From Paenibacillus daejeonensis DSM 15491 (lineage in GTDB: Bacteria; Bacillota; Bacilli; Paenibacillales; Paenibacillaceae): 64,000 bases of DNA. Of this stretch, positions 1 through 64,000 are shown piece by piece. Below the pieces are notes generated by a model. That model saw nothing but the letters and a program-made list of their open reading frames with translations, did no database searches and had not been told where the DNA came from. The translations under genes and the position numbers were made by a program. The stretch lies in contig NZ_KB899660.1 in NCBI RefSeq assembly GCF_000378385.1, positions 124,001-188,000 on the forward strand, read 5' to 3'. Position 1 is the stretch's first letter. Every line of letters begins with the position of its first letter.

Positions 1-1109
1 GTCAGGACAGAGAATGCACGCGGGTCTTCACCGTACAGAGCTTTGGCTTCTTCCTGCGCATAATCCAGTGTATAGACATGCGGGAATTGCGGCCAAGGAT
101 TGTTGATGGCGTCGCGCTCCAGTGGAGCCTTGGCTACCGTACCGAATTGAGTGACAGATTTGCAGCCATGGCGCAATGCCGTCGCCACGCAGTCTGTACC
201 CGTATCGCCACCACCGATAACAATAACATTCTTATCTTTAGCAGAGATATAATTGCCGTCCTCCAGATTGGAGTCGAGATAGCTCTTAATTGTGCCGTTC
301 AGGTAGTCCATCGCCAGATGCACGCCGTTCAGCTCACGTCCCTCAATTGCTACTTCACGAGGCTTGGTTGCGCCGCCGCACAGAACGACAGCATCGAAAT
401 CTGCGACCAGCTGTGGTCCTTCGATATCTTTGCCAATCTCTGTGTTCGTCACAAACTCAATGCCCTCAGCTTCCAGGATATCGACGCGGCGTTGTACGAT
501 GCCCTTGTCCAGCTTCATGGTCGGGATACCGTAAGTCAGCAATCCACCGATGCGGTCCGCACGCTCATAGACCGTTACGGTGTGACCTGCTTTGTTCAGC
601 TGAGCGGCAGCAGCCAGTCCTGCAGGACCTGAGCCAACAACAGCAACACGCTTGCCTGTACGCATCTGCGGCGGGTTAGGAACAACCCAGCCTTCTTCAA
701 AGCCTTTGTCGATAATGGCTTGCTCAATGGACTTGATGGTGACCGGATCGCCGATCAGGCCTACCGTACAAGAGCCTTCACAAGGCGCCGGACATACACG
801 GCCAGTGAACTCGGGGAAGTTGTTCGTCTTGTGCAGACGGTCCAGCGCTTCCTTCCAGCGGCCGCGGTAGATCAGGTTGTTCCACTCGGGAATCAGGTTA
901 TTGACAGGACAGCCGGATACCGAACCAGCCAGCTCGATGCCAGTGTGACAGTATGGGGTACCGCAGTCCATACAGCGTGCGCCTTGCGTGCGCAGCTGTT
1001 CTTCCGACATATGAAGATGGAACTCTTCCCAGTCCTTGATCCGCTCCAGCGGGTCGCGGTCCACGGCGAGCTCGCGTTTATATTCCATAAATCCAGTTGG
1101 TGTAGACAT
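1..1109 (-). CDS. gltD: Glutamate synthase small subunit, 3' end cut by the window
   Basis: Partial gene. It starts at ATG 1109-1107 behind a GGAGG-type site and stays open to the left edge, so about 369 N-terminal residues are present. The beta subunit of NADPH-dependent glutamate synthase passes electrons from NADPH to the large subunit GltB, which makes glutamate from glutamine and 2-oxoglutarate. Seen in the translation: an N-terminal cysteine cluster ([10 protein letters not shown], then GCPVNN, then CPAPCEGSC) that holds iron-sulfur clusters in this family; a first dinucleotide fold ([12 protein letters not shown]); and a second ([10 protein letters not shown]). GltB would be expected nearby outside the window. 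No strong promoter was identified in the 148-bp gap before folA. Confidence 0.95.
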
Positions 1110-1257
1110 GATCGCTTTCCTCCATCCGTTAATGCGGGCCATGAGGCCTTACCGAACCTGCCGGTTTACACTATAATACAATATCCTAGCATGATTGTCC
1201 TTATAAAAAGAATGGATTATCCGCACAATCATTTGCACTGTGCTGCCATTGTTCGGA

Positions 1258-1755
1258 TCACAGCGAGGCAGCTGGCCGTCTGACGTACGTTGTATAATAG
1301 TAATCATAGGGATTCTTCTCATCGCGAATCCCCTTCTCGCGCAGCGCCTGCTCCCACTCGTTAGAATCAAACTCCGGGAAACGGGTATCGCCCTCGAAAT
1401 CCTCTTCAATCTCGGTCAGCAGCAGCCGGTCCGCATGCGGAAGAAACAAACGGTAAATCTGCTCCCCGCCAATAATCATCAGATCCTGTTCGCCATATTT
1501 CTCCAGAACCTCTTCCACGGTATGCACCACCTCGCAGCCTTCGCGGCTGAAGTCATCGCTGCGTGTGAGCACGATATTCCGGCGATTCTTGAGCGGGCCG
1601 CCAAACGATTCCAGCGTTTTGCGCCCCATCACCACCGTCGTTCCGGTCGTCATGCGCTTGAAATAAGCCATATCGTCCGGGATCCGCCACGGCAAATCGT
1701 TGTCGACACCGATCGTGCGGTTCCGGGCCATGGCTGCAATCATAGATATAGTCAT
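1258..1755 (-). CDS. folA: Dihydrofolate reductase
   Basis: 165 residues, the usual length for bacterial DHFR. It reduces 7,8-dihydrofolate to tetrahydrofolate with NADPH and is the target of trimethoprim. Recognisable elements are the N-terminal strand with IAAMARNRTIG, the substrate loop LPWRIPDD (Trp and the catalytic acidic residue), the cofactor motif VVMGRKTLES, and IIGGEQIY. The ATG at 1755 follows an AGGAGGG site. The gene lies 20 bp downstream of thyA on the same strand. This is a common pairing because ThyA is the reaction that oxidises the folate cofactor back to dihydrofolate. The two are probably co-transcribed. Confidence 0.97.
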   Translation of the reverse strand: MTISMIAAMARNRTIGVDNDLPWRIPDDMAYFKRMTTGTTVVMGRKTLESFGGPLKNRRNIVLTRSDDFSREGCEVVHTVEEVLEKYGEQDLMIIGGEQIYRLFLPHADRLLLTEIEEDFEGDTRFPEFDSNEWEQALREKGIRDEKNPYDYYYTTYVRRPAASL

Positions 1756-1775
1756 GTCGACCCCCTCCTAAGCTG

Positions 1776-2570
1776 TTAAACAGATACAGCTGCTTTTATT
1801 GTGGGATGATGCTCATAGCCAATCAGCTCAAAATCCTCGTAACGATAATCAAATATTGAATCCGGCTTGCGCTTAATGACCAGACGCGGCAGCGGCATGG
1901 GTTCACGAGTCAACTGCAGCTTCACTTGCTCCAAGTGATTCTGGTAGATATGAACATCTGCACCGGAATAGATCAGCTCTCCCGGCTCCAGATCGCATTG
2001 CTGGGCAAGCATATGGGTCAATAAGGCATACTGTGCCAGATTGAACGGCAGCCCGAGGAACGTGTCAGATGACCGCATATTAAACATGCACGACAGCTTG
2101 CCCTTAGACACATAGAACTGGAAGGTATAGTGGCACGGAGGCAGCTTCATACCCTCAATCTCGGAAACATTCCAGGCACTGACCAGGTGTCGGCGCGAGT
2201 TAGGGTTGTTCCGAATACTCTCGACCACATCTGCAATCTGATCGATCCGTTTGCCGTCTGGCGTTTCCCAGGCACGCCACTGCGAACCATAGACGGGGCC
2301 GAGATCACCGTTCTCATCCGCCCACTCGTTCCAGATCCGAACGCCATTTTCCTGCAAATAGCGCACATTCGTATCGCCGCTCAGAAACCACAGCAGCTCG
2401 TGAACAATCGATTTCATATGCACGCGTTTGGTCGTGACAATCGGGAACCCTTCCGACAAGTCATACCGCAATTGACGGCCAAATACGGAAATCGTCCCTG
2501 TGCCGGTGCGGTCGCCTCGCTCTTCGCCGTTCTCCAATATATCGTGGAGCAAATCAAGATACGATCTCAC
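1776..2570 (-). CDS. thyA: Thymidylate synthase (ThyA type)
   Basis: 264 residues, matching the short E. coli-type ThyA. It methylates dUMP to dTMP using methylene-tetrahydrofolate and yields dihydrofolate, which FolA downstream recycles. Visible motifs are the N-terminal DRTGTGT loop, the [11 protein letters not shown] segment, the catalytic cysteine in [12 protein letters not shown], the phosphate-binding RRHLVSAWN, and the dUMP-binding HIYQNHLEQ. First gene of a likely thyA-folA operon; the stop of the upstream pdhD lies about 170 bp away beyond a terminator-like hairpin. Confidence 0.98.
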
Positions 2571-2649
2571 ACGGACACCTCTCTATCTTCATACTCTTTT
2601 TATCATATCATAGATGGTTTGTTCCAGGCGACAACTTTCGCCCTGTATA

Positions 2650-2706
2650 CAACAATCCCCAAGCAGGAGAGACCGCTCAATGAGCCTGTCCGCACCTCTT
2701 GGGGAT
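2650..2706 (-). terminator. Possible terminator after pdhD
   Basis: Inverted repeat ATCCCCAAG / CTTGGGGAT with a long loop, followed on the minus strand by a weak T-containing tail (TGTTGT). It sits just downstream of the pdhD stop and before thyA. The weak U-tract makes it only a moderate call. Confidence 0.45.
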
Positions 2707-2739
2707 CCTGTTCATGTCACAAGCGACACGAAACAATTA

Positions 2740-4158
2740 TTACTTCTTAACGAAGGTATGAATTGGATGTCCAAGCGCTACCTCAGCAGCTTCCATAGAA
2801 ATCTCGCCGAGGGTTGGATGTGCATGGATCGTCAGCGCGATATCTTCGACGGTAGCACCCATTTCGATCGCCAGACCCAGCTCAGCGATCAGATTGGAGG
2901 CTTCGATACCGGCAATTTGTGCACCGAGCACCAAACCATTGTCGGCATCGGAGACGATTTTCACGAAGCCATCCGTAGCATTAAGCGACAATGCACGGCC
3001 GTTGATGTTGAACGGGAAGCGGCCGATCTTCACATTGTGGCCTTTTTCCTTGGCTTCCTTCTCGCTGTAGCCTACGCTGGCACACTCTGGATCCGAGAAT
3101 ACAACCAGCGGAATGCATTTATAATCGATTTTGCTAGGCAGGCCAGCGATTGACTCAGCGGCTACCTTAGCTTCATAAGAAGATTTGTGAGCAAGCGCAG
3201 GTCCAGCCACGATATCACCGATCGCATAGATATGCGGGATGTTCGTGCGGCCTTGATCGTCGACTTCAATGAAGCCGCGCTCGTTCATTTTGATGTTGAT
3301 CAGGTCCAGACCCAGCTCGCCATCTGTATTCGGGCGACGGCCTACAGTAACCAGCAAGTAGTCTGCAGTCACCTGTTTCTCTTCCTCACCAACGGTGTAG
3401 CTCAGCGTCACTTCCTTGTCGGATTGCTCTGCGCTGTTGGCTTTGGCGCCTGTAACAATCTCAACGCCTTGGCCTTTGAGCTTCTTCTCAACCAGTTTGG
3501 ACATCTCGCCGTCAAAACCAGCCAGAATGCTATCCAGACCTTCAATGACAGTCACCTTGGTGCCGAACTTGGAGTACATTTGACCCAGCTCGATGCCGAT
3601 ATAACCGCCGCCAACGACGATCATGCTCTTCGGAACTTCAGGCAGGGACAACGCTTCGGTCGAGGAGATGATCCGTCCGCCAAACGGGAACGGCTTCAGC
3701 TCGATTGGACGCGAACCGGTTGCGATGATGCAGTTCTTGAAGCGATAACGCGGCGACTCTTGGTCATTAAATACACGCGCTTCGTTTTCGTTGATGAACA
3801 TCACTTCACCGTTGAAATAATCGATTTTGTTGGCTTTCAGCAAGGAAGCTACGCCGCCAGTCAATTTCTTCACGACGCCGTTTTTGAAGTCCTGTACTTT
3901 ACCAAAGTCGACTTTAACCTTGCCCGCATCGATACCGATCTCGGATGCATGAGAGATCGATTCGTACTGGTGAGCAGCGGAGATCAGGGCTTTGGACGGG
4001 ATACAGCCAACGTTCAGACAAACGCCGCCCACTTTTTCTTTGTCAACCACAAGTACTTTTTGTCCAAGCTGCGAAGCACGGATAGCAGCGGTATATCCGC
4101 CAGGACCGGCCCCGATTACTAATGTGTCAATATCCAGGGAAGCATCACCTACTACCAT
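2740..4158 (-). CDS. pdhD: Dihydrolipoyl dehydrogenase, E3 of the pyruvate dehydrogenase complex
   Basis: 472 residues, full length. This flavoprotein reoxidises the dihydrolipoyl arm of E2 and reduces NAD+. The N-terminal FAD fold GAGPGGYTAA is followed by the redox-active disulfide GGVCLNVGCIPSK. A central NAD fold (VVGGGYIGIELG) follows, then the second FAD contact (YAIGDIVAGPALAHKS), and the C-terminal His-Glu pair sits in AIEMGATVEDIALTIHAHPTLGE. The ATG at 4158 follows GGAGGTG. The gene lies 4 bp downstream of pdhC, so it is the last gene of the pdhABCD operon. Confidence 0.97.
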   Translation of the reverse strand: MVVGDASLDIDTLVIGAGPGGYTAAIRASQLGQKVLVVDKEKVGGVCLNVGCIPSKALISAAHQYESISHASEIGIDAGKVKVDFGKVQDFKNGVVKKLTGGVASLLKANKIDYFNGEVMFINENEARVFNDQESPRYRFKNCIIATGSRPIELKPFPFGGRIISSTEALSLPEVPKSMIVVGGGYIGIELGQMYSKFGTKVTVIEGLDSILAGFDGEMSKLVEKKLKGQGVEIVTGAKANSAEQSDKEVTLSYTVGEEEKQVTADYLLVTVGRRPNTDGELGLDLINIKMNERGFIEVDDQGRTNIPHIYAIGDIVAGPALAHKSSYEAKVAAESIAGLPSKIDYKCIPLVVFSDPECASVGYSEKEAKEKGHNVKIGRFPFNINGRALSLNATDGFVKIVSDADNGLVLGAQIAGIEASNLIAELGLAIEMGATVEDIALTIHAHPTLGEISMEAAEVALGHPIHTFVKK

Positions 4159-4162
4159 GGTA

Positions 4163-5485
4163 TTACACCTCCATTACGAGCAGCTCGGGATCAGCGAGCA
4201 GTCGTTTGATATAGTTCATGCAGTTTTGAGCTGTAGCACCATCGATGAGACGGTGGTCGAAGCTGAGCGACAGCGCCATAACCGGAGCCGCAACGATCTC
4301 GCCGTTTTTCACGACTGGCTTCTCGGAAATGCGGCCTGTACCCAGAATTGCAACCTCAGGGAAGTTGATGACCGGCGTGAAGAACATACCGCCAGCGGAA
4401 CCGATATTGGAAATCGTCATGGTGCCGCCCTTCATTTCATTAGGGGCCAGCTTGCCATCACGTGCTTTCACTGCCAGATCCATAATGTCGGCTGCAATCA
4501 TCCAGATGCTCTTACGATCGGCATCATGAACAACCGGTACAACCAGGCCATTGTCGGTATCTGCAGCAATACCAATGTTGTAGTACTTCTTGTACACGAT
4601 CTCCTGATTCGCTTCGTCGAGCGTGGAGTTCATGATTGGGTATTCACGCAGCGCAGCCACGAGTGCCTTCACGATGAAAGGCAGGTACGTCAGCTTAACG
4701 CCTTTTTTCTCAGCCAGCGGTTTGCCTTTGGTACGCAGCTCAACCAGTGCGCTGACATCGACTTCGTCCATGATGGTAACGTGCGGTGCCGTGTAGACCG
4801 ATTTGGACATCGCGCTAGCGATGACTTTGCGGATGCCTTTGAACGGTACGCGCTCTTCTGGACGGTCGCCTTGAACAGCAACTGCAGCCGGCTTGGACTC
4901 ACCTTTGCTTGCCGCAGCAGCTTCTGGTGCTTTCTCTTCAGCTGCTCCACCCTCGGAGAACTGATCGATATCCTCACGAGTGATACGACCGTTTTTGCCG
5001 GTGCCTTTTACTTTGGAGAGCTCGACGCCCTTCTCGCGGCCATACTTGCGTACGCTAGGCGTAGCCAGTACAAGTGCTTTGTCACCAGCATCGTCAGATT
5101 CGCTCTTGTCAGAGGAACCGTCTACTTTGTCAGCAGAGGCAGTCTTGGACCCTTCAGCGTCAGGCAGCTCGGTTTCTTCCGGCTTCTTCGCTTCGTCTGG
5201 CGCAGAATCGGATTCGGATGCAGGTGTCTGATCCGGCACGTCGCCTTCTGCGTCGATGATCGCTACTACGTCGCCAACATGGCAGACCTGGCCGTCCTTC
5301 ACAAGAACCTCCAGCACCTTGCCCTCTACAGGACACGGAACTTCAACGATCGCTTTATCGTTCTGGACGTCCATAATAATATCTTCATCGGTAACTGTAT
5401 CGCCTGGCTTGATGTGGATCTTGACGATCTCACCTTCATGCAGGCCTTCTCCGAGTTCTGGGAACCGGTATTCGAATTTGGCCAC
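4163..5485 (-). CDS. pdhC: Dihydrolipoyllysine acetyltransferase, E2 of pyruvate dehydrogenase
   Basis: About 440 residues. E2 forms the core of the complex and moves the acetyl group from E1 to coenzyme A on a swinging lipoyl arm. There is one lipoyl domain at the N terminus (attachment Lys in QNDKAIVEV), then an acidic Ser/Asp/Glu-rich linker. A peripheral-subunit-binding domain follows ([13 protein letters not shown] ... [13 protein letters not shown]), then a second Ala/Lys/Glu-rich linker and the catalytic domain ending with the active-site motif [10 protein letters not shown] chose the GTG at 5485 because a perfect AAGGAGGT lies 7 nt upstream and the protein then begins directly with the lipoyl fold. 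An upstream ATG at 5518 would add 11 unrelated residues. The 228-bp gap to pdhB contains a long palindromic repeat. Confidence 0.95.
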
Positions 5486-5524
5486 CTGGATTACCTCCTT
5501 ACTAAATTGTGCAAGCATTTGCTC

Positions 5525-5686
5525 GCATAGTGAGATAACCGCCTGCGCGGGCCGGATCGTCCCTCCGATCGCTGTTGTCCCCAGATTTATCGAATAGATA
5601 ACCCCTATATAGGGGTAAATCCGGGGACAAAGGCGAGCGCTGCGCTTCTCCGGGACGCTCCGCCCTCTTCGGCTCCACTCACTATG
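5525..5686. repeat. Long palindromic intergenic element, copy 1 (between pdhC and pdhB)
   Basis: A roughly 162-bp imperfect palindrome. Outer arms CATAGTGAG (5525-5533) and CTCACTATG (5678-5686) pair. Inner arms GGGCCGGATCGTCCC and GGGACGCTCCGCCC pair. The core pairs CGCTGTTGTCCCCAGATTT with AAATCCGGGGACAAAGGCG around the small palindrome ACCCCTATATAGGGGT. A related element lies at 17828-17991. No open reading frame of note. Transcription of the pdh operon must pass through it, so it would form a large hairpin in the mRNA between pdhB and pdhC. Confidence 0.75.
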
Positions 5687-5713
5687 ATAGCAATATCAAA
5701 CCATTTTCATTTT

Positions 5714-6691
5714 CTAGAATTCCAACGTTTTGTTAACCGCAGCGATGATACGCTTTGGCGATGGGAGCCAGGCGTCTTCGATCTGGGCGAACGGATAGAC
5801 AGTGTCTGGTCCGGCAACGCGGAGTACGGGTGCTTCGAGGTGCAGGATCGCCTTCTCATTGATCTGGGCGATAACTTCGGCAGCGATGCCGGAAGTCTTC
5901 TGGGCTTCCTGTACAACGATGGCACGGTTTGTTTTCTGGATGGAAGCAATGATGGTGTCGATGTCCAGCGGCATCAGGGTGCGCAGGTCGATAACCTCGG
6001 CTTTGACGCCGGATTTTTCGAGCTCTTCTGCAGCCTTGACTGCTGTGTGAACCATCATGCCGTAAGCCAGAATGGTGATGTCGCTGCCTTCGCGAACGAC
6101 ATTGGCCTTGCCGATTTCAACGGTGTAATCTTCTTCCGGCACGTCGGCACGGAACGCATGGTACAAGTTAAGATGCTCCATGAAGAATACCGGATCATTG
6201 TCGCGGATCGCGGAGATCAGGAGACCTTTGGCGTCATAAGGATTGGATGGAATGACGACTTTGATACCTGGCGTCTGTACAGCCAGACCTTCCAGGGAAT
6301 CGGTATGCAGCTCAGCTGCTTTAACGCCACCGCCGAACGGTGTGCGGAATACGATCGGTGCATTGTAACGGCCGCCAGAGCGGAACCGCATACGAGCAGC
6401 TTGGACGAACATTTGGTCCAGTGCTTCATAGATGAAGCCGACAAATTGAATCTCGGCAACCGGGCGGAAGCCCTGGATACCCATGCCTACAGCCAGACCG
6501 CCGATTGCGGATTCAGCCAGCGGCGTATCGAATACGCGCTCTTCGCCAAACTCTGCCTGCAGTCCTTCGGTAGCGCGGAATACGCCGCCGACCTTGCCTA
6601 CGTCTTCGCCGAATACCAAAACGTTAGGATCCTTTTTGAGCTCGACGCGCATTGCGTCGCGGATCGCTTCTTTCATATTCATTTGAGCCAT
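5714..6691 (-). CDS. pdhB: Pyruvate dehydrogenase E1 component, beta subunit
   Basis: 325 residues, typical for E1-beta of the alpha2beta2 type. Together with PdhA it decarboxylates pyruvate on thiamine diphosphate and acetylates the E2 lipoyl arm. Family features seen are the N-terminal [10 protein letters not shown] helix, [16 protein letters not shown], the GxAxGMxxxGxRPxxEIQF segment ([16 protein letters not shown]), and the C-terminal ESHK-like region ([14 protein letters not shown]). It is followed 15 bp upstream by pdhA and belongs to the same transcript. Confidence 0.97.
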
Positions 6692-6706
6692 GATCGCTGG
6701 TTCCTC

Positions 6707-7807
<1,101 letters not shown>

Positions 7808-7829
7808 CTAATTCCGCTGTTATAGAATT

Positions 7830-7859
7830 ATTATAACCCTGTTTACCGAAAATGGTCAA
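7830..7859 (-). promoter_or_regulatory. Sigma-A promoter of the pdhABCD operon
   Basis: On the minus strand, TTGACC (7859-7854), an 18-nt spacer and TATAAT (7835-7830). It lies about 55 bp upstream of the pdhA start. The rest of the 280-bp gap up to the esterase gene holds a weak plus-strand candidate (TTGACG at 7897, TATAAT at 7923, spacer 20) and no further gene. Confidence 0.8.
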
Positions 7860-8054
7860 AGCAAAATTCGAAAAAACCGTTGTTTTTTCTAAACTTTTGA
7901 CGAATTTGAGGTCAACAATGTTTATAATACAGCTTCACGAAACATGTATAACAGATTGGTACAACTTCACTAAAAATTCACGAATGGCGCATGTTTCCTC
8001 CCTATTGTTTACCCATCGCCCATGCAAACCATTCATAGGAAAGGGAGATTACGA

Positions 8055-8801
8055 ATGAGTGAGAATCCAGTAAAACGCACCATCCTTAAAGATGCAGTAA
8101 CCTCTACCCATCTTATAGAAGGAGAAAGAGGACTTCGTCTGTATCTACCGCCCGGCTATAATGAGATTCTTAGTTACCCGGTCATCTATTGTCAGGACGG
8201 CGAAGACTTTTTCAATTTTGGCCGGATCGCTACCCAGGCACATGCCATGATCCTGGATGGTGATCTGGAGCCGCTAATCATCGTCGGCGTCGACGTGGAC
8301 AAATCGGTTCGAACAGACGAGTATGCGCCAGATGGTGAGCGCCATGAGGCTTATGTACGGTTTTTTGTGGAGGAGATGATCCCCTACGTCGCTTCCAAAT
8401 ATGCGGTACGCTCTGAAGCTGATCAGATGCTGCTTGCCGGTGATTCACTCGGAGGAACAGCAAGCCTTCATATTGCGCTTAGCTATCCTGGCAAGTTCAA
8501 GTATCTGCTCTCTCTATCCGGCGCATTCTACCCGGCCTCGCGCAATATCGTTGCTGCCATGCCGCCAGGTTCACTGGAGTGGCTGAATGCCTACATGCTG
8601 GTCGGCCTGCAGGAGGATGCCTTCGAGACCGACCGCGGCATTTACGATTTCGTTGCGCTGAACCGATCCATGAAGCAATTGCTTACGGATAGGGGAGCAG
8701 AGCTTGTCTACCATGAGAAGGACGGCAAGCATGTCTGGGGATTCTGGCAGCAGGAGGTCCCTGCCGCTCTGACCTGGTTCAACGAACAAGCGTTGACTTG
8801 A
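8055..8801 (+). CDS. Alpha/beta hydrolase, putative esterase (Esterase_D/Fes family)
   Basis: 248 residues from ATG 8055, which follows AGGAAAGGGAG. An earlier in-frame ATG at 8022 has no ribosome site. The protein looks like the cytosolic putative esterases related to enterochelin esterase and esterase D. It has a YLPPGYN strand near residue 30, the nucleophile elbow GDSLGGT with Ser131, and a late His in DGKHVWGFW that could complete the triad. No signal peptide, so a cytoplasmic enzyme is likely. The substrate cannot be read from the sequence. It stands alone on the plus strand and its last 23 bp overlap the convergent phosphatase gene. Confidence 0.85.
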   Translation: MSENPVKRTILKDAVTSTHLIEGERGLRLYLPPGYNEILSYPVIYCQDGEDFFNFGRIATQAHAMILDGDLEPLIIVGVDVDKSVRTDEYAPDGERHEAYVRFFVEEMIPYVASKYAVRSEADQMLLAGDSLGGTASLHIALSYPGKFKYLLSLSGAFYPASRNIVAAMPPGSLEWLNAYMLVGLQEDAFETDRGIYDFVALNRSMKQLLTDRGAELVYHEKDGKHVWGFWQQEVPAALTWFNEQALT

Positions 8802-9258
8802 TCCGCTCAAGCAGAATGTCACAGCCCGCCTCCACCATTTCGTACACTTCCTCAAAATTGCCGCTATAATAGGGGTCCGGCACATCCGGCACGCCCCGCT
8901 CCGGGAGCAGCTCCATGAACGTCAGCACCTGGGGGCGTCCGGGCGGGTCGCCTGCCGGCAGCCACTGCGCGATGTCGGCCTTGTTGCGGTTGTCCATACA
9001 TACGATGTAATCATAGTCGCTGTAATCCGACTCGCGGAACTGTCTGGCGAGCATGCCGTCCCAGCCGATTCCGTGCTGTTGAAGCAGCGTTTGCGTACCA
9101 GCGTGGGGCGGCTTGCCCAAATGCCAGTCGCCTGTACCTGCGGAGTCGGAGACAACCTCTCGTTCCAATCCGGCTTTGTTAATCTTGTCCCGGAATACCG
9201 CTTCCGCCATTGGAGAACGGCAGATATTGCCAAGGCAAACGAATAATACGTGAATCAT
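8779..9258 (-). CDS. Low-molecular-weight protein-tyrosine phosphatase (YfkJ type)
   Basis: 159 residues. The P-loop CLGNICRS supplies the catalytic Cys8 and Arg14 (C-x5-R), and the general acid lies in VPDPYYSG near residue 124. Family knowledge: the arginine phosphatase YwlE carries Thr at the position that here is Ile (GNIC), so this reads as a tyrosine rather than an arginine phosphatase. It resembles B. subtilis YfkJ closely, including the GNFEEV tail motif. It overlaps the next upstream gene by 4 bp, so translation may be coupled. Confidence 0.9.
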   Translation of the reverse strand: MIHVLFVCLGNICRSPMAEAVFRDKINKAGLEREVVSDSAGTGDWHLGKPPHAGTQTLLQQHGIGWDGMLARQFRESDYSDYDYIVCMDNRNKADIAQWLPAGDPPGRPQVLTFMELLPERGVPDVPDPYYSGNFEEVYEMVEAGCDILLERIKSTLVR

Positions 9259-9929
9259 CGGTTTTTCTCCTTCTTGCTGCGCCTGATTACAGCCCGCTTC
9301 GGCTCGGGAATGCCTGCCTCAAGCCGGAGCGACCGCTTCGGCAGCTTCCACTTGTAGTATACCGAGAGCATGCGCATTGTAATAATAAACATGAACAGAA
9401 TAAGCAGCTGCACAGGAGTCTCGAACCATCCGAGTCCTATTCCTAATCCACCTAGCATCGCCCAAACCGCATAGATTTCTTCACGCAGCACCAGCGGTTT
9501 GCGCCCGGCCAGCAGATCGCGAATCATCCCCCCGCCGATACCTGTGAGCATCGCAGCAACCATGACCGCACTAAGAGGCACATCCATACGGACTGCAGCC
9601 AACGCGCCCTGAATGGCGAACGCAGACAGTCCGATCGCATCGAAGAATACTTCTCCGCGTTTCCATTTGAGAATCCATTTGGCTGGCATGAGAAAGAACA
9701 ACGTCATGGCGATGATCGCTGTTTTGAGAAACAATCCCTGATTCCAAAGGCTGGTGATCGGCACGCCGATCAGCAGGTTGCGAACAACACCTCCGCCGAA
9801 AGCGGTGACATATCCGAGCACGAAGACGCCCAAAATGTCATACTCCTCTTCCATGGCAACAAATGCGCCACTGACAGCAAATGCTATCGTTCCAATAATA
9901 CTGAACCAACTGAAAATATCCAAATCCAT
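9255..9929 (-). CDS. TRIC-type cation channel family membrane protein (UPF0126, YvgT-like)
   Basis: About 224 residues with some seven hydrophobic segments forming two repeats. Each repeat carries the family signature: AFGGGVVRNLLIGV in the first and GIGGGMIRDLLAGR in the second. These glycine-rich kinked helices line the pore in bacterial TRIC homologues. The track-length frame would allow an upstream start at 10052, but the segment before residue 42 is basic and not membrane-like. GAGGG directly precedes ATG 9929, and a TTG at 9923 has better spacing, so the true start is one of these two. The transported ion is not certain. It overlaps the phosphatase gene by 4 bp. Confidence 0.85.
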   Translation of the reverse strand: MDLDIFSWFSIIGTIAFAVSGAFVAMEEEYDILGVFVLGYVTAFGGGVVRNLLIGVPITSLWNQGLFLKTAIIAMTLFFLMPAKWILKWKRGEVFFDAIGLSAFAIQGALAAVRMDVPLSAVMVAAMLTGIGGGMIRDLLAGRKPLVLREEIYAVWAMLGGLGIGLGWFETPVQLLILFMFIITMRMLSVYYKWKLPKRSLRLEAGIPEPKRAVIRRSKKEKNR

Positions 9930-10125
9930 CCCTCGTATTGCCCCGCTTCCTCTGGTAGGGCTGCACGCCCTAATCTTGCGCGCATGCTGTCCAATTCTGT
10001 CATTTCCCATTGTAGTGATAAGTCCCCTGCAGTGCAAGACTTGATGTTGCACAGCTGTCTGGTCAAATCCTATGTCCAGCCATTATACTTATAGAAACAA
10101 TTACTTATAGAGAGGATGATCATTC

Positions 10126-10809
10126 GTGCCCTTGAATCGACGTGCAGTCATTTTTACAGGCGGTGAATTGGGATATTGGGCTCTCAAATTGCTGCGGCAG
10201 GATGACTTCCTGATTGGCGCAGACAGCGGCGCCCTGTATCTGATCCGCAACAACCATCGTCCTAATCTGGCCATCGGCGATTTCGATTCTGTCAGCAACA
10301 CCGAACTTACATACATCCGAGAGGGCAGTCATCAGACCGTTGCTGTTGATCCCATCGACAAAAATCATACCGATACCGAATTGGCATTCCTCCGGGCGAT
10401 TGAAATGGAACCTACCGAAATCCTGCTTCTTGGTGCGCTAGGCGGACGCTTGGATCATACGCTTGCCAACCTCCATCTGCTCGTACAGGCTCACCATAAC
10501 GGTATCCCTGCCGCCATCGCGGATGAGTATCAGCGTATTCAACTCGTTACGGATCATGCTGAAATCACTGCCGACCAATACAGCTATGTCTCCTTGCTCC
10601 CACTGACTCCAGAGGTGAGGGGCATCCATCTGCACGGGTTTGAATATCCGCTCTCGGATGCCGTCCTCACGATGGGTCAGTCACTAGGCATTAGTAATCA
10701 GCTCATCTCACCTCATGGCGAAATTGAAGTCGGTGAGGGCTGGCTGCTCGTCATTCAATCCAGCGATGCCCCGCTCGGCACTTCTTCAGCCGCTAGATCC
10801 AGAGCCTAG
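10126..10809 (+). CDS. thiN: Thiamine pyrophosphokinase
   Basis: 227 residues from GTG 10126 with AGAGGATG upstream. It converts thiamine to thiamine diphosphate, the cofactor of PdhAB encoded nearby. Family motifs are GADSGALYLI, the Asp-rich IGDFDSV, KNHTDTELAF (ATP and magnesium binding) and LLGALGGRLDHTLAN. A C-terminal beta region binds thiamine in this family. The C-terminal tail after residue 215 is short and Ser/Ala rich. A weak promoter may lie upstream (TATACT at 10084-10089). The stop overlaps by 4 bp the stop of the convergent MutS2-like gene. Confidence 0.93.
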   Translation: MPLNRRAVIFTGGELGYWALKLLRQDDFLIGADSGALYLIRNNHRPNLAIGDFDSVSNTELTYIREGSHQTVAVDPIDKNHTDTELAFLRAIEMEPTEILLLGALGGRLDHTLANLHLLVQAHHNGIPAAIADEYQRIQLVTDHAEITADQYSYVSLLPLTPEVRGIHLHGFEYPLSDAVLTMGQSLGISNQLISPHGEIEVGEGWLLVIQSSDAPLGTSSAARSRA

Positions 10810-12743
10810 TCTTCCTCAGGCGTACTAATGGAGGCACCCTCCACATACTTGCGGGCCATCTGATTCCGGAGCTTGCGTGTTTCCTTTGAATCGAAGATGA
10901 TTGACAAATCATAGTCGTCGGGATACAACTCAGCTGCCGGAATCTGCAGCGTCAGCCGCTTGTGATTGATCGCATGCTTTCTGCCCTTTACTTGCACGAT
11001 GACTTCCCCTCGCTCATTCGGCTCGCGATAGACAATTCCTGTACTGCCGAGCGGATGTACCCATACACTGTCGCCCCGCTGCAGCGGCACATGTGCAGAC
11101 GAATGACTCTTGGTTTCTTCGCGAGGGTGTTCAGTGATGGGCTTAGCTAATTCATCCTCTATCTCTATGGAACGAAATGAAGTCGCGTCATCTGTCCCAC
11201 TTTCACGCTGCTCCATTCGTGCCCGGGCACGACGAATCACCAGGTCGGGGAGCCCATAACGAGCTGCAATCGCAAAAGCATGACTGTCGCCAGCAGCTCC
11301 CATCTCCAGTCGGTAAAGCGGCTGCAGCGATTGGGCATCAAATGCCATGCGGGCATTGCGGCAGCCGACAGTCGCCGAAGCGAACAGCTTGATCTCATTG
11401 AAATGCGTAGTCGCCACTACAAGTGTTCCCCGTTGCAGAAATTCCTCTAATATCCCGATGGAGAGCGCAATTCCCTCCGCCGGGTCAGTACCCGCGGCCA
11501 ACTCGTCTAACAATACCAGCGATTTGCGGCCTGCTTGCTTCAACATAACCGAGACAGCAGAAATATGCGCGGAGAAGGTGCTCAGCGATTGAGAGAGACT
11601 TTGGCCGTCGCCAACATCTGCAAAGACCGATTCAAATATTCCTAGTTCACTTTGCGGATCCGCATGCACCAGCAGCCCGGACTGGACCATGAGCGACAGC
11701 AAGCCGATTGTCTTGAGTGCAATCGTCTTGCCTCCTGTGTTGGGACCAGTGATAATGAGCTGTCGTGTTACCCCCTCCAGTTGTACATCGAGCGGCACGG
11801 CTTGGGAGCCAAGCAGAGGATGCCGGGCAGACTGCAGACGAATGAGAGGTGATTCTGTAATCTGAATGCGGCATCCGTGCTGGATAGCGGCAAGCTTCCC
11901 CCTGGCGAAGATAAAATCGAAGGCGGCCATCGCTTCTGCATTTTGCTCCAGCTCGTGCTTATAGCTCTCCGCAAGTCCCGATAACACGGCAAGGATACGC
12001 GTCTCCTCCAGACCTTCCTCCGACTTCCAAGCTTCCCACTCCGCATGGGTGGATGATACCTCTAGCGGTTCAATAAACAGTGTCTGTCCGCTAGCCGATT
12101 CATCCAAGACGGTACCCTTCACCAGTTTACGGGCCGATCGTTTGACAGCCAATACGTAGTGTCCGGCGCGCTGACTTACGACAAGCTCCTGCAAGGCGTC
12201 GCGATGCTTGTGCATCACCTGGTCGATTCTTCGTTTCACTTGCTCTTCTGCCAAGCGCATATAGCGCCGGATCTGTCCGAGCTCGGAGCTGGCTTCATCG
12301 GTCAGCTCGCCGTATCGGATACTGCGCTCCAACGTTTCCCTCAGCTCGGTGCATTCCTCCATCGATCCCGCGTAGCTGCTAATCCGGGGCACCACCGAAG
12401 CTTTGGCCGTGAGATATCGTTTCATTTGTTTGATCGCGTGCAGCCAGACTAACAGTTGCTCCATGTCCTGCTTGGTATAGATGGCTCCCTTACCTAATAG
12501 GAGCAGCAGGGAATCGATGCCTTCCATCGCAGATAAGGGAACACTGGCGCCGCTTCGTACCAGCGTGCAGGCCTCCTCGGTTTCCTCCAGCAGTGCCCGT
12601 ACGCGTCTGATCTCGGCAGATGGACGAAGCGACTGGGCCAATGCTCGGCCACGTGGAGAGACAGTCTCCTCAGCCAGCATATCCAGAATGGTATGATATT
12701 CAAGTTTGATATGGGATGGGTCAAGGTTTGTAGGATGGAACAT
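10806..12743 (-). CDS. MutS2-like ATPase without an Smr nuclease domain
   Basis: 645 residues against about 780 for canonical MutS2. Present are the MutS2-type core and clamp helices, the ABC-type ATPase with Walker A ITGPNTGGKT, the Walker B LVLLDELAAGTDP and the ATTHF histidine switch. A short beta domain follows that resembles the KOW-like part of MutS2 (RGDSVWVHPLGSTGIV). The C-terminal Smr endonuclease domain is missing; only about 45 residues follow, with no recognisable DLRG-type motif. MutS2 proteins act on recombination intermediates or, in B. subtilis, on collided ribosomes. This paralogue could bind but probably not cut. It is distinct from the mutS at the right edge. The gene lies downstream of a structured leader with two terminators. 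Confidence 0.85.
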   Translation of the reverse strand: MFHPTNLDPSHIKLEYHTILDMLAEETVSPRGRALAQSLRPSAEIRRVRALLEETEEACTLVRSGASVPLSAMEGIDSLLLLLGKGAIYTKQDMEQLLVWLHAIKQMKRYLTAKASVVPRISSYAGSMEECTELRETLERSIRYGELTDEASSELGQIRRYMRLAEEQVKRRIDQVMHKHRDALQELVVSQRAGHYVLAVKRSARKLVKGTVLDESASGQTLFIEPLEVSSTHAEWEAWKSEEGLEETRILAVLSGLAESYKHELEQNAEAMAAFDFIFARGKLAAIQHGCRIQITESPLIRLQSARHPLLGSQAVPLDVQLEGVTRQLIITGPNTGGKTIALKTIGLLSLMVQSGLLVHADPQSELGIFESVFADVGDGQSLSQSLSTFSAHISAVSVMLKQAGRKSLVLLDELAAGTDPAEGIALSIGILEEFLQRGTLVVATTHFNEIKLFASATVGCRNARMAFDAQSLQPLYRLEMGAAGDSHAFAIAARYGLPDLVIRRARARMEQRESGTDDATSFRSIEIEDELAKPITEHPREETKSHSSAHVPLQRGDSVWVHPLGSTGIVYREPNERGEVIVQVKGRKHAINHKRLTLQIPAAELYPDDYDLSIIFDSKETRKLRNQMARKYVEGASISTPEED

Positions 12744-12790
12744 ATTTATCAGCCTCCAGGGTGTGGTGTTGAATCGGGTTATGGGGACAC

Positions 12791-12828
12791 AAAAAAACAG
12801 GAACAGAACGATGAACGTCCCGCTCCTG
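12791..12828 (-). terminator. Strong intrinsic terminator ahead of the MutS2-like gene
   Basis: On the minus strand, a 13-bp stem (arms 12828-12816 and 12810-12798, some G-U pairs) with a 5-nt loop is followed by seven T. It lies 48 bp upstream of the MutS2-like start. It would end the RNA initiated near 13067 or attenuate the downstream gene. Confidence 0.8.
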
Positions 12829-12850
12829 CCCTATTCCCGTGTTGAAAACG

Positions 12851-12881
12851 CAAAATCACCGTGCTGCAAGAGCACGGTGAT
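12851..12881 (-). terminator. GC-rich hairpin with T-rich tail
   Basis: An 11-bp perfect stem, ATCACCGTGCT / AGCACGGTGAT, with a 5-nt loop. On the minus strand it is followed by TTTGCGTTTTC. It would form the 3' end of a roughly 215-nt RNA starting near 13067. The second, stronger terminator lies just beyond. Confidence 0.6.
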
Positions 12882-13073
12882 CCGCTGCCGGGAAACGCAC
12901 AGGCGGTATCTTCATGTTCTTAACTCGTGGAGGGGACAAATCAGTTAACCATACACGAACAGACCTGCCTATCAGGCAAGACGAAACAGGTATGAACTGA
13001 CTGTCACCTTATTCCATTAAGAGTTAAGAACAACGACCCGCATCAAAATTTCCCCTTTTGGCTTGATAACCAT

Positions 13074-13103
13074 ATCTTATGACAGATAATGAGGGATTGT
13101 CAA
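13074..13103 (-). promoter_or_regulatory. Promoter of the structured RNA
   Basis: Minus-strand TTGACA (13103-13098), an 18-nt spacer and TAAGAT (13079-13074). The -35 is perfect and the -10 is weaker. The predicted start is near 13067. Confidence 0.65.
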
Positions 13104-13200
13104 CTTTAACATTCCGCCGCCCGCTCATTTTGGGTCCGTACCCGAATGTGCTATAGTAAGGTAATTAATGGTAAGCAGAAGAGGAAGGCAGGTCGTCTTG

Positions 13201-13680
13201 ATGTACAATGAACCCAAGCAGAGAATCGATGCCAGTGCGCTCAAGGCGTGGATGCTCTCCGGCTGGATTTCCACCGTTTTTTATGCAGCCATCGTGGCAG
13301 GTGTCATCTATCTTGGCTTGCGCTTCGACTGGCCGGTCTGGGTTGCCGTGGTGGTGACGCTGCTCGCAGTGGCACAGTCCGTTCTGGAAATTCTCATCTG
13401 GCCGAGACTGAAGTACAGGCAATGGCGGTATGAAATACTGGATGAGGAAATTCAATTGCAGTACGGCATTCTGTTCCGTCACCGGACACTGATCCCTATG
13501 GTGCGCGTGCAGCATGTCGATACCAAGCAAGGTCCGATCCTGCGTAAGTTCGGACTGGCTACGGTGACCTTCTCAACGGCGGCAGGCAGCCATGAGATTC
13601 CGGCACTGAGCGAAGGCTCTGCCGAACAGGTAAGGCGTCAGATTGCCAACCTGGCGAGGTTATCCGATGAAGAAATCTGA
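13201..13680 (+). CDS. PH-domain membrane protein, YdbS type
   Basis: About 159 residues. Two hydrophobic segments near residues 20-60 are followed by a bacterial PH domain of the bPH2 type (WRYEILDEEIQLQYG, then RHRTLIPMVRVQHVD and LATVTFSTAAGSHEIPAL). The RIQ/RVQHVD sequence is the family signature. I prefer ATG 13201 (or TTG 13198, AGGT at suitable distance) over ATG 13168, because a TATAGT -10-like box at 13152 leaves little leader for the latter. It overlaps its partner gene by 14 bp. YdbS/YdbT-type pairs are widespread in Bacillota. In B. subtilis they have been linked to resistance to certain antimicrobial peptides; the molecular role here is not visible. Confidence 0.85.
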   Translation: MYNEPKQRIDASALKAWMLSGWISTVFYAAIVAGVIYLGLRFDWPVWVAVVVTLLAVAQSVLEILIWPRLKYRQWRYEILDEEIQLQYGILFRHRTLIPMVRVQHVDTKQGPILRKFGLATVTFSTAAGSHEIPALSEGSAEQVRRQIANLARLSDEEI

Positions 13681-15214
13681 AGATATGAAACGCCTGCATC
13701 CCTTATCAGTCATTTTCTTTATCGGGAAGACGATCAAGGATCTGCTTTATCCATTGATCGTATTTTTTCTAACGACGATTTTTCGAGAAAATGTTAATTA
13801 TCACTGGCTGTTTGGCGGGGCCTCCTTGTTCCTTGTTCTCCTTATCGTCATCAGCGTTCTGACATGGCTGCGGTTCACTTATGCGATTGAACCCGGAGGC
13901 TTGCGAGTGGAGCATGGGGTATTCGTCCGGAAGAAACTGTGGATTGGCAAAGAGCGTGTTCAATCCGTAGATACTACGGCAGGCATCCTTCATCGTCTGT
14001 TTGGACTGAAGAAGCTGCAAGTGGAAACAGCTGGCGGCAAAAAACCGGAAGCTGAGCTAAATGGGATTACTTGGCAAGAAGGCTTGCGCATTAGCCGCGG
14101 GCTCGGGATGAGTGAAGCAGAACGTGTGGCAGTGGCTGACGGAGACAACCGGGAAGCTGCACCCGAGCATCCGTCAGAGGCAAATGAATCTGTTCACAGC
14201 CAACGGACAACTACAGCTTTACCTGCCACAACCCTCGCTGTCCGCAAACTGGGGATCGGCGACCTGGCAATGTACAGCGCTACCTCGGGTAAGATCGGTG
14301 TCGTACTCGCTGTTGCTGCAGCGGCTTTTTCCCAACTCAGCGATTGGCTCGCACAAACCTTTGATGTATGGGGATTTATTTCCGAGTGGTCTGGCTCGAG
14401 ATGGGTTGTACTGCTTGTGCTGCTTTTGCTCACATTTGCTTGGCTGCTTGCTTTTATCGGGTCATTCGTTAAAGAGTATGGATTCACTCTTCAGCTGCGC
14501 GAAGACAAGCTGGTGATCGAGCGGGGACTGCTGGAACGTAACCAGATTACGGTTCCGCTGCGACGGATTCAGGCTGTTCATCTGATTGAACCGCTGCTGC
14601 GGCGCCCCTTCGGCTGGGTGACCGTTCATATTGTAACTGCAGGGTACGCGGGCAAGGAAGGTCAATCCGCCCTGCTGTTCCCTTTTATTCGCAAAAAAGA
14701 GCTACCTGGCTTCCTGGAGCAGTTCGCCCCGCAATTCCAGATGCCTGATCAGTGGGAGCGGCTGGAGCGGCGAGCTCTTCGTCATTACTTGCTGCTGCCG
14801 ATGGTTTTCACCATCCTCGTGTGTATCCCTGCGATCATCTGGATCCCGGAAAACTATGGCTGGCTCTCGCTCATTCTGCCGGTTATCACACTCATTGGAT
14901 GTCTGCTGGGCTATCGTCAGACAGGCTGGGCATTGAGCGACGATCAGATTTCCATCCAGTACGGCAGCTTCAACAAGCACCAGGGCCTGGTGCCCAAACG
15001 CCGTGTCCAGTGGCACCGTGTATCCCAAAGCATCTTTCAACGTCGACGCTCGCTTGCCCATCTTACGCTTTCCCTGGCTTCCGGTGCGGCTGCGGCCAGC
15101 TTTTCCATTCGCCATGCGCCCCAGCAGAGCGCCGAATCCCTGTCGAACTGGCTATCGCTGCGGCGCCGTGAACGGGATGGATCTGTGGCTATTCCGCAAG
15201 AGACAGACTCCTGA
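13667..15214 (+). CDS. PH-domain membrane protein, YdbT type
   Basis: 515 residues. Three bPH2 domains alternate with paired membrane segments: TM pair near 20-65 and a PH domain with KERVQSVDTTAG; TM pair near 200-265 and a PH domain with LRRIQAVHLIEPLLRRPFG; TM pair near 370-420 and a last PH domain with KRRVQWHRVSQS. The central stretch between the first PH domain and the second TM pair is hydrophilic. The start at ATG 13667, after GAGGTT, overlaps the end of the YdbS-type gene, indicating translational coupling. An in-frame ATG at 13643 lies inside the neighbour with no ribosome site. The two proteins probably form one membrane complex. Confidence 0.87.
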   Translation: MKKSEDMKRLHPLSVIFFIGKTIKDLLYPLIVFFLTTIFRENVNYHWLFGGASLFLVLLIVISVLTWLRFTYAIEPGGLRVEHGVFVRKKLWIGKERVQSVDTTAGILHRLFGLKKLQVETAGGKKPEAELNGITWQEGLRISRGLGMSEAERVAVADGDNREAAPEHPSEANESVHSQRTTTALPATTLAVRKLGIGDLAMYSATSGKIGVVLAVAAAAFSQLSDWLAQTFDVWGFISEWSGSRWVVLLVLLLLTFAWLLAFIGSFVKEYGFTLQLREDKLVIERGLLERNQITVPLRRIQAVHLIEPLLRRPFGWVTVHIVTAGYAGKEGQSALLFPFIRKKELPGFLEQFAPQFQMPDQWERLERRALRHYLLLPMVFTILVCIPAIIWIPENYGWLSLILPVITLIGCLLGYRQTGWALSDDQISIQYGSFNKHQGLVPKRRVQWHRVSQSIFQRRRSLAHLTLSLASGAAAASFSIRHAPQQSAESLSNWLSLRRRERDGSVAIPQETDS

Positions 15215-15243
15215 CCAAGGCGGAACCTCTTATCCCACACGCA

Positions 15244-15295
15244 ACAAACAACCCCCGTTGTCACACGCTGATCAAGCGTATGGTAACGGGGGTTG
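15244..15295 (-). terminator. Terminator of the methyltransferase gene
   Basis: An 11-bp stem CAACCCCCGTT / AACGGGGGTTG encloses a smaller hairpin. On the minus strand a T-rich tail (TTTGTTG) follows. Located 19 bp past the stop of the minus-strand methyltransferase gene; it could also slow transcripts arriving from the YdbT-type gene. Confidence 0.65.
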
Positions 15296-15313
15296 TGCTG
15301 TCATGCAATAAGA

Positions 15314-16009
15314 TTACTTCCTATCGTGCTTCCACCAGATTCCGCAATACTCCGGTACAACAGACCATTGATGATGGACAATCCGTTCAGCCAGCCAATC
15401 GCCGAAGAAGAAACCGCAGGCCTGCTCAGCCTCAGCTACACGGTCAAAGGTGTAATCCAGACGGATGGCCTGGTGGGAGAATCCGAAGCGGGTCTCCAAC
15501 GCTTCATAATATGGCGCAAGGAAATCCAGTCTAACCGGCTCCAGAACACCGGTCCCGAGTGTCTCCAGTATGATCACAGAGCCGCCAGGCCGCAGAATTC
15601 GCTGGATCTCTGCCAGAACTTGATCCAGATTATCTTGCCACTCCGGCAGCTCCGCGTTCATCAGGTAACCAAGACTCCAGCCCGAAACCACCAGGTCGGC
15701 AGAGGCATCCGGCAGCGGCAGCTCCCGGTGATCGGCAACTACCGTCTTGATACGCGCTCCATAGCCGTCCGCAGCCGCTTTGGCTGCCAGCACCTCAAGC
15801 ATGGCCGGCGAGAGATCCGTTGCCGTATAACTGCTCGAGGCAGAGGCCAAGTATCGGCTTAACCGTCCAGTCCCCGCTCCCAGGTCTACTACATCCAAGC
15901 CGTTTATCCCGCGTATCCCTGCCAACACTTGGTCCAGCTGGGGCTGCCGGGCTACCATCGCATCGTACTGCCCCGCTTCATTCCGATAAATCTCATCATG
16001 ATTGCTCAT
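15314..16009 (-). CDS. Class I SAM-dependent methyltransferase
   Basis: 231 residues of the Methyltransf_11/UbiE-like fold. Motif I is VVDLGAGTGRLSRYLA near residue 36-51, motif II is TATDLSPAMLEVL, and motif post-II is DLVVSGWSLGYL. LRPGGSVIILETLGTG follows. The acceptor binding region gives no family-specific hint; small-molecule methylation is likely. The gene stands alone between convergent neighbours. The ATG at 16009 has a GGGAGGAT site upstream. Confidence 0.85.
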   Translation of the reverse strand: MSNHDEIYRNEAGQYDAMVARQPQLDQVLAGIRGINGLDVVDLGAGTGRLSRYLASASSSYTATDLSPAMLEVLAAKAAADGYGARIKTVVADHRELPLPDASADLVVSGWSLGYLMNAELPEWQDNLDQVLAEIQRILRPGGSVIILETLGTGVLEPVRLDFLAPYYEALETRFGFSHQAIRLDYTFDRVAEAEQACGFFFGDWLAERIVHHQWSVVPEYCGIWWKHDRK

Positions 16010-16086
16010 TCTTGTTCATCCTCCCTTTCCTCATCAGCCTATACCCTGACCCAGGGTCAAGGTCAAGCCGAATGAAGGCAGGATTT

Positions 16087-16875
16087 TTACTTGCCAGGCA
16101 ATTCGATACGGAGACCTGTTGTGGCAAACGCGCAGCCTTCAGGCAGCTCCCGTGAACGCAAGGGAAGATCAATATCATGCGAGAGATGGGTGAACAGCGT
16201 CCTTGCCGGCTTCAACTCGTTCACCAGGGCAAGCCCTTCCATGACGTCGTAGACAGACCGCGTATCGAAAGCAAACGGCTCTTGGAAAAAACTCGTTCCG
16301 AGCACAAGCAGATTCAAATGATGCAGTGGGGCGAGTTCCTGCTCGCTCAATGCGATCGCATCTGAGCAATAGGCCCAGGCATACCCGCTTGGACGGTGGT
16401 GAAAACGGTAAGCGTAAGAATAACCATTTTTACCGTGGTTGACCCGCCAAGTCACAATATCCCACTGACCGATCGTCAGGCCTTCATCCATTGGACGAAA
16501 ATCAATCTGGCGATTCAGCCAGGGAAAACGCTGCAGTACCTCGCCAATCACAATCTCTGGGGCGTACGCTACCCCTTTGACACCTGTCCAACGGCAGGCG
16601 TCTGCCCACTCCGGCAGACCGCCGCAATGGTCAAAATGGGCATGCGTCAGCAGCAGCCGGTCCATGCCACGCAGTCCGGCGTCCAGCATCTGCCTGCCCC
16701 AATCCGGGCCACAATCGATGATGGTATGGCCCCAGTCCTCCCCTTCAATCATCACGGAAGAACGAAAGCGGCGGTTCACGCCCCCGCTTCGCGCTTCCTG
16801 ACACACGCTGCACTCACAATAGATGCGCGGCACCCCCATCGCATCAGAGGTGCCGAGAAACGTCAAATGGTTCAC
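16087..16875 (-). CDS. MBL-fold metallo-hydrolase (PhnP/RNase Z-like)
   Basis: 262 residues beginning with GTG 16875 after AAGGGGGG. It has an N-terminal strand FLGTSDAMGVPR and a paired-cysteine segment (CECSVC) as in PhnP-type enzymes. The metal site THAHFDHCGG lies near residue 98-103, and later ligands lie in YCSDAI and THLSHDID. PhnP cleaves cyclic phosphodiesters, but relatives in this group cut other phosphodiesters or act on unknown substrates, so only the fold and metal dependence are firm. No phosphonate genes are nearby. Confidence 0.85.
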   Translation of the reverse strand: MNHLTFLGTSDAMGVPRIYCECSVCQEARSGGVNRRFRSSVMIEGEDWGHTIIDCGPDWGRQMLDAGLRGMDRLLLTHAHFDHCGGLPEWADACRWTGVKGVAYAPEIVIGEVLQRFPWLNRQIDFRPMDEGLTIGQWDIVTWRVNHGKNGYSYAYRFHHRPSGYAWAYCSDAIALSEQELAPLHHLNLLVLGTSFFQEPFAFDTRSVYDVMEGLALVNELKPARTLFTHLSHDIDLPLRSRELPEGCAFATTGLRIELPGK

Positions 16876-16886
16876 GAATACCCCCC

Positions 16887-17100
16887 TTACATAAAAAGTT
16901 CAAAAAGTTCGGTTTTCAGCACCGAGAAGGTTGAAGGCAGGAGGAAATGAGGAGCGGTCCACGTTTTCGTAGAAAACGACCTCGGAAGCATGGCTACGTG
17001 AGCACCTAAGTGGAAGCTTACGAAGCTAGTTTCCTTCGGAAACTCTTTCCGACCTGCATTCAAGATTCGATGTCGAATCCGCTTCAATGAAATACTCCGT
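16887..17100. repeat. Hairpin-rich gene-free element
   Basis: Between the metallo-hydrolase and acetyltransferase genes lies a stretch without coding signal but with several short palindromes: GTTTTCGTAGAAAAC (about 16962-16976), AGTTTCCTTCGGAAACT (about 17027-17043) and GATTCGATGTCGAATC (about 17067-17082). It also has a near-repeat AAAGTTCAAAAAGTTC at the left end. The closely spaced hairpins suggest a mobile-type repeat or structured RNA, but only one copy is visible here. Confidence 0.4.
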
Positions 17101-17114
17101 GATCAAAAGCGTAC

Positions 17115-17783
17115 CTATAGCGGTAGGAGCTTGACGGATGGTTTTTGGGACAGACCTTGCATCATCTGATTCCAAGCCTCTGGTTTGTTAGGCAAAGCAC
17201 TATAGTACCGTGTCAGGAAATCATGAATAAGAGTGGACGGCAGCTCGCCCAACTCGTCGTACGCGGACATAAAGCACAAATCCAGACCGGTCACTGCCTG
17301 TCCTTCATGATCCCAGGATGGATGCACATAAGGGAAATCCAGCTTGCGGTATCCGATATGAGACAGCACTTCCCGGCGCACATAAGGATTCATCGGTGTG
17401 ACACCGCCAAAGTCATGCATGGTCTGGTAGGGATCGTAGATTTCTGCGAACATGCCGATCGGCTTGGTGCCTGAAGCCTCCGCCAGAGCCTGGATATCCC
17501 GTTCACGGTGCTTCAGCAGGAAGCGGCCAACACCAAGCCCAGGCTGCCCGACAATGGTGAAGTCGGTCATGGCCACTCGGAAATCGGAATAATACCGGTA
17601 TTCTGTGGCGCCTACGACTTGGTTATCGTGAATCGCTACATAGACATGGATGCCTTCGTCAAGCAGCGGCTCCTTCCACAGATCGAATGCCAACACCTCT
17701 TCGGGAGGGAAAACCTCCTGCATCAGTTTGTACATTTGTGCAAATCTTGGATCATCGATGGATTGAATACGGTAATACTCCAT
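17115..17783 (-). CDS. GNAT family N-acetyltransferase
   Basis: 222 residues. GNAT fold: an N-terminal YYRIQSIDD strand, central strands with VYVAIHDNQVVGATEYRYY, and the acetyl-CoA binding turn in VGQPGLGVGRFLLKH, a variant of the Q/RxxGxG/A motif. The C-terminal extension (residues 130-222) is longer than in minimal GNATs and contains conserved-looking aromatic residues. The substrate is unknown. The gene is flanked by two repeat elements, so it probably forms its own transcription unit. The ATG at 17783 is preceded by GGAGGCAAGAGG. Confidence 0.8.
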   Translation of the reverse strand: MEYYRIQSIDDPRFAQMYKLMQEVFPPEEVLAFDLWKEPLLDEGIHVYVAIHDNQVVGATEYRYYSDFRVAMTDFTIVGQPGLGVGRFLLKHRERDIQALAEASGTKPIGMFAEIYDPYQTMHDFGGVTPMNPYVRREVLSHIGYRKLDFPYVHPSWDHEGQAVTGLDLCFMSAYDELGELPSTLIHDFLTRYYSALPNKPEAWNQMMQGLSQKPSVKLLPL

Positions 17784-17827
17784 GTTCCTCTTGCCTCCTG
17801 TTTATTTTGTCTAGTAGTTCGCTCCTG

Positions 17828-17991
17828 AAATAACGTTCCTATGGTCGTTTCGAGGAAGAGGGGGCTTACGATCGCTGTTGTCTCCAGATTTCTTGATTCA
17901 TAACCGCATAAGCGGTTGAAATCCGGAGACAAAGGCGAACGCTTCGCTTCCAGCCTCCCTCTCCTCTACACGACTCATCATCCGGTTATTT
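17828..17991. repeat. Long palindromic intergenic element, copy 2
   Basis: About 164 bp, the same plan and length as the element at 5525-5686. Outer arms are AAATAACG and CGGTTATTT. Middle arms pair around GTCGTTTCGAGGAAGAGGGG and CCTCCCTCTCCTCTACACGAC. The core GATCGCTGTTGTCTCCAGATT pairs with AATCCGGAGACAAAGGCGAACG around the small palindrome AACCGCATAAGCGGTT. The core is nearly identical to copy 1. The outer arms differ in sequence but keep their pairing, which is compensatory change. It lies between two acetyltransferase genes. Confidence 0.75.
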
Positions 17992-18008
17992 CCGGCTCTC
18001 TCTACTAG

Positions 18009-18680
18009 CTATATTTTTTTCACGAATGGGTTGCGCCATTCCATGAGCGCGGCGTAGTTGCAAGACTCTTCATCCTCCAGATAGTTGGAGACGACACCAA
18101 CAGGCATGCGGCCGCAGCGCAGCAGAAAACTGATCACCGGATCTCGCAGTGTGCCAGACATGACCTGCTGGAGATATTGCTCTGCGGTCAGCGTATCGGC
18201 GTGTCGGTGATAACCCGGCATCCGACCACCGCCCAGCAGCCGGTTCAACCCGAGCTGAACCGTGGTCTCATACATCGACTGCATCAGCCAATGACCAATC
18301 CCTGCGCCGCGATAGCCCGGTGCAACGCAAATATCGACGACGTACAGCGTCTTCCCGGCAGGATCATGCGTACGGATATATCCCTCGTCCGTCATCGCAG
18401 CCCATGCATGGTCCCCGTGCTCGACCCGATCTTCAGATACCAAGAGGCCAGTCATTGATCCGATGAGCTGCCCGTCCACCTCCGCGCAGAGCGCTCCCGC
18501 GGGGAAGCGGGTGACGTGTTCGGCCAGCTGCTCCGGTTTCCACCACAAGTCCTCGGGAAAAGGCGGCGGGAAGCTGCGGCGCTGAATATCAATCAGCTGC
18601 TCCGTATCCTCCAGGCTGTAATTCCGAATGACAACCGGCAGCGGCTTGCCATCGGAGAACAGCAACAGTTCCTTGTGCAT
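18009..18680 (-). CDS. GNAT family N-acetyltransferase, possible partner of the amidase
   Basis: 223 residues. The acetyl-CoA motif is VVDICVAPGYRGAGIGHWLM (R-G-x-G-I-G). A WWKPEQLAEHV segment and LCAEVDGQLIGSMTGL precede it. The pattern resembles the N-terminal half of Bacillus YhcX-type proteins, which fuse a GNAT domain to a nitrilase-family domain. Here the nitrilase is the separate gene 41 bp upstream on the same strand. The ATG at 18680 follows AGGAGG. The two are probably co-transcribed and functionally linked; the substrate is unknown. Confidence 0.82.
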   Translation of the reverse strand: MHKELLLFSDGKPLPVVIRNYSLEDTEQLIDIQRRSFPPPFPEDLWWKPEQLAEHVTRFPAGALCAEVDGQLIGSMTGLLVSEDRVEHGDHAWAAMTDEGYIRTHDPAGKTLYVVDICVAPGYRGAGIGHWLMQSMYETTVQLGLNRLLGGGRMPGYHRHADTLTAEQYLQQVMSGTLRDPVISFLLRCGRMPVGVVSNYLEDEESCNYAALMEWRNPFVKKI

Positions 18681-18721
18681 GAGATCAGCCTCCTAATGAC
18701 TCGCTTTACTTATGATGCCGG

Positions 18722-19579
18722 TTAGCGCCAGTCCGGATACAGATCCGTCCTGCGATCCCGCCAAGTTGTCACCGACCCGCTTTGCCTAACATCTTCAAGC
18801 AGATCCAGATCAAGATCAGCGACGACTAGCATATCATTGTTCAGTTCACCTTGTGCCATGATACCAGCTGGCGGGAACGGGATATCGTTCGGCGTGATGA
18901 TGGCGGCTTGTCCGACATTCGCGCGCATGAAATCAACGCGGCGCAGTGAGCCAACAGTGCCAGTGGTCACGATATACACCTGGTTCTCGACAGCACGGGC
19001 ATGAGCACAATATCTCACACGATAGAAGCCATGTCGATCATCTGTACAGGACGGACAAAAAATGACGTCTGCACCCTTGGCTCTGGCCATCCGGACAATC
19101 TCAGGAAATTCAATATCGTAGCAGGTCAAAAGAGCGATCGTGCCATACGGCGTATCGAACACTTCCAGTCCCTCACCCGGCGACATCTGCCATTCCGTCA
19201 CTTCGGTAGGTGTCAGATGAAGCTTCGGCTGGCGGTCGATGCGCCCGTCCGGGTGAAACAAATGCGCCGTATTGCGCAACGTGCCGCCCACTTCAACAAT
19301 ATGGGTACCTGCGGCAATATGTAAGTCATACTCGGCTGCCAGTTTGCGGAACAGCTCTTCATAGGCCACTGTAAATTCAGGCAAACGCGTGATTGGCAGC
19401 GGAGCGCCGTGCTCATCACCAATAGACAACAGCTGCGTTGTCATGAACTCAGGGAACAACAGAAATTGCACCCCGTATTCCGTTGCATTTTTGACATAGT
19501 GGGTGACTTGATCGGCAAACTGCTCCCACTCCGAGATATCCTGGAGCTGATATTGGACAGCCGCTACACGATATTTCAT
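18722..19579 (-). CDS. Carbon-nitrogen hydrolase (nitrilase superfamily)
   Basis: 285 residues from ATG 19579 with GGAGGTG upstream; the longer frame from 19618 has no better start. The catalytic Glu-Lys-Cys triad is readable: Glu44 in FPEFM, Lys119 in QPKLHLTP, and Cys153 in LLTCYDIEFPE. The cytoplasmic amidases of this family hydrolyse small amides or carbamoyl groups. The downstream acetyltransferase gene resembles the domain fused to this enzyme in YhcX-type proteins, so the two may act in sequence on an amine or amide. Confidence 0.9.
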   Translation of the reverse strand: MKYRVAAVQYQLQDISEWEQFADQVTHYVKNATEYGVQFLLFPEFMTTQLLSIGDEHGAPLPITRLPEFTVAYEELFRKLAAEYDLHIAAGTHIVEVGGTLRNTAHLFHPDGRIDRQPKLHLTPTEVTEWQMSPGEGLEVFDTPYGTIALLTCYDIEFPEIVRMARAKGADVIFCPSCTDDRHGFYRVRYCAHARAVENQVYIVTTGTVGSLRRVDFMRANVGQAAIITPNDIPFPPAGIMAQGELNNDMLVVADLDLDLLEDVRQSGSVTTWRDRRTDLYPDWR

Positions 19580-19804
19580 GTTTGAAACACCTCCATCTAA
19601 AAATGAAAGAATTCTCATACATATCTAATAAACCCTGTCCAAACGTACGCAGGACTAGGGCTCATCTCTCTTTGTTAAGTTTTAGGAAAGATGAAATCTG
19701 TTATAGTTTTTTACAGGACAAGGGTAAACAGCAAGCGTCTTACTGGCGAGAGCTCGTTTCACTCCACATTTAATGCCATTATTCATAGACGGAGGGATTA
19801 TGCA

Positions 19805-20290
19805 GTGCAAAAAACCAGAACACTAATCAAACGAGTCATCAGCGTTACACTGTGCGCAACAATTAGCTTTACCGCCATCGGACTGAGTCAACCGAAAACA
19901 GCCGAGGCAGCAACTTCCAAGGCTGACCGGGTCATCAGCACCGGCAACAAATACTTAGGCGTCAAATACCGTTTCGGGGCACCGTCTGGCGTAACTTACG
20001 CATTTGATTGTTCCTCGTTTACTCAATATATCTTTAAGAAAAATGGCATCTCTTTGCCACGCACCTCGGCTGCACAAGCCCAAAAAGGTACATTCGTCAG
20101 CAAAGGCAACTTGAAGAAAGGCGATCTTGTATTCTTTAAAGTCGGCAGCAAACGTATCGGTCATGTCGCTGTCTATGCAGGTGCCAGCAAGATTCTGCAC
20201 ACCTACGGCTCAGGCGGTGTCCGCTATTCCAGCCTGAACTCCAGCCACTGGAAGAAAAACTACGTCACCGCACGCCGCGTCATTCGCTAG
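19805..20290 (+). CDS. Secreted NlpC/P60 peptidoglycan endopeptidase
   Basis: 161 residues starting at GTG 19805, 8 nt after GGAGGG. A basic N terminus (KTRTLIKR), a hydrophobic core to about residue 28 and a cleavable site at AEA|AT (near residue 35) make a signal peptide. The mature part is a single NlpC/P60 domain with Cys69 in FDCSSFTQY and His120 in IGHVAVY, plus a third polar residue around His132. There is no LysM, SH3 or choline-binding module, so wall targeting must come from the catalytic domain itself. It likely cuts stem peptides between D-Glu and the diamino acid. Single-gene unit with its own terminator. Confidence 0.92.
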   Translation: MQKTRTLIKRVISVTLCATISFTAIGLSQPKTAEAATSKADRVISTGNKYLGVKYRFGAPSGVTYAFDCSSFTQYIFKKNGISLPRTSAAQAQKGTFVSKGNLKKGDLVFFKVGSKRIGHVAVYAGASKILHTYGSGGVRYSSLNSSHWKKNYVTARRVIR

Positions 20291-20328
20291 TGTTGCACGA
20301 GTTGGCTGTTTCCAATCAGCCCCCTGAA

Positions 20329-20365
20329 CCATTGACTGGCTTCACGCCAGTCAATGGTTTTTTTT
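20329..20365 (+). terminator. Terminator after the NlpC/P60 gene
   Basis: A 12-bp perfect stem CCATTGACTGGC / GCCAGTCAATGG with a 5-nt loop is followed by eight T on the plus strand. It overlaps the last codons of the convergent histidine kinase gene. Confidence 0.9.
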
Positions 20366-21712
20366 GGGGAATTGCAGGGCAATCGCCGTTCCTTGGTTGG
20401 GCTTGCTGAAGACATCAATGTTGCCATCATGCAGCTCCACAATCCGCTTGGCAATGGATAATCCCAGGCCAACGCCGCCAGTGGTCCGGGCACGGGCACC
20501 ATCGACACGATAGAAGCGTTCGAACAAGTGTGGGATTTCCTGCTCCGGAATGCCAATGCCTTTATCCTCAACATCAATGCGGATGGCATTCTTGGTCGTT
20601 GTAATATGAATATCAATAGATTCCTTGCTATACTTGATGGCATTGTCCAGCAGGATTACCATCAGCTGTCGAATCTTGTCCTTGTCCGCATTCATCATGA
20701 CCCCGACCGGCTCCGAGTGGACCCGGATGGTCCGGTGGAAGGTCGTGTGCATCATGCGGGCAAGTTCATCGATCATCTTGACGATGTCGAAGCGCTCCAG
20801 CTTGAGCCAGTCCTCCTGCTCGGCCTCTGCCAGCATCAGCATCGACTTGGTCAGGTTCTGCAAGCGAATCGCTTCATTGGAGATCGCGAGCACCGCCTCG
20901 TCGCGCACCTTCTCGTCGTCGCGCCCCCAACGCTTGAGCATGTTGGCGTAACTGCTAATAACCGTCAGCGGCGTCTTGAGCTCATGTGAGGCATCCGCGA
21001 CAAACCGCTTCTGCTTCTCAAAGGTACGATCCAGCCGGTCGATCATCTGGTTAAAGGCACGGACGAGCTGCTGAAGCTCGGCCGACTCCTCCCTGCCTCC
21101 CAGGTCAATCTGCCTCAGCTTGCCGCTCCTGTCGATCTCCCGCATCGTCTGGACCATGTGCTGGATTGGCGCCGTCAGCCTGGAGGTGAACCAGAAGGTA
21201 CCGAAGATCGCGAACAGCACGGCCCCCATACTTGTCACGGCCAGAGCGCCGACAAGCACCTGCAGGTAGCTGTCCAGCACATTGAGCTTGCGCACGATCT
21301 CGATCATCGCGACCACTTTCATCTCGTCATAGATCGGCTCCTTCAGATAGAGCACCCGCTTGCCGGCATAAGAATTGACACCGGTGTTGTGAGTGAGCCG
21401 GTAATCAGTCGGCAGCGCCAGCAGCTCCTCGTCACCTCCGAGCTGGTTGATGACCTGTCCGTTCGGCGTGATGATGCGGATCATCTCGTTAATGTTATAG
21501 AACTCGGTGAGCAGATCCGGATCGTCCAGACTATTGATCTCCTGCATACGCTTATTATCCAGGATAATAGCCAGCTTATTGTCCAGGACCGTCTCCTCGC
21601 TCCGAGTCGTTATCTTAATGACGAAGAAGTAGACGAAAATGTTGAATAAAATAAGGATGAAAATTAACCAAAAGATGGTGAATAAAGTAAATCTCCTGCG
21701 AAGCGTCATCAT
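20351..21712 (-). CDS. Sensor histidine kinase of an OmpR-type two-component system
   Basis: 453 residues. TM1 spans about 10-33, and an extracytoplasmic sensor region runs from about 34 to 148 with a GKRVLYLKEPI stretch. TM2 is about 150-175 and a HAMP domain about 176-230. The dimerisation helix carries the phospho-accepting His243 in DASHELKTPL. The ATPase boxes follow: N (LLDNAIKYS), G1 (DKGIGIP), F (LFERFYRVD) and G2 (GVGLGLSIAK). The plan is that of ArlS/YkoH-like kinases with a periplasm-facing sensor. It overlaps the response regulator gene by 4 bp and is translated after it. Confidence 0.93.
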   Translation of the reverse strand: MMTLRRRFTLFTIFWLIFILILFNIFVYFFVIKITTRSEETVLDNKLAIILDNKRMQEINSLDDPDLLTEFYNINEMIRIITPNGQVINQLGGDEELLALPTDYRLTHNTGVNSYAGKRVLYLKEPIYDEMKVVAMIEIVRKLNVLDSYLQVLVGALAVTSMGAVLFAIFGTFWFTSRLTAPIQHMVQTMREIDRSGKLRQIDLGGREESAELQQLVRAFNQMIDRLDRTFEKQKRFVADASHELKTPLTVISSYANMLKRWGRDDEKVRDEAVLAISNEAIRLQNLTKSMLMLAEAEQEDWLKLERFDIVKMIDELARMMHTTFHRTIRVHSEPVGVMMNADKDKIRQLMVILLDNAIKYSKESIDIHITTTKNAIRIDVEDKGIGIPEQEIPHLFERFYRVDGARARTTGGVGLGLSIAKRIVELHDGNIDVFSKPNQGTAIALQFPKKNH

Positions 21713-22410
21713 TCGGGCTCCTTCAGCACATACCCCACTCCGCGAACGGTATGGATGAGCTTGTAGCGGAAGCCTTTGTCAATCTTCTGACGCAGGTACC
21801 GAATGTAGACGTCGACTAGGTTGGTTTCGCCGATAAAGTCATAGCCCCATACCTCGGAGAGGATCTCCTCTCTTGATTTTTCGTGATTTTTGTTCTCTGC
21901 CAGGAATACCAGCAGCTCGAATTCACGAGGCGTGAGATCGATGGCCAGCTCTTTGCGGAACACCTTGCGGGTGCGCAGCTCGATGGATAGATCTGCAACC
22001 CGGATCATGTCCGCGCCTTCGGCTTCCTTGTTCTGCTGATGGAAAATCCGCAGCAGGTTACGGACCCGAGCCAGCAGCTCTTCCATCGCGAACGGCTTGG
22101 TAATATAGTCATTGGCCCCATGCTCGAAGCCGCTGACCTTATCCGGCACTGTATCTCTGGCCGTGAGCAGAATAATGGGAATCGGGTTGCCCGAGTTGCG
22201 GAGGCGGCGCAGCACCTCAATGCCGTTGAGCTCGGGAAGCATCACATCCAGCAGCAGGAGGTCCCACTCGCCGGACATCGCCATCTCCAGTCCCTTACGG
22301 CCGTCTTCGGCACGTCCGGCTGTGTAGCCTTCATGCTCCAGCTCCAGTTCCAGAATACGAGCTATACTGTCTTCATCTTCTATAACAAGGATTCGTTCTT
22401 GTTGTTCCAC
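21709..22410 (-). CDS. OmpR/PhoB-family response regulator
   Basis: 233 residues. Receiver domain: acidic pocket EDEDS near residue 11-13, phospho-acceptor Asp55 in LLLLDVMLPE, Thr in LLTARD and Lys in ITKPF. The C-terminal winged helix of the OmpR type contains LTPREFELLVFLAEN and RYLRQKID...TVRGVGYVL. It controls genes in response to the kinase encoded just downstream. No neighbouring transporter or target gene reveals the signal. Confidence 0.95.
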   Translation of the reverse strand: MEQQERILVIEDEDSIARILELELEHEGYTAGRAEDGRKGLEMAMSGEWDLLLLDVMLPELNGIEVLRRLRNSGNPIPIILLTARDTVPDKVSGFEHGANDYITKPFAMEELLARVRNLLRIFHQQNKEAEGADMIRVADLSIELRTRKVFRKELAIDLTPREFELLVFLAENKNHEKSREEILSEVWGYDFIGETNLVDVYIRYLRQKIDKGFRYKLIHTVRGVGYVLKEPE

Positions 22411-22581
22411 GTTATGATCACCTGATTTCGAGAGACCTGATTACGGTCATGGATTATGGAGAAGCAGCTCTTGCCAGCGTGCCAAGATGCTTCTGCATGA
22501 TTTTTATGATAATGAACCCTGTCCCGAAAAGCAAGTCAAGCCCCACTGACCGCTTGTCAAGCAGACTGACAGGTGGAGAAA

Positions 22582-24204
22582 TCAGCCAGAGGAACGTCGG
22601 GGAAGCCTGGCCTCGGCCACGCGGGACAGCACTGGCTGCAGCGCTTGGCGCAGCTGTCTCTCCCAGCTCCGCTGATCCGTCGCCCAGCGGCCGCGCCACA
22701 AGGTGTCAGCCCACTGCTCGATGGGCAGCTGAGGCACCAACACCGCCGGCGGTTCGGGAAGCATGGCCAACCACTCCCGTCGGCCAGCGAACGCGAGATC
22801 CTTGTTCGCTATCAGCATGGCTCCCCGGCCGGAGCTCCGGCGGCTTCCCAGCAGCTGCTGAACTTCCTCCAGTCGATGCGAGGGCCACTTGGCAGGCCAG
22901 GGATCAACTGCGATCAGACAGAGGTCTGCTCCATGGGCCAAGGCGGAGCGTTCAGGATCACTCCATATATTGGATAGATCAAGCAGGGTGATTGGCTCGC
23001 GAATCCCTCTAATCATCAGATCAAACCGTTGTCCCCCTGCAGGCGGAACATCGGAGCCGGTGTCCGGTCGTAGCGCATACCACATGAGGTCGCGTTCACG
23101 CCAGCATGCATAACGCTGCTCAGGCAATATCCCGGGCTGCAGCTGGGGACCGCTGCGGCCGCCTAGATGCAACAGGCCATGCCATTCGGCATGGGTTCCT
23201 GGCGCTTCTACTGCAGCGCATGCTGCACCCTCTGACGCCAGCAGACGCGCGAGCGTAAGCGTCAGGAAGGTCGCTCCTGCCCCGGGCGCTAGAGACGCAA
23301 GCGCGATCGTGATGCCGCCAGGACGCCGATAACTTGCTCTCCGCGCGTCTCCCTCTCCGTCGAGCCCGATGCGCTCCACGGAGAGTGGCGCTGCATCCGC
23401 TGCGTAGGAACGCCAAGCTTGTCTCACCTGGCTGATGGAAGCAAAGCGCCGTTCCGGCTGACGCTCCAGCATCTGCGCGAGAATGGCACGGAAGCTCGGC
23501 GGCACCTCCAGCTGGGTCAGAGCATCCGCTCCATCCGATGCGGGACCGGGATACAGGCTTCCTGCAGCCAGATAAAAGATTAACGCGCCTAGGCCATATA
23601 CGTCCGACCGTCCGTCGCTCTGCCCCATTCCTGTCTGCTCTGGTGCGGCGAAGCCCGGTGTTCCCAGCAATATGGTATCCTGCAGTTGACCCGTCTTGTA
23701 GCTCCTCGCTATGCCAAAGTCAATCAGCTTGACGTGGCCGCCTGCATTGATCATGACATTGGCGGGCTTCAGATCGCGATGAATAATCGCAGGTCGCTGC
23801 TCATGAAGATAACACAACGCATCACATAATTGCAGCACGATAGGCAGCAGCTGCGCAAGCGGCGGATGTGTGCTATGCTGCATCCGCCAAGCCGCCAGCG
23901 TCTCGCCCTCTACATAGTCCATCACCAGGATGGCGCAGCCATCGGCAGCAGGGGGATAGTAATCGGTAATCACCGGCAGATTGGGGTGACTGAGCCTCAT
24001 GAGAACCTTGGCTTCCGCCAGTTCTGTCTCCCGCTCATCCAGTGGAGGCCGCGAGAGTTTAACTGCACATAATTTTCCATTCAGTCGCAGATCCTCTGCC
24101 GCGTATACCTCTCCCATGCCGCCCTTGCCCAGTAGGCTCAGCATCCGGTATCGCTCGGAGAGGATAACCCCCGGCTGCAGAGGATTGTTGTATGGATTGT
24201 CCAA
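22582..24204 (-). CDS. Serine/threonine protein kinase with degenerate MinD/CpaE-like C-terminal domain
   Basis: 540 residues from TTG 24204, which follows GGAAAGGAG at good distance; the longer frame to 24396 runs back through a terminator and is unlikely. Residues 1-270 form a Hanks-type kinase: glycine loop LGKGGMGEVY (25-34), Lys49, catalytic HRDLKPANV with Asp145, DFG at 162-164 and APEQ near 187. Residues 298-540 begin ITIALASLAPGAGATFLTLT, which looks like the first strand and P-loop of a ParA/MinD/CpaE-type ATPase, but the signature lysines are absent. Later parts (ITLLDLSNIW, DLCLIAVDPWP, GAMLIANKD) follow that fold's strands. There is no transmembrane anchor or PASTA repeat, so this is not a PrkC-type receptor kinase. 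Confidence 0.85.
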   Translation of the reverse strand: MDNPYNNPLQPGVILSERYRMLSLLGKGGMGEVYAAEDLRLNGKLCAVKLSRPPLDERETELAEAKVLMRLSHPNLPVITDYYPPAADGCAILVMDYVEGETLAAWRMQHSTHPPLAQLLPIVLQLCDALCYLHEQRPAIIHRDLKPANVMINAGGHVKLIDFGIARSYKTGQLQDTILLGTPGFAAPEQTGMGQSDGRSDVYGLGALIFYLAAGSLYPGPASDGADALTQLEVPPSFRAILAQMLERQPERRFASISQVRQAWRSYAADAAPLSVERIGLDGEGDARRASYRRPGGITIALASLAPGAGATFLTLTLARLLASEGAACAAVEAPGTHAEWHGLLHLGGRSGPQLQPGILPEQRYACWRERDLMWYALRPDTGSDVPPAGGQRFDLMIRGIREPITLLDLSNIWSDPERSALAHGADLCLIAVDPWPAKWPSHRLEEVQQLLGSRRSSGRGAMLIANKDLAFAGRREWLAMLPEPPAVLVPQLPIEQWADTLWRGRWATDQRSWERQLRQALQPVLSRVAEARLPRRSSG

Positions 24205-24226
24205 CTTCGTATCGCTCCTTTCCACG

Positions 24227-24278
24227 CAAAAAAAAGCACCCCGATCAAACGCCGAAAACCGGCGAATCATCGGGATGC
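24227..24278 (-). terminator. Terminator of the mrfA-led operon
   Basis: Minus-strand stem GCATCCCGAT / ATCGGGGTGC with an internal GCCGG/CCGGC hairpin, followed by eight T. It lies 14 bp past the stop of the RNA methyltransferase gene and just upstream of the kinase start. Confidence 0.88.
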
Positions 24279-24292
24279 TTTCCCGTGGCAGA

Positions 24293-25312
24293 TTATGATT
24301 TATATTCCAAGTATAACGTAATTTCGTCACGATTGTGAAACAATTGTTTTGCTTTACGGATGTGAAAGGCGGTTTGGAGCCGTTCTTTGACTTCACGGAT
24401 CGTCTGCAGCGGCTTGCGGTGCATCAGCTTGACTGTAATAATGGCCGTCGCCCCGGGTGCCAGCGCCGCCTGCAGGTCAAGCACCAGACGACACATCTGC
24501 ATAGGACTCCAGCTCATATCACACACCAGCAGGTCATAGCTGCCGGGAATCAGCTTCGCTTCGGAAGCATTTTTCTTCAGATACGTCAGTCTGGGATACC
24601 CGTGAAGCGATGGATGCAGCTCCGCCGGATCGATAGCGGTAACAGCGAGGCCGCGCTCGAGCAGCAAGGATGTCCATCCTCCCGGGGCTGCACCGATATC
24701 CACCGCATTGCGGTAATTCGCATACGTCAGCCCGAATGCGCGCTCGGCCTCGAGCAATTTGAACTTGGCCCGAGAGACCTGGCCTTCCTCCTTTTGAAAC
24801 CGTACTGCACCGCCAGGCCAATCGGACAGAAGCTCGCGCGGCGTGCCCCAGCCCACCAGCAGGCTGTCAGCTGCAGCATATAAGGAGAGAATCATCTCAG
24901 GCGCCTGCAGGGAAGGCTCACTATCGAGCTCCAGCAGCACGGCATCGATCAGTGCCTTGGTGTCGGCAGCCGAATAAGGGAACGCTGTGCCAACAGCCCG
25001 TCTGACATGGACGGCTGTCCGTTTGCCCTCGAACTGGGACTCTGCCAGCCGCACCACGTGACTGAGCTCCTGGAGGTCATCCGCATTGCCACTCAGCGGC
25101 AGTTCCCGGACAACCGGCTGCACATGGCGCAGGAAGATCGGCTCAGAGGCCAGCAGCGTCTCCTGTACCGTCTCTTGATAGCCTGGCACCTCCATTAGGA
25201 AAACCTCGCCCGCTGCCAGCTGGGTGAATCGCACGCCAGGAAGCAGCCTCCGCAGCTCTTCCATAGCATAGGAAGCGAATCCCCGGTTAGCCGTGCCAAT
25301 CCAGCGGCTCAC
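24293..25312 (-). CDS. RlmM-like 2'-O-ribose RNA methyltransferase
   Basis: 339 residues from GTG 25312, which overlaps the ABC gene stop (GTGA) and follows AGGAG by 8 nt. The N-terminal part (about 1-180) looks like a THUMP-type RNA-binding module as in RlmM. The C-terminal Rossmann fold has SAM motif I AVDIGAAPGGWTSLLLERG, a catalytic Asp in LLVCDMSW and the catalytic Lys in AIITVKLMHR, as in the FtsJ/RlmM K-D-K-E family. RlmM methylates C2498 of 23S rRNA in E. coli; the target here is inferred. Last gene of the operon. Confidence 0.85.
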   Translation of the reverse strand: MSRWIGTANRGFASYAMEELRRLLPGVRFTQLAAGEVFLMEVPGYQETVQETLLASEPIFLRHVQPVVRELPLSGNADDLQELSHVVRLAESQFEGKRTAVHVRRAVGTAFPYSAADTKALIDAVLLELDSEPSLQAPEMILSLYAAADSLLVGWGTPRELLSDWPGGAVRFQKEEGQVSRAKFKLLEAERAFGLTYANYRNAVDIGAAPGGWTSLLLERGLAVTAIDPAELHPSLHGYPRLTYLKKNASEAKLIPGSYDLLVCDMSWSPMQMCRLVLDLQAALAPGATAIITVKLMHRKPLQTIREVKERLQTAFHIRKAKQLFHNRDEITLYLEYKS

Positions 25313-26091
25313 GGTCGCTGCTCCTGCGCGGCTACCCGAATCCACGGCCGACCATGCGCCCAATCCACTTCAATCGGCAGATCGTAGGCAGCGCTCAGCA
25401 CGTCACCGCGCAGCACCTCTTCCTTTGGTCCGCTCGCAGCAACCTTGCCGTCATGGATAAGTGCCACATGCGTGAATAATGGGGTAATTTCTTCAATATG
25501 ATGGGTTACATAAATAGCCATCAGCTTATCCGCACTCAGACGGTTCAGCTCCGTCAGAAACTTCTCACGCTCGTACAGATCCAGACCCGCACATGGCTCG
25601 TCCAGTACGAGCAGCTCGGGCTTGCCCATAAGCGCTCGGGCCAGGAGTACCTTTTTGCGCTCGCCTTGCGAGATGGTACCCAGCTGTTGATAGGCCAGTC
25701 GGCCGATCCCCATGGAATCCAGAAGATCAAGAGACTGCTGCTTGATGTCATCCGGAATCGTCTGATAGAAACGCAAAAACGCGTACGCCCCTGTTGCGAC
25801 AACCTCCCAGACCGTATCCGTCAAGGTCAGCTTCTCAATCAGCGATTGGCTGATATAGCCGATCCGTTTGCGCACTTCGCGAACATCGCACTGTCCGTAC
25901 CGATTGCCCAGTACCTCCACCGTGCCCGAGGTCGGGAACATATAACCGGTCATCATCTCCAGCAGCGTTGTTTTGCCTGAGCCATTCTTGCCCAGGATAA
26001 CCCAATGCTCGCCGTCCTTCATTTCCAGGTCCACACCGCTCAGAATATTGCGTTCGTCGCGGCGCAAGGTCAATTGCTCTAATCGTATCAT
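25309..26091 (-). CDS. Orphan ABC transporter-type ATPase (YlmA-like)
   Basis: 260 residues from ATG 26091 (GGGAGAG upstream); an earlier frame start at 26157 overlaps the neighbour. Walker A is ILGKNGSGKTTL, the Q-loop YISQ, Walker B LLVLDEP, and the H-switch VTHHIEE. The signature motif is TISQGERKKV, a divergent LSGGQ. There is no membrane partner gene in the operon. It therefore either serves a permease encoded elsewhere or acts without one, as proposed for the YlmA-like group. Context with repair and RNA-modification genes favours an intracellular role, but this is inference. Confidence 0.85.
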   Translation of the reverse strand: MIRLEQLTLRRDERNILSGVDLEMKDGEHWVILGKNGSGKTTLLEMMTGYMFPTSGTVEVLGNRYGQCDVREVRKRIGYISQSLIEKLTLTDTVWEVVATGAYAFLRFYQTIPDDIKQQSLDLLDSMGIGRLAYQQLGTISQGERKKVLLARALMGKPELLVLDEPCAGLDLYEREKFLTELNRLSADKLMAIYVTHHIEEITPLFTHVALIHDGKVAASGPKEEVLRGDVLSAAYDLPIEVDWAHGRPWIRVAAQEQRP

Positions 26092-26119
26092 ACGCTCTCT
26101 CCCGATCTGTATCGTTATG

Positions 26120-26458
26120 TTAAGCTTGCTCCGAAGCGATTCTTGCCAGCAATTCATCCGGCATGGCGCGTCCGTGAATCACTACATGCGCAGGGGCATG
26201 CTGGGACAGCAGATGATGCATCTGGTCTCTTCCAGACGGTGAGGAGGTGTGCAGATAGATCTTCCGTGGATAGCGTCCGCTCTCCACCAGATGGTTCACG
26301 ACCTCAAGCCCCGTCGGTTGTCCCCATCCCAGATCATAATCGAGGGACAGCACATCAATCTCTTGTTCGTTGATTAGAGTGATGCAAGAAGCAGCGTCCA
26401 GGGCGGCAGTGAACCCCGTTGGTGTCGGCCGGTAGTCATCCAGATAGACATGAATCAT
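26120..26458 (-). CDS. Small receiver-like protein (cyclic-phosphate-processing receiver type)
   Basis: 112 residues. It begins IHVYLDDYRPTPTGF and has LSLDYDLGWGQPTGLEVVNHL, which keeps two acidic clusters and a Gly loop like a receiver domain but lacks the standard K-T pair and any output domain. It resembles the small cREC proteins named in comparative-genomic work for an association with cyclic-phosphate or RNA-end processing. No phosphorylation role is claimed. It sits between nfo and the ABC gene in the repair-rich operon, with gaps of 24 and 28 bp. Confidence 0.6.
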   Translation of the reverse strand: MIHVYLDDYRPTPTGFTAALDAASCITLINEQEIDVLSLDYDLGWGQPTGLEVVNHLVESGRYPRKIYLHTSSPSGRDQMHHLLSQHAPAHVVIHGRAMPDELLARIASEQA

Positions 26459-26482
26459 CGAACATCCCCGCTTTCATATAGG

Positions 26483-27316
26483 CTAGTCGAGCCAGCTGCG
26501 TACCAGTCTCAGCTGCTCGCGATGCGTACCATCTGCCTCCTTGGGCGTCTCCAGCACCAGTGGCAGATGGCGCAGACCCTCTGCCGTCACCAGCCGCCGC
26601 AGCGCATCGGTGCCAATACAGCCTTCACCCAGTCCGGCATGCCTGTCCCGGTATGACCCGCTGGGATGCAGCGAGTCATTGAGATGGACGGCAACCAGCT
26701 CAGCTAGAACCCCGGTATCCTGGGCCCGGCGCAGCCAGGACGCTTCATCCTGACCGTTCCATTGCCCGCTCGCATACAGATGGCAGGTATCCAGACAATA
26801 ACCGATCCCCTCTGGCTGTCTGGACAGCTGGCGAACCTGCGCCAGCTCTTCAACGGTCATCCCCATTCTCGCATGCTCGCCCGATTGGTTCTCAATGAGC
26901 AGCTTGGCCCTGCCCTGCCAGCCCTCCAGCGTGCGATCCAGCGACCTTATAATATTGCGGTAGCCCTGGAGCAGGTCGTCGCCTTTGTAAATCCCGAAGT
27001 GGACGACTACGCCCAGAGAGCCGCACGCCTCGGCAATCTCCAGATCGTTGCGCAGCGAGTCTACAACCCGCGTCATTTGTTCCGGTTCGTCAGCAGCCAG
27101 GTTGGCTGGATAGGAAGAGTGGGCAATCGACTGCAGCCCGTGCTCTCCGCAGTAGCGCGCACAACGTGCCGTGTCCGTCGCATCCCACGATTTCACAGTG
27201 AGACTGCGCGGATTTTTCGGAAAGTACTGAAAGGCGCTGGCCCCTTGCCGATGTGCCGCACGGGCCGCTTCATAATACCCCTTGCCGATACTGACATGAC
27301 AACCCGGATACGGCAC
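26483..27316 (-). CDS. nfo: Endonuclease IV (AP endonuclease family 2)
   Basis: 277 residues starting at GTG 27316 behind AGGAGGG. A TIM-barrel AP endonuclease that cuts 5' to abasic sites and trims blocked 3' ends. Zinc-ligand positions are visible: GCHVSIGKG at the N terminus, IAHSSYPANLA, VVHFGIYKGD, LLIENQSGE, YCLDTCHLYASG, VHLNDSLHPSGSYRDRHAGLGEGCIG and VLETPKE. The HFG (rather than HPG) and the HSSY (rather than HAPY) variants deviate slightly from the classical enzyme. It follows the glycosylase gene by 2 bp, placing two base-excision steps next to each other. Confidence 0.9.
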   Translation of the reverse strand: MPYPGCHVSIGKGYYEAARAAHRQGASAFQYFPKNPRSLTVKSWDATDTARCARYCGEHGLQSIAHSSYPANLAADEPEQMTRVVDSLRNDLEIAEACGSLGVVVHFGIYKGDDLLQGYRNIIRSLDRTLEGWQGRAKLLIENQSGEHARMGMTVEELAQVRQLSRQPEGIGYCLDTCHLYASGQWNGQDEASWLRRAQDTGVLAELVAVHLNDSLHPSGSYRDRHAGLGEGCIGTDALRRLVTAEGLRHLPLVLETPKEADGTHREQLRLVRSWLD

Positions 27317-27318
27317 GA

Positions 27319-28134
27319 CTATCCCTCCTGCTGACAGCTAGGACAATAGAATACCTTGCGTGAGTTGATTTCTTCGCGAACAATCTCGCTGCCGCAGCGT
27401 ACACAGGGCTCCCCACCACGATCATAGACTTGACAATGATCATTGTAGCCCCCCGTCAGGAGATCATCTGCCGTGAATGCATCCTCCATATAGCCACCCA
27501 GAGATGCAGCTTGCTGCAGCTTGGCGTGCATGCTGGCATACAATCGACTCCATGACTCATCCGAGAGTGCCGGAATTCGAGTACCTGGACGTACGCCAGC
27601 TGCAAAAGCGATCTCGTCAGCATAGCAGTTACCAATGCCGGCGATTACCTTCTGGTCGACCAGTGCACTCTTAAGCACACCTCTTTTGCCCTTGAAAAGT
27701 GCACGGAAGCGGGCTTCGGTGAGGCGGCTGTCAAAGGGCTCCGGCCCCAAATCCTTGAGCCGCTCGTCAAGCTCCTTGACGGAGAGCAGATGCAAATAAC
27801 CGAGGCGCAAGCCAATAAAATAAAGCTTGCCCTGCGGGAATGTCAACGTCACCTGGATCGTCCGGTCCGGTTTCTCCTCATCGGAACCGTAGAACAGCCA
27901 ACCGCCCAGCATCAGATGCAGCAGCAGCCGTTTGCCATTGTCCAGGTGGAAGATGAGATGCTTGCCCCTGCGTTCAATGAACCATACGGATCTGTCGATC
28001 AGCTCCGCCTTGAATTGATCGACCGGCATATTCACCGACTTCTCGCGCGTTACCTCAACATCCTGCAGCCGCGCTCCTGCTATCCGCTCCCCCAGCAGGG
28101 TGCGGTATCGTTCCATTTCCGGCCATTCCGGCAT
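27319..28134 (-). CDS. Fpg/Nei-family DNA glycosylase-AP lyase
   Basis: 271 residues. The catalytic Pro2-Glu3 is present, but the start reads MPEWPEMERYR rather than the classical MPELPEVE. The beta-hairpin lysine lies in ERRGKHLIFHL. The helix-two-turn-helix reads KVIAGIGNCYADEIAF. The C-terminal zinc finger has CVRCGSEI ... FYCPSCQ. All the residues for lesion excision and beta/delta elimination are there. The variant N terminus suggests a paralogue with its own lesion preference rather than the housekeeping MutM that is normally next to polA. The downstream neighbour is Nfo, which would process its product. Confidence 0.88.
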   Translation of the reverse strand: MPEWPEMERYRTLLGERIAGARLQDVEVTREKSVNMPVDQFKAELIDRSVWFIERRGKHLIFHLDNGKRLLLHLMLGGWLFYGSDEEKPDRTIQVTLTFPQGKLYFIGLRLGYLHLLSVKELDERLKDLGPEPFDSRLTEARFRALFKGKRGVLKSALVDQKVIAGIGNCYADEIAFAAGVRPGTRIPALSDESWSRLYASMHAKLQQAASLGGYMEDAFTADDLLTGGYNDHCQVYDRGGEPCVRCGSEIVREEINSRKVFYCPSCQQEG

Positions 28135-28171
28135 GGTTCATCTTCCTTCCTGTCCTCGTCGTTAGCTTCTC

Positions 28172-28990
28172 TTATCTCCCGAGCCGCTCCGAAATATACG
28201 TCTGCAGCTCGTGAAGATTCTCAAATATGACATCGGGCCGTACGCCCGCTTGCTCTACATAGGACGCCAAATTGTCTTGATTCGTAATGCCCGTCAGCAC
28301 CAGCGCCGTCGGACAGCCTGCTCCCACGCCGGCTGCGATATCCGTCAACAGGTTATCGCCCACCATCCAGGTCTGTTCGGCCGTGGTCCCCATGCGATCC
28401 AGAGCATAGTTCACCAGAATGCCGGATGGCTTGCCGATCACAACCGGCTTCTGTCCGCCAGCCGCTTGCAGGAGAGCCGAGATCGAACCTGACCCCGGAA
28501 TCACGCCGTCTTCCACAGGAAGCAGCAAATCCGGATTGGTTAGCACATAACGCGCACCGCTATGAATCAATCGCACGGCTCGCGTCAGACTCTCGTAGCT
28601 CAGATTCCGGTCCAGTCCCTGCAGCACGACATCTGCATCTGATTCAACCACTCGTAGTCCTGCAGTTGTCACTGCCTCGCGAAGACCGTCTTCGCCAATG
28701 ACGAATACGGCTGCTCCTGGCTGCTCCAACGCTATATACGATGCCGCCGCTTGCGCTGAGGTGCACACTTGCTCCGGTTCAGCCGGGATACCCATGGCTT
28801 GAAGCCTCGCCGCAAAGGTCTGAGGGTTAACCGTCGAGTTGTTGGTAACAAACAGATGAGGAACCCCTCTCGCAATCAAGGACGCGATCCATTCATCCGC
28901 CCCTTCAATCATGCGACCGCCATGATAGATGGTTCCGTCAAGATCGATGAGCAGACCGGCCGGGCTAGGCAGCTGTGCCGTCGATGTCAT
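28172..28990 (-). CDS. HAD-IIA family phosphatase (NagD/AraL-like)
   Basis: 272 residues. Motif I is LLIDLDGTIYHG (nucleophile and acid Asp pair), motif II FVTNNST, Lys in VVIGKPSG, and motif IV WMVGDNLLTDIAAG. The C2-type cap between motifs II and III marks subfamily IIA, whose members dephosphorylate sugar phosphates, pyridoxal phosphate or nucleotides. The substrate is not evident. It overlaps the dehydrogenase gene by 4 bp, so the two may act in one small-molecule pathway. Confidence 0.88.
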   Translation of the reverse strand: MTSTAQLPSPAGLLIDLDGTIYHGGRMIEGADEWIASLIARGVPHLFVTNNSTVNPQTFAARLQAMGIPAEPEQVCTSAQAAASYIALEQPGAAVFVIGEDGLREAVTTAGLRVVESDADVVLQGLDRNLSYESLTRAVRLIHSGARYVLTNPDLLLPVEDGVIPGSGSISALLQAAGGQKPVVIGKPSGILVNYALDRMGTTAEQTWMVGDNLLTDIAAGVGAGCPTALVLTGITNQDNLASYVEQAGVRPDVIFENLHELQTYISERLGR

Positions 28991-30087
28991 CGTGTCTGCT
29001 CCTCGGCACTGCTGCGCAAGACACGGTCAATCCAATATTCCACATGAAGTCCGTCAGCCAGACGCGGCGCAAGCTCGGGATAACGGTCCTCCCCGGCATA
29101 ACGTTGTATGTAATGATATAGCGCAGCAAAATGTGTATCGACCGCAATGCCCATCGTTGCCTTGTCGCCTGGCAACAGCTCCAGCGAATCGGGAACAGGC
29201 AGAATAGGAACGGAGCCTCTCACGAGATGAACCGTCGGCATTTGATCGCGTTCCAGGTCGGCTGTCATGCTGCCATGCGTTCCGACGATACGAATCTCAA
29301 AAGCCTCGGAGCCTAGTGCAATTCGCGATACTTCGACCGTGCCGCTGACACCGGATTCTGTCGTGTACTGCATCATCGCCCAATCATCCACTTCAGATGG
29401 TACATGTATCGTGGAGCCTGCAGATTCGGGCCTTGTTTTGACGTGAGCACGAGCTTGTCCGGTTACTTGCTGGTAATCACCAAACCAGTGCCGAATCATA
29501 TCCAGGGCATGCACGGCAAGATCACTCGTTGCACCGCCGCCTGACAGCCCGCCTTGCAAGCGCCAGCTCATCGGCCGCTGCGGATCAAGATATCCGGAAC
29601 GCCGGTACGAGATACTGCATTGTAGAATATCGCCCACCATGCCTTCGGCCAGGATGGAGCGAATGCGCATCACAGCCGGATGGTACCGGAAGGTGAAGGC
29701 CAGCTGCTCCGCGAGTCCGGGATATCGCTTGGCTTCCTCCAACAGCTGTGCCGAATTCGCGTACGTATCCGTAATCGGTTTCTCGCAGTAGATGCCCTTC
29801 CCTTGCGGCAGTGCCGCCATAACGTCCTCATAATGACGGCTGTTGGGTGTACAGATATCCAGCACGTGGACTTGATCGTCTGCCACTGCTTCTTGAACCG
29901 AATCTGTCACCCGGCGAAATCCAATCGCTTCTGCCTGGGCGCGATGCCGATCCGGCTGGCGCGTGACCAGTGTGTCCAGTACCGGCAGCAGCGGCAACGG
30001 TTTAATAATGGGCATCGTCCGCAGAGCGGTCATATGGGTTTTTGCAATATTGCCAAAGCCTGTGAAGGCAAATTGAATGGTAGTCAT
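28987..30087 (-). CDS. Gfo/Idh/MocA-family oxidoreductase
   Basis: 366 residues. N-terminal Rossmann fold FAFTGFGNIAKTHM for NAD(P), the CTPNSRHYE segment, and the catalytic-lysine motif YCEKPITD. The C-terminal alpha/beta domain has GGGATSDLAVHALDMIRHWFGD, which includes the usual D...H pair. These enzymes oxidise or reduce sugars and cyclitols. It overlaps both neighbours by 4 bp and sits oddly between repair genes. Confidence 0.9.
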   Translation of the reverse strand: MTTIQFAFTGFGNIAKTHMTALRTMPIIKPLPLLPVLDTLVTRQPDRHRAQAEAIGFRRVTDSVQEAVADDQVHVLDICTPNSRHYEDVMAALPQGKGIYCEKPITDTYANSAQLLEEAKRYPGLAEQLAFTFRYHPAVMRIRSILAEGMVGDILQCSISYRRSGYLDPQRPMSWRLQGGLSGGGATSDLAVHALDMIRHWFGDYQQVTGQARAHVKTRPESAGSTIHVPSEVDDWAMMQYTTESGVSGTVEVSRIALGSEAFEIRIVGTHGSMTADLERDQMPTVHLVRGSVPILPVPDSLELLPGDKATMGIAVDTHFAALYHYIQRYAGEDRYPELAPRLADGLHVEYWIDRVLRSSAEEQTR

Positions 30088-31472
30088 CGTTGTTTGTTCC
30101 TTTCCACTTTGGTGAGCAGCCGTTCTAAGCGTTTGCGTATTACTTCGCGATCCTGCTGCTTACGGCCTTTGCGGGACTCCTCGCGGGCTCCCGACATGGC
30201 AAAAGCAAGCTTGGCATAATACAGCGCCATCGGCAAATCCTTGCTCCGATGCTCATGGTACATAGCCAGCTCAATATGCGCTTCTGTAACCGCGCTGGCG
30301 GACTGCTCCGCTGCCTCGGCGGCCTTCTGCCACAATACCACAGCACGCTCCCAATTACCAACCTTCTTGTCTCTGGCAGCGAGCGGCAGGCACCAGTCTC
30401 CTGGCAGGACTGCAGGGTCCATCAGACGTGTGTAGAGAATCTCTGCATCTTCCGTTCTGCCCATCTTCTCCAGCCATAATCCGGTACGCAGCAGCTCCTC
30501 TGGCTGCTGCGGGTAAGGAAGCTCCCCACCGAGCGCACCGCTCAGCAGCTTGCCATAACGGATGGCCAGTGCCGCCAGGGAGAGCATGTCGATCTCGTTA
30601 TGCCGGAAGACAGCCTCGAGCGGCTGCGGATCGCGGTCCGCCAGGTACTGATAGTAGAGTGCCGGTGCCATAGATCCTGGTACATCGTCCTCTCGCCGGA
30701 TGCCGAGTCGCGCTTCCTCCACGCGGCTAAGCTTGCAGGAATCCAGGGTCTGACGCCATAAGCTGCGTGAGGGATGCAGAAAGTCAAAATGCAATGGCAC
30801 AGGCAGCCCCTCGCGATACCCATGCATGACATAACGGCCGGAGAGGGCTGGCCAGTCGAAGGTTTTGCCATTATAGGTAGCCAGATATCGCCTGTTCTGC
30901 AGCCAGCCGTGCAGATATCCCAGCATGGCCCGCTCCTCTGCGGGATGACGGATGAAGAGCTGCTCAATGACGAAGCACGACTCCTCCATATAACCCATAC
31001 CTACCATAAACGGAATCGTACCGGTTCCAGCTCCCAAGCCTGTGGTCTCGAGGTCCAGGAATAAGAGATCCTCCGGCCTTGGGGCGGGTAGGCCAGGGTG
31101 AAACGCTGCTAGTTCAGGCACGCTGCTATGCAGCTCCGATAATTGCTGATCGCCGTGTGCGTAATGCAGCGGATAACGCAGGCGCCGCCGCAAGAAAAAC
31201 TCACCCTCATGTGCGAGCATCTCGACGCCAAGCGCTTCCCAGCCTGGCTCCAGCGGATGTTCGTTGGGAGCTGAAGCATCTGCGGTCGGTGCTACGGCCG
31301 GTTCCTGTATGACCTCTACAGTTGCAGCCGACTCCCGTTCGGCTCCAGCAAGGCCTTCTGTAGTTGAGCCAGCGCTATCAGCTGACTCATCTTCGGGTCT
31401 GTTATCCTGAGTCTTCGGCTCTGGTGACGCAGCACCCAAGAGCCGGTTCATCCGGTCTCGTAAACCGCTCAT
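30084..31472 (-). CDS. mrfB: MrfB (YprB) DEDDh-type exonuclease
   Basis: 462 residues. An acidic, Ala/Ser-rich N-terminal tail (about 1-75) precedes an RNase H-like exonuclease domain. That domain has FLDLETTGLGAGTGTIPFMVG (first D-E pair), ATYNGKTFDWPALSGRY (next Asp) and RHNEIDMLSLAAL (final Asp). The C terminus is helical with TPR-like repeats (WLEKMGRTEDAEILYTRLM and following). In B. subtilis, MrfA and MrfB remove mitomycin C adducts by a route independent of UvrABC. Here mrfB overlaps mrfA by 4 bp, as expected for partners. Confidence 0.9.
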   Translation of the reverse strand: MSGLRDRMNRLLGAASPEPKTQDNRPEDESADSAGSTTEGLAGAERESAATVEVIQEPAVAPTADASAPNEHPLEPGWEALGVEMLAHEGEFFLRRRLRYPLHYAHGDQQLSELHSSVPELAAFHPGLPAPRPEDLLFLDLETTGLGAGTGTIPFMVGMGYMEESCFVIEQLFIRHPAEERAMLGYLHGWLQNRRYLATYNGKTFDWPALSGRYVMHGYREGLPVPLHFDFLHPSRSLWRQTLDSCKLSRVEEARLGIRREDDVPGSMAPALYYQYLADRDPQPLEAVFRHNEIDMLSLAALAIRYGKLLSGALGGELPYPQQPEELLRTGLWLEKMGRTEDAEILYTRLMDPAVLPGDWCLPLAARDKKVGNWERAVVLWQKAAEAAEQSASAVTEAHIELAMYHEHRSKDLPMALYYAKLAFAMSGAREESRKGRKQQDREVIRKRLERLLTKVERNKQR

Positions 31473-33757
31473 TGCCCCTCACCTGCCTCTCCGAGAAGTT
31501 CCAGCGCCTGCTGCTTGCCTAGCAAGCCGACCTCCTCGATTGGGCCAACACAGGCAGGACAGCCACTTAGACAGGTGCAGGAGGTAATATGATCGCGAGC
31601 CTGGCGCATCAGCTCGTCATGGACGTCGTAGAGCCGTTCACTGAGCCCAATGCCACCGGGGTAGCGATCATAGAAGAAAATTGTCGGCAGCTTGGAGTGC
31701 ACGGCCTTGACCTGCGGGACCACGCGAATATCCAACGGATCGCACATCAGATAGAGCGGCGCGATGTGAACGAGCACATTGGCGAGACCCAGCAAAGCCG
31801 ATTGCATCTCATCTGTAGTCTTGCGGGCGGCGGCCTCTTCATTGAAGGAGAACCAGTAGGAGCTCGTGTGCAGCTCCTCCTCCGGCAGATGAATCGGTCC
31901 GGAGCCGATATTCTCGTGCGTCCGCATCCGAATCTTTTTGAAGATCGTCGCCTTGGCATTGACCGTGACATCCCCGAACTGCCGCAGCAGCTCGCCGAAC
32001 CTGGACTCCTTATCTACATGCAGCACCTTGAGCTCGACCGCCATGTTAGCGTCGGTAAAATAATCGACATCTACCTCGCGGACGTACGCTTTTTTCTCGT
32101 GATAATCGAGCTTCTCCACCTGGTACTGCACACCTTCATGCAAGTAAATGGCTTCCTCGTGCACCAGTGTCGGCGCACTGAACCGGTCGACCTCACCCAG
32201 TACGCGATGCTCGGGCAGCGTCATATCGATAATGACCACATTTTCCTGTGCCGCAGAGCGCAGCGAGATGCCGTGGGCCGGGAAGGACTGCTCCATCCAG
32301 TACCAGCGGCTGCCTGACTGCGTCAGCACTTGGGCCTCTGTCAGGTATTCCAGCATATCGCGCAGCGATTCGCCTCCGAAGGTATCGCCTTCCTCGAAGG
32401 GCAGCTCGTACGCCGCACATTTAATATGGTCAATCAGAATGAGTAGATTATCGGGATGAATGAGTGCACGCTCCGGTGGCCGGTTAAAGAAAAAGTCCGG
32501 GTGCTGAATAATATATTGATCCAGCGGGTTGCTGCTGGCGACCATGAACGTCACGGCACTACCCTGGCGCCGACCGGCACGACCCGATTGTTGCCAGGTG
32601 CTGGCGATGGTTCCGGGATACCCGTTAAGCACGCATGCCTGCAGCTGGCCGATGTCGATCCCCAGCTCCAGTGCATTTGTACTCACCACACCGCGGATCT
32701 CCCCGCTGCGCAAGCCCTTCTCAATCTCCCGGCGCAGCTTGGGCAAATACCCGCCACGGTAGCCGCGAATCGTCTTCGTGCCGAACTCGCGGCGGACCAG
32801 CTCCTGCAGATACGTGAGCAAAATCTCAACACGAACGCGGCTGCGAGCAAATACGATCGTCTGAACACCCTGCTTGAGCAGCAAGGCTGCCAGCCGCTGC
32901 GTTTCCAGCACGCTGCTGCGCCGGATGCCGAGCTGCTTATTGACCACCGGCGGATTGTAGAACACAAAATGCTTTTCCCCCGCAGGGGCGCCGTTGTTGT
33001 CCACCAGCGTCACTTGCTCGCCGATCAGTCGCTCCGCATGCTCGCCAGGATTATCAATCGTAGCAGACGCGCATATGAATTGCGGTGAGGAGCCATAGAA
33101 CGTGCAGATTCGCTTCAGACGGCGAATGACATTGGCTACATGGCTTCCGAAGACGCCCCGGTAGGCATGCAGCTCGTCGATCACAATATACCTCACGTTT
33201 TCAAATAGCTTGACCCATTTGGTGTGATGCGGCAGAATCGCGGAATGCAGCATATCCGGATTGGTAACGACGATGTGCCCTGCATTGCGAATCGCGGTCC
33301 GGACGGTCGGCGGAGTGTCACCGTCATACGTGTGGGTTTTAATATCCACCTCCATCACGTCGGCCAGCTCCTGCAGCTCAGCTACCTGGTCCTGGGCCAA
33401 TGCCTTGGTGGGAAATAAGTAGAGTGCCCGGCCGCTATCCCGCTCCAGCAGGGATTGCAGCACCGGCAGATTGTAACACATGGTCTTGCCCGATGCCGTT
33501 GGCGTGACCGCTACGACATGGGAGCCTGCACGCACTGCAGCGTAAGCATCCCGCTGATGGGTGAACAGCTCCCCGATGCCGCGCTTCTGCAGCGCAGCCG
33601 CCAGACGAGGATCCAGATCGGCGGGCAGCGGTGCCGTCCGCGCGTCGCGGGGCGGTATCGTATGCCAGTGCGTCACGTTTTCCATGATTTCCCGCTGCGT
33701 ACGCACATGATCCAGCCAATCCTCCAGACTGGATGCCTTGCCTGTCCATCGGTTCAT
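31469..33757 (-). CDS. mrfA: MrfA (YprA) DEAD/DEAH-family helicase
   Basis: 762 residues. The superfamily 2 helicase core shows motif I TPTASGKTMCYN, motif Ia FPTKALAQDQ, motif II DELHAYRG, motif III SATI, motif IV VFARSR, motif V STNALELGIDIG and motif VI QSGRAGRR. The C-terminal DUF1998 region carries the four-cysteine cluster CTCLSGCPAC, which binds metal in MrfA. It unwinds damaged DNA so that MrfB can degrade it. First gene of a nine-gene operon. The ATG at 33757 follows AAAGGGGAGAACGAGCG. Confidence 0.93.
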   Translation of the reverse strand: MNRWTGKASSLEDWLDHVRTQREIMENVTHWHTIPPRDARTAPLPADLDPRLAAALQKRGIGELFTHQRDAYAAVRAGSHVVAVTPTASGKTMCYNLPVLQSLLERDSGRALYLFPTKALAQDQVAELQELADVMEVDIKTHTYDGDTPPTVRTAIRNAGHIVVTNPDMLHSAILPHHTKWVKLFENVRYIVIDELHAYRGVFGSHVANVIRRLKRICTFYGSSPQFICASATIDNPGEHAERLIGEQVTLVDNNGAPAGEKHFVFYNPPVVNKQLGIRRSSVLETQRLAALLLKQGVQTIVFARSRVRVEILLTYLQELVRREFGTKTIRGYRGGYLPKLRREIEKGLRSGEIRGVVSTNALELGIDIGQLQACVLNGYPGTIASTWQQSGRAGRRQGSAVTFMVASSNPLDQYIIQHPDFFFNRPPERALIHPDNLLILIDHIKCAAYELPFEEGDTFGGESLRDMLEYLTEAQVLTQSGSRWYWMEQSFPAHGISLRSAAQENVVIIDMTLPEHRVLGEVDRFSAPTLVHEEAIYLHEGVQYQVEKLDYHEKKAYVREVDVDYFTDANMAVELKVLHVDKESRFGELLRQFGDVTVNAKATIFKKIRMRTHENIGSGPIHLPEEELHTSSYWFSFNEEAAARKTTDEMQSALLGLANVLVHIAPLYLMCDPLDIRVVPQVKAVHSKLPTIFFYDRYPGGIGLSERLYDVHDELMRQARDHITSCTCLSGCPACVGPIEEVGLLGKQQALELLGEAGEGQ

Positions 33758-33796
33758 CGCTCGTTCTCCCCTTTCGTTTATTTCTTGTTATCTATT

Positions 33797-33825
33797 ATTC
33801 TACAGAATGCATGTTCGCTCCGCAA
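33797..33825 (-). promoter_or_regulatory. Promoter of the mrfAB operon with LexA-like box in the spacer
   Basis: Minus-strand TTGCGG (33825-33820), a 17-nt spacer and TAGAAT (33802-33797), about 40 bp upstream of mrfA. The spacer contains CGAACATGCATTCT (33817-33804), which matches 12 of 14 positions of the Bacillus LexA consensus CGAACRNRYGTTCG. Binding there would block RNA polymerase. Apart from this, the 364-bp gap between metH and mrfA holds a second box and the metH terminator; I see no gene in it. Confidence 0.6.
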
Positions 33826-33847
33826 TCCCGTTCTTGTCGAACAGCCG

Positions 33848-33861
33848 CGAACGGTCGTTTG
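33848..33861. promoter_or_regulatory. Second LexA-like box upstream of mrfA
   Basis: CGAACGGTCGTTTG, which agrees with the CGAACRNRYGTTYG pattern at all but one position. It lies about 23 bp upstream of the -35 of the mrfA promoter, a plausible auxiliary operator. Confidence 0.55.
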
Positions 33862-34008
33862 CAGAAGGCCGCATTTCGGTCGTTCACGTCCGAACTTGTC
33901 GACTCCTGCGCTTTCCCGGAAAATAATTTATATTGCCCAGCCTTCATTGCCCAGGACATAACCGCGAATATTTCCAATCATGTATGGCATCCGTCGCTCC
34001 GACAACAA

Positions 34009-34040
34009 GACCCCGCCGGGCTGTTGCGCCCGGCGGGGTC
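34009..34040 (-). terminator. Terminator of metH
   Basis: A 12-bp GC-rich stem GACCCCGCCGGG / CCCGGCGGGGTC with a short loop, followed on the minus strand by TTGTTGT. Located about 80 bp past the metH stop. Confidence 0.8.
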
Positions 34041-34121
34041 TGCCGGTCATAGCCCTAGGTCCGTGCAATGCATGGACGGGCTAGACGGCTTGTTGGGAGC
34101 AACCCGGATAAAGCCAGGCCG

Positions 34122-37100
34122 CTACACTTTTTCGACGTTGAAATATTGTGCCTCCGGATGTGCAAATACCATTGCCGATACTGAGGCCTCTGGCTCCATC
34201 ATAAAGCCCTCGGTCAACTCGATCCCGATATCCTCCGGCTGCATCAATTCGAACAGTGGCTGCTGATCTTCCAAATCCGGGCAGGCCGGATAGCCAAATG
34301 ATACGCGGATGCCCTGATAACGAGCACCAAGCCGCTGCTTCATAGTCATCTCTGGTGGATCTGGATAGCCCCATACATCCCGCATCATATGGTGGACGCG
34401 CTCGGCCAGACCTTCCGCCACTTCCAGAGCAACAGCCTGCAAGGCATGCGACCGCAAGTAGTCGCCATTGTCCTTGAGAATCGTGGCCCGCTCCCTTACG
34501 CCTTGACCGGCCGTAACGACGAGGAAGCCTACATAATCCATCTGTCCACTGTCCACTGACTTCAAGAAGTCAGCCAGACAGAGATGCGGCTCGACCTGCT
34601 GGCGAGGGAACGAGAACCGCTTGATCTCCTTGGAAGGATCAGCCGGATCGTAGATGATGATGTCGTTGCCTGACCCCTGAGCCGGGAAGAAGCGATACAT
34701 GGCATTAGCATGCAATGTCCCTTCAGTGGCTGCTTCCTTCAGCAGCTCATCCACTGTTTCCTTGAGCTGAATCACTTTCTGGTCACCCTTGGCAATTAAC
34801 TGATCAACATTGCCTCTGACACCCAGATGATGCCCCAGCAGCATCTGCATATTCACGTACGGAATGATCTGATTAATTGGAATCTCACGCAGCACATGCC
34901 GCTCCAGATCCGGTGGTGTGAAGATTGGAGCGTCCGGAGAAATCTTCGAGCGGACGGCGCGCGTCAGCTTCGGCAGCTCCTTCTTCTCCTCCACCTCTAC
35001 GCCGCCCGATGCCTTGAAGGCCGCAAGTTCTTCCTCCATCCCCCGGCGATGCTCCGGGTTCATCAGCTTGTTGGCAATATCCAGACCGTCCATCGCATCC
35101 TTGGCATACAGCACCAGGCCATCGTATTCCGGACCGATGCGGTTCTTCGTGAACTTGCGGGTCAGTGCCGCGCCGCCAACGAGAATCGGAGCAGCAATGC
35201 CAGCATTCCGCATATCCTGAGCCGTAATAACCATTTGCTGAGCCGACTTGACGAGCAGACCGGAGAGACCGATCGCATCAGCAGGCTCCTTGCGGTATGC
35301 TTCAATCAATTGCTCCGGCGGCACCTTGATGCCAAGGTTAATAATTTTGTAGCCGTTGTTGGAGAGAATGATTTCGACAAGGTTCTTGCCGATATCGTGA
35401 ACGTCACCTTTTACTGTTGCCAAGATAATCTTGCCTTTGACAGACGATTCGTTCTTCTCCATATATTGCTCCAGGAAGGCTACCGAGGCCTTCATAACTT
35501 CAGCGCTTTGCAGCACTTCAGCAACGATCAGCTCGTTGTTGTTGAACAAACGGCCGACCTCTTCCATACCTTTCATAAGCGGTCCGTTGATAATGTCCAA
35601 TGGCGCATATTTGTTCAACGCTTCAGTCAGGTCAGGAATGAGCCCCTCTTTTGTTCCTTCAACGACATAAGAGCCCAGACGTTCTTCCAGCGTCAGCGTA
35701 GAGATTTTCTCTTTTTTGTCAACCTTCTTCTCGCGGAAAAAGGCAACAAAAGCCGCCAGCGTCTCATCATTGGTATTGAAAATGAGCTCCTCAGCGAGTC
35801 GGCGCTCCTCTTCGGAAATCGAGGCATAACGCTCCAGCTTCTCCGTGTTGACGATGGCATAATCCAGCCCGGCTTTGGTGCAATGGTAAAGGTAGACAGA
35901 GTTCAGTACCTCACGGCCCGCATCAGGCAGACCAAAAGAAATGTTACTGAGGCCGAGAATCGTCATGACCTTCGGATACTTTTCCTTAATCATCCGGATG
36001 CCTTCGATCGTCTCTACCGCAGAGCCGATGTATTGCGGGTCACCGGAACCAACCGGGAACATGTTGGGGTCGAAGATAATATCCTCTTCCGCAATCCCAT
36101 ACTTGTGCACCAGCAGGTTGTAGGAACGTTCCGCTACCTCCATCTTCGCCTCGCGAGAGACAGCCTGGCCCCGCTCGTCAATCAGGATACAGACAACAGA
36201 AGCGCCATACTTATGAATGAGCGGCACAATGGCCTCGAATTTGGATTCCCCATCCTCTAGGTTAATGGAGTTAATAATCGCCTTGCCCTGCGAATATTTG
36301 AGGCCCAGCTCGATAATGTGGTCGTATGTCGAGTCAATAACGAGTGGGACTTTGACTTTTTTGACCACTTCCTGCAGGAAGGTCTCCATCGCATAAGCTT
36401 CATCTACATCCGTATCCTGCAGATTGATATCAATAACATGTGCGCCGTTCTTCACCTGGGCTCTGGCCACCTCGGAGGCTTCCTCAAACTTGCCTTCCTT
36501 GATCAGTCGCTTGAACTTGCGCGATCCGGAAATATTCGTACGCTCACCGACCATAATTGGACGATTATCCGCTTCAATGAATACGGGATCAATACCGGAC
36601 ACTGCCGGCGGGTGATCGCCCGCAATGGCACGCGGTACGAAAGCATCCAGCGTCTCCTTCATAGCACGGATGTGGTCCGGCGTCGTGCCACAGCAACCAC
36701 CGGCAATGTTCAGCCAGCCCTGCTCAGCAAACCCGGCAAGCTTGCGCGCCAGCGATTCCGGCGATTCATGATACTGTCCGTTCTCGTCGGGCAGACCTGC
36801 ATTGGGATAACAGCTGACTGCGGTGCGTGCAATGCCTGAAAGTGTCCGGATATGGTCACGCATGAATTCCGGACCGGTCGCACAGTTCAGACCAATCGAG
36901 ACCGGCTGCAGATGCTCCAGCGAGACATAGAACGCCTCGATATTCTGACCGGCAAGCGTCGTACCCATCGGTTCAATGGTACCGGAGATCATAATAGGCA
37001 GCTCTGTGCCCAATGTCTCGAACGCCTTGCGAATACCAATGCTGCCAGCCTTAACGTTCAGCGTATCCTGTGAAGTCTCCAAGAGGATGGCATCGACGCC

Positions 37101-37562
37101 GCCCTCGATCAGAGCCAGCGTCTGCTCGTAGTAGCTGTCCACCAGCTCGTCGAACGTAACCCCGCCCGTAACAGACAAGGTCTTCGTTGTAGGTCCCAGG
37201 GCTCCAGCGACATAGCGCGGCCGCTCCGGGGTCGAATATTTATCAGCTGCCGCCTTGGCCAGCGCCGCTGCTGCCAGATTAATCTCTCTGGCTTTCTCGG
37301 GAATGTCATACTCCAAGAGCACGACACTGGTCGCGCCAAATGTGTTGGTTTCGAGAATATCTGCGCCTGCTTCGAGGTAAGCCTCATGGATATCCTGAAT
37401 TAGATCTGGACGTGTCAGTACCAGCATCTCATTACAGCCATCCAGCTCTTCACCGCCGAAATCGTCGGCTTGCAGGTCCGCCTGCTGTATCATCGTTCCC
37501 ATCGCACCGTCCAGAATCAGGATGCGCTCTTTCATGAGGTCTTTTAAGTTCGGTTTTGTCAT
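34122..37562 (-). CDS. metH: Cobalamin-dependent methionine synthase
   Basis: About 1146 residues, all four modules present. The homocysteine-binding barrel begins [12 protein letters not shown] and ends with the zinc pair [11 protein letters not shown]. The pterin-binding barrel starts near [13 protein letters not shown]. The B12 cap and Rossmann domain contains [11 protein letters not shown] (the DxHxxG motif that supplies the lower-axial His). The activation domain at the C terminus contains [20 protein letters not shown] and binds SAM for reactivation. ATG 37562 starts the conserved part and has GGAG 12 nt upstream; ATG 37580 would add six residues but has no ribosome site. Monocistronic and divergent from mtnD. 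No SAM or cobalamin riboswitch was recognised in the 150-bp leader. Confidence 0.96.
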
Positions 37563-37642
37563 TAGTTCGCATAGCTCCATTCGCCAAAATCAGTTAAGCA
37601 ATAGTCTACCAGAATCGACAACGCATGAAAAGGCTAATCCAG

Positions 37643-37671
37643 TCGACAGCACGTTACATTTGGTCTATAAT
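37643..37671 (+). promoter_or_regulatory. Sigma-A promoter of mtnD
   Basis: TCGACA (37643-37648), a 17-nt spacer and TATAAT (37666-37671), 43 bp before the mtnD start. Confidence 0.8.
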
Positions 37672-37714
37672 AAGAGCATTCGATTTTAATTTCGATTGGA
37701 AAAGAGGGATTAGA

Positions 37715-38257
37715 ATGGCTGAAATAGTTATTCGCAACACACAGGAACGCATTAAAGGTGAGGATCAGGTGCGCGAGTTCCTGACCAGCCAGGAAGTCTT
37801 GTACGAGCATTGGGATGCAGGCAAGCTGCCGGCCGAATTGAAAGATAAATTTGTATTGACTGACGAAGAAAAACAACAAATCCTCTCTACATTTGATGCA
37901 GATATTAAGGATTTGGCTTCTCGTCGTGGCTATCTGACTTGGGACATCATCGCACTATCCGATGCGACACCTGACCTCGACACGTTGCTCAAGAAATTCG
38001 AACAGGTGCACACCCATACCGAAGACGAAGTTCGTGCAATCACAGCTGGACGCGGAATCTTCATCATCAAAGGAACGGACGATGTCGGCTACTTTGATGT
38101 TGAACTGGAAGCTGGCGATGTCATCTCCGTACCGGAGCACAAGCCGCACTTCTTCACCCTGATGGACAACCGTCAGATCGTAGCTGTACGTTTGTTCATT
38201 GAAACTGAAGGCTGGATTGCTCATGCATACGATGATCCGGCATTCCAGAAGGCCTAA
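37715..38257 (+). CDS. mtnD: Acireductone dioxygenase
   Basis: 180 residues from ATG 37715 after AGAGGGA; an earlier frame start at 37625 lies upstream of the promoter and is excluded. The cupin metal site is visible as VHTHTEDEVRAITAG (two His and a Glu) and PEHKPHFFTL (fourth ligand His). It is the oxidative step of the methionine salvage pathway, turning the acireductone into the 2-keto precursor of methionine plus formate when iron is bound. The other mtn genes are not in the window, but the divergent neighbour is metH. Confidence 0.93.
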   Translation: MAEIVIRNTQERIKGEDQVREFLTSQEVLYEHWDAGKLPAELKDKFVLTDEEKQQILSTFDADIKDLASRRGYLTWDIIALSDATPDLDTLLKKFEQVHTHTEDEVRAITAGRGIFIIKGTDDVGYFDVELEAGDVISVPEHKPHFFTLMDNRQIVAVRLFIETEGWIAHAYDDPAFQKA

Positions 38258-38277
38258 TACTCGCATTATTCAATCTA

Positions 38278-38302
38278 GCCCCGGCACGCCTCGTGCCGGG
38301 GC
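38278..38302 (+). terminator. Terminator of mtnD
   Basis: A 10-bp perfect stem GCCCCGGCAC / GTGCCGGGGC followed by TTGCTG. The U-tract is weak but the stem is strong and the position, 20 bp after the stop, fits. Confidence 0.7.
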
Positions 38303-38437
38303 TTGCTGCGCGAGCGAGATCCCGTATCCCGTATATAGAGACGAAGACAACATGGCTCGCACATCACTGTAGACCAGACGCACCGTCTTATGGTCGCTAC
38401 CGCTACTAGCGCATTCCTCAAACAGTATGTTCAGACT

Positions 38438-38622
38438 CTAACGGCCACCACCGCAGCTATTTTGCCTAAAATTGAGCCTACAAAATTGTAACGGCCATAT
38501 AAGCACCTATCTTGCGTCAAAACGCCGCTTTCCCTATGTTTTGATGCCAATAACTGCGCCTGTGGCCGTTAGATATGCAAGACCCTCAAAAAAGCCAAAA
38601 TAAGCGCCTCTGTGGCCATTAG
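38438..38622. repeat. Cluster of four short TAACGGCC repeats in a gene-free region
   Basis: The 510-bp gap 38258-38767 carries no gene. It holds four copies of a 27-29-bp unit, approximately CTAACGGCCACA(n)GCGCTTATTTTGC. Copies 1 (38438-38466) and 2 (38488-38516) are in plus orientation. Copies 3 (38546-38572) and 4 (38594-38622) are in minus orientation, where they read as AAAATAAGCGCCTCTGTGGC-type. The paired inverted copies could fold into a cruciform or stem-loop. Left of the cluster (38303-38437) I see nothing recognisable. Confidence 0.7.
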
Positions 38623-38646
38623 CGTACCTTTGTGCTTAAAGACAAC

Positions 38647-38683
38647 AAAAGAGCGATTCCGGAACCTGCCGGGTCGCTCTTTT
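38647..38683. terminator. Bidirectional terminator after the HAD gene
   Basis: Stem AAAAGAGCGA / TCGCTCTTTT with inner CCGG/CCGG pairing. T-runs flank it on both strands, so it can serve minus-strand transcripts from the HAD gene as well as plus-strand read-through. Confidence 0.75.
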
Positions 38684-38767
38684 GTCATGAAGTCGCGGAG
38701 CAGACTGCGCTCCCTGCGTCATTACAGGTATTCCAGGAACTCTTGTACCCCGTGACTTGCCAGGGTA

Positions 38768-39574
38768 CTAGGCCTGGCTATTGACTGCCGGCTCCAGCAG
38801 CTCCAGCAGCTCTTTCAAATTCGTTACTTCATGATCGGGTACGATTTCGTCTGAGCGCTGCATGCCATGCCGATTCACCCACACGCTTGTCATGCCGATG
38901 CTGTTCGCCCCTTTGATATCAGTCGTCAGCTTGTCGCCAACCATGATACCCGATTCAGGGTCGATACCGAGCCGTTCGAGCGCATGCAGGAAGATGGCTC
39001 CAGCAGGCTTGCCCTGTCCGAATTCACCCGAGATGATAATGTGGTCGAAGTACGGTGCAATCTTCGGTACACCGGCCAGCTTCTCGCGCTGGAGATCAGG
39101 AGAGCCATTGGTCAGAAGCAGCAGCTTGTACTTGCCCTGTAGCGCATCCAGCACTTCGAATGTCTCGTCGTAGATGTACGGACGCTTGCGGCGTTCCGCT
39201 GGGAATCTCTCTGCCAGCTCAGCACCCAGCTCTGCATCGTCGACGCCAAGCGCAAGCAGTCCTGCCGTCCAAGCGGCCTTGCGATAGCCTGGCGCCAGCT
39301 GCTCCAGCTGACGAAATTCTGCTTGCTCGCCTTCACGGAAGTCTGCCCATAGACCTTCGAACGGGTTGATGCCGATCATGGAGGTAAAGGCGTAGGTGTC
39401 GTAAGACTCATACAGTGCACGAGCCTCGCGCCGTACCGCAGTCTCCAACTCTTCGCTATTCACGCCTGTGCGCTCAGCGGCTGCTTCACAGGTTGCTTCG
39501 AACGCTTCCTTGACACTCCGGTCATCCCAGAGCAACGTGTCATCCAGATCAAATAATACTGCCGTTTTGTTCAT
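38768..39574 (-). CDS. HAD-superfamily hydrolase (YjjG-like subfamily)
   Basis: 268 residues. Motif I is LFDLDDTLLWDD, motif II LLTNGSPDL, the Lys in GEFGQGKPAG, and motif IV IMVGDKLTTDIKGAN. A helical C1 cap lies between about residues 15 and 110. It resembles YjjG/YfnB-type nucleotidases that remove non-canonical nucleotides, but cap residues do not settle the substrate. Single gene followed by a terminator. Confidence 0.85.
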   Translation of the reverse strand: MNKTAVLFDLDDTLLWDDRSVKEAFEATCEAAAERTGVNSEELETAVRREARALYESYDTYAFTSMIGINPFEGLWADFREGEQAEFRQLEQLAPGYRKAAWTAGLLALGVDDAELGAELAERFPAERRKRPYIYDETFEVLDALQGKYKLLLLTNGSPDLQREKLAGVPKIAPYFDHIIISGEFGQGKPAGAIFLHALERLGIDPESGIMVGDKLTTDIKGANSIGMTSVWVNRHGMQRSDEIVPDHEVTNLKELLELLEPAVNSQA

Positions 39575-39609
39575 GATTTCTTAAATCCCCTTTTATCATA
39601 TGGTGCGAT

Positions 39610-40134
39610 TTAATCGTTTTCCTGAATGGCAATTTGATGGTCCTTGGCGAATTCGCGTAGACGATCTGCCATTTCATGAATCGGGAAGCGATTCAGTGTT
39701 TTCGAGAACATCCAGTTTGCCCCTTTATGCTGCTCGATAATGATGTGGCCCTTGAAGATCTGGATGCGCTTGATGCCTTCTGAAGCAATTCGCTTGTCAC
39801 CCGTCATCTTGCGTGTCTGCACATAGTTATGGGCAACCGCCAGATACGGACGCCGGAAGAAAAACAGCATCGCCAGAATAATATAACAGACGATCGTCAC
39901 CCAGAATAATCCGGACATCGTTTGGCCGCCTGCAGCCTCGCTTCCGGGCAATGTACCAAGATACGTGTAAAACGCAATGAACAGCAGGATAGCTATCGGC
40001 AATATATAGTTGCGTCCGCGGAATCGGTCCACCCGGGTTTCCTTCGGTACGTAGCTGCCTACCCCACGTTTTTTGTTGTACTTCGTTACGGCAGATGTGT
40101 TCTTGCGAACCTGCCTTTCCCATGATCGGGACAT
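39610..40134 (-). CDS. Conserved two-transmembrane protein of unknown function
   Basis: 174 residues, not recognised. The N-terminal 40 residues are strongly basic (WERQVRKNTSAVTKYNKKRG). TM1 spans about 43-61 (ILPIAILLFIAFYTYLG) and TM2 about 75-94 (FWVTIVCYIILAMLFFFRR). The C-terminal 75 residues are soluble and end in a PH-like or helical stretch (GIKRIQIFKGHIIIEQHKG). The topology suggests both ends in the cytoplasm. It lies 21 bp downstream of the aldo/keto reductase and may share its transcript. Confidence 0.7.
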   Translation of the reverse strand: MSRSWERQVRKNTSAVTKYNKKRGVGSYVPKETRVDRFRGRNYILPIAILLFIAFYTYLGTLPGSEAAGGQTMSGLFWVTIVCYIILAMLFFFRRPYLAVAHNYVQTRKMTGDKRIASEGIKRIQIFKGHIIIEQHKGANWMFSKTLNRFPIHEMADRLREFAKDHQIAIQEND

Positions 40135-40155
40135 GCCTGTTCCTCCCTCAAATAG

Positions 40156-41142
40156 TTAAATCGGCCGACGAAACTTGGCAATAAAGCGATTCGGATATTC
40201 CGAAGGCAGCTTGCTCGCCTCGTTGAGCTTGTCCCAGATCGCCTCCGGCATGGTCCAGCCGATTGCCCCCATATTGTCCTCGAACTGCTCCAGTGTGCTG
40301 GCACCAAAGATCGGTGAAGTAATGCCCTCCCGCTGCAGCAGCCAGTTCAGAGAAATCTGGGCCGGCGTGCGCCCCAGCTCGTCTGCCGCATTCCGCACGA
40401 GATCGAGAATCGCAAAGTTCTTATCGGTCGCGCGCAGCTCCCAGGAGCTCTCGCCAGCCTTGGCAGTCAAGCGGCCAGAGGTAGGTTCCTCACGCGTGTA
40501 CCGCCCCGTCAGGAATCCCCCGCCTACCGGTGCCCAAGGAATAATCCCGACATTCTCTTCCAGACAGAGCGAGATCATCTCTCGGTCCATCTCGCGACTG
40601 ACGAGACTATACTGCGGCTGAATCGATACGAACCGTACATACTGGTTCTTCTCACTAACTGCCAGCGATTTCATAAGCTGCCAGGCAAAGAAGTTGGAGC
40701 AGCCGATATACCTCACCTTGCCGGAAGTGACCAGATCGTCCAGGGTGCGCAGCGTTTCCTCGATCGGTGTTGCATGGTCCCATGTATGAACCTGGTACAG
40801 ATCGATATAATCGGTGTTCAGCCGTCTCAAACTGTCATGGACCCCGTCCAGAATATGCTTGCGTGAGAGACCTGCTCCATTTACATCGTCAGATGTTTTC
40901 ATTCTTACCTTGGTAGCGAGCACCACTTCAGAACGACGATCCTGAATCGCCTTGCCTACGATTTCTTCCGAACGGCCGTCTACATAGACATTCGCCGTAT
41001 CCAAGAAGTTACCGCCTTTGTCCAGGAAACGGTGAATCATTCGGATGGAGTCCGCCTCCGATGTGGTATTGCCGAAGGTCATCGTGCCCAGACAAAGCTC
41101 CGATACCGCCAGTCCGCTTCTTCCCAATAGCCGCATGTTCAT
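40156..41142 (-). CDS. Aldo/keto reductase
   Basis: 328 residues from ATG 41142, 7 nt after GGGGAGGAG; the upstream frame to 41262 is non-conserved. The catalytic tetrad is readable: Asp and Tyr in FLDTANVYVDG, Lys in VVLATKVRM, His in LYQVHTWDHA. A late NADPH-binding segment is at ITSPIFGASTLEQFEDN. It belongs to the YajO/YakC-like branch that reduces aldehydes with NADPH. The physiological substrate is unknown. Confidence 0.9.
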   Translation of the reverse strand: MNMRLLGRSGLAVSELCLGTMTFGNTTSEADSIRMIHRFLDKGGNFLDTANVYVDGRSEEIVGKAIQDRRSEVVLATKVRMKTSDDVNGAGLSRKHILDGVHDSLRRLNTDYIDLYQVHTWDHATPIEETLRTLDDLVTSGKVRYIGCSNFFAWQLMKSLAVSEKNQYVRFVSIQPQYSLVSREMDREMISLCLEENVGIIPWAPVGGGFLTGRYTREEPTSGRLTAKAGESSWELRATDKNFAILDLVRNAADELGRTPAQISLNWLLQREGITSPIFGASTLEQFEDNMGAIGWTMPEAIWDKLNEASKLPSEYPNRFIAKFRRPI

Positions 41143-41182
41143 CCTCAGTCTCCTCCCCGTATGTAAGACTGAAGGCAAGCCT

Positions 41183-41410
41183 TCAGTGACGCAGCTTTCC
41201 GTTGCCTTGCTCGGGATCCTCGGGGTTCGTTTCTTCGTCCCCATCCACGATCTCGATTGCATCCAATTGGTTGCGGAAATTGCGCTTGAAAATCTCCAGG
41301 TACTGCTGTCTTAACTTCGCCCGTTCCGCGGTCTCTTCCTCGGTCAACCCGATTTGCTTATGTTTGCGGGATAGTTCATTAATACGGGCAATCAGTTGTT
41401 CCATTTCCAT
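41183..41410 (-). CDS. DUF896 family small protein (YnzC-like)
   Basis: 75 residues from ATG 41410 (AGGAGG, 10 nt spacing); ATG 41404 is an alternative. It has a helical hairpin MEMEQLIARINELSRKHKQ ... GLTEEETAERAKLRQQYLEIFKRN, the DUF896 signature, then an acidic disordered tail. In B. subtilis ynzC belongs to the SOS-induced yneA-yneB-ynzC group next to lexA; here it also lies two genes from lexA, behind yneA. The yneB resolvase gene is absent. Function unknown. Confidence 0.88.
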   Translation of the reverse strand: MEMEQLIARINELSRKHKQIGLTEEETAERAKLRQQYLEIFKRNFRNQLDAIEIVDGDEETNPEDPEQGNGKLRH

Positions 41411-41596
41411 GCTTCGCTTGCCTCCTACGTGGTCACACGTTTCAATTCCACTCTCTACTTTGACATTAGGCAACGTGTATTGTCAAGATAACGAAAACAA
41501 GCCGAAGAGCACCATCTATCCATGAATGAATAGAGGTGCTGGTCAGCTTAAAATATAGATAAGGAGAAATCCTAGTATTGTTAGGATGACATTCGT

Positions 41597-41965
41597 TTAG
41601 AAAGGTATGATTAGGCTCTGTCCAGAGACCAGAGATGAGTTGGAAATCCCGTTACGTGACTGTAACAAATAGATCGCTTCACGAACGTCCATATTCTCCG
41701 GCATGTGAGTCTTGGCGATTGACCAGAGGGTATCCCCCGAGGATACAATCACCATCGTCTCATGCGCCAACGGCTCATACGTAGCAGGATTCGCGTAAGA
41801 ATCAACTAGCAGAACGCCAGACATCAGTATAGCGATCACTACAGCGATGACTGCAACCTTAGGCAGTATACTGACAGAGAGCCTGCGCCAACGTGAAGGG
41901 TTCGACTGTCTCTGATTTCTATTGGATACGTGTATGCTCCGGTACGAAGTTGTCTGCATGATCAT
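41597..41965 (-). CDS. yneA: YneA-like SOS cell-division suppressor with LysM domain
   Basis: 122 residues. A basic cytoplasmic head (about 1-32), one TM segment (about 33-53, VAVIAVVIAILMSGVLLVD) and an outside LysM domain (about 70-121, SSGDTLWSIAKTHM ... QSLIIPF) give the YneA plan. YneA delays septation during the SOS response. Divergent from lexA across a 184-bp region packed with LexA boxes, which explains its damage control. The ATG at 41965 follows GGAGTGATGAG. Confidence 0.88.
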   Translation of the reverse strand: MIMQTTSYRSIHVSNRNQRQSNPSRWRRLSVSILPKVAVIAVVIAILMSGVLLVDSYANPATYEPLAHETMVIVSSGDTLWSIAKTHMPENMDVREAIYLLQSRNGISNSSLVSGQSLIIPF

Positions 41966-41977
41966 TTCTCATCACTC

Positions 41978-42113
41978 CAAACATTTGTTCTGTTACGAGG
42001 TTATCACGAACACTTGTTTGGAGTCAAGCATTTTTAAGAACATTTGTTCTTTCTCCATAAATATCTGCGAACAGATGTTTTTCGGAACTTATGTTTGTAC
42101 GAACTCCGGTTCT
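41978..42113. promoter_or_regulatory. Six LexA boxes between yneA and lexA
   Basis: Matches to CGAACRNRYGTTCG or its close variants: CAAACATTTGTTCT (41978-41991), CGAACACTTGTTTG (42007-42020), AGAACATTTGTTCT (42037-42050), CGAACAGATGTTTT (42068-42081), GGAACTTATGTTTG (42084-42097) and CGAACTCCGGTTCT (42100-42113). The second lies in the spacer of the yneA promoter. The fifth and sixth overlap the -35 and spacer of the lexA promoter. Consecutive starts in the last three are 16 bp apart. Confidence 0.85.
42000..42027 (-). promoter_or_regulatory. Promoter of yneA
   Basis: Minus-strand TTGACT (42027-42022) with GATAAC (42005-42000) 16 nt away. A LexA box occupies the spacer. Confidence 0.65.
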
Positions 42114-42123
42114 GTGCTATAAT
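42095..42123 (+). promoter_or_regulatory. Promoter of lexA
   Basis: TTGTAC (42095-42100), a 17-nt spacer and TATAAT (42118-42123), 26 bp before the GTG start. A LexA box fills most of the spacer, giving autoregulation. Confidence 0.8.
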
Positions 42124-42149
42124 TTTACACAACTAACCGAACAGATGGA

Positions 42150-42779
42150 GTGATTTCTGTGTCTAAGATTTCGAATCGCCAGCAATCTATACTTGAATTT
42201 ATAAAGACCGAAGTCAAGGAGAAAGGCTATCCACCATCCGTCCGAGAGATCGGAGAAGCTGTAGGTCTTGCATCGAGCTCCACTGTCCATGGTCACCTGG
42301 ACCGTCTGGAGAAGAAAGGGCTAATCCGCCGCGACCCGACCAAACCTCGTGCTATCGAGATTCTGGACCAGGAACAGGGCGAGCTACAATTCCCCTTGTC
42401 CATTTCCAAAGTCCCTGTTGTCGGCAAAGTAACTGCAGGCATTCCGATTACAGCTACGGAGAACATTGAAGAATACTTCCCGCTCCCTACCCACTTTGTA
42501 GGCGACAATCAAGTGTTCATGCTGAATGTTGTCGGCGAGAGTATGATTGAAGCAGGCATCCACAACGGCGACTACGTCATTGTCCGCCAGCAGCAGACTG
42601 CCAACAACGGCGAGATCGTCGTCGCAATGACGGAGGACGACGAAGCGACAGTGAAGACCTTCTATAAGGAGAAGGATCACATCCGCTTGCAGCCTGAGAA
42701 TGCTACCATGTCTCCGCTCCTCTTGAAGCGCGTGACCATTCTCGGACGAGTCATCGGCGTGTTTCGCGACATTACCTAG
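42150..42779 (+). CDS. lexA: LexA SOS repressor
   Basis: 209 residues starting at GTG 42150 after GGAGTG. The N-terminal winged-helix DNA-binding domain is 1-70 ([23 protein letters not shown]). The cleavage bond is Ala93-Gly94 in KVTAGIPI. The peptidase dyad is Ser128 in [10 protein letters not shown] and Lys166 in [10 protein letters not shown]. RecA filaments stimulate self-cleavage, freeing the boxes upstream and elsewhere, including probably those at mrfA. Followed by a hairpin at 42800-42825 and a stronger terminator. Confidence 0.98.
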
Positions 42780-42845
42780 TTGCATCCAGATACATAAGAA
42801 GAGCCTGCGGCTATGCCGAGGCTCTGACAAGACGATTGATACCTT

Positions 42846-42869
42846 CCACCCGTTTGGGTGGTTTTTTTT
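42846..42869 (+). terminator. Terminator of lexA
   Basis: Stem CCACCC / GGGTGG with a 4-nt loop and eight T. The stem is short but the T-run is perfect. Confidence 0.85.
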
Positions 42870-42930
42870 GGTTTGGGACGGATGCGTTGAACAACCTAAA
42901 TGAAGTCTCCCATCCGCTCCTCTCTCACTA

Positions 42931-43359
42931 CTAACTCAGACTTCCTTCAACGGGATAGCGGTACACCAGAAACCAATCCAACAATTGAATCAACAATCCT
43001 ACAGCTCCGAACAGTATCAGACCAATCAGAGGTTGTGTAACTAATGGCATAGCTGGGTCCTGGATGTAATTGGTACCGAGCCAATAGCCCATTCCCATCA
43101 TCAACAGTGTTGGCAGAAGTAGCTTCCACAGTCTCTGGCCGCGCGGCAGTTTGTCGAGCAGCAAGCTCACTGGCATAATAGTTAAACCATAGAACGGTAT
43201 AGCCAGACCGCCGAATAAAAACACCACATACATCGTCATCCCCATCTGCATGGAGTTCATCTCCTGTCCAAGACCTGCCTTCTCTAACAAGTAGATTGCG
43301 CCAGCGGCTAGTACAGCAAAAATGAACACCAGCCAATAATGACGTGTCATTGTATTCAT
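42931..43359 (-). CDS. Small four-helix membrane protein, function unknown
   Basis: About 142 residues from ATG 43359, 6 nt after AAGGGGG; the ATG at 43365 touches the ribosome site. Four hydrophobic segments lie at about 6-24, 41-66, 80-95 and 108-128, joined by short loops, with one basic cytoplasmic loop (LDKLPRGQRLWK). No recognised family. It lies 38 bp from the lipoprotein gene on the same strand and may be co-transcribed. Confidence 0.65.
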   Translation of the reverse strand: MNTMTRHYWLVFIFAVLAAGAIYLLEKAGLGQEMNSMQMGMTMYVVFLFGGLAIPFYGLTIMPVSLLLDKLPRGQRLWKLLLPTLLMMGMGYWLGTNYIQDPAMPLVTQPLIGLILFGAVGLLIQLLDWFLVYRYPVEGSLS

Positions 43360-43397
43360 TGTCATCCCCCTTAGACGGTTTCTTCACTGCAGCTATG

Positions 43398-45899
43398 CTA
43401 CTCATCTGATAAGCTGTCCACTCGGCTAAAGTACCCGTTGCCTCCGCCAATATAGAGCTCCGTGCCCTCTTCCGTATTTAAGATCGCATGATACTGCCAT
43501 AAATCGGCAGCTTCATTAATGCCCGCGGCCACGACATTGGCCATCCGGTACAGTATCTGCCCCTGTGTAGGATCGACGACCAAGATACTGCCTTGTGATT
43601 CTACAACCAGCTTGTCTTGAAACTTCGCCACTTGTATGGAGAGCCCAATAGGCGTTGACCATAGCAGCTTGCCGTCCGAGAGCTGATACGCCTTCAGTTC
43701 ACCATCCAGCAGACCGTACAATTTCGTCTCGTCTGTCACCGTCCGCTCCAGTTTGCCTGGAACCGACCACCGCACCGACCTGGTATCCGCCTCAAGTAGT
43801 GACGTGACAGTAGCTTCATCTGTTGTCCTTACCTGCATGATTAGCCCATCGGTCAAAATTTCATATCTCAATTGAGGAGAGCGCTCCAGGATCGTTACCA
43901 CGTCACCCTTTTCCTGGTCCAGTAGCCTCCACTCCGATTCGGTATACGTCCAGATGGTGTCGCTAGGGGTACGTTGATCTTCTTGAATTGTGTAGAAATA
44001 CATGTCGACCGCATGCCCTTCAGCCCGCCACACTTCTTTCCCTGTGACGGCGTCCAGCCCTGCCACGACGCTGTCAGCAGCCGTTTCTCCTCCATAATGA
44101 ACAAGCAGCCTTCCGCCTTCCGTCAAACGATGTACAAGTTGACCAGGCCGTTCCAGCTCTTTGCGCCAGAGCAGTTTGCCATCCTTAAGCTTGTAACCTT
44201 CAATGATGGATTGCTGGCGATCTGACGCCTCCCGTTCATTCGTCGTATAGGAGACTGCGGCTACACCTTGAGCAATCGTATGGCGAAGGTCAATGCCGGA
44301 CTGCGGCAGCGGCAGCTGCCGCTCCAGTTCCCAGCGAGTCCGCCCCGTCGAGGCTTCCAGCGCCTCCATCCGATGTGTGTATTCCGTATCAGTCGTCGCC
44401 CCGGTGACCACGCCTCCCAATAAAATCTCGCCTTTATCTGCAGACTGGCTGTGCTGAACATCCTCATACCCGAAGCTCCGCTGCCATCGTTTTTCACCAT
44501 CAGCAGCACTCAATGCCACAACATTGGATCGTTCATGCAAGCCGCTGATATACCCATCGTCACCGAACAATAACAGCGTGTCGCCCGCTGTCCCGAGCAG
44601 AAAACTATGGGCCAACTCCAATTTTGTGCGCCATTTGAATGGCTGTTCCACAGTAGAAGGTGCATCTGACGAACGCCTGTTCAGCTTAGAAACACTTAAC
44701 GAGCCATCGTCATTCCAATCCACTATCAGTTCAAAATTGCCGTGCTCGTATCTCCAGCGGCTATGATCAATTGTCTCATCCTGACCACCATGAAGCTGCT
44801 CTACAAACTGCGGCTCCCCAAACAAATGGCGAACAGCTTCCTGGGTGACAACAGCTGGCAGGGAGCGTTGAAGGGCTGCACCCGCTTCCGCATAGGTCGT
44901 ACGCTCGTCTTCATTAAGCGCAGCCAAGGTACCCTCTGATCGGTCATGCAACTCGCTACGGCTAACCCACAGGGCGCTTACAGGGCCTCCGTTCCCTCGT
45001 TCGACCGGCAACAATGACACCCAGTTCTCCGTCTCAGCAATGACGAGCATGCGCTCCCCACGATACAGCTCCGAGGCGGAATGAGATTGTCCCGGATACC
45101 AGTAAGCAGGCGCATCGGACAGCAGGGTTCTTCGCTCAGGTGTAACACTCCTCAGGGAGGCAGCTTCGGGCGTCAATTGCCAGACAGGCACCCATCCACG
45201 GTGCTCGTCGCTATCCAACCTCGCGAACCGGTCCGTTAAGCCCGTCAAGACATAGTCCAGGTCCTTCTCAGCATAAAAAGAAACGACCGCCCGTTCCCCA
45301 CCTGGCTCCGAGTAAGCCTCAGCTCTTGTCTGGACATTGACGGTCTCACCAATACGGAGTTCATGGGTCATGGCAATCTGATTATCGATCGAGGACGATC
45401 CTGGGTTGGAGCCAAGGACTAGCCAATTCGTCTGAATATGTCCCTCTTCATCGACATAGTACAGGACTGCTTCCAGAAGCGTGCCGTCAAGTGCCCAAGT
45501 GAGCAGCAGCTGCTCCTGTACTTCCCCTTCTGCAAGTCCAACAAGGTCTGCACGAGCTGAAGGCTCCGCACTCGTATACGTGTATTCGGGCAGAGCTGTA
45601 TCGTAACGCCAGATCTCTCCGTCCAGCCAGTCACCATTGTTCACCAGGATAGGTCCATCAATGACATGTACAGGAGCTCCCAATGCCTCTCTAACGCGTT
45701 CAGGCGTGACATCGGGATGAAGGTGCCCCTCCACGGTTCCTAGCAACTGAGCGGAAGATACGAGCCCGGCAGACTGTGTTGCTATTTGATCCCGAGCTGA
45801 ATATGACAACGGAGCGCCCACCTCTTCCTTGCAGCCCATCAGTGTAACTGCGAGTGTAGATACTCCTGCTAACGTAATGACCCTCCACCAGAATCTCAT
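43398..45899 (-). CDS. Large lipoprotein with PQQ-type beta-propeller
   Basis: 833 residues from ATG 45899 (AAAGGGG upstream). Signal peptide with lipobox LMGC, so lipid-anchored on the outer face of the membrane. Residues about 40-160 contain two SmpA/BamE-like or similar alpha-beta repeats (VTPERVREALGAPVHV; a second copy near QEAVRHLFGEPQFVEQ). A central SH3-like stretch follows (RAEAYSEPGGE...WVPVWQL). The C-terminal half has repeated blades with W/Y-rich motifs (ALSAADGEKRWQR, EASTGRTRWELER, DAVTGKEVWRAEG, LSDGKLLWSTPI), a PQQ-like propeller as in BamB. The role is unknown; a sensor or wall-associated assembly factor is possible. Confidence 0.8.
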   Translation of the reverse strand: MRFWWRVITLAGVSTLAVTLMGCKEEVGAPLSYSARDQIATQSAGLVSSAQLLGTVEGHLHPDVTPERVREALGAPVHVIDGPILVNNGDWLDGEIWRYDTALPEYTYTSAEPSARADLVGLAEGEVQEQLLLTWALDGTLLEAVLYYVDEEGHIQTNWLVLGSNPGSSSIDNQIAMTHELRIGETVNVQTRAEAYSEPGGERAVVSFYAEKDLDYVLTGLTDRFARLDSDEHRGWVPVWQLTPEAASLRSVTPERRTLLSDAPAYWYPGQSHSASELYRGERMLVIAETENWVSLLPVERGNGGPVSALWVSRSELHDRSEGTLAALNEDERTTYAEAGAALQRSLPAVVTQEAVRHLFGEPQFVEQLHGGQDETIDHSRWRYEHGNFELIVDWNDDGSLSVSKLNRRSSDAPSTVEQPFKWRTKLELAHSFLLGTAGDTLLLFGDDGYISGLHERSNVVALSAADGEKRWQRSFGYEDVQHSQSADKGEILLGGVVTGATTDTEYTHRMEALEASTGRTRWELERQLPLPQSGIDLRHTIAQGVAAVSYTTNEREASDRQQSIIEGYKLKDGKLLWRKELERPGQLVHRLTEGGRLLVHYGGETAADSVVAGLDAVTGKEVWRAEGHAVDMYFYTIQEDQRTPSDTIWTYTESEWRLLDQEKGDVVTILERSPQLRYEILTDGLIMQVRTTDEATVTSLLEADTRSVRWSVPGKLERTVTDETKLYGLLDGELKAYQLSDGKLLWSTPIGLSIQVAKFQDKLVVESQGSILVVDPTQGQILYRMANVVAAGINEAADLWQYHAILNTEEGTELYIGGGNGYFSRVDSLSDE

Positions 45900-46054
45900 G
45901 TTTAGACCCCTTTCGAGTTGTCTGTTACCTAATAGACGGCATTCCTCAATCAGGAGTTGCATATATTTGTCAGCACAAATTAGATGAACCAAGTGATTAG
46001 AGCTCACATGGAATGTTTAATTGAAACTATCAAGAGATGAAGGGGAGTGTTACT

Positions 46055-46201
46055 ATGTTATGGGCAATATTTGTCATCATACTTATCTTCTGGGGGATCG
46101 GCTTTGCCATTGATTTGGCCGGTGGTCTCATCCACATCCTACTCGTGTTTGCCCTTATCGCACTAATCTTTAATCTCGTGCGCGGACGAAGGGGCGTTTG
46201 A
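46055..46201 (+). CDS. 48-residue membrane protein of the lmo0937 family
   Basis: A short gene reading MLWAIFVIILIFWGIGFA..., with AGGGGAG at the right distance before ATG 46055. Two hydrophobic stretches flank a DLAGG turn, and it ends in the basic RGRRGV tail. Members of the lmo0937 family are stress- or envelope-linked small proteins of Bacillota with no known function. Followed 18 bp later by a strong terminator, so it is a one-gene transcript. Confidence 0.85.
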   Translation: MLWAIFVIILIFWGIGFAIDLAGGLIHILLVFALIALIFNLVRGRRGV

Positions 46202-46218
46202 CACATCTCCAGCGTGAG

Positions 46219-46259
46219 ATACAGCTTGTCGACATCAAGTCGACAGGCTGTATTTTTTT
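46219..46259 (+). terminator. Terminator of the lmo0937-type gene
   Basis: A 15-bp stem, ATACAGCTTGTCGAC paired with GTCGACAGGCTGTAT, loop ATCAA, then six T. Confidence 0.9.
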
Positions 46260-46345
46260 GTTTTGTAATCCTAAATATTTTGTTGTTGTTGGACACGGTG
46301 TATCGCATATAAATGAAAGAGAATTTTTCAGAGGAGGTGACTTCA

Positions 46346-46645
46346 ATGTCGCAATCGAACATTCCAAATATTACGCCAACGATTTCGATTACGCGGGATG
46401 ATGCCATCAATTTGCTATTATCGTCTATTGCATTGGAGGAGTTGGGACTCAGTCATATCATTAATGCCGAAGGAGAAAAGCTTCAATATGTTCTGGGTAC
46501 ACTCCCGGGTCTGACAGGACCACCGGCTTCCATCAGCGATATCCTTTCCATTAATGCGAGCGTCAGGGAAACCATTCGGGAACTAACAAAAAAAGAATGG
46601 CTGTTATTGAGCAAACTGGATAGTGTCTTGTCGCTGGAACAATAG
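46346..46645 (+). CDS. Conserved hypothetical protein of spore formers
   Basis: 99 residues from ATG 46346 directly after GAGGAGGTGACTTCA. The core [32 protein letters not shown], then [15 protein letters not shown], is a helical motif I recall in small proteins and in terminal domains of collagen-like exosporium proteins of Bacillus relatives. No signal peptide or membrane segment. A spore-surface role is only a guess. The upstream region has CATATAAAT, weakly like a mother-cell -10 box. Confidence 0.7.
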
Positions 46646-46655
46646 ATCTTCCTAT

Positions 46656-46688
46656 GAAAAAAAGGCTTATGCACGAATACATAAGCCT
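46656..46688 (-). terminator. Terminator of ctaB
   Basis: Minus-strand stem AGGCTTAT / ATAAGCCT with a 10-nt loop, then seven T. Starts 13 bp after the ctaB stop. Confidence 0.85.
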
Positions 46689-46701
46689 CCCTCTATTCTC
46701 A

Positions 46702-47619
46702 TTACAGCTTGAAGATAATCCCCATCATCGAGTAGATAATGACCGTTGTGAACAGGATCGTCATATGCAAGAGCGAGTACAGAAACAAGGATTTGGCCCA
46801 TCGTTCCGAATCCATCCTCCGATACCCGTACAGACTGATAATTAGCCACCCTACGCTCAACAAGATAGCAACCAGCATCAAGCCCGTGCTTAACGTACCG
46901 AGCAGAAAGCTGCTGGCAATCAGCAAAACCAAATACACATTGGTCTGAATGTACGTCCGGCGGATTCCTTTGACGACCGGCAGCATAGGTACATTGGCGG
47001 CTTTGTATTCGTCGTGCTTGCGAATAGCAATCGCATAGAAATGCGGCATTTGCCAGATGATCATGATGAGAAACAGTCCCAAAATGGCAGGATGCGTCAC
47101 GTCTGGATACATGGCTGCCCAACCAATCAGCAGTGGCATCGCTCCGGATATGCTGCCGATCTCGGTGTTGTAAATGGTCCTTCTTTTACTCCACATCGTA
47201 TAGGGAACCACATAAAAGAACAGACCCAAGAAACCGAGCAATCCAGCCAGCCAGGTTGTCAGTGTAAGAGCTGTCAATCCCAAGAGCGACATAATAATGG
47301 CTAGCCACAATGCCATCCTGGCGTCAATCTCTCCCGTCACTGTTGGTCTGGTTTTGGTACGCACCATAATCGCGTCAATGTCCCGGTCATAGAGGTTGTT
47401 AAAGGTACCAGCAGCTCCAATCACCAGAATGGAACCGACCAGCGCAAGCAGAATCTCCGGCAGCTTGTCCCACAGGTTCAGGTTGTACTTGTACAGCGCA
47501 AGTGTCAGACCTGCAAACATGGTGAGCAGATTCGATTTGATAATGCCCGTTTTTACGGTTTTTGCTAATATGTCAATCCAATTCTTTTTTGCTGATGGGA
47601 TTACTTGTTCCCCTTGCAT
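46702..47619 (-). CDS. ctaB: Protoheme IX farnesyltransferase (heme O synthase)
   Basis: 305 residues, a UbiA-superfamily prenyltransferase with about nine membrane helices. The first Asp-rich motif is NLYDRDIDAIMVRT and the second MPHFYAIAIRKHDEYKAANVP. It attaches farnesyl to heme B to give heme O for terminal oxidases. The usual cta cytochrome oxidase genes are not adjacent, so this copy is a separate one-gene unit. The ATG at 47619 follows GAGGGGCGGGG. Confidence 0.95.
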   Translation of the reverse strand: MQGEQVIPSAKKNWIDILAKTVKTGIIKSNLLTMFAGLTLALYKYNLNLWDKLPEILLALVGSILVIGAAGTFNNLYDRDIDAIMVRTKTRPTVTGEIDARMALWLAIIMSLLGLTALTLTTWLAGLLGFLGLFFYVVPYTMWSKRRTIYNTEIGSISGAMPLLIGWAAMYPDVTHPAILGLFLIMIIWQMPHFYAIAIRKHDEYKAANVPMLPVVKGIRRTYIQTNVYLVLLIASSFLLGTLSTGLMLVAILLSVGWLIISLYGYRRMDSERWAKSLFLYSLLHMTILFTTVIIYSMMGIIFKL

Positions 47620-47729
47620 TACATTTGCCCCGCCCCTCTATAAATCAAAAAATAGTTGTCCATTCCATCATTTTATAGTTTGCTTAGCAGAAGTGCCAGT
47701 TATAACTTTATGAACAATTTAAAAAACAT

Positions 47730-47764
47730 AAAAAAAGACCAATCGTCAGGAACAACGATCAGTC
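47730..47764 (-). terminator. Terminator of the glnRA operon
   Basis: Minus-strand stem AGACTGATCGT / ACGATTGGTCT with an inner loop of 7 nt, followed by seven T. It lies 46 bp past the glnA stop. Confidence 0.85.
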
Positions 47765-47809
47765 TCATAATTGGATGAAAAGCGTCTCTATCCTTAAACA
47801 GAATAGGTA

Positions 47810-49138
47810 TTAATACAGTGTCAGATACTGATCTCTCTCCCACTGATGGACCTGGGTGCGGTACATGTCCCATTCAATTTCTTTGAGCTCATAGAAGTGA
47901 GCCAGGGCATGATCACCGAGCGCATCGCAGATAACTTCGTTGCGGAGCAGCTCATTCAGACCTTCCTTGAGGTTAGCCGGCAGACTTGGGATACCCTCGT
48001 CCAGACGCTCTTCCTCGGTCATCACATAGATGTTGCGGTCTGTTGGTGCAGGCAGCTGGGTTTTGTTCTTGATGCCGTCCAGACCAGCCATCAGCATAAC
48101 AGCCAGTGCGAGATACGGGTTGGCTGCCGGATCCGGGTTACGCACTTCGACACGTGTACTGAGACCACGCGAGGCCGGAATCCGAATCATTGGGCTGCGG
48201 TTACTCGCCGACCAAGCCACGTATACCGGTGCCTCATAGCCAGGAACCAGACGCTTGTACGAGTTAACGGTAGGATTCGTAATAACGGCATAAGCACGTG
48301 CATGGCGCAGCAGACCAGCCATATAGTGACGGGCTGTCGTGCTCAGGCCCAGCTTGTCGCTCTCATCATAGAAGGCATTGGTCTTGCCTTGGAACAACGA
48401 TTGGTGACAGTGCATTCCGGAGCCATTGACGCCGAATAGCGGCTTAGGCATGAAGGAAGCATGCAAACCATGCTGACGAGCTACCGTTTTAACGACCAGC
48501 TTGAACGTTTGAATCTGGTCAGCAGCTTTGATGGCATTGGCGTATTTGAAGTCGATCTCATGCTGTCCCGGTGCTACTTCGTGGTGGGACGCCTCAATCT
48601 CGAAGCCCATTTCTTCAAGCGTCAAGACGATTTCACGACGGCAGTTCTCGCCCAGGTCTGTAGGTGCCAAGTCAAAGTACCCGCCTTGGTCATTCAGCTC
48701 CATCGTAGCTTCGCCCTTCTCATCGGTCTTGAAGAGGAAGAATTCCGGTTCTGGACCCACGTTCATCGCGGTAAAGCCCATTTCCTCGGCTTCCTTCAGA
48801 CAACGCTTGAGAATGCCGCGTGGGTCACCTGCGAACGGCGTGCCGTCCGGCATGTAGATGTCGCAAATGAGACGTGCAACACGATTCTCGGTAATCCAAG
48901 GGAATATCATCCAAGTATCAAGATCAGGGAACAGATACATATCCGATTCCTCAATACGTACATATCCTTCAATGGACGAGCCATCGAACATCATTTTGTT
49001 ATCTAACGCCTTCTCGAGCTGGCTGATCGGAATTTCTACATTCTTGATCGTGCCCAGTAGGTCGGTAAATTGCAAACGAATGAAACGTACATTTTGTTCT
49101 TTAGCGCTGCGTAAGATGTCTTCTCTAGTAAAACTCAC
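47810..49138 (-). CDS. glnA: Glutamine synthetase, type I-alpha
   Basis: 442 residues from GTG 49138 behind AAAGGAGAGG. The short GSI-alpha form of Gram-positive bacteria: it lacks the adenylylation site and 25-residue insert of the beta form and is feedback-inhibited by glutamine. Motifs: [10 protein letters not shown] (latch and substrate), EPEFFLFK (metal), the [12 protein letters not shown] loop (ammonia and ATP), and [13 protein letters not shown]. Second gene of glnRA. GlnA bound to glutamine also controls GlnR in Bacillus. Together with gltD at the left end it completes the GS-GOGAT pathway. Confidence 0.98.
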
Positions 49139-49165
49139 AGAATCCTCTCCTTTAGCTGCATATAA

Positions 49166-49579
49166 TTAGGGTCTATTGCTATAGAAACGGGACAGCTGGC
49201 CTTGGATAATCGAGGCCTTGCCCGGTCTCTTCTCCATCAGCTGCTGCTTCAGCAGGCGGTGCAACTGAGTCTCGCTCATCTCGCGACGACGGGTCTCCGT
49301 CTGTTCGGTGATGACAGTGGCTTCCTCGGACTCCTTGGAGACCGGATGCATCACTTGCTTGATCCCAGCAATATTGACGCCCTTCTCGATGAGGGACTTG
49401 ATCTCCAGCAGACGCTCTACGTCGTTAAACGAGAACAGACGCTGATTGCCATTGGTTCTGGCCGGGACGATCAGCTCATGCTGCTCGTAGTACCGGATCT
49501 GACGGGCAGTCAGATCGGTAAGCTTCATAACGATCCCGATGGGAAACAAGGCCATATTTCGGCGAATTTCGTCAGCCAT
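49166..49579 (-). CDS. glnR: GlnR, MerR-family nitrogen repressor
   Basis: 137 residues. MerR-type winged helix: FPIGIVMKLTDLTARQIRYYEQHELIVPARTNGNQRLFSFNDVERLLEIK. The C-terminal tail (about 90-137) is short and basic and in B. subtilis senses feedback-inhibited GlnA. It represses its own operon through a TGTNA-N7-TNACA box that is present upstream. Confidence 0.96.
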   Translation of the reverse strand: MADEIRRNMALFPIGIVMKLTDLTARQIRYYEQHELIVPARTNGNQRLFSFNDVERLLEIKSLIEKGVNIAGIKQVMHPVSKESEEATVITEQTETRRREMSETQLHRLLKQQLMEKRPGKASIIQGQLSRFYSNRP

Positions 49580-49613
49580 GTCGCATCAACCTCTCAATCC
49601 TTGATATACACTC

Positions 49614-49642
49614 ATTGTACCTTCCTGCCGGAAAAGTGTCAA
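49614..49642 (-). promoter_or_regulatory. Sigma-A promoter of glnRA
   Basis: Minus-strand TTGACA (49642-49637), a 17-nt spacer and TACAAT (49619-49614), 34 bp before the glnR start. Confidence 0.85.
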
Positions 49643-49646
49643 GTTG

Positions 49647-49663
49647 TGTGAGGTTTAATTACA
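49647..49663. promoter_or_regulatory. GlnR/TnrA operator
   Basis: TGTGAGGTTTAATTACA matches the TGTNA-N7-TNACA consensus exactly. It lies 4 bp upstream of the glnRA -35 and overlaps the last codons of the upstream ynbB gene. Confidence 0.85.
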
Positions 49664-50915
49664 GTTTATTCATAATTTCCATGCGAGTCAATGCGGTCAA
49701 CACACCGAATTTGACATGGCTATACGTTAATCCACCTTGCATATAGGCAATGTAAGGCTCACGGATTGGCGCGTCAGCTGACAGCTCCAGGCTGCCGCCC
49801 TGCATGAAAGTTCCGGCGGCCATGATAACCGGATGCGTGTAGCCCGGCATGTCCCATGGCTCCGGTGTCACATGCGCGTCAACAGCCGCAGCCCTTTGGA
49901 TCCCTTGAACAAACGAGATCAGCAGCTTCTCGTCGCGGAACCGGATTGCCTGAATCAGATCCGTCCGCTTCGCATCCCATGCAGGTGACGTTTCGAAGCC
50001 CAAATGATCGAACAGAGCTGCAGCGAATACACTCCCGCGCAAGGCTTGTCCCACCAGATGCGGCGCCAGAAACAAGCCCTGGTAGATGCTGCGGGTCGTC
50101 CCCAGCATTGCTCCTACCTCGCCACCAATGCCGGGGGCCGTCAACCGATAGGATGCCGCCTCCACGGCAGCAGTCGTGCCGCAGATGTATCCTCCCGTGG
50201 CAGCAAGGCCGCCGCCGGGGTTCTTGATAAGAGAACCTGCCATTAGGTCGACACCAACCGACGTCGGCTCGAGCTCTTCCGTAAATTCACCATAGCAATT
50301 GTCCACGAATACCAGGACGTCAGGCTTAACGGACTTGACCAGCTTCACCATACGGGCAATTTCGTCAATCGTGAACGATGGGCGCCATGCATAACCGCGT
50401 GAGCGCTGGATGCCGATAACACGCGTGGCAGGCGTAATCGCTGCCCGGACCGCGTCCTCATCGACAGCGCCTTCTGCTGTCAGATCCACTTCCCGGTAGG
50501 TTACGCCCCAATCCTGCAATGAGCCTGTCCCATCTCCGGGCTTGCCGATAACCTTATGTAATGTATCATAAGGCTTCCCCGTAATATACAACAGCTCGTC
50601 CCCGGGACGCAACACGCCGAACAGGGCGCAGCTGATCGTATGCGTTCCCGAAGCAAAATGAGGACGCACCAGCGCGGCCTCCGCCTCAAACACATCCGCA
50701 TAGACCAGATCCAGTACTTCCCTGCCCCTGTCATTATACCCGTAGCCCGTAGATCCGGCAAAATGATAATCACTTACTTTGTGCTTCTGAAACGCCCGGA
50801 TGACCCGCCATTGGTTCCGCTCTGCGATCCCATCAATCGCTGCAAATTGCGGCGCAACCCGCGCTTCCGTTTCTTGAGCCAATTGTTCCAGGCGATCCCA
50901 TACTTCTGTTGTCAT
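49659..50915 (-). CDS. YnbB-like PLP-dependent enzyme (aluminium resistance/methionine gamma-lyase-like)
   Basis: About 418 residues. Fold-type I PLP enzyme of the family labelled aluminium-resistance protein or methionine gamma-lyase family. The cofactor region contains VFVDNCYGEFTEELEPT, and the Schiff-base Lys is in MAGSLIKNPGGGLAATGGYICG. Between hflX and glnR it keeps the B. subtilis ynbA-ynbB-glnR order. ATG 50915 is taken as the start; a TTG at 50940-50942 would add nine residues, and ribosome sites for both are mediocre. Its true substrate is unknown. Confidence 0.88.
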   Translation of the reverse strand: MTTEVWDRLEQLAQETEARVAPQFAAIDGIAERNQWRVIRAFQKHKVSDYHFAGSTGYGYNDRGREVLDLVYADVFEAEAALVRPHFASGTHTISCALFGVLRPGDELLYITGKPYDTLHKVIGKPGDGTGSLQDWGVTYREVDLTAEGAVDEDAVRAAITPATRVIGIQRSRGYAWRPSFTIDEIARMVKLVKSVKPDVLVFVDNCYGEFTEELEPTSVGVDLMAGSLIKNPGGGLAATGGYICGTTAAVEAASYRLTAPGIGGEVGAMLGTTRSIYQGLFLAPHLVGQALRGSVFAAALFDHLGFETSPAWDAKRTDLIQAIRFRDEKLLISFVQGIQRAAAVDAHVTPEPWDMPGYTHPVIMAAGTFMQGGSLELSADAPIREPYIAYMQGGLTYSHVKFGVLTALTRMEIMNKL

Positions 50916-50950
50916 GTTGTAAACTGATTCCCCTTTAACCAACCTATATC

Positions 50951-52243
50951 CTATTGTGTAGATGCCAGATACGGCTCCAGCTTGTACCCGTGCACCTCAT
51001 AGCTCTGTTTGTCTACTTCCACCGTCAAATGGATCAACTCTTCATCCACCTCTTGGTGGACAACCTCGCCAACGCGGTAGACAAGCGAGATGATTTCTCC
51101 TTGCTCTGCCGGTACGGCAAAGGTCAGCGTCTGACCTGTCAGGCGATCCTGGATCCGCTCCAGCAGTATACTCAGATCACCCTCGTCCAGGGCGCTAATC
51201 CACATCGCATCGTCCCCAGCAGGCACGCGTTCTCGCTGCTCGTCCTCGCACAGATCCTTCTTGTTAAATACCAGCAGTTGAGGCTTGTCCGATGCCTTCA
51301 GCTCCCCAAGAATGTGTTGGACGACCCGCATCTGTTCCTCCCTAACTGGCGATGAACTATCCACGACATGGAGAATCAAATCCGCCTCATTGACCTCCTC
51401 CAGCGTAGCGCGGAAGGCGGCTACCAGATCGGTCGGCAGGTTCTGAATGAATCCAACGGTGTCAGTCAATACAACCTCCCGCCCATTGGGAAGCTCCAGC
51501 GTCCTTGAGGTCGGGTCCAGCGTTGCGAACAGCTGATTCTCTACCAGTACATCCGCCTGGGTAAGCTGCCGCATAAGCGTGGATTTGCCGGCGTTGGTAT
51601 AGCCGACCAGCGCAACCTGGATGACGCCGCTCTTCCGGCGGCGTTCCCGGTGCAGACCCCGATGGCGTACAACCTCTGACAGCGCCGACTTCAGATCGGA
51701 GATCCGGTCACGGATATGCCGGCGGTCCATCTCAAGCTTGGACTCACCGGGACCCCTCGTGCCAATACCGCCGCCAAGACGCGACAGATTCTTGCCGTGG
51801 CCCGAGAGCCGCGGCAGCAGATAGCTCAGCTGAGCCAGCTCAACTTGAATAATCCCCTCACGGGTGTGCGCACGTTGAGCGAAGATATCCAGGATGAGCT
51901 GCGTCCGGTCGATAATCTTGAGATCCAGCGCTTCCTCCAGGTTGCGAACCTGGGCACCGGACAACTCCTGGTCGAAGATAACGGTGGTCGCCTGCAATTC
52001 TTCAGCAACCGCCCGTACCTCCTCCACCTTGCCTTTACCGATAAACCACTTGGTATCGGGCGTATCCCGATTCTGTGTCATCGTCGATAAAACTTCAACG
52101 CCTGCCGTTTCCGCCAGGCGCTCCAGCTCCGCCATGGAATGCTCGGGCTGGATAGCCTCTCTCTTTAACTGCGGGGTGACCAGACTGATTAGCAGGGCAC
52201 GGTCCTTGATTTCATGTTCGGTTGCATAGGTCGTCTCTCGCAT
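50951..52243 (-). CDS. hflX: HflX ribosome-associated GTPase
   Basis: 430 residues with AGGAGG before ATG 52243. The N-terminal HflX domain ends in a glycine-rich linker (RLGGGIGTRGPGESKLEMDRR). A GTPase domain follows: G1 GYTNAGKST, G3 DTVGFI, G4 VFNKKD. HflX splits or rescues stalled 70S ribosomes under stress. Located 35 bp before ynbB and 27 bp after spoVK, the order of B. subtilis ynbA. Confidence 0.96.
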   Translation of the reverse strand: MRETTYATEHEIKDRALLISLVTPQLKREAIQPEHSMAELERLAETAGVEVLSTMTQNRDTPDTKWFIGKGKVEEVRAVAEELQATTVIFDQELSGAQVRNLEEALDLKIIDRTQLILDIFAQRAHTREGIIQVELAQLSYLLPRLSGHGKNLSRLGGGIGTRGPGESKLEMDRRHIRDRISDLKSALSEVVRHRGLHRERRRKSGVIQVALVGYTNAGKSTLMRQLTQADVLVENQLFATLDPTSRTLELPNGREVVLTDTVGFIQNLPTDLVAAFRATLEEVNEADLILHVVDSSSPVREEQMRVVQHILGELKASDKPQLLVFNKKDLCEDEQRERVPAGDDAMWISALDEGDLSILLERIQDRLTGQTLTFAVPAEQGEIISLVYRVGEVVHQEVDEELIHLTVEVDKQSYEVHGYKLEPYLASTQ

Positions 52244-52270
52244 CCATTATCCTCCTGCTTTCAACGTCAC

Positions 52271-53269
52271 TTAATTACTCTTATCCCACTTCAGGTCTTC
52301 CGGGCGAATAGACATGAGCTCCTGCCTGCCGGGCACGCCGCCGGGATATTGTCCCAGCAGTCTTACAGCCTGGTAACGAATCGCCCGCTCGATCACGTTA
52401 CGCACATAGCGTGCATTGCTGAACGAGAACAGACTGGAGGCGCGCTCCTCTACCAGGTGCTGGCGCAGCTTGAATACCGCTTGAGGCAGCAGGCTGTAAT
52501 CCCGCTCCTTGGCCATGAGCTCCGAGATTTGAATTAATTGATCTACCGTGTAGTCGGGGAAATCGATCTGGATCGGAAACCGCGATGGCAATCCCGGATT
52601 GGTCATCAGGAAATCGTCTATCTCCAGCGGATAACCAGCCAAAATCAACACAAATTGATTTTTATGATCTTCCATCGCTTTCACAAGGGTATCAATAGCC
52701 TCTTTACCAAAATCCTTTTCGCCGCCACGAGCGAGACTGTAGGCCTCATCCACAAACAGCACGCCGCCCATCGCCTTCTTCACGAGATCCCGTGTCTTGT
52801 TAGCCGTATGGCCAATATATTCACCGACGAGATCAGCCCGCTCCACTTCAATCAAATGCCCCTTGCTGAGCACGCCCATCTTGTTCAGCAGACGTGCGAC
52901 AATTCGCGCAATCGAGGTCTTGCCGGTGCCGGGATTGCCCTTGAATATCATATGATAGACATGTGAGCCCGCCTGCAGCCCCACCTCCGAGCGCATCTTG
53001 GCAATATGAAGCAAAGCGTAAATCTCAAAAATCAGCGATTTCACATGATCGAGACCGACCATGGGTTCCATTTCCTTCTGAATCTCCGCATACGTCTCCG
53101 GCACGGGGGAAGTCTTGGACGCGGCTTGCGCTGCCTCCGCTGCCTCTCCAGCAGCAGGTGAAGCAGCAGATACCGATAGCGACGTCTCCTGACTGCGCAG
53201 GACGACATTAATCTGCCGGGAAGGTCTGGCATTTTTCTTCTGTTCTTCCTGAACCGCATTTCCTAGCAT
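52271..53269 (-). CDS. spoVK: Stage V sporulation protein K, AAA+ ATPase
   Basis: About 332 residues. AAA+ module of the CbxX/CfqX family: Walker A IFKGNPGTGKTSIARI, Walker B GVLFVDEAYSLARGG, sensor 1 LILAGYP, and an arginine finger near NPGLPSRFPIQIDF. The N-terminal 75 residues are low-complexity (Ser/Ala/Glu). ATG 53269, with GGGG 8 nt upstream, is preferred to GTG 53302. A sigma-E-type promoter lies upstream, fitting a mother-cell role in spore maturation. Confidence 0.9.
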   Translation of the reverse strand: MLGNAVQEEQKKNARPSRQINVVLRSQETSLSVSAASPAAGEAAEAAQAASKTSPVPETYAEIQKEMEPMVGLDHVKSLIFEIYALLHIAKMRSEVGLQAGSHVYHMIFKGNPGTGKTSIARIVARLLNKMGVLSKGHLIEVERADLVGEYIGHTANKTRDLVKKAMGGVLFVDEAYSLARGGEKDFGKEAIDTLVKAMEDHKNQFVLILAGYPLEIDDFLMTNPGLPSRFPIQIDFPDYTVDQLIQISELMAKERDYSLLPQAVFKLRQHLVEERASSLFSFSNARYVRNVIERAIRYQAVRLLGQYPGGVPGRQELMSIRPEDLKWDKSN

Positions 53270-53353
53270 ACGGGCATCCCCATCCTTGGCCGTCGTCGGC
53301 ACAGGTTGCTGGCCCTATTTCCTAATGGAGGGTCAGCCTGCTGCCGCATTACC

Positions 53354-53382
53354 AATGTATGCTAGCGGTTGTGCGCATATTA
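53354..53382 (-). promoter_or_regulatory. Sigma-E-type promoter of spoVK
   Basis: Minus-strand TAATATG (53382-53376), a 14-nt spacer and CATACATT (53361-53354). This matches the sigma-E consensus KMATATT-N14-CATACAHT at 14 of 15 positions. The predicted start is about 75 nt before the spoVK ATG. Confidence 0.7.
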
Positions 53383-53453
53383 GAAGATAGGACAGAATGA
53401 TTGACTAAGCCTGTCCCTATTTGTAGAATGCCCCCACTGGTCTCATTACAAGC

Positions 53454-54284
53454 CTAGTCGCGAATGCCCACCAGCATCGCCATCTTGTCTATTTGCCACT
53501 TGGTGTAAGCGAGCACTTCCCGCAATTCACTCTTAGCGTAGGACATATAGCGGCTTTTGGTGCCCGTCACCTGGAAAGGCTCCATCCGCAAGTATCCAGC
53601 AATGTTGTGAGAGCGGGCAGCATGATAGTCATGCGAAATAATGACCGAGCTGCGCCACCCTTTGTCTTGCATAATAGTCTTGCTGTAAAGCAGATTCTCA
53701 TAGGTACTGGTGGCTTCAGGCTCCATCACAATGGCACCAGGCGGTACACCTTGATCGACCAGGTAGTTGCGCATGCCTTGCGCTTCCGTAATGGTGGAAC
53801 CATTATTATCGAGACCACCGCTCACAATCAGCGTACTGAAGCGCTCTTCCTCATACAGACGGAGGGCATAATCCAGCCGCTCCTGCAGCCCGGGGCTTGG
53901 CTCATTATTCCACAGTGCAGCTCCGAGCACGATGCCTACTTCCGCTTGTTCAACCTGACGCGGCTGCTCATATTGATTAATATGCCAGAGAACATATCCA
54001 CACCAGAATACAAGCAGGGCTGCCGCAAAAGCACCTACCCGAAGCAGCTTGAACAGCACGCGCTTACCGGTTCCGTTACCGGTACTCTTGGCCTTGCGCT
54101 TCGCCGGCTTCTTGCGGGGAGCCGGCCGCTTGGCGGGCGGGCGCTTACTAACGACCGCCCCCGGAGCAGCAGCATTGCTGCTGGTGCCCGTCTTCGCAGG
54201 CGTTCCCTTTGCCTTTGCGGCGGCAGGTTTTACGCCAGCTCTTGTGGACTTACCGGCAGATTTCGCCGCCTTCCCTTCACTCAT
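53454..54284 (-). CDS. YdcF/SanA-like DUF218 membrane protein
   Basis: 276 residues. The first 75 are a very basic Ala/Lys/Pro-rich cytoplasmic tail (KSTRAGVKPAAAKAKGTPAK type), followed by one TM helix (about 80-98). The outside DUF218 domain has VGIVLGAALWNNEPSPGLQERL, IVSGGLDNNGSTITEA and IISHDYHAARS. DUF218 proteins act in envelope biogenesis, for example SanA in E. coli barrier function. Length is about 60-80 residues above the norm because of the basic tail. It overlaps the DUF402 gene by 4 bp. Confidence 0.85.
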   Translation of the reverse strand: MSEGKAAKSAGKSTRAGVKPAAAKAKGTPAKTGTSSNAAAPGAVVSKRPPAKRPAPRKKPAKRKAKSTGNGTGKRVLFKLLRVGAFAAALLVFWCGYVLWHINQYEQPRQVEQAEVGIVLGAALWNNEPSPGLQERLDYALRLYEEERFSTLIVSGGLDNNGSTITEAQGMRNYLVDQGVPPGAIVMEPEATSTYENLLYSKTIMQDKGWRSSVIISHDYHAARSHNIAGYLRMEPFQVTGTKSRYMSYAKSELREVLAYTKWQIDKMAMLVGIRD

Positions 54285-54838
54285 GCTTCGCTCTTGCCCT
54301 TCACCGCTTCAGCCAGCGTCTTGCGGTGCTTGAGACTCAGCGTAAAATAACGGAAACGGCCGCCGCGGATTGCCGAGAGCAGTCTCCCCGCTGTCTTCCT
54401 GGCCGAAGCCGCATCGCGCGGCGAAACATCGCCAGTGCGTACCGCTTCCTCCAGCTCGTCCTCATCCATCAAGAATACCTCGCCAGTGGGCAGGACGACC
54501 ACGTCCAGATACATATCGTCAAACCAGGGCACTTGTTGGTCGGTCAAGCCCTGCGTTTTGCAGATATCGATATACCACTGTACGACTTTGCCTTTGTCAT
54601 TGAACATCGTCGTGACGACAAACTGCTCGCCCTTGGGAAAATGCTGCATCCACAAGTAGCCTTTATCAGCAAGGCACAGACGGCGTCCGTTGTATTCTTT
54701 CCAGAGCGGTTCCCTCAATTCATGAATGCGGTAAAAGGTAACCAATCCTCTGAACTCGTCACTGTCCATCGACAGACAGGAATAGCTTTTCCGAAGAATT
54801 CTGCGCCAGTTCGCACGATCTGAGAATTTACGTTTCAT
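54281..54838 (-). CDS. DUF402 domain protein
   Basis: 185 residues from ATG 54838 (GGAGGGG, 10 nt). The DUF402 core is visible: WMQHFPKGEQFVVTTMFNDKGKVVQWYIDICK, then WFDDMYLDVVVLPTGEVFLMDEDEL. Family members bind divalent metal through the clustered acidic residues and hydrolyse nucleoside di- or triphosphates in Staphylococcus. The N-terminal basic stretch (MKRKFSDRANWRRILRKSY) and the C-terminal 30 residues are outside the domain. Confidence 0.82.
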   Translation of the reverse strand: MKRKFSDRANWRRILRKSYSCLSMDSDEFRGLVTFYRIHELREPLWKEYNGRRLCLADKGYLWMQHFPKGEQFVVTTMFNDKGKVVQWYIDICKTQGLTDQQVPWFDDMYLDVVVLPTGEVFLMDEDELEEAVRTGDVSPRDAASARKTAGRLLSAIRGGRFRYFTLSLKHRKTLAEAVKGKSEA

Positions 54839-55185
54839 ACGGACCATTCCCCTCCGTTAGGATGCAGAAGGCAGACGCCTGCACACCTTCCACTCTTTTG
54901 TCAACATCTACAAAAAAAGCTTACCATAAGTTAACGTCTATCTCCAGCGACTGCACAAAATAAACCAAGCAAACGTCGTCCAGTCGTGGCTTATTGGCCA
55001 GAAAACAGGCATCTGAACGCTTAGAAATGCAACTTTGTTGTCCTAAGTATACGCCACTCTCACCGCTCTAACGCTTGCCACGTTTCGTTAAGGCCAAAAA
55101 AAAGAGCACTTACTCCGTTCAACGAGTAAGTACCCTATTTCAGTTCACTTCAAATGAACCCATCAATTAGCTACATCCGAAACGA
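54839..55185. other. Gene-free stretch
   Basis: No coding frame of note. It contains the terminator of the PBP gene near its right end and the leader of the DUF402 gene at its left end. A TAACG-containing segment near 54932 faintly recalls the repeats at 38438-38622 but is too diverged to call. Confidence 0.5.
55096..55136 (-). terminator. Terminator of the penicillin-binding protein gene
   Basis: Minus-strand stem with arms around GGGTACTTACTC and GAGTAAGTGCTC (12 pairs including G-U), directly followed by eight T. It lies about 50 bp after the stop. Confidence 0.85.
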
Positions 55186-57864
55186 TCAGGCAGCCGGCGC
55201 TTGCAGCGCAGCGGGGTCGTCACCTGTCGGGACGTTCTCCTCGGCTGGCGGGACTTCCGTGTCCGTCGGATTATCCGTCGAACCTGGATCGGTTATCGGT
55301 GGCTCAGTTCCAGGGTTGCCTGGATTACCTGAGTTGCCTGGATTCCCGGAATTGCCAGGATTCCCATTACTGCCGTTGCCCGGAGGCGTTCCGTTGCCAC
55401 CCTCATTGCCTGGTGTGGAGCCATTGCCTGGTTGTTCCGGCTGCTCTGTGTTATCCGGTTGATCCGGATCCGGAACTTCCGGTTCTTCGTTCCCATTCTC
55501 GCTGTCTGGGAATGGATCCAGTTCGATCTCCGGTACAGCTACACTCACACGTCCCGAGGATCCGCCCTCCATGCGCGTGACGAAGTCGTAGGCGGTGACG
55601 TAATATTCATACGTGTAGCCCGGCTGGACGCTGGCGTCCTCCGCAGCAATCGCATCAATGCCGTCCCTCAGTCTGGTGAATTGTGCTTCGTTGGCCTCCT
55701 TGCGATAGAGACGGTAGGTAACATTATTACCCGATACCGCACTCCAGGAGAGCTGTACATCACCGCGCTCAGGCACATATACAGCCGAGAAGTTCGACAC
55801 GCCAGACGGCGGCTTGATTTCCTGCACGCTGCCAGGGCGAACAAACTGGCTCACAGGCGCATCCTTGAGCGCGCCGGACATGATCTTGGCGAACAACGCT
55901 GCCGAGATGCCGCTGCTATTCTTGAGCACGTGATTCTCGTCCGTGCGGTCATACCCCATCCAGACGGCAGCCGTCCACTCCGGTGTATAGCCGACGAACC
56001 AGACGTCGCGGTTCGCGCTTGAACGCAGGCCGGGAATACCATGCTGCGTTGTCCCGGTCTTGCCTGCCATTGGACGATCGAGCTTGGCCCTTGTACCGGT
56101 ACCACCAGGCTCCGTGACGCCAAGCATAATTTCAGTCAGATACCAAGCGGTTTCCGGCTTGATCAGCTGCTGTGGCTTCGGCGGGTTGTACTCATACACG
56201 ATTTTATCCGAGCTGTCCGTAATACGCGTGATGCTGTGTGGATCTACCGATTGACCACCATTAGCGAATACGCTATAGGCTGTGGCCATCTGCATCGGCG
56301 AGACGCCGTTGGTCAGACCACCGAGTGCTATCGCCAGGTTGCGGTCATTTTGCACATCCAGGTTGAACCCGAGATTGTTGGCGAAGTCGACACCCTTCTG
56401 TACGCCAATCTCGTTGAGCAGCCATACCGCAGGCTGGTTACGGGATTCCTTGATGGCATCCTTCATGCTGACTGGACCGATGTACTTGACACGGTTCGAA
56501 TCCTTCGGACAATACTTGCCGTTATCATAGCAGATCTCATCATCGCGCAGGGTTGAGGTTGGCAGCCAATCGCCAGTCTCAAGCGCAGGACCATAGGACG
56601 TGACCGGCTTGAAGGATGAACCGGGTTGACGCGGCAGCGTTACGCGGCTCAGCCCTTTTTTCTCATAGTCGCGGCCCCCGACCATCGCTTCAATCTCGCC
56701 ATTGCGGTGATCGATGATGATCATGGAGCCTTGCACGATCTGGTCCCCCGTGCTCTCCTCGAAATTCGAGGCGTCGGCAAATTCGGTTTCCATAATACTC
56801 TGTGCATTGCTGTTCAGCGTGGTATGGATCCGGAAGCCACCCAATCGGAGCTCTTCCTCCGTCTTGCCGGTGACGCGAGTCGCTTCATTAATGGCATAAT
56901 CAATGAATGTCAGATACTTGCTGCTGCCGACCGGCTCTTTTTGCTTATCCGGATCATAATCCTCTGCCTTGGCTTCATTCATCTGCTGCTCGGTAATAAT
57001 ACCTTGGTTGTACATGAGCTGCAGGACGACGGCCCGGCGTTTCTTGGACTCCTCAGGATTGCTGATCGGATTGTAGATACTTGGCGCCTTGGGCATGCCC
57101 GCCAGCGTTGCGATCTCCCATAATTCCAGTTCATTCAGATCTTCCTTGCCAAAATAACGGATCGAAGCTGCCTTGACCCCGAACGAGCGCTGGCCGAAGA
57201 AAATCCGGTTCAGATACATCGTCAGGATTTCATCCTTGGTAAAATTATTCTCCAGTGCTACCGCAATGGATGCTTCGGTCGCTTTGCGGAGCAGCGTCTT
57301 GTCATGGTTAAGGAACATATTCTTGGCTAGCTGTTGCGTAATCGTACTGCCGCCCTCGACGGCGCTGCGTGCAATAACGTCCTTGACGACGGCCCGGCCA
57401 ATCGCCCAGAAGTCGATACCCGAATGATTCTCGAAGCGTCTATCCTCAGTAGCTATGAAGGCTTGCCGCATCAGCTCGGGAATCTCGGAATACTCGACAA
57501 GCTCACGATTCTCGACGTAGAGCATGTCGATCTCGTTGCCTTGTGCATCATAGATAACCGAAGCCTCGGACAACGCAAGTTTGTCCTTGTTCTCTGCGAG
57601 AATATTCTCGCCGTTCAATATAATCACCAGATAGCCGATGATACCACAGACCACAGTGAATGCCGCTCCGAAGAATAGGAACATGAATACTTTGCGGCCG
57701 GTAATCCTGCGTTTCCCCTTGGTTTTCTCCTTGCCTGGCTTGCCCGATTTGCCTGTCTTGCCTGAAGTCGTGCCTCCCGCCCCAGCTGCTGCTGCTCGCG
57801 CGCCTGCCTGGCTGCTGCGTCCGGCTGGTGTACGGTTGCGGCTGGGATACCGTTGATCAGTCAT
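55186..57864 (-). CDS. PBP1A-family bifunctional peptidoglycan synthase
   Basis: 892 residues. A basic Gly-rich cytoplasmic tail (1-50) and one TM segment (about 58-80) come first. The glycosyltransferase (GT51) domain has the catalytic Glu in ATEDRRFENHSGIDF and the VEGGSTITQQLAKN motif. The transpeptidase has SSFK (LPRQPGSSFKPVTSYG), SRN (ESRNQP) and KTG (MAGKTGTTQ). A fibronectin type III domain (about 690-790) follows, then a 90-residue tail of Gly/Asn/Pro repeats (NPGNSGNPGNSG). It makes and crosslinks glycan strands. The ATG at 57864 has AGGAGGG. The gene forms its own unit between terminators. Confidence 0.95.
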   Translation of the reverse strand: MTDQRYPSRNRTPAGRSSQAGARAAAAGAGGTTSGKTGKSGKPGKEKTKGKRRITGRKVFMFLFFGAAFTVVCGIIGYLVIILNGENILAENKDKLALSEASVIYDAQGNEIDMLYVENRELVEYSEIPELMRQAFIATEDRRFENHSGIDFWAIGRAVVKDVIARSAVEGGSTITQQLAKNMFLNHDKTLLRKATEASIAVALENNFTKDEILTMYLNRIFFGQRSFGVKAASIRYFGKEDLNELELWEIATLAGMPKAPSIYNPISNPEESKKRRAVVLQLMYNQGIITEQQMNEAKAEDYDPDKQKEPVGSSKYLTFIDYAINEATRVTGKTEEELRLGGFRIHTTLNSNAQSIMETEFADASNFEESTGDQIVQGSMIIIDHRNGEIEAMVGGRDYEKKGLSRVTLPRQPGSSFKPVTSYGPALETGDWLPTSTLRDDEICYDNGKYCPKDSNRVKYIGPVSMKDAIKESRNQPAVWLLNEIGVQKGVDFANNLGFNLDVQNDRNLAIALGGLTNGVSPMQMATAYSVFANGGQSVDPHSITRITDSSDKIVYEYNPPKPQQLIKPETAWYLTEIMLGVTEPGGTGTRAKLDRPMAGKTGTTQHGIPGLRSSANRDVWFVGYTPEWTAAVWMGYDRTDENHVLKNSSGISAALFAKIMSGALKDAPVSQFVRPGSVQEIKPPSGVSNFSAVYVPERGDVQLSWSAVSGNNVTYRLYRKEANEAQFTRLRDGIDAIAAEDASVQPGYTYEYYVTAYDFVTRMEGGSSGRVSVAVPEIELDPFPDSENGNEEPEVPDPDQPDNTEQPEQPGNGSTPGNEGGNGTPPGNGSNGNPGNSGNPGNSGNPGNPGTEPPITDPGSTDNPTDTEVPPAEENVPTGDDPAALQAPAA

Positions 57865-57951
57865 GGTGACTCCCTCCTCGATATAGCTCTAACAATCTCT
57901 GTCTAGTCAACAAAATAAATTTTTACAATGCTCTCATTATACCCCCGGACC

Positions 57952-58033
57952 AAAAAGAGCAACCCCGTCCCGGGTCTGGGTCTTCCCTCGACTGAAGGAT
58001 GACCGCTGCACAGGATCGGAACGGGGTTGCTCT
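57952..58033 (-). terminator. Terminator downstream of hfq
   Basis: A 13-bp stem AGAGCAACCCCGT / ACGGGGTTGCTCT spans a 52-nt loop that itself can fold. On the minus strand a T-run follows (TTTTTGG). It ends the mutS-mutL-rsmJ-miaA-hfq transcript. Confidence 0.8.
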
Positions 58034-58043
58034 TGCAAGTCCG

Positions 58044-58124
58044 TTATTCATTTAAACGTTTTTCGCCATGAAAAGGTTTCATGATGTTGGCTCCAGCGTT
58101 GATCTGGATCGTGCCGTTCTTCAA
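58044..58124 (-). CDS. Possible 26-residue protein after hfq
   Basis: A TTG at 58124 with GGGGGG upstream opens a short frame reading KNGTIQINAGANIMKPF and ending HGEKRLNE, just before the hfq-operon terminator. The composition is protein-like and the position is at an operon end, but a TTG start and tiny size make it tentative. An unannotated tail peptide or a chance frame are both possible. Confidence 0.35.
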   Translation of the reverse strand: MKNGTIQINAGANIMKPFHGEKRLNE

Positions 58125-58149
58125 TTCATCCCCCCGTATGCCGGTAGAA

Positions 58150-58395
58150 TTATGAATCGGAATTCTGGTCCTGCTGCTGCATGAGCGAGACATTGCGTTG
58201 TGGGGTAAAGGTAGAGATGGCATGCTTGTAAACCATCTGTTGACGTCCTTCGCTGTCGATGACAATGGTGAAATTGTCAAACGCCTTGATTACGCCCCGA
58301 ATCTGGAATCCGTTCGTCAAATAGACGGTGACCGGAACGCTGTCCTTGCGCAGCTGGTTTAAGAACGTATCCTGGATATTGATAGATTTATTCAT
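58150..58395 (-). CDS. hfq: Hfq RNA chaperone
   Basis: 81 residues. Sm1 motif in [25 protein letters not shown] and Sm2 in [12 protein letters not shown]. The C-terminal tail ([14 protein letters not shown]) is short and acidic, as in Bacillota. A ring-shaped hexamer binds small RNAs and A-rich mRNA. It overlaps the miaA stop by 4 bp. Confidence 0.97.
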
Positions 58396-59390
58396 TTGCC
58401 GTTACCCCCATTACAAGATTGGTTAGAATTATATTCAAGATCGTTCTGAAACTTTCCTGCTATTATAGCATGGATTGACTGCAGGTTTTCATAAAAATTT
58501 TCTTCGCCGCCCACGTCCACCCATTGGATATCCTTCATGTGGCGGAACCATGACAATTGCCGCTTGGCAAAGTGGCGCGTATCCCGCTTGAGCAGAGTTA
58601 CAGCGGTATCCAGCGGCATTTCCCCTTCCAGGTAAGGGATGATCTCCTTGTAGCCAAGCCCCTGCATGGAGATCGCGCGTCTCGGAACCCCGGCACGAAC
58701 CAGCCGCTCCACCTCCTCCACCAGGCCGAGCGCCAGCATCTCATCGATGCGCTGCTCTACCCGATTGTACAGTTCTTCCCTTGGTCTAGTCAAACCAACG
58801 ATGCACAGCTCGTAGGGGGAGATCTTCTGCTGCCCTGCCTGCTGCTCCGCCAAGGTCTGACCCGTCACATGATGTACCTCCAACGCCCGGATGACGCGGC
58901 GACGGTCATTGGGATGAAGACGCTCTGCCGATACCGGATCGACCTGACGCAACCGCTCATGCAGCGCTTCATTGCCCTGTGCTTCCGCATAAGCTTCCAT
59001 CTCGTTGCGGTACGCTTCGTCCGAGCCTGTCTCGGAGAACTGATAATTGTAACAGACTGACTCGACATACAGGCCCGTGCCGCCGACAATGAACGGCACC
59101 CGGCCACGGGCCGTAATCTCGTCAATCAATGTAGCGCAGCGCTCCTGGAACTCTGCGACCGAGAACGGGTGATCGGGCTCGCAGATATCAATCAGATGAT
59201 GCGGAATGCCTTGTTGCTCTTCGATCGGCAGCTTGGCAGTCCCGATATCCATTCCCCGGTACACCTGCATCGAATCGCCCGAGATGATCTCTGCGTTCCA
59301 GTGCTTGGCGATTTCGAGGCTGTAGCCGGTCTTGCCGACCGCTGTAGGACCGACAAGGACGAGCAGTCGGGGACGTTCTTGGTTACTCAA
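58392..59390 (-). CDS. miaA: tRNA dimethylallyltransferase
   Basis: 332 residues. P-loop [13 protein letters not shown], substrate motif [17 protein letters not shown], catalytic region GGTGLYVES, and the tRNA-binding [31 protein letters not shown]. It adds the isopentenyl group to A37 of tRNAs reading UNN codons. The miaA-hfq pairing is conserved in many bacteria. It overlaps the upstream methyltransferase gene by 4 bp. Confidence 0.97.
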
Positions 59391-60157
59391 GGGTGTATCA
59401 CTCCATATGCAAGATTAGAGGCTTGGACAAGCTTATGCTCAAAACCCAGCCGTTCGAATTCGCCGCTGCGTTCATGCTCCTTGAGTATCACACTGCGCCG
59501 TGCCACACGGCGGGCATGGGCGATCGCCTCGGGCAGGATCGCATCGTGATTGGCCAACTGTCGCAGCGGGCCGATCGCACTCGACTGATGAACGGGACGG
59601 CGGAACATGGGATCAAAATAAACCATGTCGTAACTATTGTCTGGCAGGGAAGCCAACGTCTCCAGATGATGCGCGCAGCGGGCCTCGATGCGTCGCAACG
59701 CGCGGTCGAGATCCGGCAGCCCGGACTCGTAGCGTGCCAATCCATCCTGGATAATGGCGCACAGCAGCGGCTGGCTCTCCAGAGCGGTTACTGAACCATG
59801 CTCGCCCACCGCATAAGCGAAGACGATGCTATCAGATGCAAGCCCCGCAGTACAATCCAGAACCTTATCCCCCGGACGGCACCCGGATGCAGCGATCATC
59901 GGATCGCTCTCACCCTTCATCAATCGCTTTACCCGGATATTCGCCATGCTTGGATGAAAATACAAAGCCTCTTCCCCGTCTTCATAACGCAGCTCCCGCT
60001 CAGAGACAACCAGGATGCCCTGCTCGCCAAAACGGCGGCGCATCCGCTGCAGCGAATGCTGTCCGCGCTCAATGAAGCGGCCTCCAAGCTCGGATGACAG
60101 CGCCCGAGCCCGGACCAGCACGTCGGCTCCCGCCCGGCCGGAGGTCGTAACGATCAT
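59387..60157 (-). CDS. RsmJ-like SAM-dependent methyltransferase
   Basis: 256 residues. SAM-binding motif DKVLDCTAGLASDSIVFAYAVG, acidic motif VTALESQPLL, and catalytic-type motif NSYDMVYFDPMFRRPVHQSS. This matches the family of RsmJ (YhiQ), which methylates G1516 of 16S rRNA in E. coli. Membership of the family is firmer than the exact target. It overlaps mutL and miaA by 4 bp each, so translation is coupled through the operon. Confidence 0.85.
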   Translation of the reverse strand: MIVTTSGRAGADVLVRARALSSELGGRFIERGQHSLQRMRRRFGEQGILVVSERELRYEDGEEALYFHPSMANIRVKRLMKGESDPMIAASGCRPGDKVLDCTAGLASDSIVFAYAVGEHGSVTALESQPLLCAIIQDGLARYESGLPDLDRALRRIEARCAHHLETLASLPDNSYDMVYFDPMFRRPVHQSSAIGPLRQLANHDAILPEAIAHARRVARRSVILKEHERSGEFERLGFEHKLVQASNLAYGVIHP

Positions 60158-62409
60158 GACATCACCCGCTTGAACATTTTCTCCAGCTGATATACCGAGA
60201 TATGAACCAGGATCGGTCGGCCGTGCGGACAGGTATATGGCTGCCGGCAGGCGGCAAGCCGCTGCAGCAGTACCTCGCCTTCCTCACGCGAGAGCCGTTG
60301 GTTAGCCTTGATCGATGCTTTACAGGAGCAGAGAATCGCTGATTTTTCGCGCAGCTTGCCGATATCGACGGCTTTTTTCTCCGTCAGAATCCACTCCGCC
60401 ATCTCCTCGATAATCTGCTGCTCCTCGCCCTTGGGCAGCCAGGCTGGATGGGAGCGGACCAGGAAGGTCTGCGGACCAAATGGCTCCAGCTCGACTCCCG
60501 CCTCCTCGAACCAGCCCATGCGTTCAGTAAGCGCCTGCGCCTCGGCACTTGTATATTCCAGTGTCATCGGCACCAGCAGCTGCTGGCTTGCCTGCTCTGG
60601 CTGACCGAACTTGGCCGCATAATATTCGTAATGAATCCGCTCATGCGCCGCATGCTGGTCAATCAGGTACATGCCATCTTCATTCTGGGCAATCAGATAG
60701 GTGCCATGCAGCTGCCCGACCCAGCTTAGCTCGGGAAAAGCTGAAGCATTGGCGTTATCAGCGTCCTCGGCGTCTTGTGCAGCCTGTCCAGTCTGTGCGT
60801 GCGATGCCTTGTTGGATTCAGCGCTAGGTCTTGGCGGCGTGTCCTGATCAACTGGGACGCTTACTGTAAGATGAGAATCTGTCTGGTGAACTGGTACTTC
60901 TTGCTGACTGGGTACAGATTCTGCTTGACCCTCCGCGATCTCGGAGCTAGCGACTTGGTCCGGTAAGGACACCTCATCCGTTGGTACAGATGCAGTTTGG
61001 TTATCCGGGGATCTCCCTTGCTCCAAGCGTGTAGCGTCAGACTCTCCGTGGGATGAGGTCAATTCAGACGGTTCTGGCAGCGGCGCAGCATCAGGCTGAC
61101 TAACAGGAATTTGGTATTGCTCGTTTCTGTTTCCGTCCGCCTTCGGATTCTCTTGAACAGGGATTTCCCACCGTTCCCTCGCGACAGAAGCGCCGCCGCC
61201 CTGATTACCAGGCCTGTACAAGCGTTCGGCTGCCTGACGCGGAATATAGGCCTGTTGGCGCTCCGGCATCTGAATGCTCCGGCTTCCCTCGCTGCTCGGT
61301 TGCGGGACAGGAGGTGCTTGCTGGTCTGTCGCTGCTGCCTCCCGGTGGAAGGACATCACACCTTGGGTGTAGAGCGGCTTTCCCCGCGCGCCCGATGCCG
61401 ATGACGGCCCAGGAATGTGAGCTTCTCCAGCGAGTGCCCCGCGCACAGCCTTTTGCACAAATTCACGCAGCTCGGGCTCCTTGCTGAATCGTACTTCCAT
61501 CTTGGATGGATGAACATTGACATCAACCAGCGTCGGGTGCATGCCAATCTCCAGAACCGCCACCGGGAACCGGTTAATCGGCAGCAGGGTATGATAGGCT
61601 TGCTGGATCGCCTGATTCAGGATGAAGCTTCGGATATACCGGCCATTGACGACCATCGTCAAGCCGCCCCGGTTGGCCCGGGTCTGCTCGGGTCTGGATA
61701 TGTAGCCACTCATTATGTAATCCGGATGATCGCCTTGCACTGGCAGCATGGCCTTGGCGAGCGATCTGCCATAGACCGCTGCAATGACTTGAAGACGATC
61801 GCCGTTGCCCAGCGTTCTCAGCAGCGTGTTGCCGTTATGCTTGAGGGTGAAGGCAATACCGGGATGCGCCAAGGATAGTCGGTACACATAGTCAGAAATA
61901 TGACCCAGCTCGGTTTGGACAGATTTCATATATTTTAACCTTGCTGGCGTGTTGTAAAACAAATCGCGGATGACCATATCAGTCCCCTGCTCACAATTGT
62001 AGGGCTCGGATACCTGCTGCTTGCCTCCCTCGATGACATAACGCCGGCCCAATCCGTTCGTTTCCGTCGATGAGATGCATTCCACACGGGCCACAGCCGC
62101 AATACTCGGAAGCGCCTCGCCGCGGAAGCCCAGGCTGGCGATTCGGAACAGGTCTTTGCCCGTCAGCAGCTTGCTCGTCGCATGCCGCTGAAAGGCCGTC
62201 TCCATATCATCTTCCTCGATGCCGCTGCCGTTATCGGTAATCCGGATCAGCTGCAGCCCGCCCTCTTCGATGGTCACGTCGATCTGCGTGCTGCCAGCAT
62301 CAACAGCATTCTCAACCAGCTCCTTGACGACAGACGAGGGCCGCTCCACGACTTCGCCTGCAGCGATCTGGTTTGCCAATTGTTCGCCCATCACTTGAAT
62401 TTTTCCCAT
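60154..62409 (-). CDS. mutL: MutL mismatch repair endonuclease
   Basis: 751 residues, longer than usual because of a roughly 220-residue Gln/Pro/Ser/Glu-rich linker (about 340-560). The N-terminal GHKL ATPase shows VVKELVENAVDAGS, TDNGSGIEEDD, and GFRGEALPSIAAV. The C-terminal endonuclease motif DQHAAHERIHYE begins at residue 584, and the zinc-linked CPHGRP motif lies near 724. As in B. subtilis, MutL nicks the new strand in organisms lacking MutH. It is preceded 40 bp upstream by mutS, with AAGGAGGC before ATG 62409. Confidence 0.97.
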   Translation of the reverse strand: MGKIQVMGEQLANQIAAGEVVERPSSVVKELVENAVDAGSTQIDVTIEEGGLQLIRITDNGSGIEEDDMETAFQRHATSKLLTGKDLFRIASLGFRGEALPSIAAVARVECISSTETNGLGRRYVIEGGKQQVSEPYNCEQGTDMVIRDLFYNTPARLKYMKSVQTELGHISDYVYRLSLAHPGIAFTLKHNGNTLLRTLGNGDRLQVIAAVYGRSLAKAMLPVQGDHPDYIMSGYISRPEQTRANRGGLTMVVNGRYIRSFILNQAIQQAYHTLLPINRFPVAVLEIGMHPTLVDVNVHPSKMEVRFSKEPELREFVQKAVRGALAGEAHIPGPSSASGARGKPLYTQGVMSFHREAAATDQQAPPVPQPSSEGSRSIQMPERQQAYIPRQAAERLYRPGNQGGGASVARERWEIPVQENPKADGNRNEQYQIPVSQPDAAPLPEPSELTSSHGESDATRLEQGRSPDNQTASVPTDEVSLPDQVASSEIAEGQAESVPSQQEVPVHQTDSHLTVSVPVDQDTPPRPSAESNKASHAQTGQAAQDAEDADNANASAFPELSWVGQLHGTYLIAQNEDGMYLIDQHAAHERIHYEYYAAKFGQPEQASQQLLVPMTLEYTSAEAQALTERMGWFEEAGVELEPFGPQTFLVRSHPAWLPKGEEQQIIEEMAEWILTEKKAVDIGKLREKSAILCSCKASIKANQRLSREEGEVLLQRLAACRQPYTCPHGRPILVHISVYQLEKMFKRVMS

Positions 62410-62449
62410 CTGCGGTTGCCTCCTTCCGTGTTGCCGCTACCGACTGCGA

Positions 62450-64000
62450 TCAGTTTGCCGTGTTACCCAGCTTTTGCTTCATTTCATTGAGCCACTGCAT
62501 GGCCTGCATCGGTGTCATGTTGAATAAATCCAACTGCTTCAGCTGCTCCGCGAGCTGCTCGGCCTGTGCTGTTTTCTTACTCTTCGGTGCTGGAGCCATG
62601 ATTTCAGTACCGAACATGGATAGCTGCATCACGTCAGCAACTGGCTCCGTCTGCGACGCTGGTACAGGAGCGGACTCCCACACTTGGCTTGTCTGGGAGC
62701 CGGTCTGCCGCTCGCTTGCTGCCGCAGCCTCATCGTGGGCAGTCGTCTGCGGGATGCCAATTCCACCCGCCTCACCCAGCTCTACGCTGGATGCATGCAG
62801 CAGCTCGTAGGCTCGGCCAATAATCTGCTCAGGCAAGCCAGCGAGTCTGGCGCAATAGATACCGTAGCTCGACGATGCCGCGCCGGGCACCAGCTTGCGG
62901 AGGAAGGTGACATCCTCGCCGCTTTCCTTCACTGCCATACTTGCATTTGCCAGGGAAGGAAGAGATTCCGACAGATGCGCCAGCTCGTGGAAATGCGTCG
63001 AGACGAGCGCCTTGCAGCCGATCTCGCGATGAACAAACTCAATCACCGCCTGGGCAATCGCCATCCCTTCCGCTGTAGACGTCCCGCGGCCCAGCTCATC
63101 GATAATAATGAGACTGCGGGCCGTAGCTTTTTCTGTCATCACCTGGATATCCTTCATCTCTACCATGAACGTGCTCTGTCCGCCAATCAGATCGTCCGCC
63201 GCGCCAATGCGCGTGAAGATCCGGTCAGTAAGCGGCACTGTGGCTGAGCGAGCAGGCACGAAACAGCCGATCTGCGCCAGAATACAGATGAGCGCTACTT
63301 GCCGCATATACGTACTCTTGCCCGCCATGTTCGGACCAGTGATGAGCAGCATCGCCGCTTCGTCCCGCTGCAGCTCCGTCCCATTGGCAATAAACGCTCG
63401 TCCATTAAGCACAGCCTCCACGACCGGATGCCGTCCTTCTCGAATGATAAGGTCGTAGCCTTCCGTCACTTCAGGACGAGAGAAACGATGCTCGGCACTT
63501 ACCGAGGCCAGTGACTGGTAGACGTCGATGGTAGCGATCACTTCGGCCAACCGCTGCAGTCGATGCAGATGCTCGGCCAGATGGTCGCGGAGCTCGATGA
63601 ACCGCTGATACTCCAGATCGACCATCTTGTCTTCGGCCTCCAGAATGAGACGCTCCTTCTCCTTGAGCTCCGGCGTCACGAAGCGTTCCGCGTTGGCCAG
63701 GGTCTGCTTGCGCTCATACCGGCCTTCGGGCAGCTGCGGCAGATTCGCCTTGGTCACTTCCAGATAGTAGCCAAACACTTTGTTATAACCGATCTTCAAG
63801 GTGCGGATGCCGGTCGCTTCGCGCTCTCTGCGCTCGAGCTCGGCCAGCCACTGCTTGCCGCCTGTGCTCGCCTCGCGCAGTTGATCCAAGTAGCTGTCAT
63901 AGCCTGCGCGGATCAGACTTCCCTCGCGAATCGAAACCGGTGGCTCGTCCACCAGCACCGTCTCGATCAGCTCCGCCAGGTCGGCACAGGCGTCGAGTTC
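62450..64000 (-). CDS. mutS: MutS mismatch recognition protein, 5' end cut by the window
   Basis: Partial: about 516 C-terminal residues, open to the right edge. The frame continues upstream of the GTG at 63958 without a stop, and EDPPVSIREG-type sequence (DEPPVSIREGSL) confirms it. Core and clamp domains are followed by the ATPase: Walker A ITGPNMAGKSTYMRQ, Walker B LIIIDELGRGTSTAEG, H-switch STHFHELAH. The C-terminal tail holds two possible beta-clamp motifs (QLSMF and QLDLF) and the helix-turn-helix MTPMQAMQWLNEM that forms tetramers in this family. First visible gene of the operon. Confidence 0.97.
   Translation of the reverse strand, partial: ELDACADLAELIETVLVDEPPVSIREGSLIRAGYDSYLDQLREASTGGKQWLAELERREREATGIRTLKIGYNKVFGYYLEVTKANLPQLPEGRYERKQTLANAERFVTPELKEKERLILEAEDKMVDLEYQRFIELRDHLAEHLHRLQRLAEVIATIDVYQSLASVSAEHRFSRPEVTEGYDLIIREGRHPVVEAVLNGRAFIANGTELQRDEAAMLLITGPNMAGKSTYMRQVALICILAQIGCFVPARSATVPLTDRIFTRIGAADDLIGGQSTFMVEMKDIQVMTEKATARSLIIIDELGRGTSTAEGMAIAQAVIEFVHREIGCKALVSTHFHELAHLSESLPSLANASMAVKESGEDVTFLRKLVPGAASSSYGIYCARLAGLPEQIIGRAYELLHASSVELGEAGGIGIPQTTAHDEAAAASERQTGSQTSQVWESAPVPASQTEPVADVMQLSMFGTEIMAPAPKSKKTAQAEQLAEQLKQLDLFNMTPMQAMQWLNEMKQKLGNTAN

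Follow-up and report, generated by a model that had tools for sequence, protein, structure and literature searches.

MrfAB is presented as a mitomycin C pathway apart from UvrABC, and a protection phenotype is described for it in B. subtilis (PMC11194089). The yprA gene is counted among repair genes (PMC1976550), and yprA and yprB are in the list of a Tn-seq screen (PMC6051672). The LexA box of B. subtilis is CGAACN4GTTCG, and uvrBA is reported to be SOS-induced in this bacterium (PMC9578287). The locus described here raises the question of whether MrfAB is under SOS control as well. A first-pass annotation of a stretch of Paenibacillus daejeonensis DSM 15491 DNA had pointed out two LexA-like boxes, named here site 1 and site 2, at the promoter of an operon led by mrfAB, and had proposed that this lineage wires the pathway into SOS. 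The stretch, referred to as the window, is 64,000 nucleotides long and corresponds to G000:C2:124001-188000 of the 7.46-Mb genome. The main text of PMC11194089 and that of PMC12458937 (MrfB, YprA helicases) contain neither SOS nor LexA; in the passages of PMC12345164 MrfAB and LexA are both named and not connected, and those of PMC13192584 and PMC13388538 do not tie yprA to LexA. The literature searched, which consisted of sources other than the Au 2005 regulon list, Burby 2019 and Groban 2005, holds no link between mrfA/yprA and LexA in the portions available, and an earlier publication of such a link is possible.

The features of the locus are collected in Table 1. The product of mrfA has an SF2 helicase core and a C-terminal MZB Zn-binding domain (PF09369, 80.6 bits, cut-off 24.2), and it matched the YprA chain in PDB 6znp with 1084.8 bits; the score against the nearest NCBIfam model, TIGR03817, was 682.5, below the cut-off of 874.1. 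The adjoining gene encodes a DnaQ-like exonuclease domain (PF13482, 126.3 bits, cut-off 22), by which it was taken as mrfB (yprB), and its product had no match among the NCBIfam models. The genes from mrfA to nfo overlap or are separated by gaps of at most 37 nt, and this spacing suggests that they form one transcript. Gene order was surveyed by tblastn (at least 60 residues) at the loci of 22 relatives. The mrfB gene followed mrfA in all 22 loci, and the mixed adduct and base-excision run (26483-33757 in the window), with the Fpg/Nei-type and nfo genes after mrfAB, was found in 21, the other one being without nfo.

Table 1. Features at and around the mrfA promoter and the lexA locus, in window coordinates
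Feature	Position	Strand	Evidence and context
nfo, endonuclease IV	26483-27316	minus	TIGR00587, 168.6 bits, cut-off 129.65; 21/22 relatives' loci
Fpg/Nei-type DNA glycosylase gene	27319-28134	minus	Fapy_DNA_glyco, H2TH, zf-FPG_IleRS; 22/22 relatives' loci
HAD-family phosphatase gene	28172-28990	minus	19/22 relatives' loci
Gfo/Idh/MocA-type oxidoreductase gene	28987-30087	minus	between mrfB and HAD gene; 7/22 relatives' loci
mrfB, exonuclease	30084-31472	minus	RNase_H_2, PF13482; overlaps end of mrfA
mrfA (yprA), helicase	31469-33757	minus	MZB PF09369, DEAD, Helicase_C, WHD_HRQ1 above cut-off
-10 element TAGAAT	33797-33802	minus	sequence read; -10-like hexamer kept in relatives
Site 1, LexA-type operator (predicted) CGAACATGCATTCT	33804-33817	minus	inside mrfA promoter spacer; conserved in relatives
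-35 element TTGCGG	33820-33825	minus	sequence read; TTG kept in relatives
Site 2, LexA-like box CGAACGGTCGTTTG	33848-33861	read on plus	0 mismatches to CGAACNNNNGTTYG; score 14.7
yneA-like LysM protein gene	41597-41965	minus	LysM; PRK14125 YneA, 53.3 bits, slightly below cut-off 60
Six LexA-type boxes	41978-42113		between yneA-like gene (minus) and lexA (plus); in-window reference
lexA	42150-42779	plus	TIGR00498, 263.7 bits, cut-off 110.95

The intergenic gap between mrfA (start 33757) and metH, which lies upstream on the same strand and ends at 34122, is 364 bp long. The first-pass annotation had read in it a promoter composed of TTGCGG, a 17-nt spacer and TAGAAT, with site 1 located in the spacer and matching the Bacillus LexA consensus at 12 of 14 positions. 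The coordinates of these elements are correct on the minus strand, where the spacer occupies 33803-33819, and the two mismatches of site 1 to CGAACNNNNGTTYG both fall in the right half-site. TTGCGG agrees with TTGACA at only three of six positions, and the mrfA promoter was missing from the output of a standard promoter scan.

The window contains 127 two-mismatch matches to CGAACNNNNGTTYG, against a mean of 94.6 in shuffled sequences. Mismatch counting was rejected as the sole test, being too weak at these numbers, and therefore a position matrix was used. The matrix was built from 58 distinct boxes (183 in total) with no more than one mismatch to the consensus. These came from the upstream regions of 30 lexA and 30 recA loci, those of the own genome among them, and none was taken from mrfA. 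The background consisted of 463,727 positions, corresponding to 400 kb of the own genome and the window; the rates are conservative because two of the 20 background stretches had been picked for holding the recA and recN-run boxes. Site 1 scored 11.3, a value reached or exceeded at 25 positions of the background, with site 1 and true boxes counted. The score of site 2 was reached or exceeded at 13 positions, with site 2 counted. About 0.02 and 0.01 positions per 364 bp are expected at the ranks of site 1 and site 2, respectively. Scoring with a LexA weight matrix, one of the checks that the first-pass annotation had proposed, came out in favor of both boxes. Among the positions that outscore site 1 are the recA box, the entire set of six lexA boxes and the pair before the argR-recN run. 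That site 1 is a chance match was ruled out by its rank taken together with its conservation in relatives, described below.

Counts of LexA patterns over the whole genome showed no enrichment over reversed controls, a result that weighs against the LexA reading. The pattern CGAACNNNNGTTYG was found 17 times on the forward and nine times on the reverse strand of the 7.46-Mb genome, and the reversed pattern 42 and 50 times; the values for CGAACNNNNATTCK were 13 and 18 against 20 and 27. Many of the CGAACNNNNGTTYG and CGAACNNNNATTCK places fall within ORFs, and some of the short ORFs that were counted as covering sites are probably not genes, among them the ones that span the recA and mrfA sites.

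LexA and RecA are both encoded in the genome (TIGR00498, TIGR02012), and lexA and the yneA-like gene stand back to back in the window. The class to which site 1 belongs can be read from the company it keeps. Its form, CGAACRTRYATTCK, occurs at only five places in the genome: in the recA promoter, 73 nt before recA (TIGR02012); 272 nt upstream of an ORF for a Y-family polymerase (L139, 1501-1514; PRK03103, IMS domains); in the mrfA promoter; about 1 kb from a recombinase-like ORF; and before a small ORF. A box of the recA class was present in all 30 recA upstream regions scanned, with C and G as outer bases in 29 of them and an A at the start in the remaining one. The recA box (CGAAC-N4-ATTCG) has the same asymmetric pair of half-sites as the mrfA box. 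Since the recA upstream regions share the box class, the ATTCK right half-site, which seems defective when compared with the textbook consensus, is normal for the LexA boxes of the group. The mrfA boxes of the closest relatives (clade 1, defined below) mostly end in T (48 of 60), whereas the recA box has a G at this position.

The right half-site of site 1 differs from GTTYG at two positions, and its affinity for LexA may be modest. Then, it could be argued that LexA binds the mrfA box weakly, that MrfAB is mostly constitutive and that SOS adds little. Both mismatches lie in one half-site and the matrix score of site 1 is lower than those of the six lexA boxes, as this argument would have it, and LexA-bound genes reportedly outnumbered induced ones in a 2005 study of B. 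subtilis. However, recA, a standard SOS gene, carries a box of this class in the same genomes. Furthermore, the mrfA box is kept across two families, a persistence that would be puzzling for a site without effect. We consider an operator of so little consequence unlikely.

Boxes of related kinds were also seen at other loci. Two LexA-type boxes with scores of 14.8 and 16.9 (L267, 16970-17013, the same place as L010, 1501-1514) precede a run composed of an ORF of 152 codons of unknown function, argR (PRK04280) and recN (TIGR00634). CGAACN4GTTCG was found at L006 and L021 (1501-1514 in both), before a short ORF and a YolD-family gene; these two and the L139 box probably belong to translesion cassettes. 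A recA-class box scoring 15.2 (L419, 1501-1514; G000:C6:16249) is located 67 nt before a gene of the nucleoside-deaminase family (PF14437, PF00383), which by eye resembles that of a tRNA adenosine deaminase.

To follow the box in relatives, mrfA was sought in 117 genomes, own included. Matches were found in 84, of which 82 were orthologues and two had only a 32% relative. The orthologues were divided by MrfA identity into clade 1 (n = 60, at least 72%, window included) and clade 2 (n = 22, 61-65%). A box was called when a score of at least 10 was found within 250 nt before the start of the match, and stretches further upstream were used as controls. After removal of six upstream regions with identical last 200 nt, 206 of 212 were kept. 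A box was present in 59 of the 60 clade-1 sequences, the last one scoring 9.5, with controls at 1/60 and 1/59, and in 20 of the 22 clade-2 sequences, with controls at 1/22 and 0/22. Looking for the same boxes upstream of mrfA in related genomes, which had also been proposed in the first-pass annotation, showed that site 1 is kept. One of the two clade-2 exceptions, G006, has a box scoring 11.3 at -345 together with a promoter of the clade-1 type. The other, G002, has a weaker box of 8.7 at -641, ahead of an intervening ORF. By eye only, this ORF (L105) resembles a MazG-type pyrophosphohydrolase.

Outside these clades, the named genomes had a box in 56 of 75 unique sequences (controls 5/74 and 1/74). 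The 19 sequences that score below 10 include Geobacillus (3), Anoxybacillus, Sporosarcina (2), Paenisporosarcina, Priestia flexa, Kroppenstedtia, Scopulibacillus and clostridial or other MAGs. The box was present in 20/20 fetched genus-Bacillus sequences (control 0/20) and in 27/29 of the best 30 of the same family (controls 0/27 in both cases). The two misses in the latter set are L350, which has only 95 nt upstream, and L330 (G500), which belongs to the genus Bacillus by placement; seven of the eight members of the genus in this set have the box. In a Bacilli-wide sample MrfA was found in 204 of 398 genomes, and among the best 30 of the 204 MrfA matches 24 had a box (control 1/30). A set of 20 genomes chosen from other families of Bacilli had the box in 3/20, no better than the control (2/20). 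Conservation of the box upstream of mrfA orthologues was thus seen in five sets with controls and was not seen in the sample from other Bacilli families; the five sets share species and ancestry and their counts are not independent events. These results suggest that mrfA is broadly under SOS control in Paenibacillaceae and Bacillaceae, although not universally. The restriction to "this lineage" in the first-pass annotation was too narrow, as most of the Paenibacillaceae and Bacillaceae sequences examined have a box at mrfA, and a lineage-specific rewiring is ruled out by its presence across both families. What stood of the earlier proposal is the LexA-type operator itself, by its class, its place and its conservation.

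The clade-1 promoters are highly regular. The TTG of the -35 element lies 6-8 nt before the box (T in 57/60, T in 58/60 and G in 53/60), and a -10-like hexamer starts one or two nucleotides past the box in 58 of 60 rows, so that in the window and in these rows the box overlaps or adjoins the promoter. L031 is one of the two rows outside the 58; the script took another upstream match and the spacer box is present. Columns 1-5, 7 and 10-13 of the box hold one base at 90-100%, and columns 6, 8 and 9 show the transitions A/G, A/G and C/T. The 14-mer sits in the promoter spacer in 58 of the 60 rows, as one would find if it belonged to the promoter itself or were bound by a regulator other than LexA. 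However, base-by-base conservation is unusual for promoter spacers, the same class of 14-mer is present at recA, and in seven of 20 clade-2 promoters the LexA-type box is found after TATAAT, at a distance of 2-6 nt (in two more it is 1 nt after). This explanation is very improbable. The operator is kept while its position shifts, and this favors a repressor site, more than the promoter sequence, as the target of selection. Taken together, the box class shared with recA, the placement at the promoter and a conservation far above the controls strongly support a LexA-type operator at mrfA.

Site 2 behaved differently from site 1. It is located 22 nt upstream of the -35 element, close to the approximately 23 bp given in the first-pass annotation, and 44 bp from site 1. 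Two boxes (scores of at least 9 within 250 nt) were found in only three of the 82 sequences, and no box with such a score was present at the position of site 2 in the sequences of the other 81 relatives, including the closest one by MrfA (96%). The first-pass annotation had used the two sites as joint evidence; given the lack of conservation of site 2, this argument was dropped. In L154 and L155, two of the named sequences, a second box was also seen, but it is a different one and lies close to the start codon. Site 2 may have arisen recently as a second operator, or may be a product of chance. We give an even chance to its being a match without function: besides its lack of counterparts in relatives, CGAACNNNNGTTYG occurs 21 times in the genome, 12 times within ORFs of more than 150 codons, whereas a perfect match to the consensus with one of the highest matrix scores of the background, lying this close to site 1, is not what a random occurrence would lead one to expect.

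The question then arises of whether the box is present in B. subtilis. The G525 protein is identical to the YprA chain of 6znp at 102/102 residues of the compared segment, while other members of the genus have 67 to 100 identities out of 102; on account of this identity G525 was taken as B. subtilis, which it almost certainly is. The mrfA promoter of G525 has CAAACAAATATTCG at the equivalent place, before a -10-like TAAACT, and the identical 14-mer was found in all 20 fetched genus-Bacillus sequences. The pattern CRAACNNNNATTCG has 12 places in the G525 genome against 26 for the reversed control, and nine of the 12 are within longer ORFs. The three intergenic places are at recA (TIGR02012), at mrfA and before an ORF of 130 codons. 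Very likely, site 1 is a true operator of LexA and mrfA is the lead gene of an SOS operon, in an arrangement that is widespread and includes B. subtilis.

The history of the gene and that of its promoter appear to be separable in some genomes. When 63 MrfA proteins (the window, 13 other loci and 49 of 80 named sequences) were placed in a quick tree, the clade-2 MrfA proteins of Paenibacillaceae fell inside Bacillaceae with Niallia (98) and clade 1 was separate (95). Clade-2 mrfA is found at the same locus, with the order mrfB-HAD-fpg-nfo kept and metH ahead in the two loci that reach that far. In G098, G001 and G007 (L083, L093, L102) clade-2 mrfA stands behind a promoter of the clade-1 type (ATTGC, box, TANAAT), and in G006 (L106) such a promoter with its box is 345 nt away. 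Four other loci (L091, L095, L096, L097) have a CTAG(C/T)CA, box, CTA(A/C)A(A/C)T promoter near the B. subtilis form. The combination seen in G098, G001, G007 and G006 suggests that the coding sequence was replaced in place.

The switch, as we infer it from the sequence, position, class and conservation of the box and from the order of the genes, would operate as follows. An intact LexA dimer on CGAAC-N4-ATTCT would sit over the spacer DNA of the mrfA promoter, excluding RNA polymerase. Upon DNA damage, activated RecA would promote the self-cleavage of LexA and the operator would empty, allowing transcription of mrfA and mrfB along with the downstream genes for the HAD phosphatase, the Fpg/Nei-type glycosylase and endonuclease IV. 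Site 2 would be a private addition that may tighten repression. This control would be old and common to Paenibacillaceae and Bacillaceae, B. subtilis too, instead of a local rewiring. The mrfA operator would work by an ordinary mechanism, and its reach is wider than the first-pass annotation held.

When compared with the B. subtilis LexA (DinR) regulon and its CGAACN4GTTCG operator, mrfA is alike in box class and in the position of the box at the promoter, and lexA-yneA and recA of the Paenibacillus group carry the same kind of box. The difference is that mrfAB is not tied to LexA in the literature found, the 2005 list being outside the search. The proteins resemble B. subtilis MrfAB (YprAB), with the MZB domain and an HRQ1-type winged helix in MrfA and RNase_H_2 in MrfB, whereas the run in the window adds the HAD, Fpg/Nei-type and nfo genes and has an SOS box in front. 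We lean, by a modest degree, toward the full account in which mrfAB is an ancient SOS operon that was overlooked in B. subtilis, the Paenibacillaceae promoter drives adduct and base excision, and the switch outlived the replacement of mrfA in some genomes.

SOS control of MrfAB becomes directly testable in B. subtilis. If LexA controls MrfAB, one alarm would raise two excision pathways, MrfAB and uvrBA, and the mitomycin C phenotypes of the mutants would need to be read with induction taken into consideration. If the account is true, the Fpg/Nei-type glycosylase and endonuclease IV of Paenibacillaceae would be under SOS control as well. MrfAB, studied as a stand-alone repair pathway, probably belongs to the general DNA-damage alarm.
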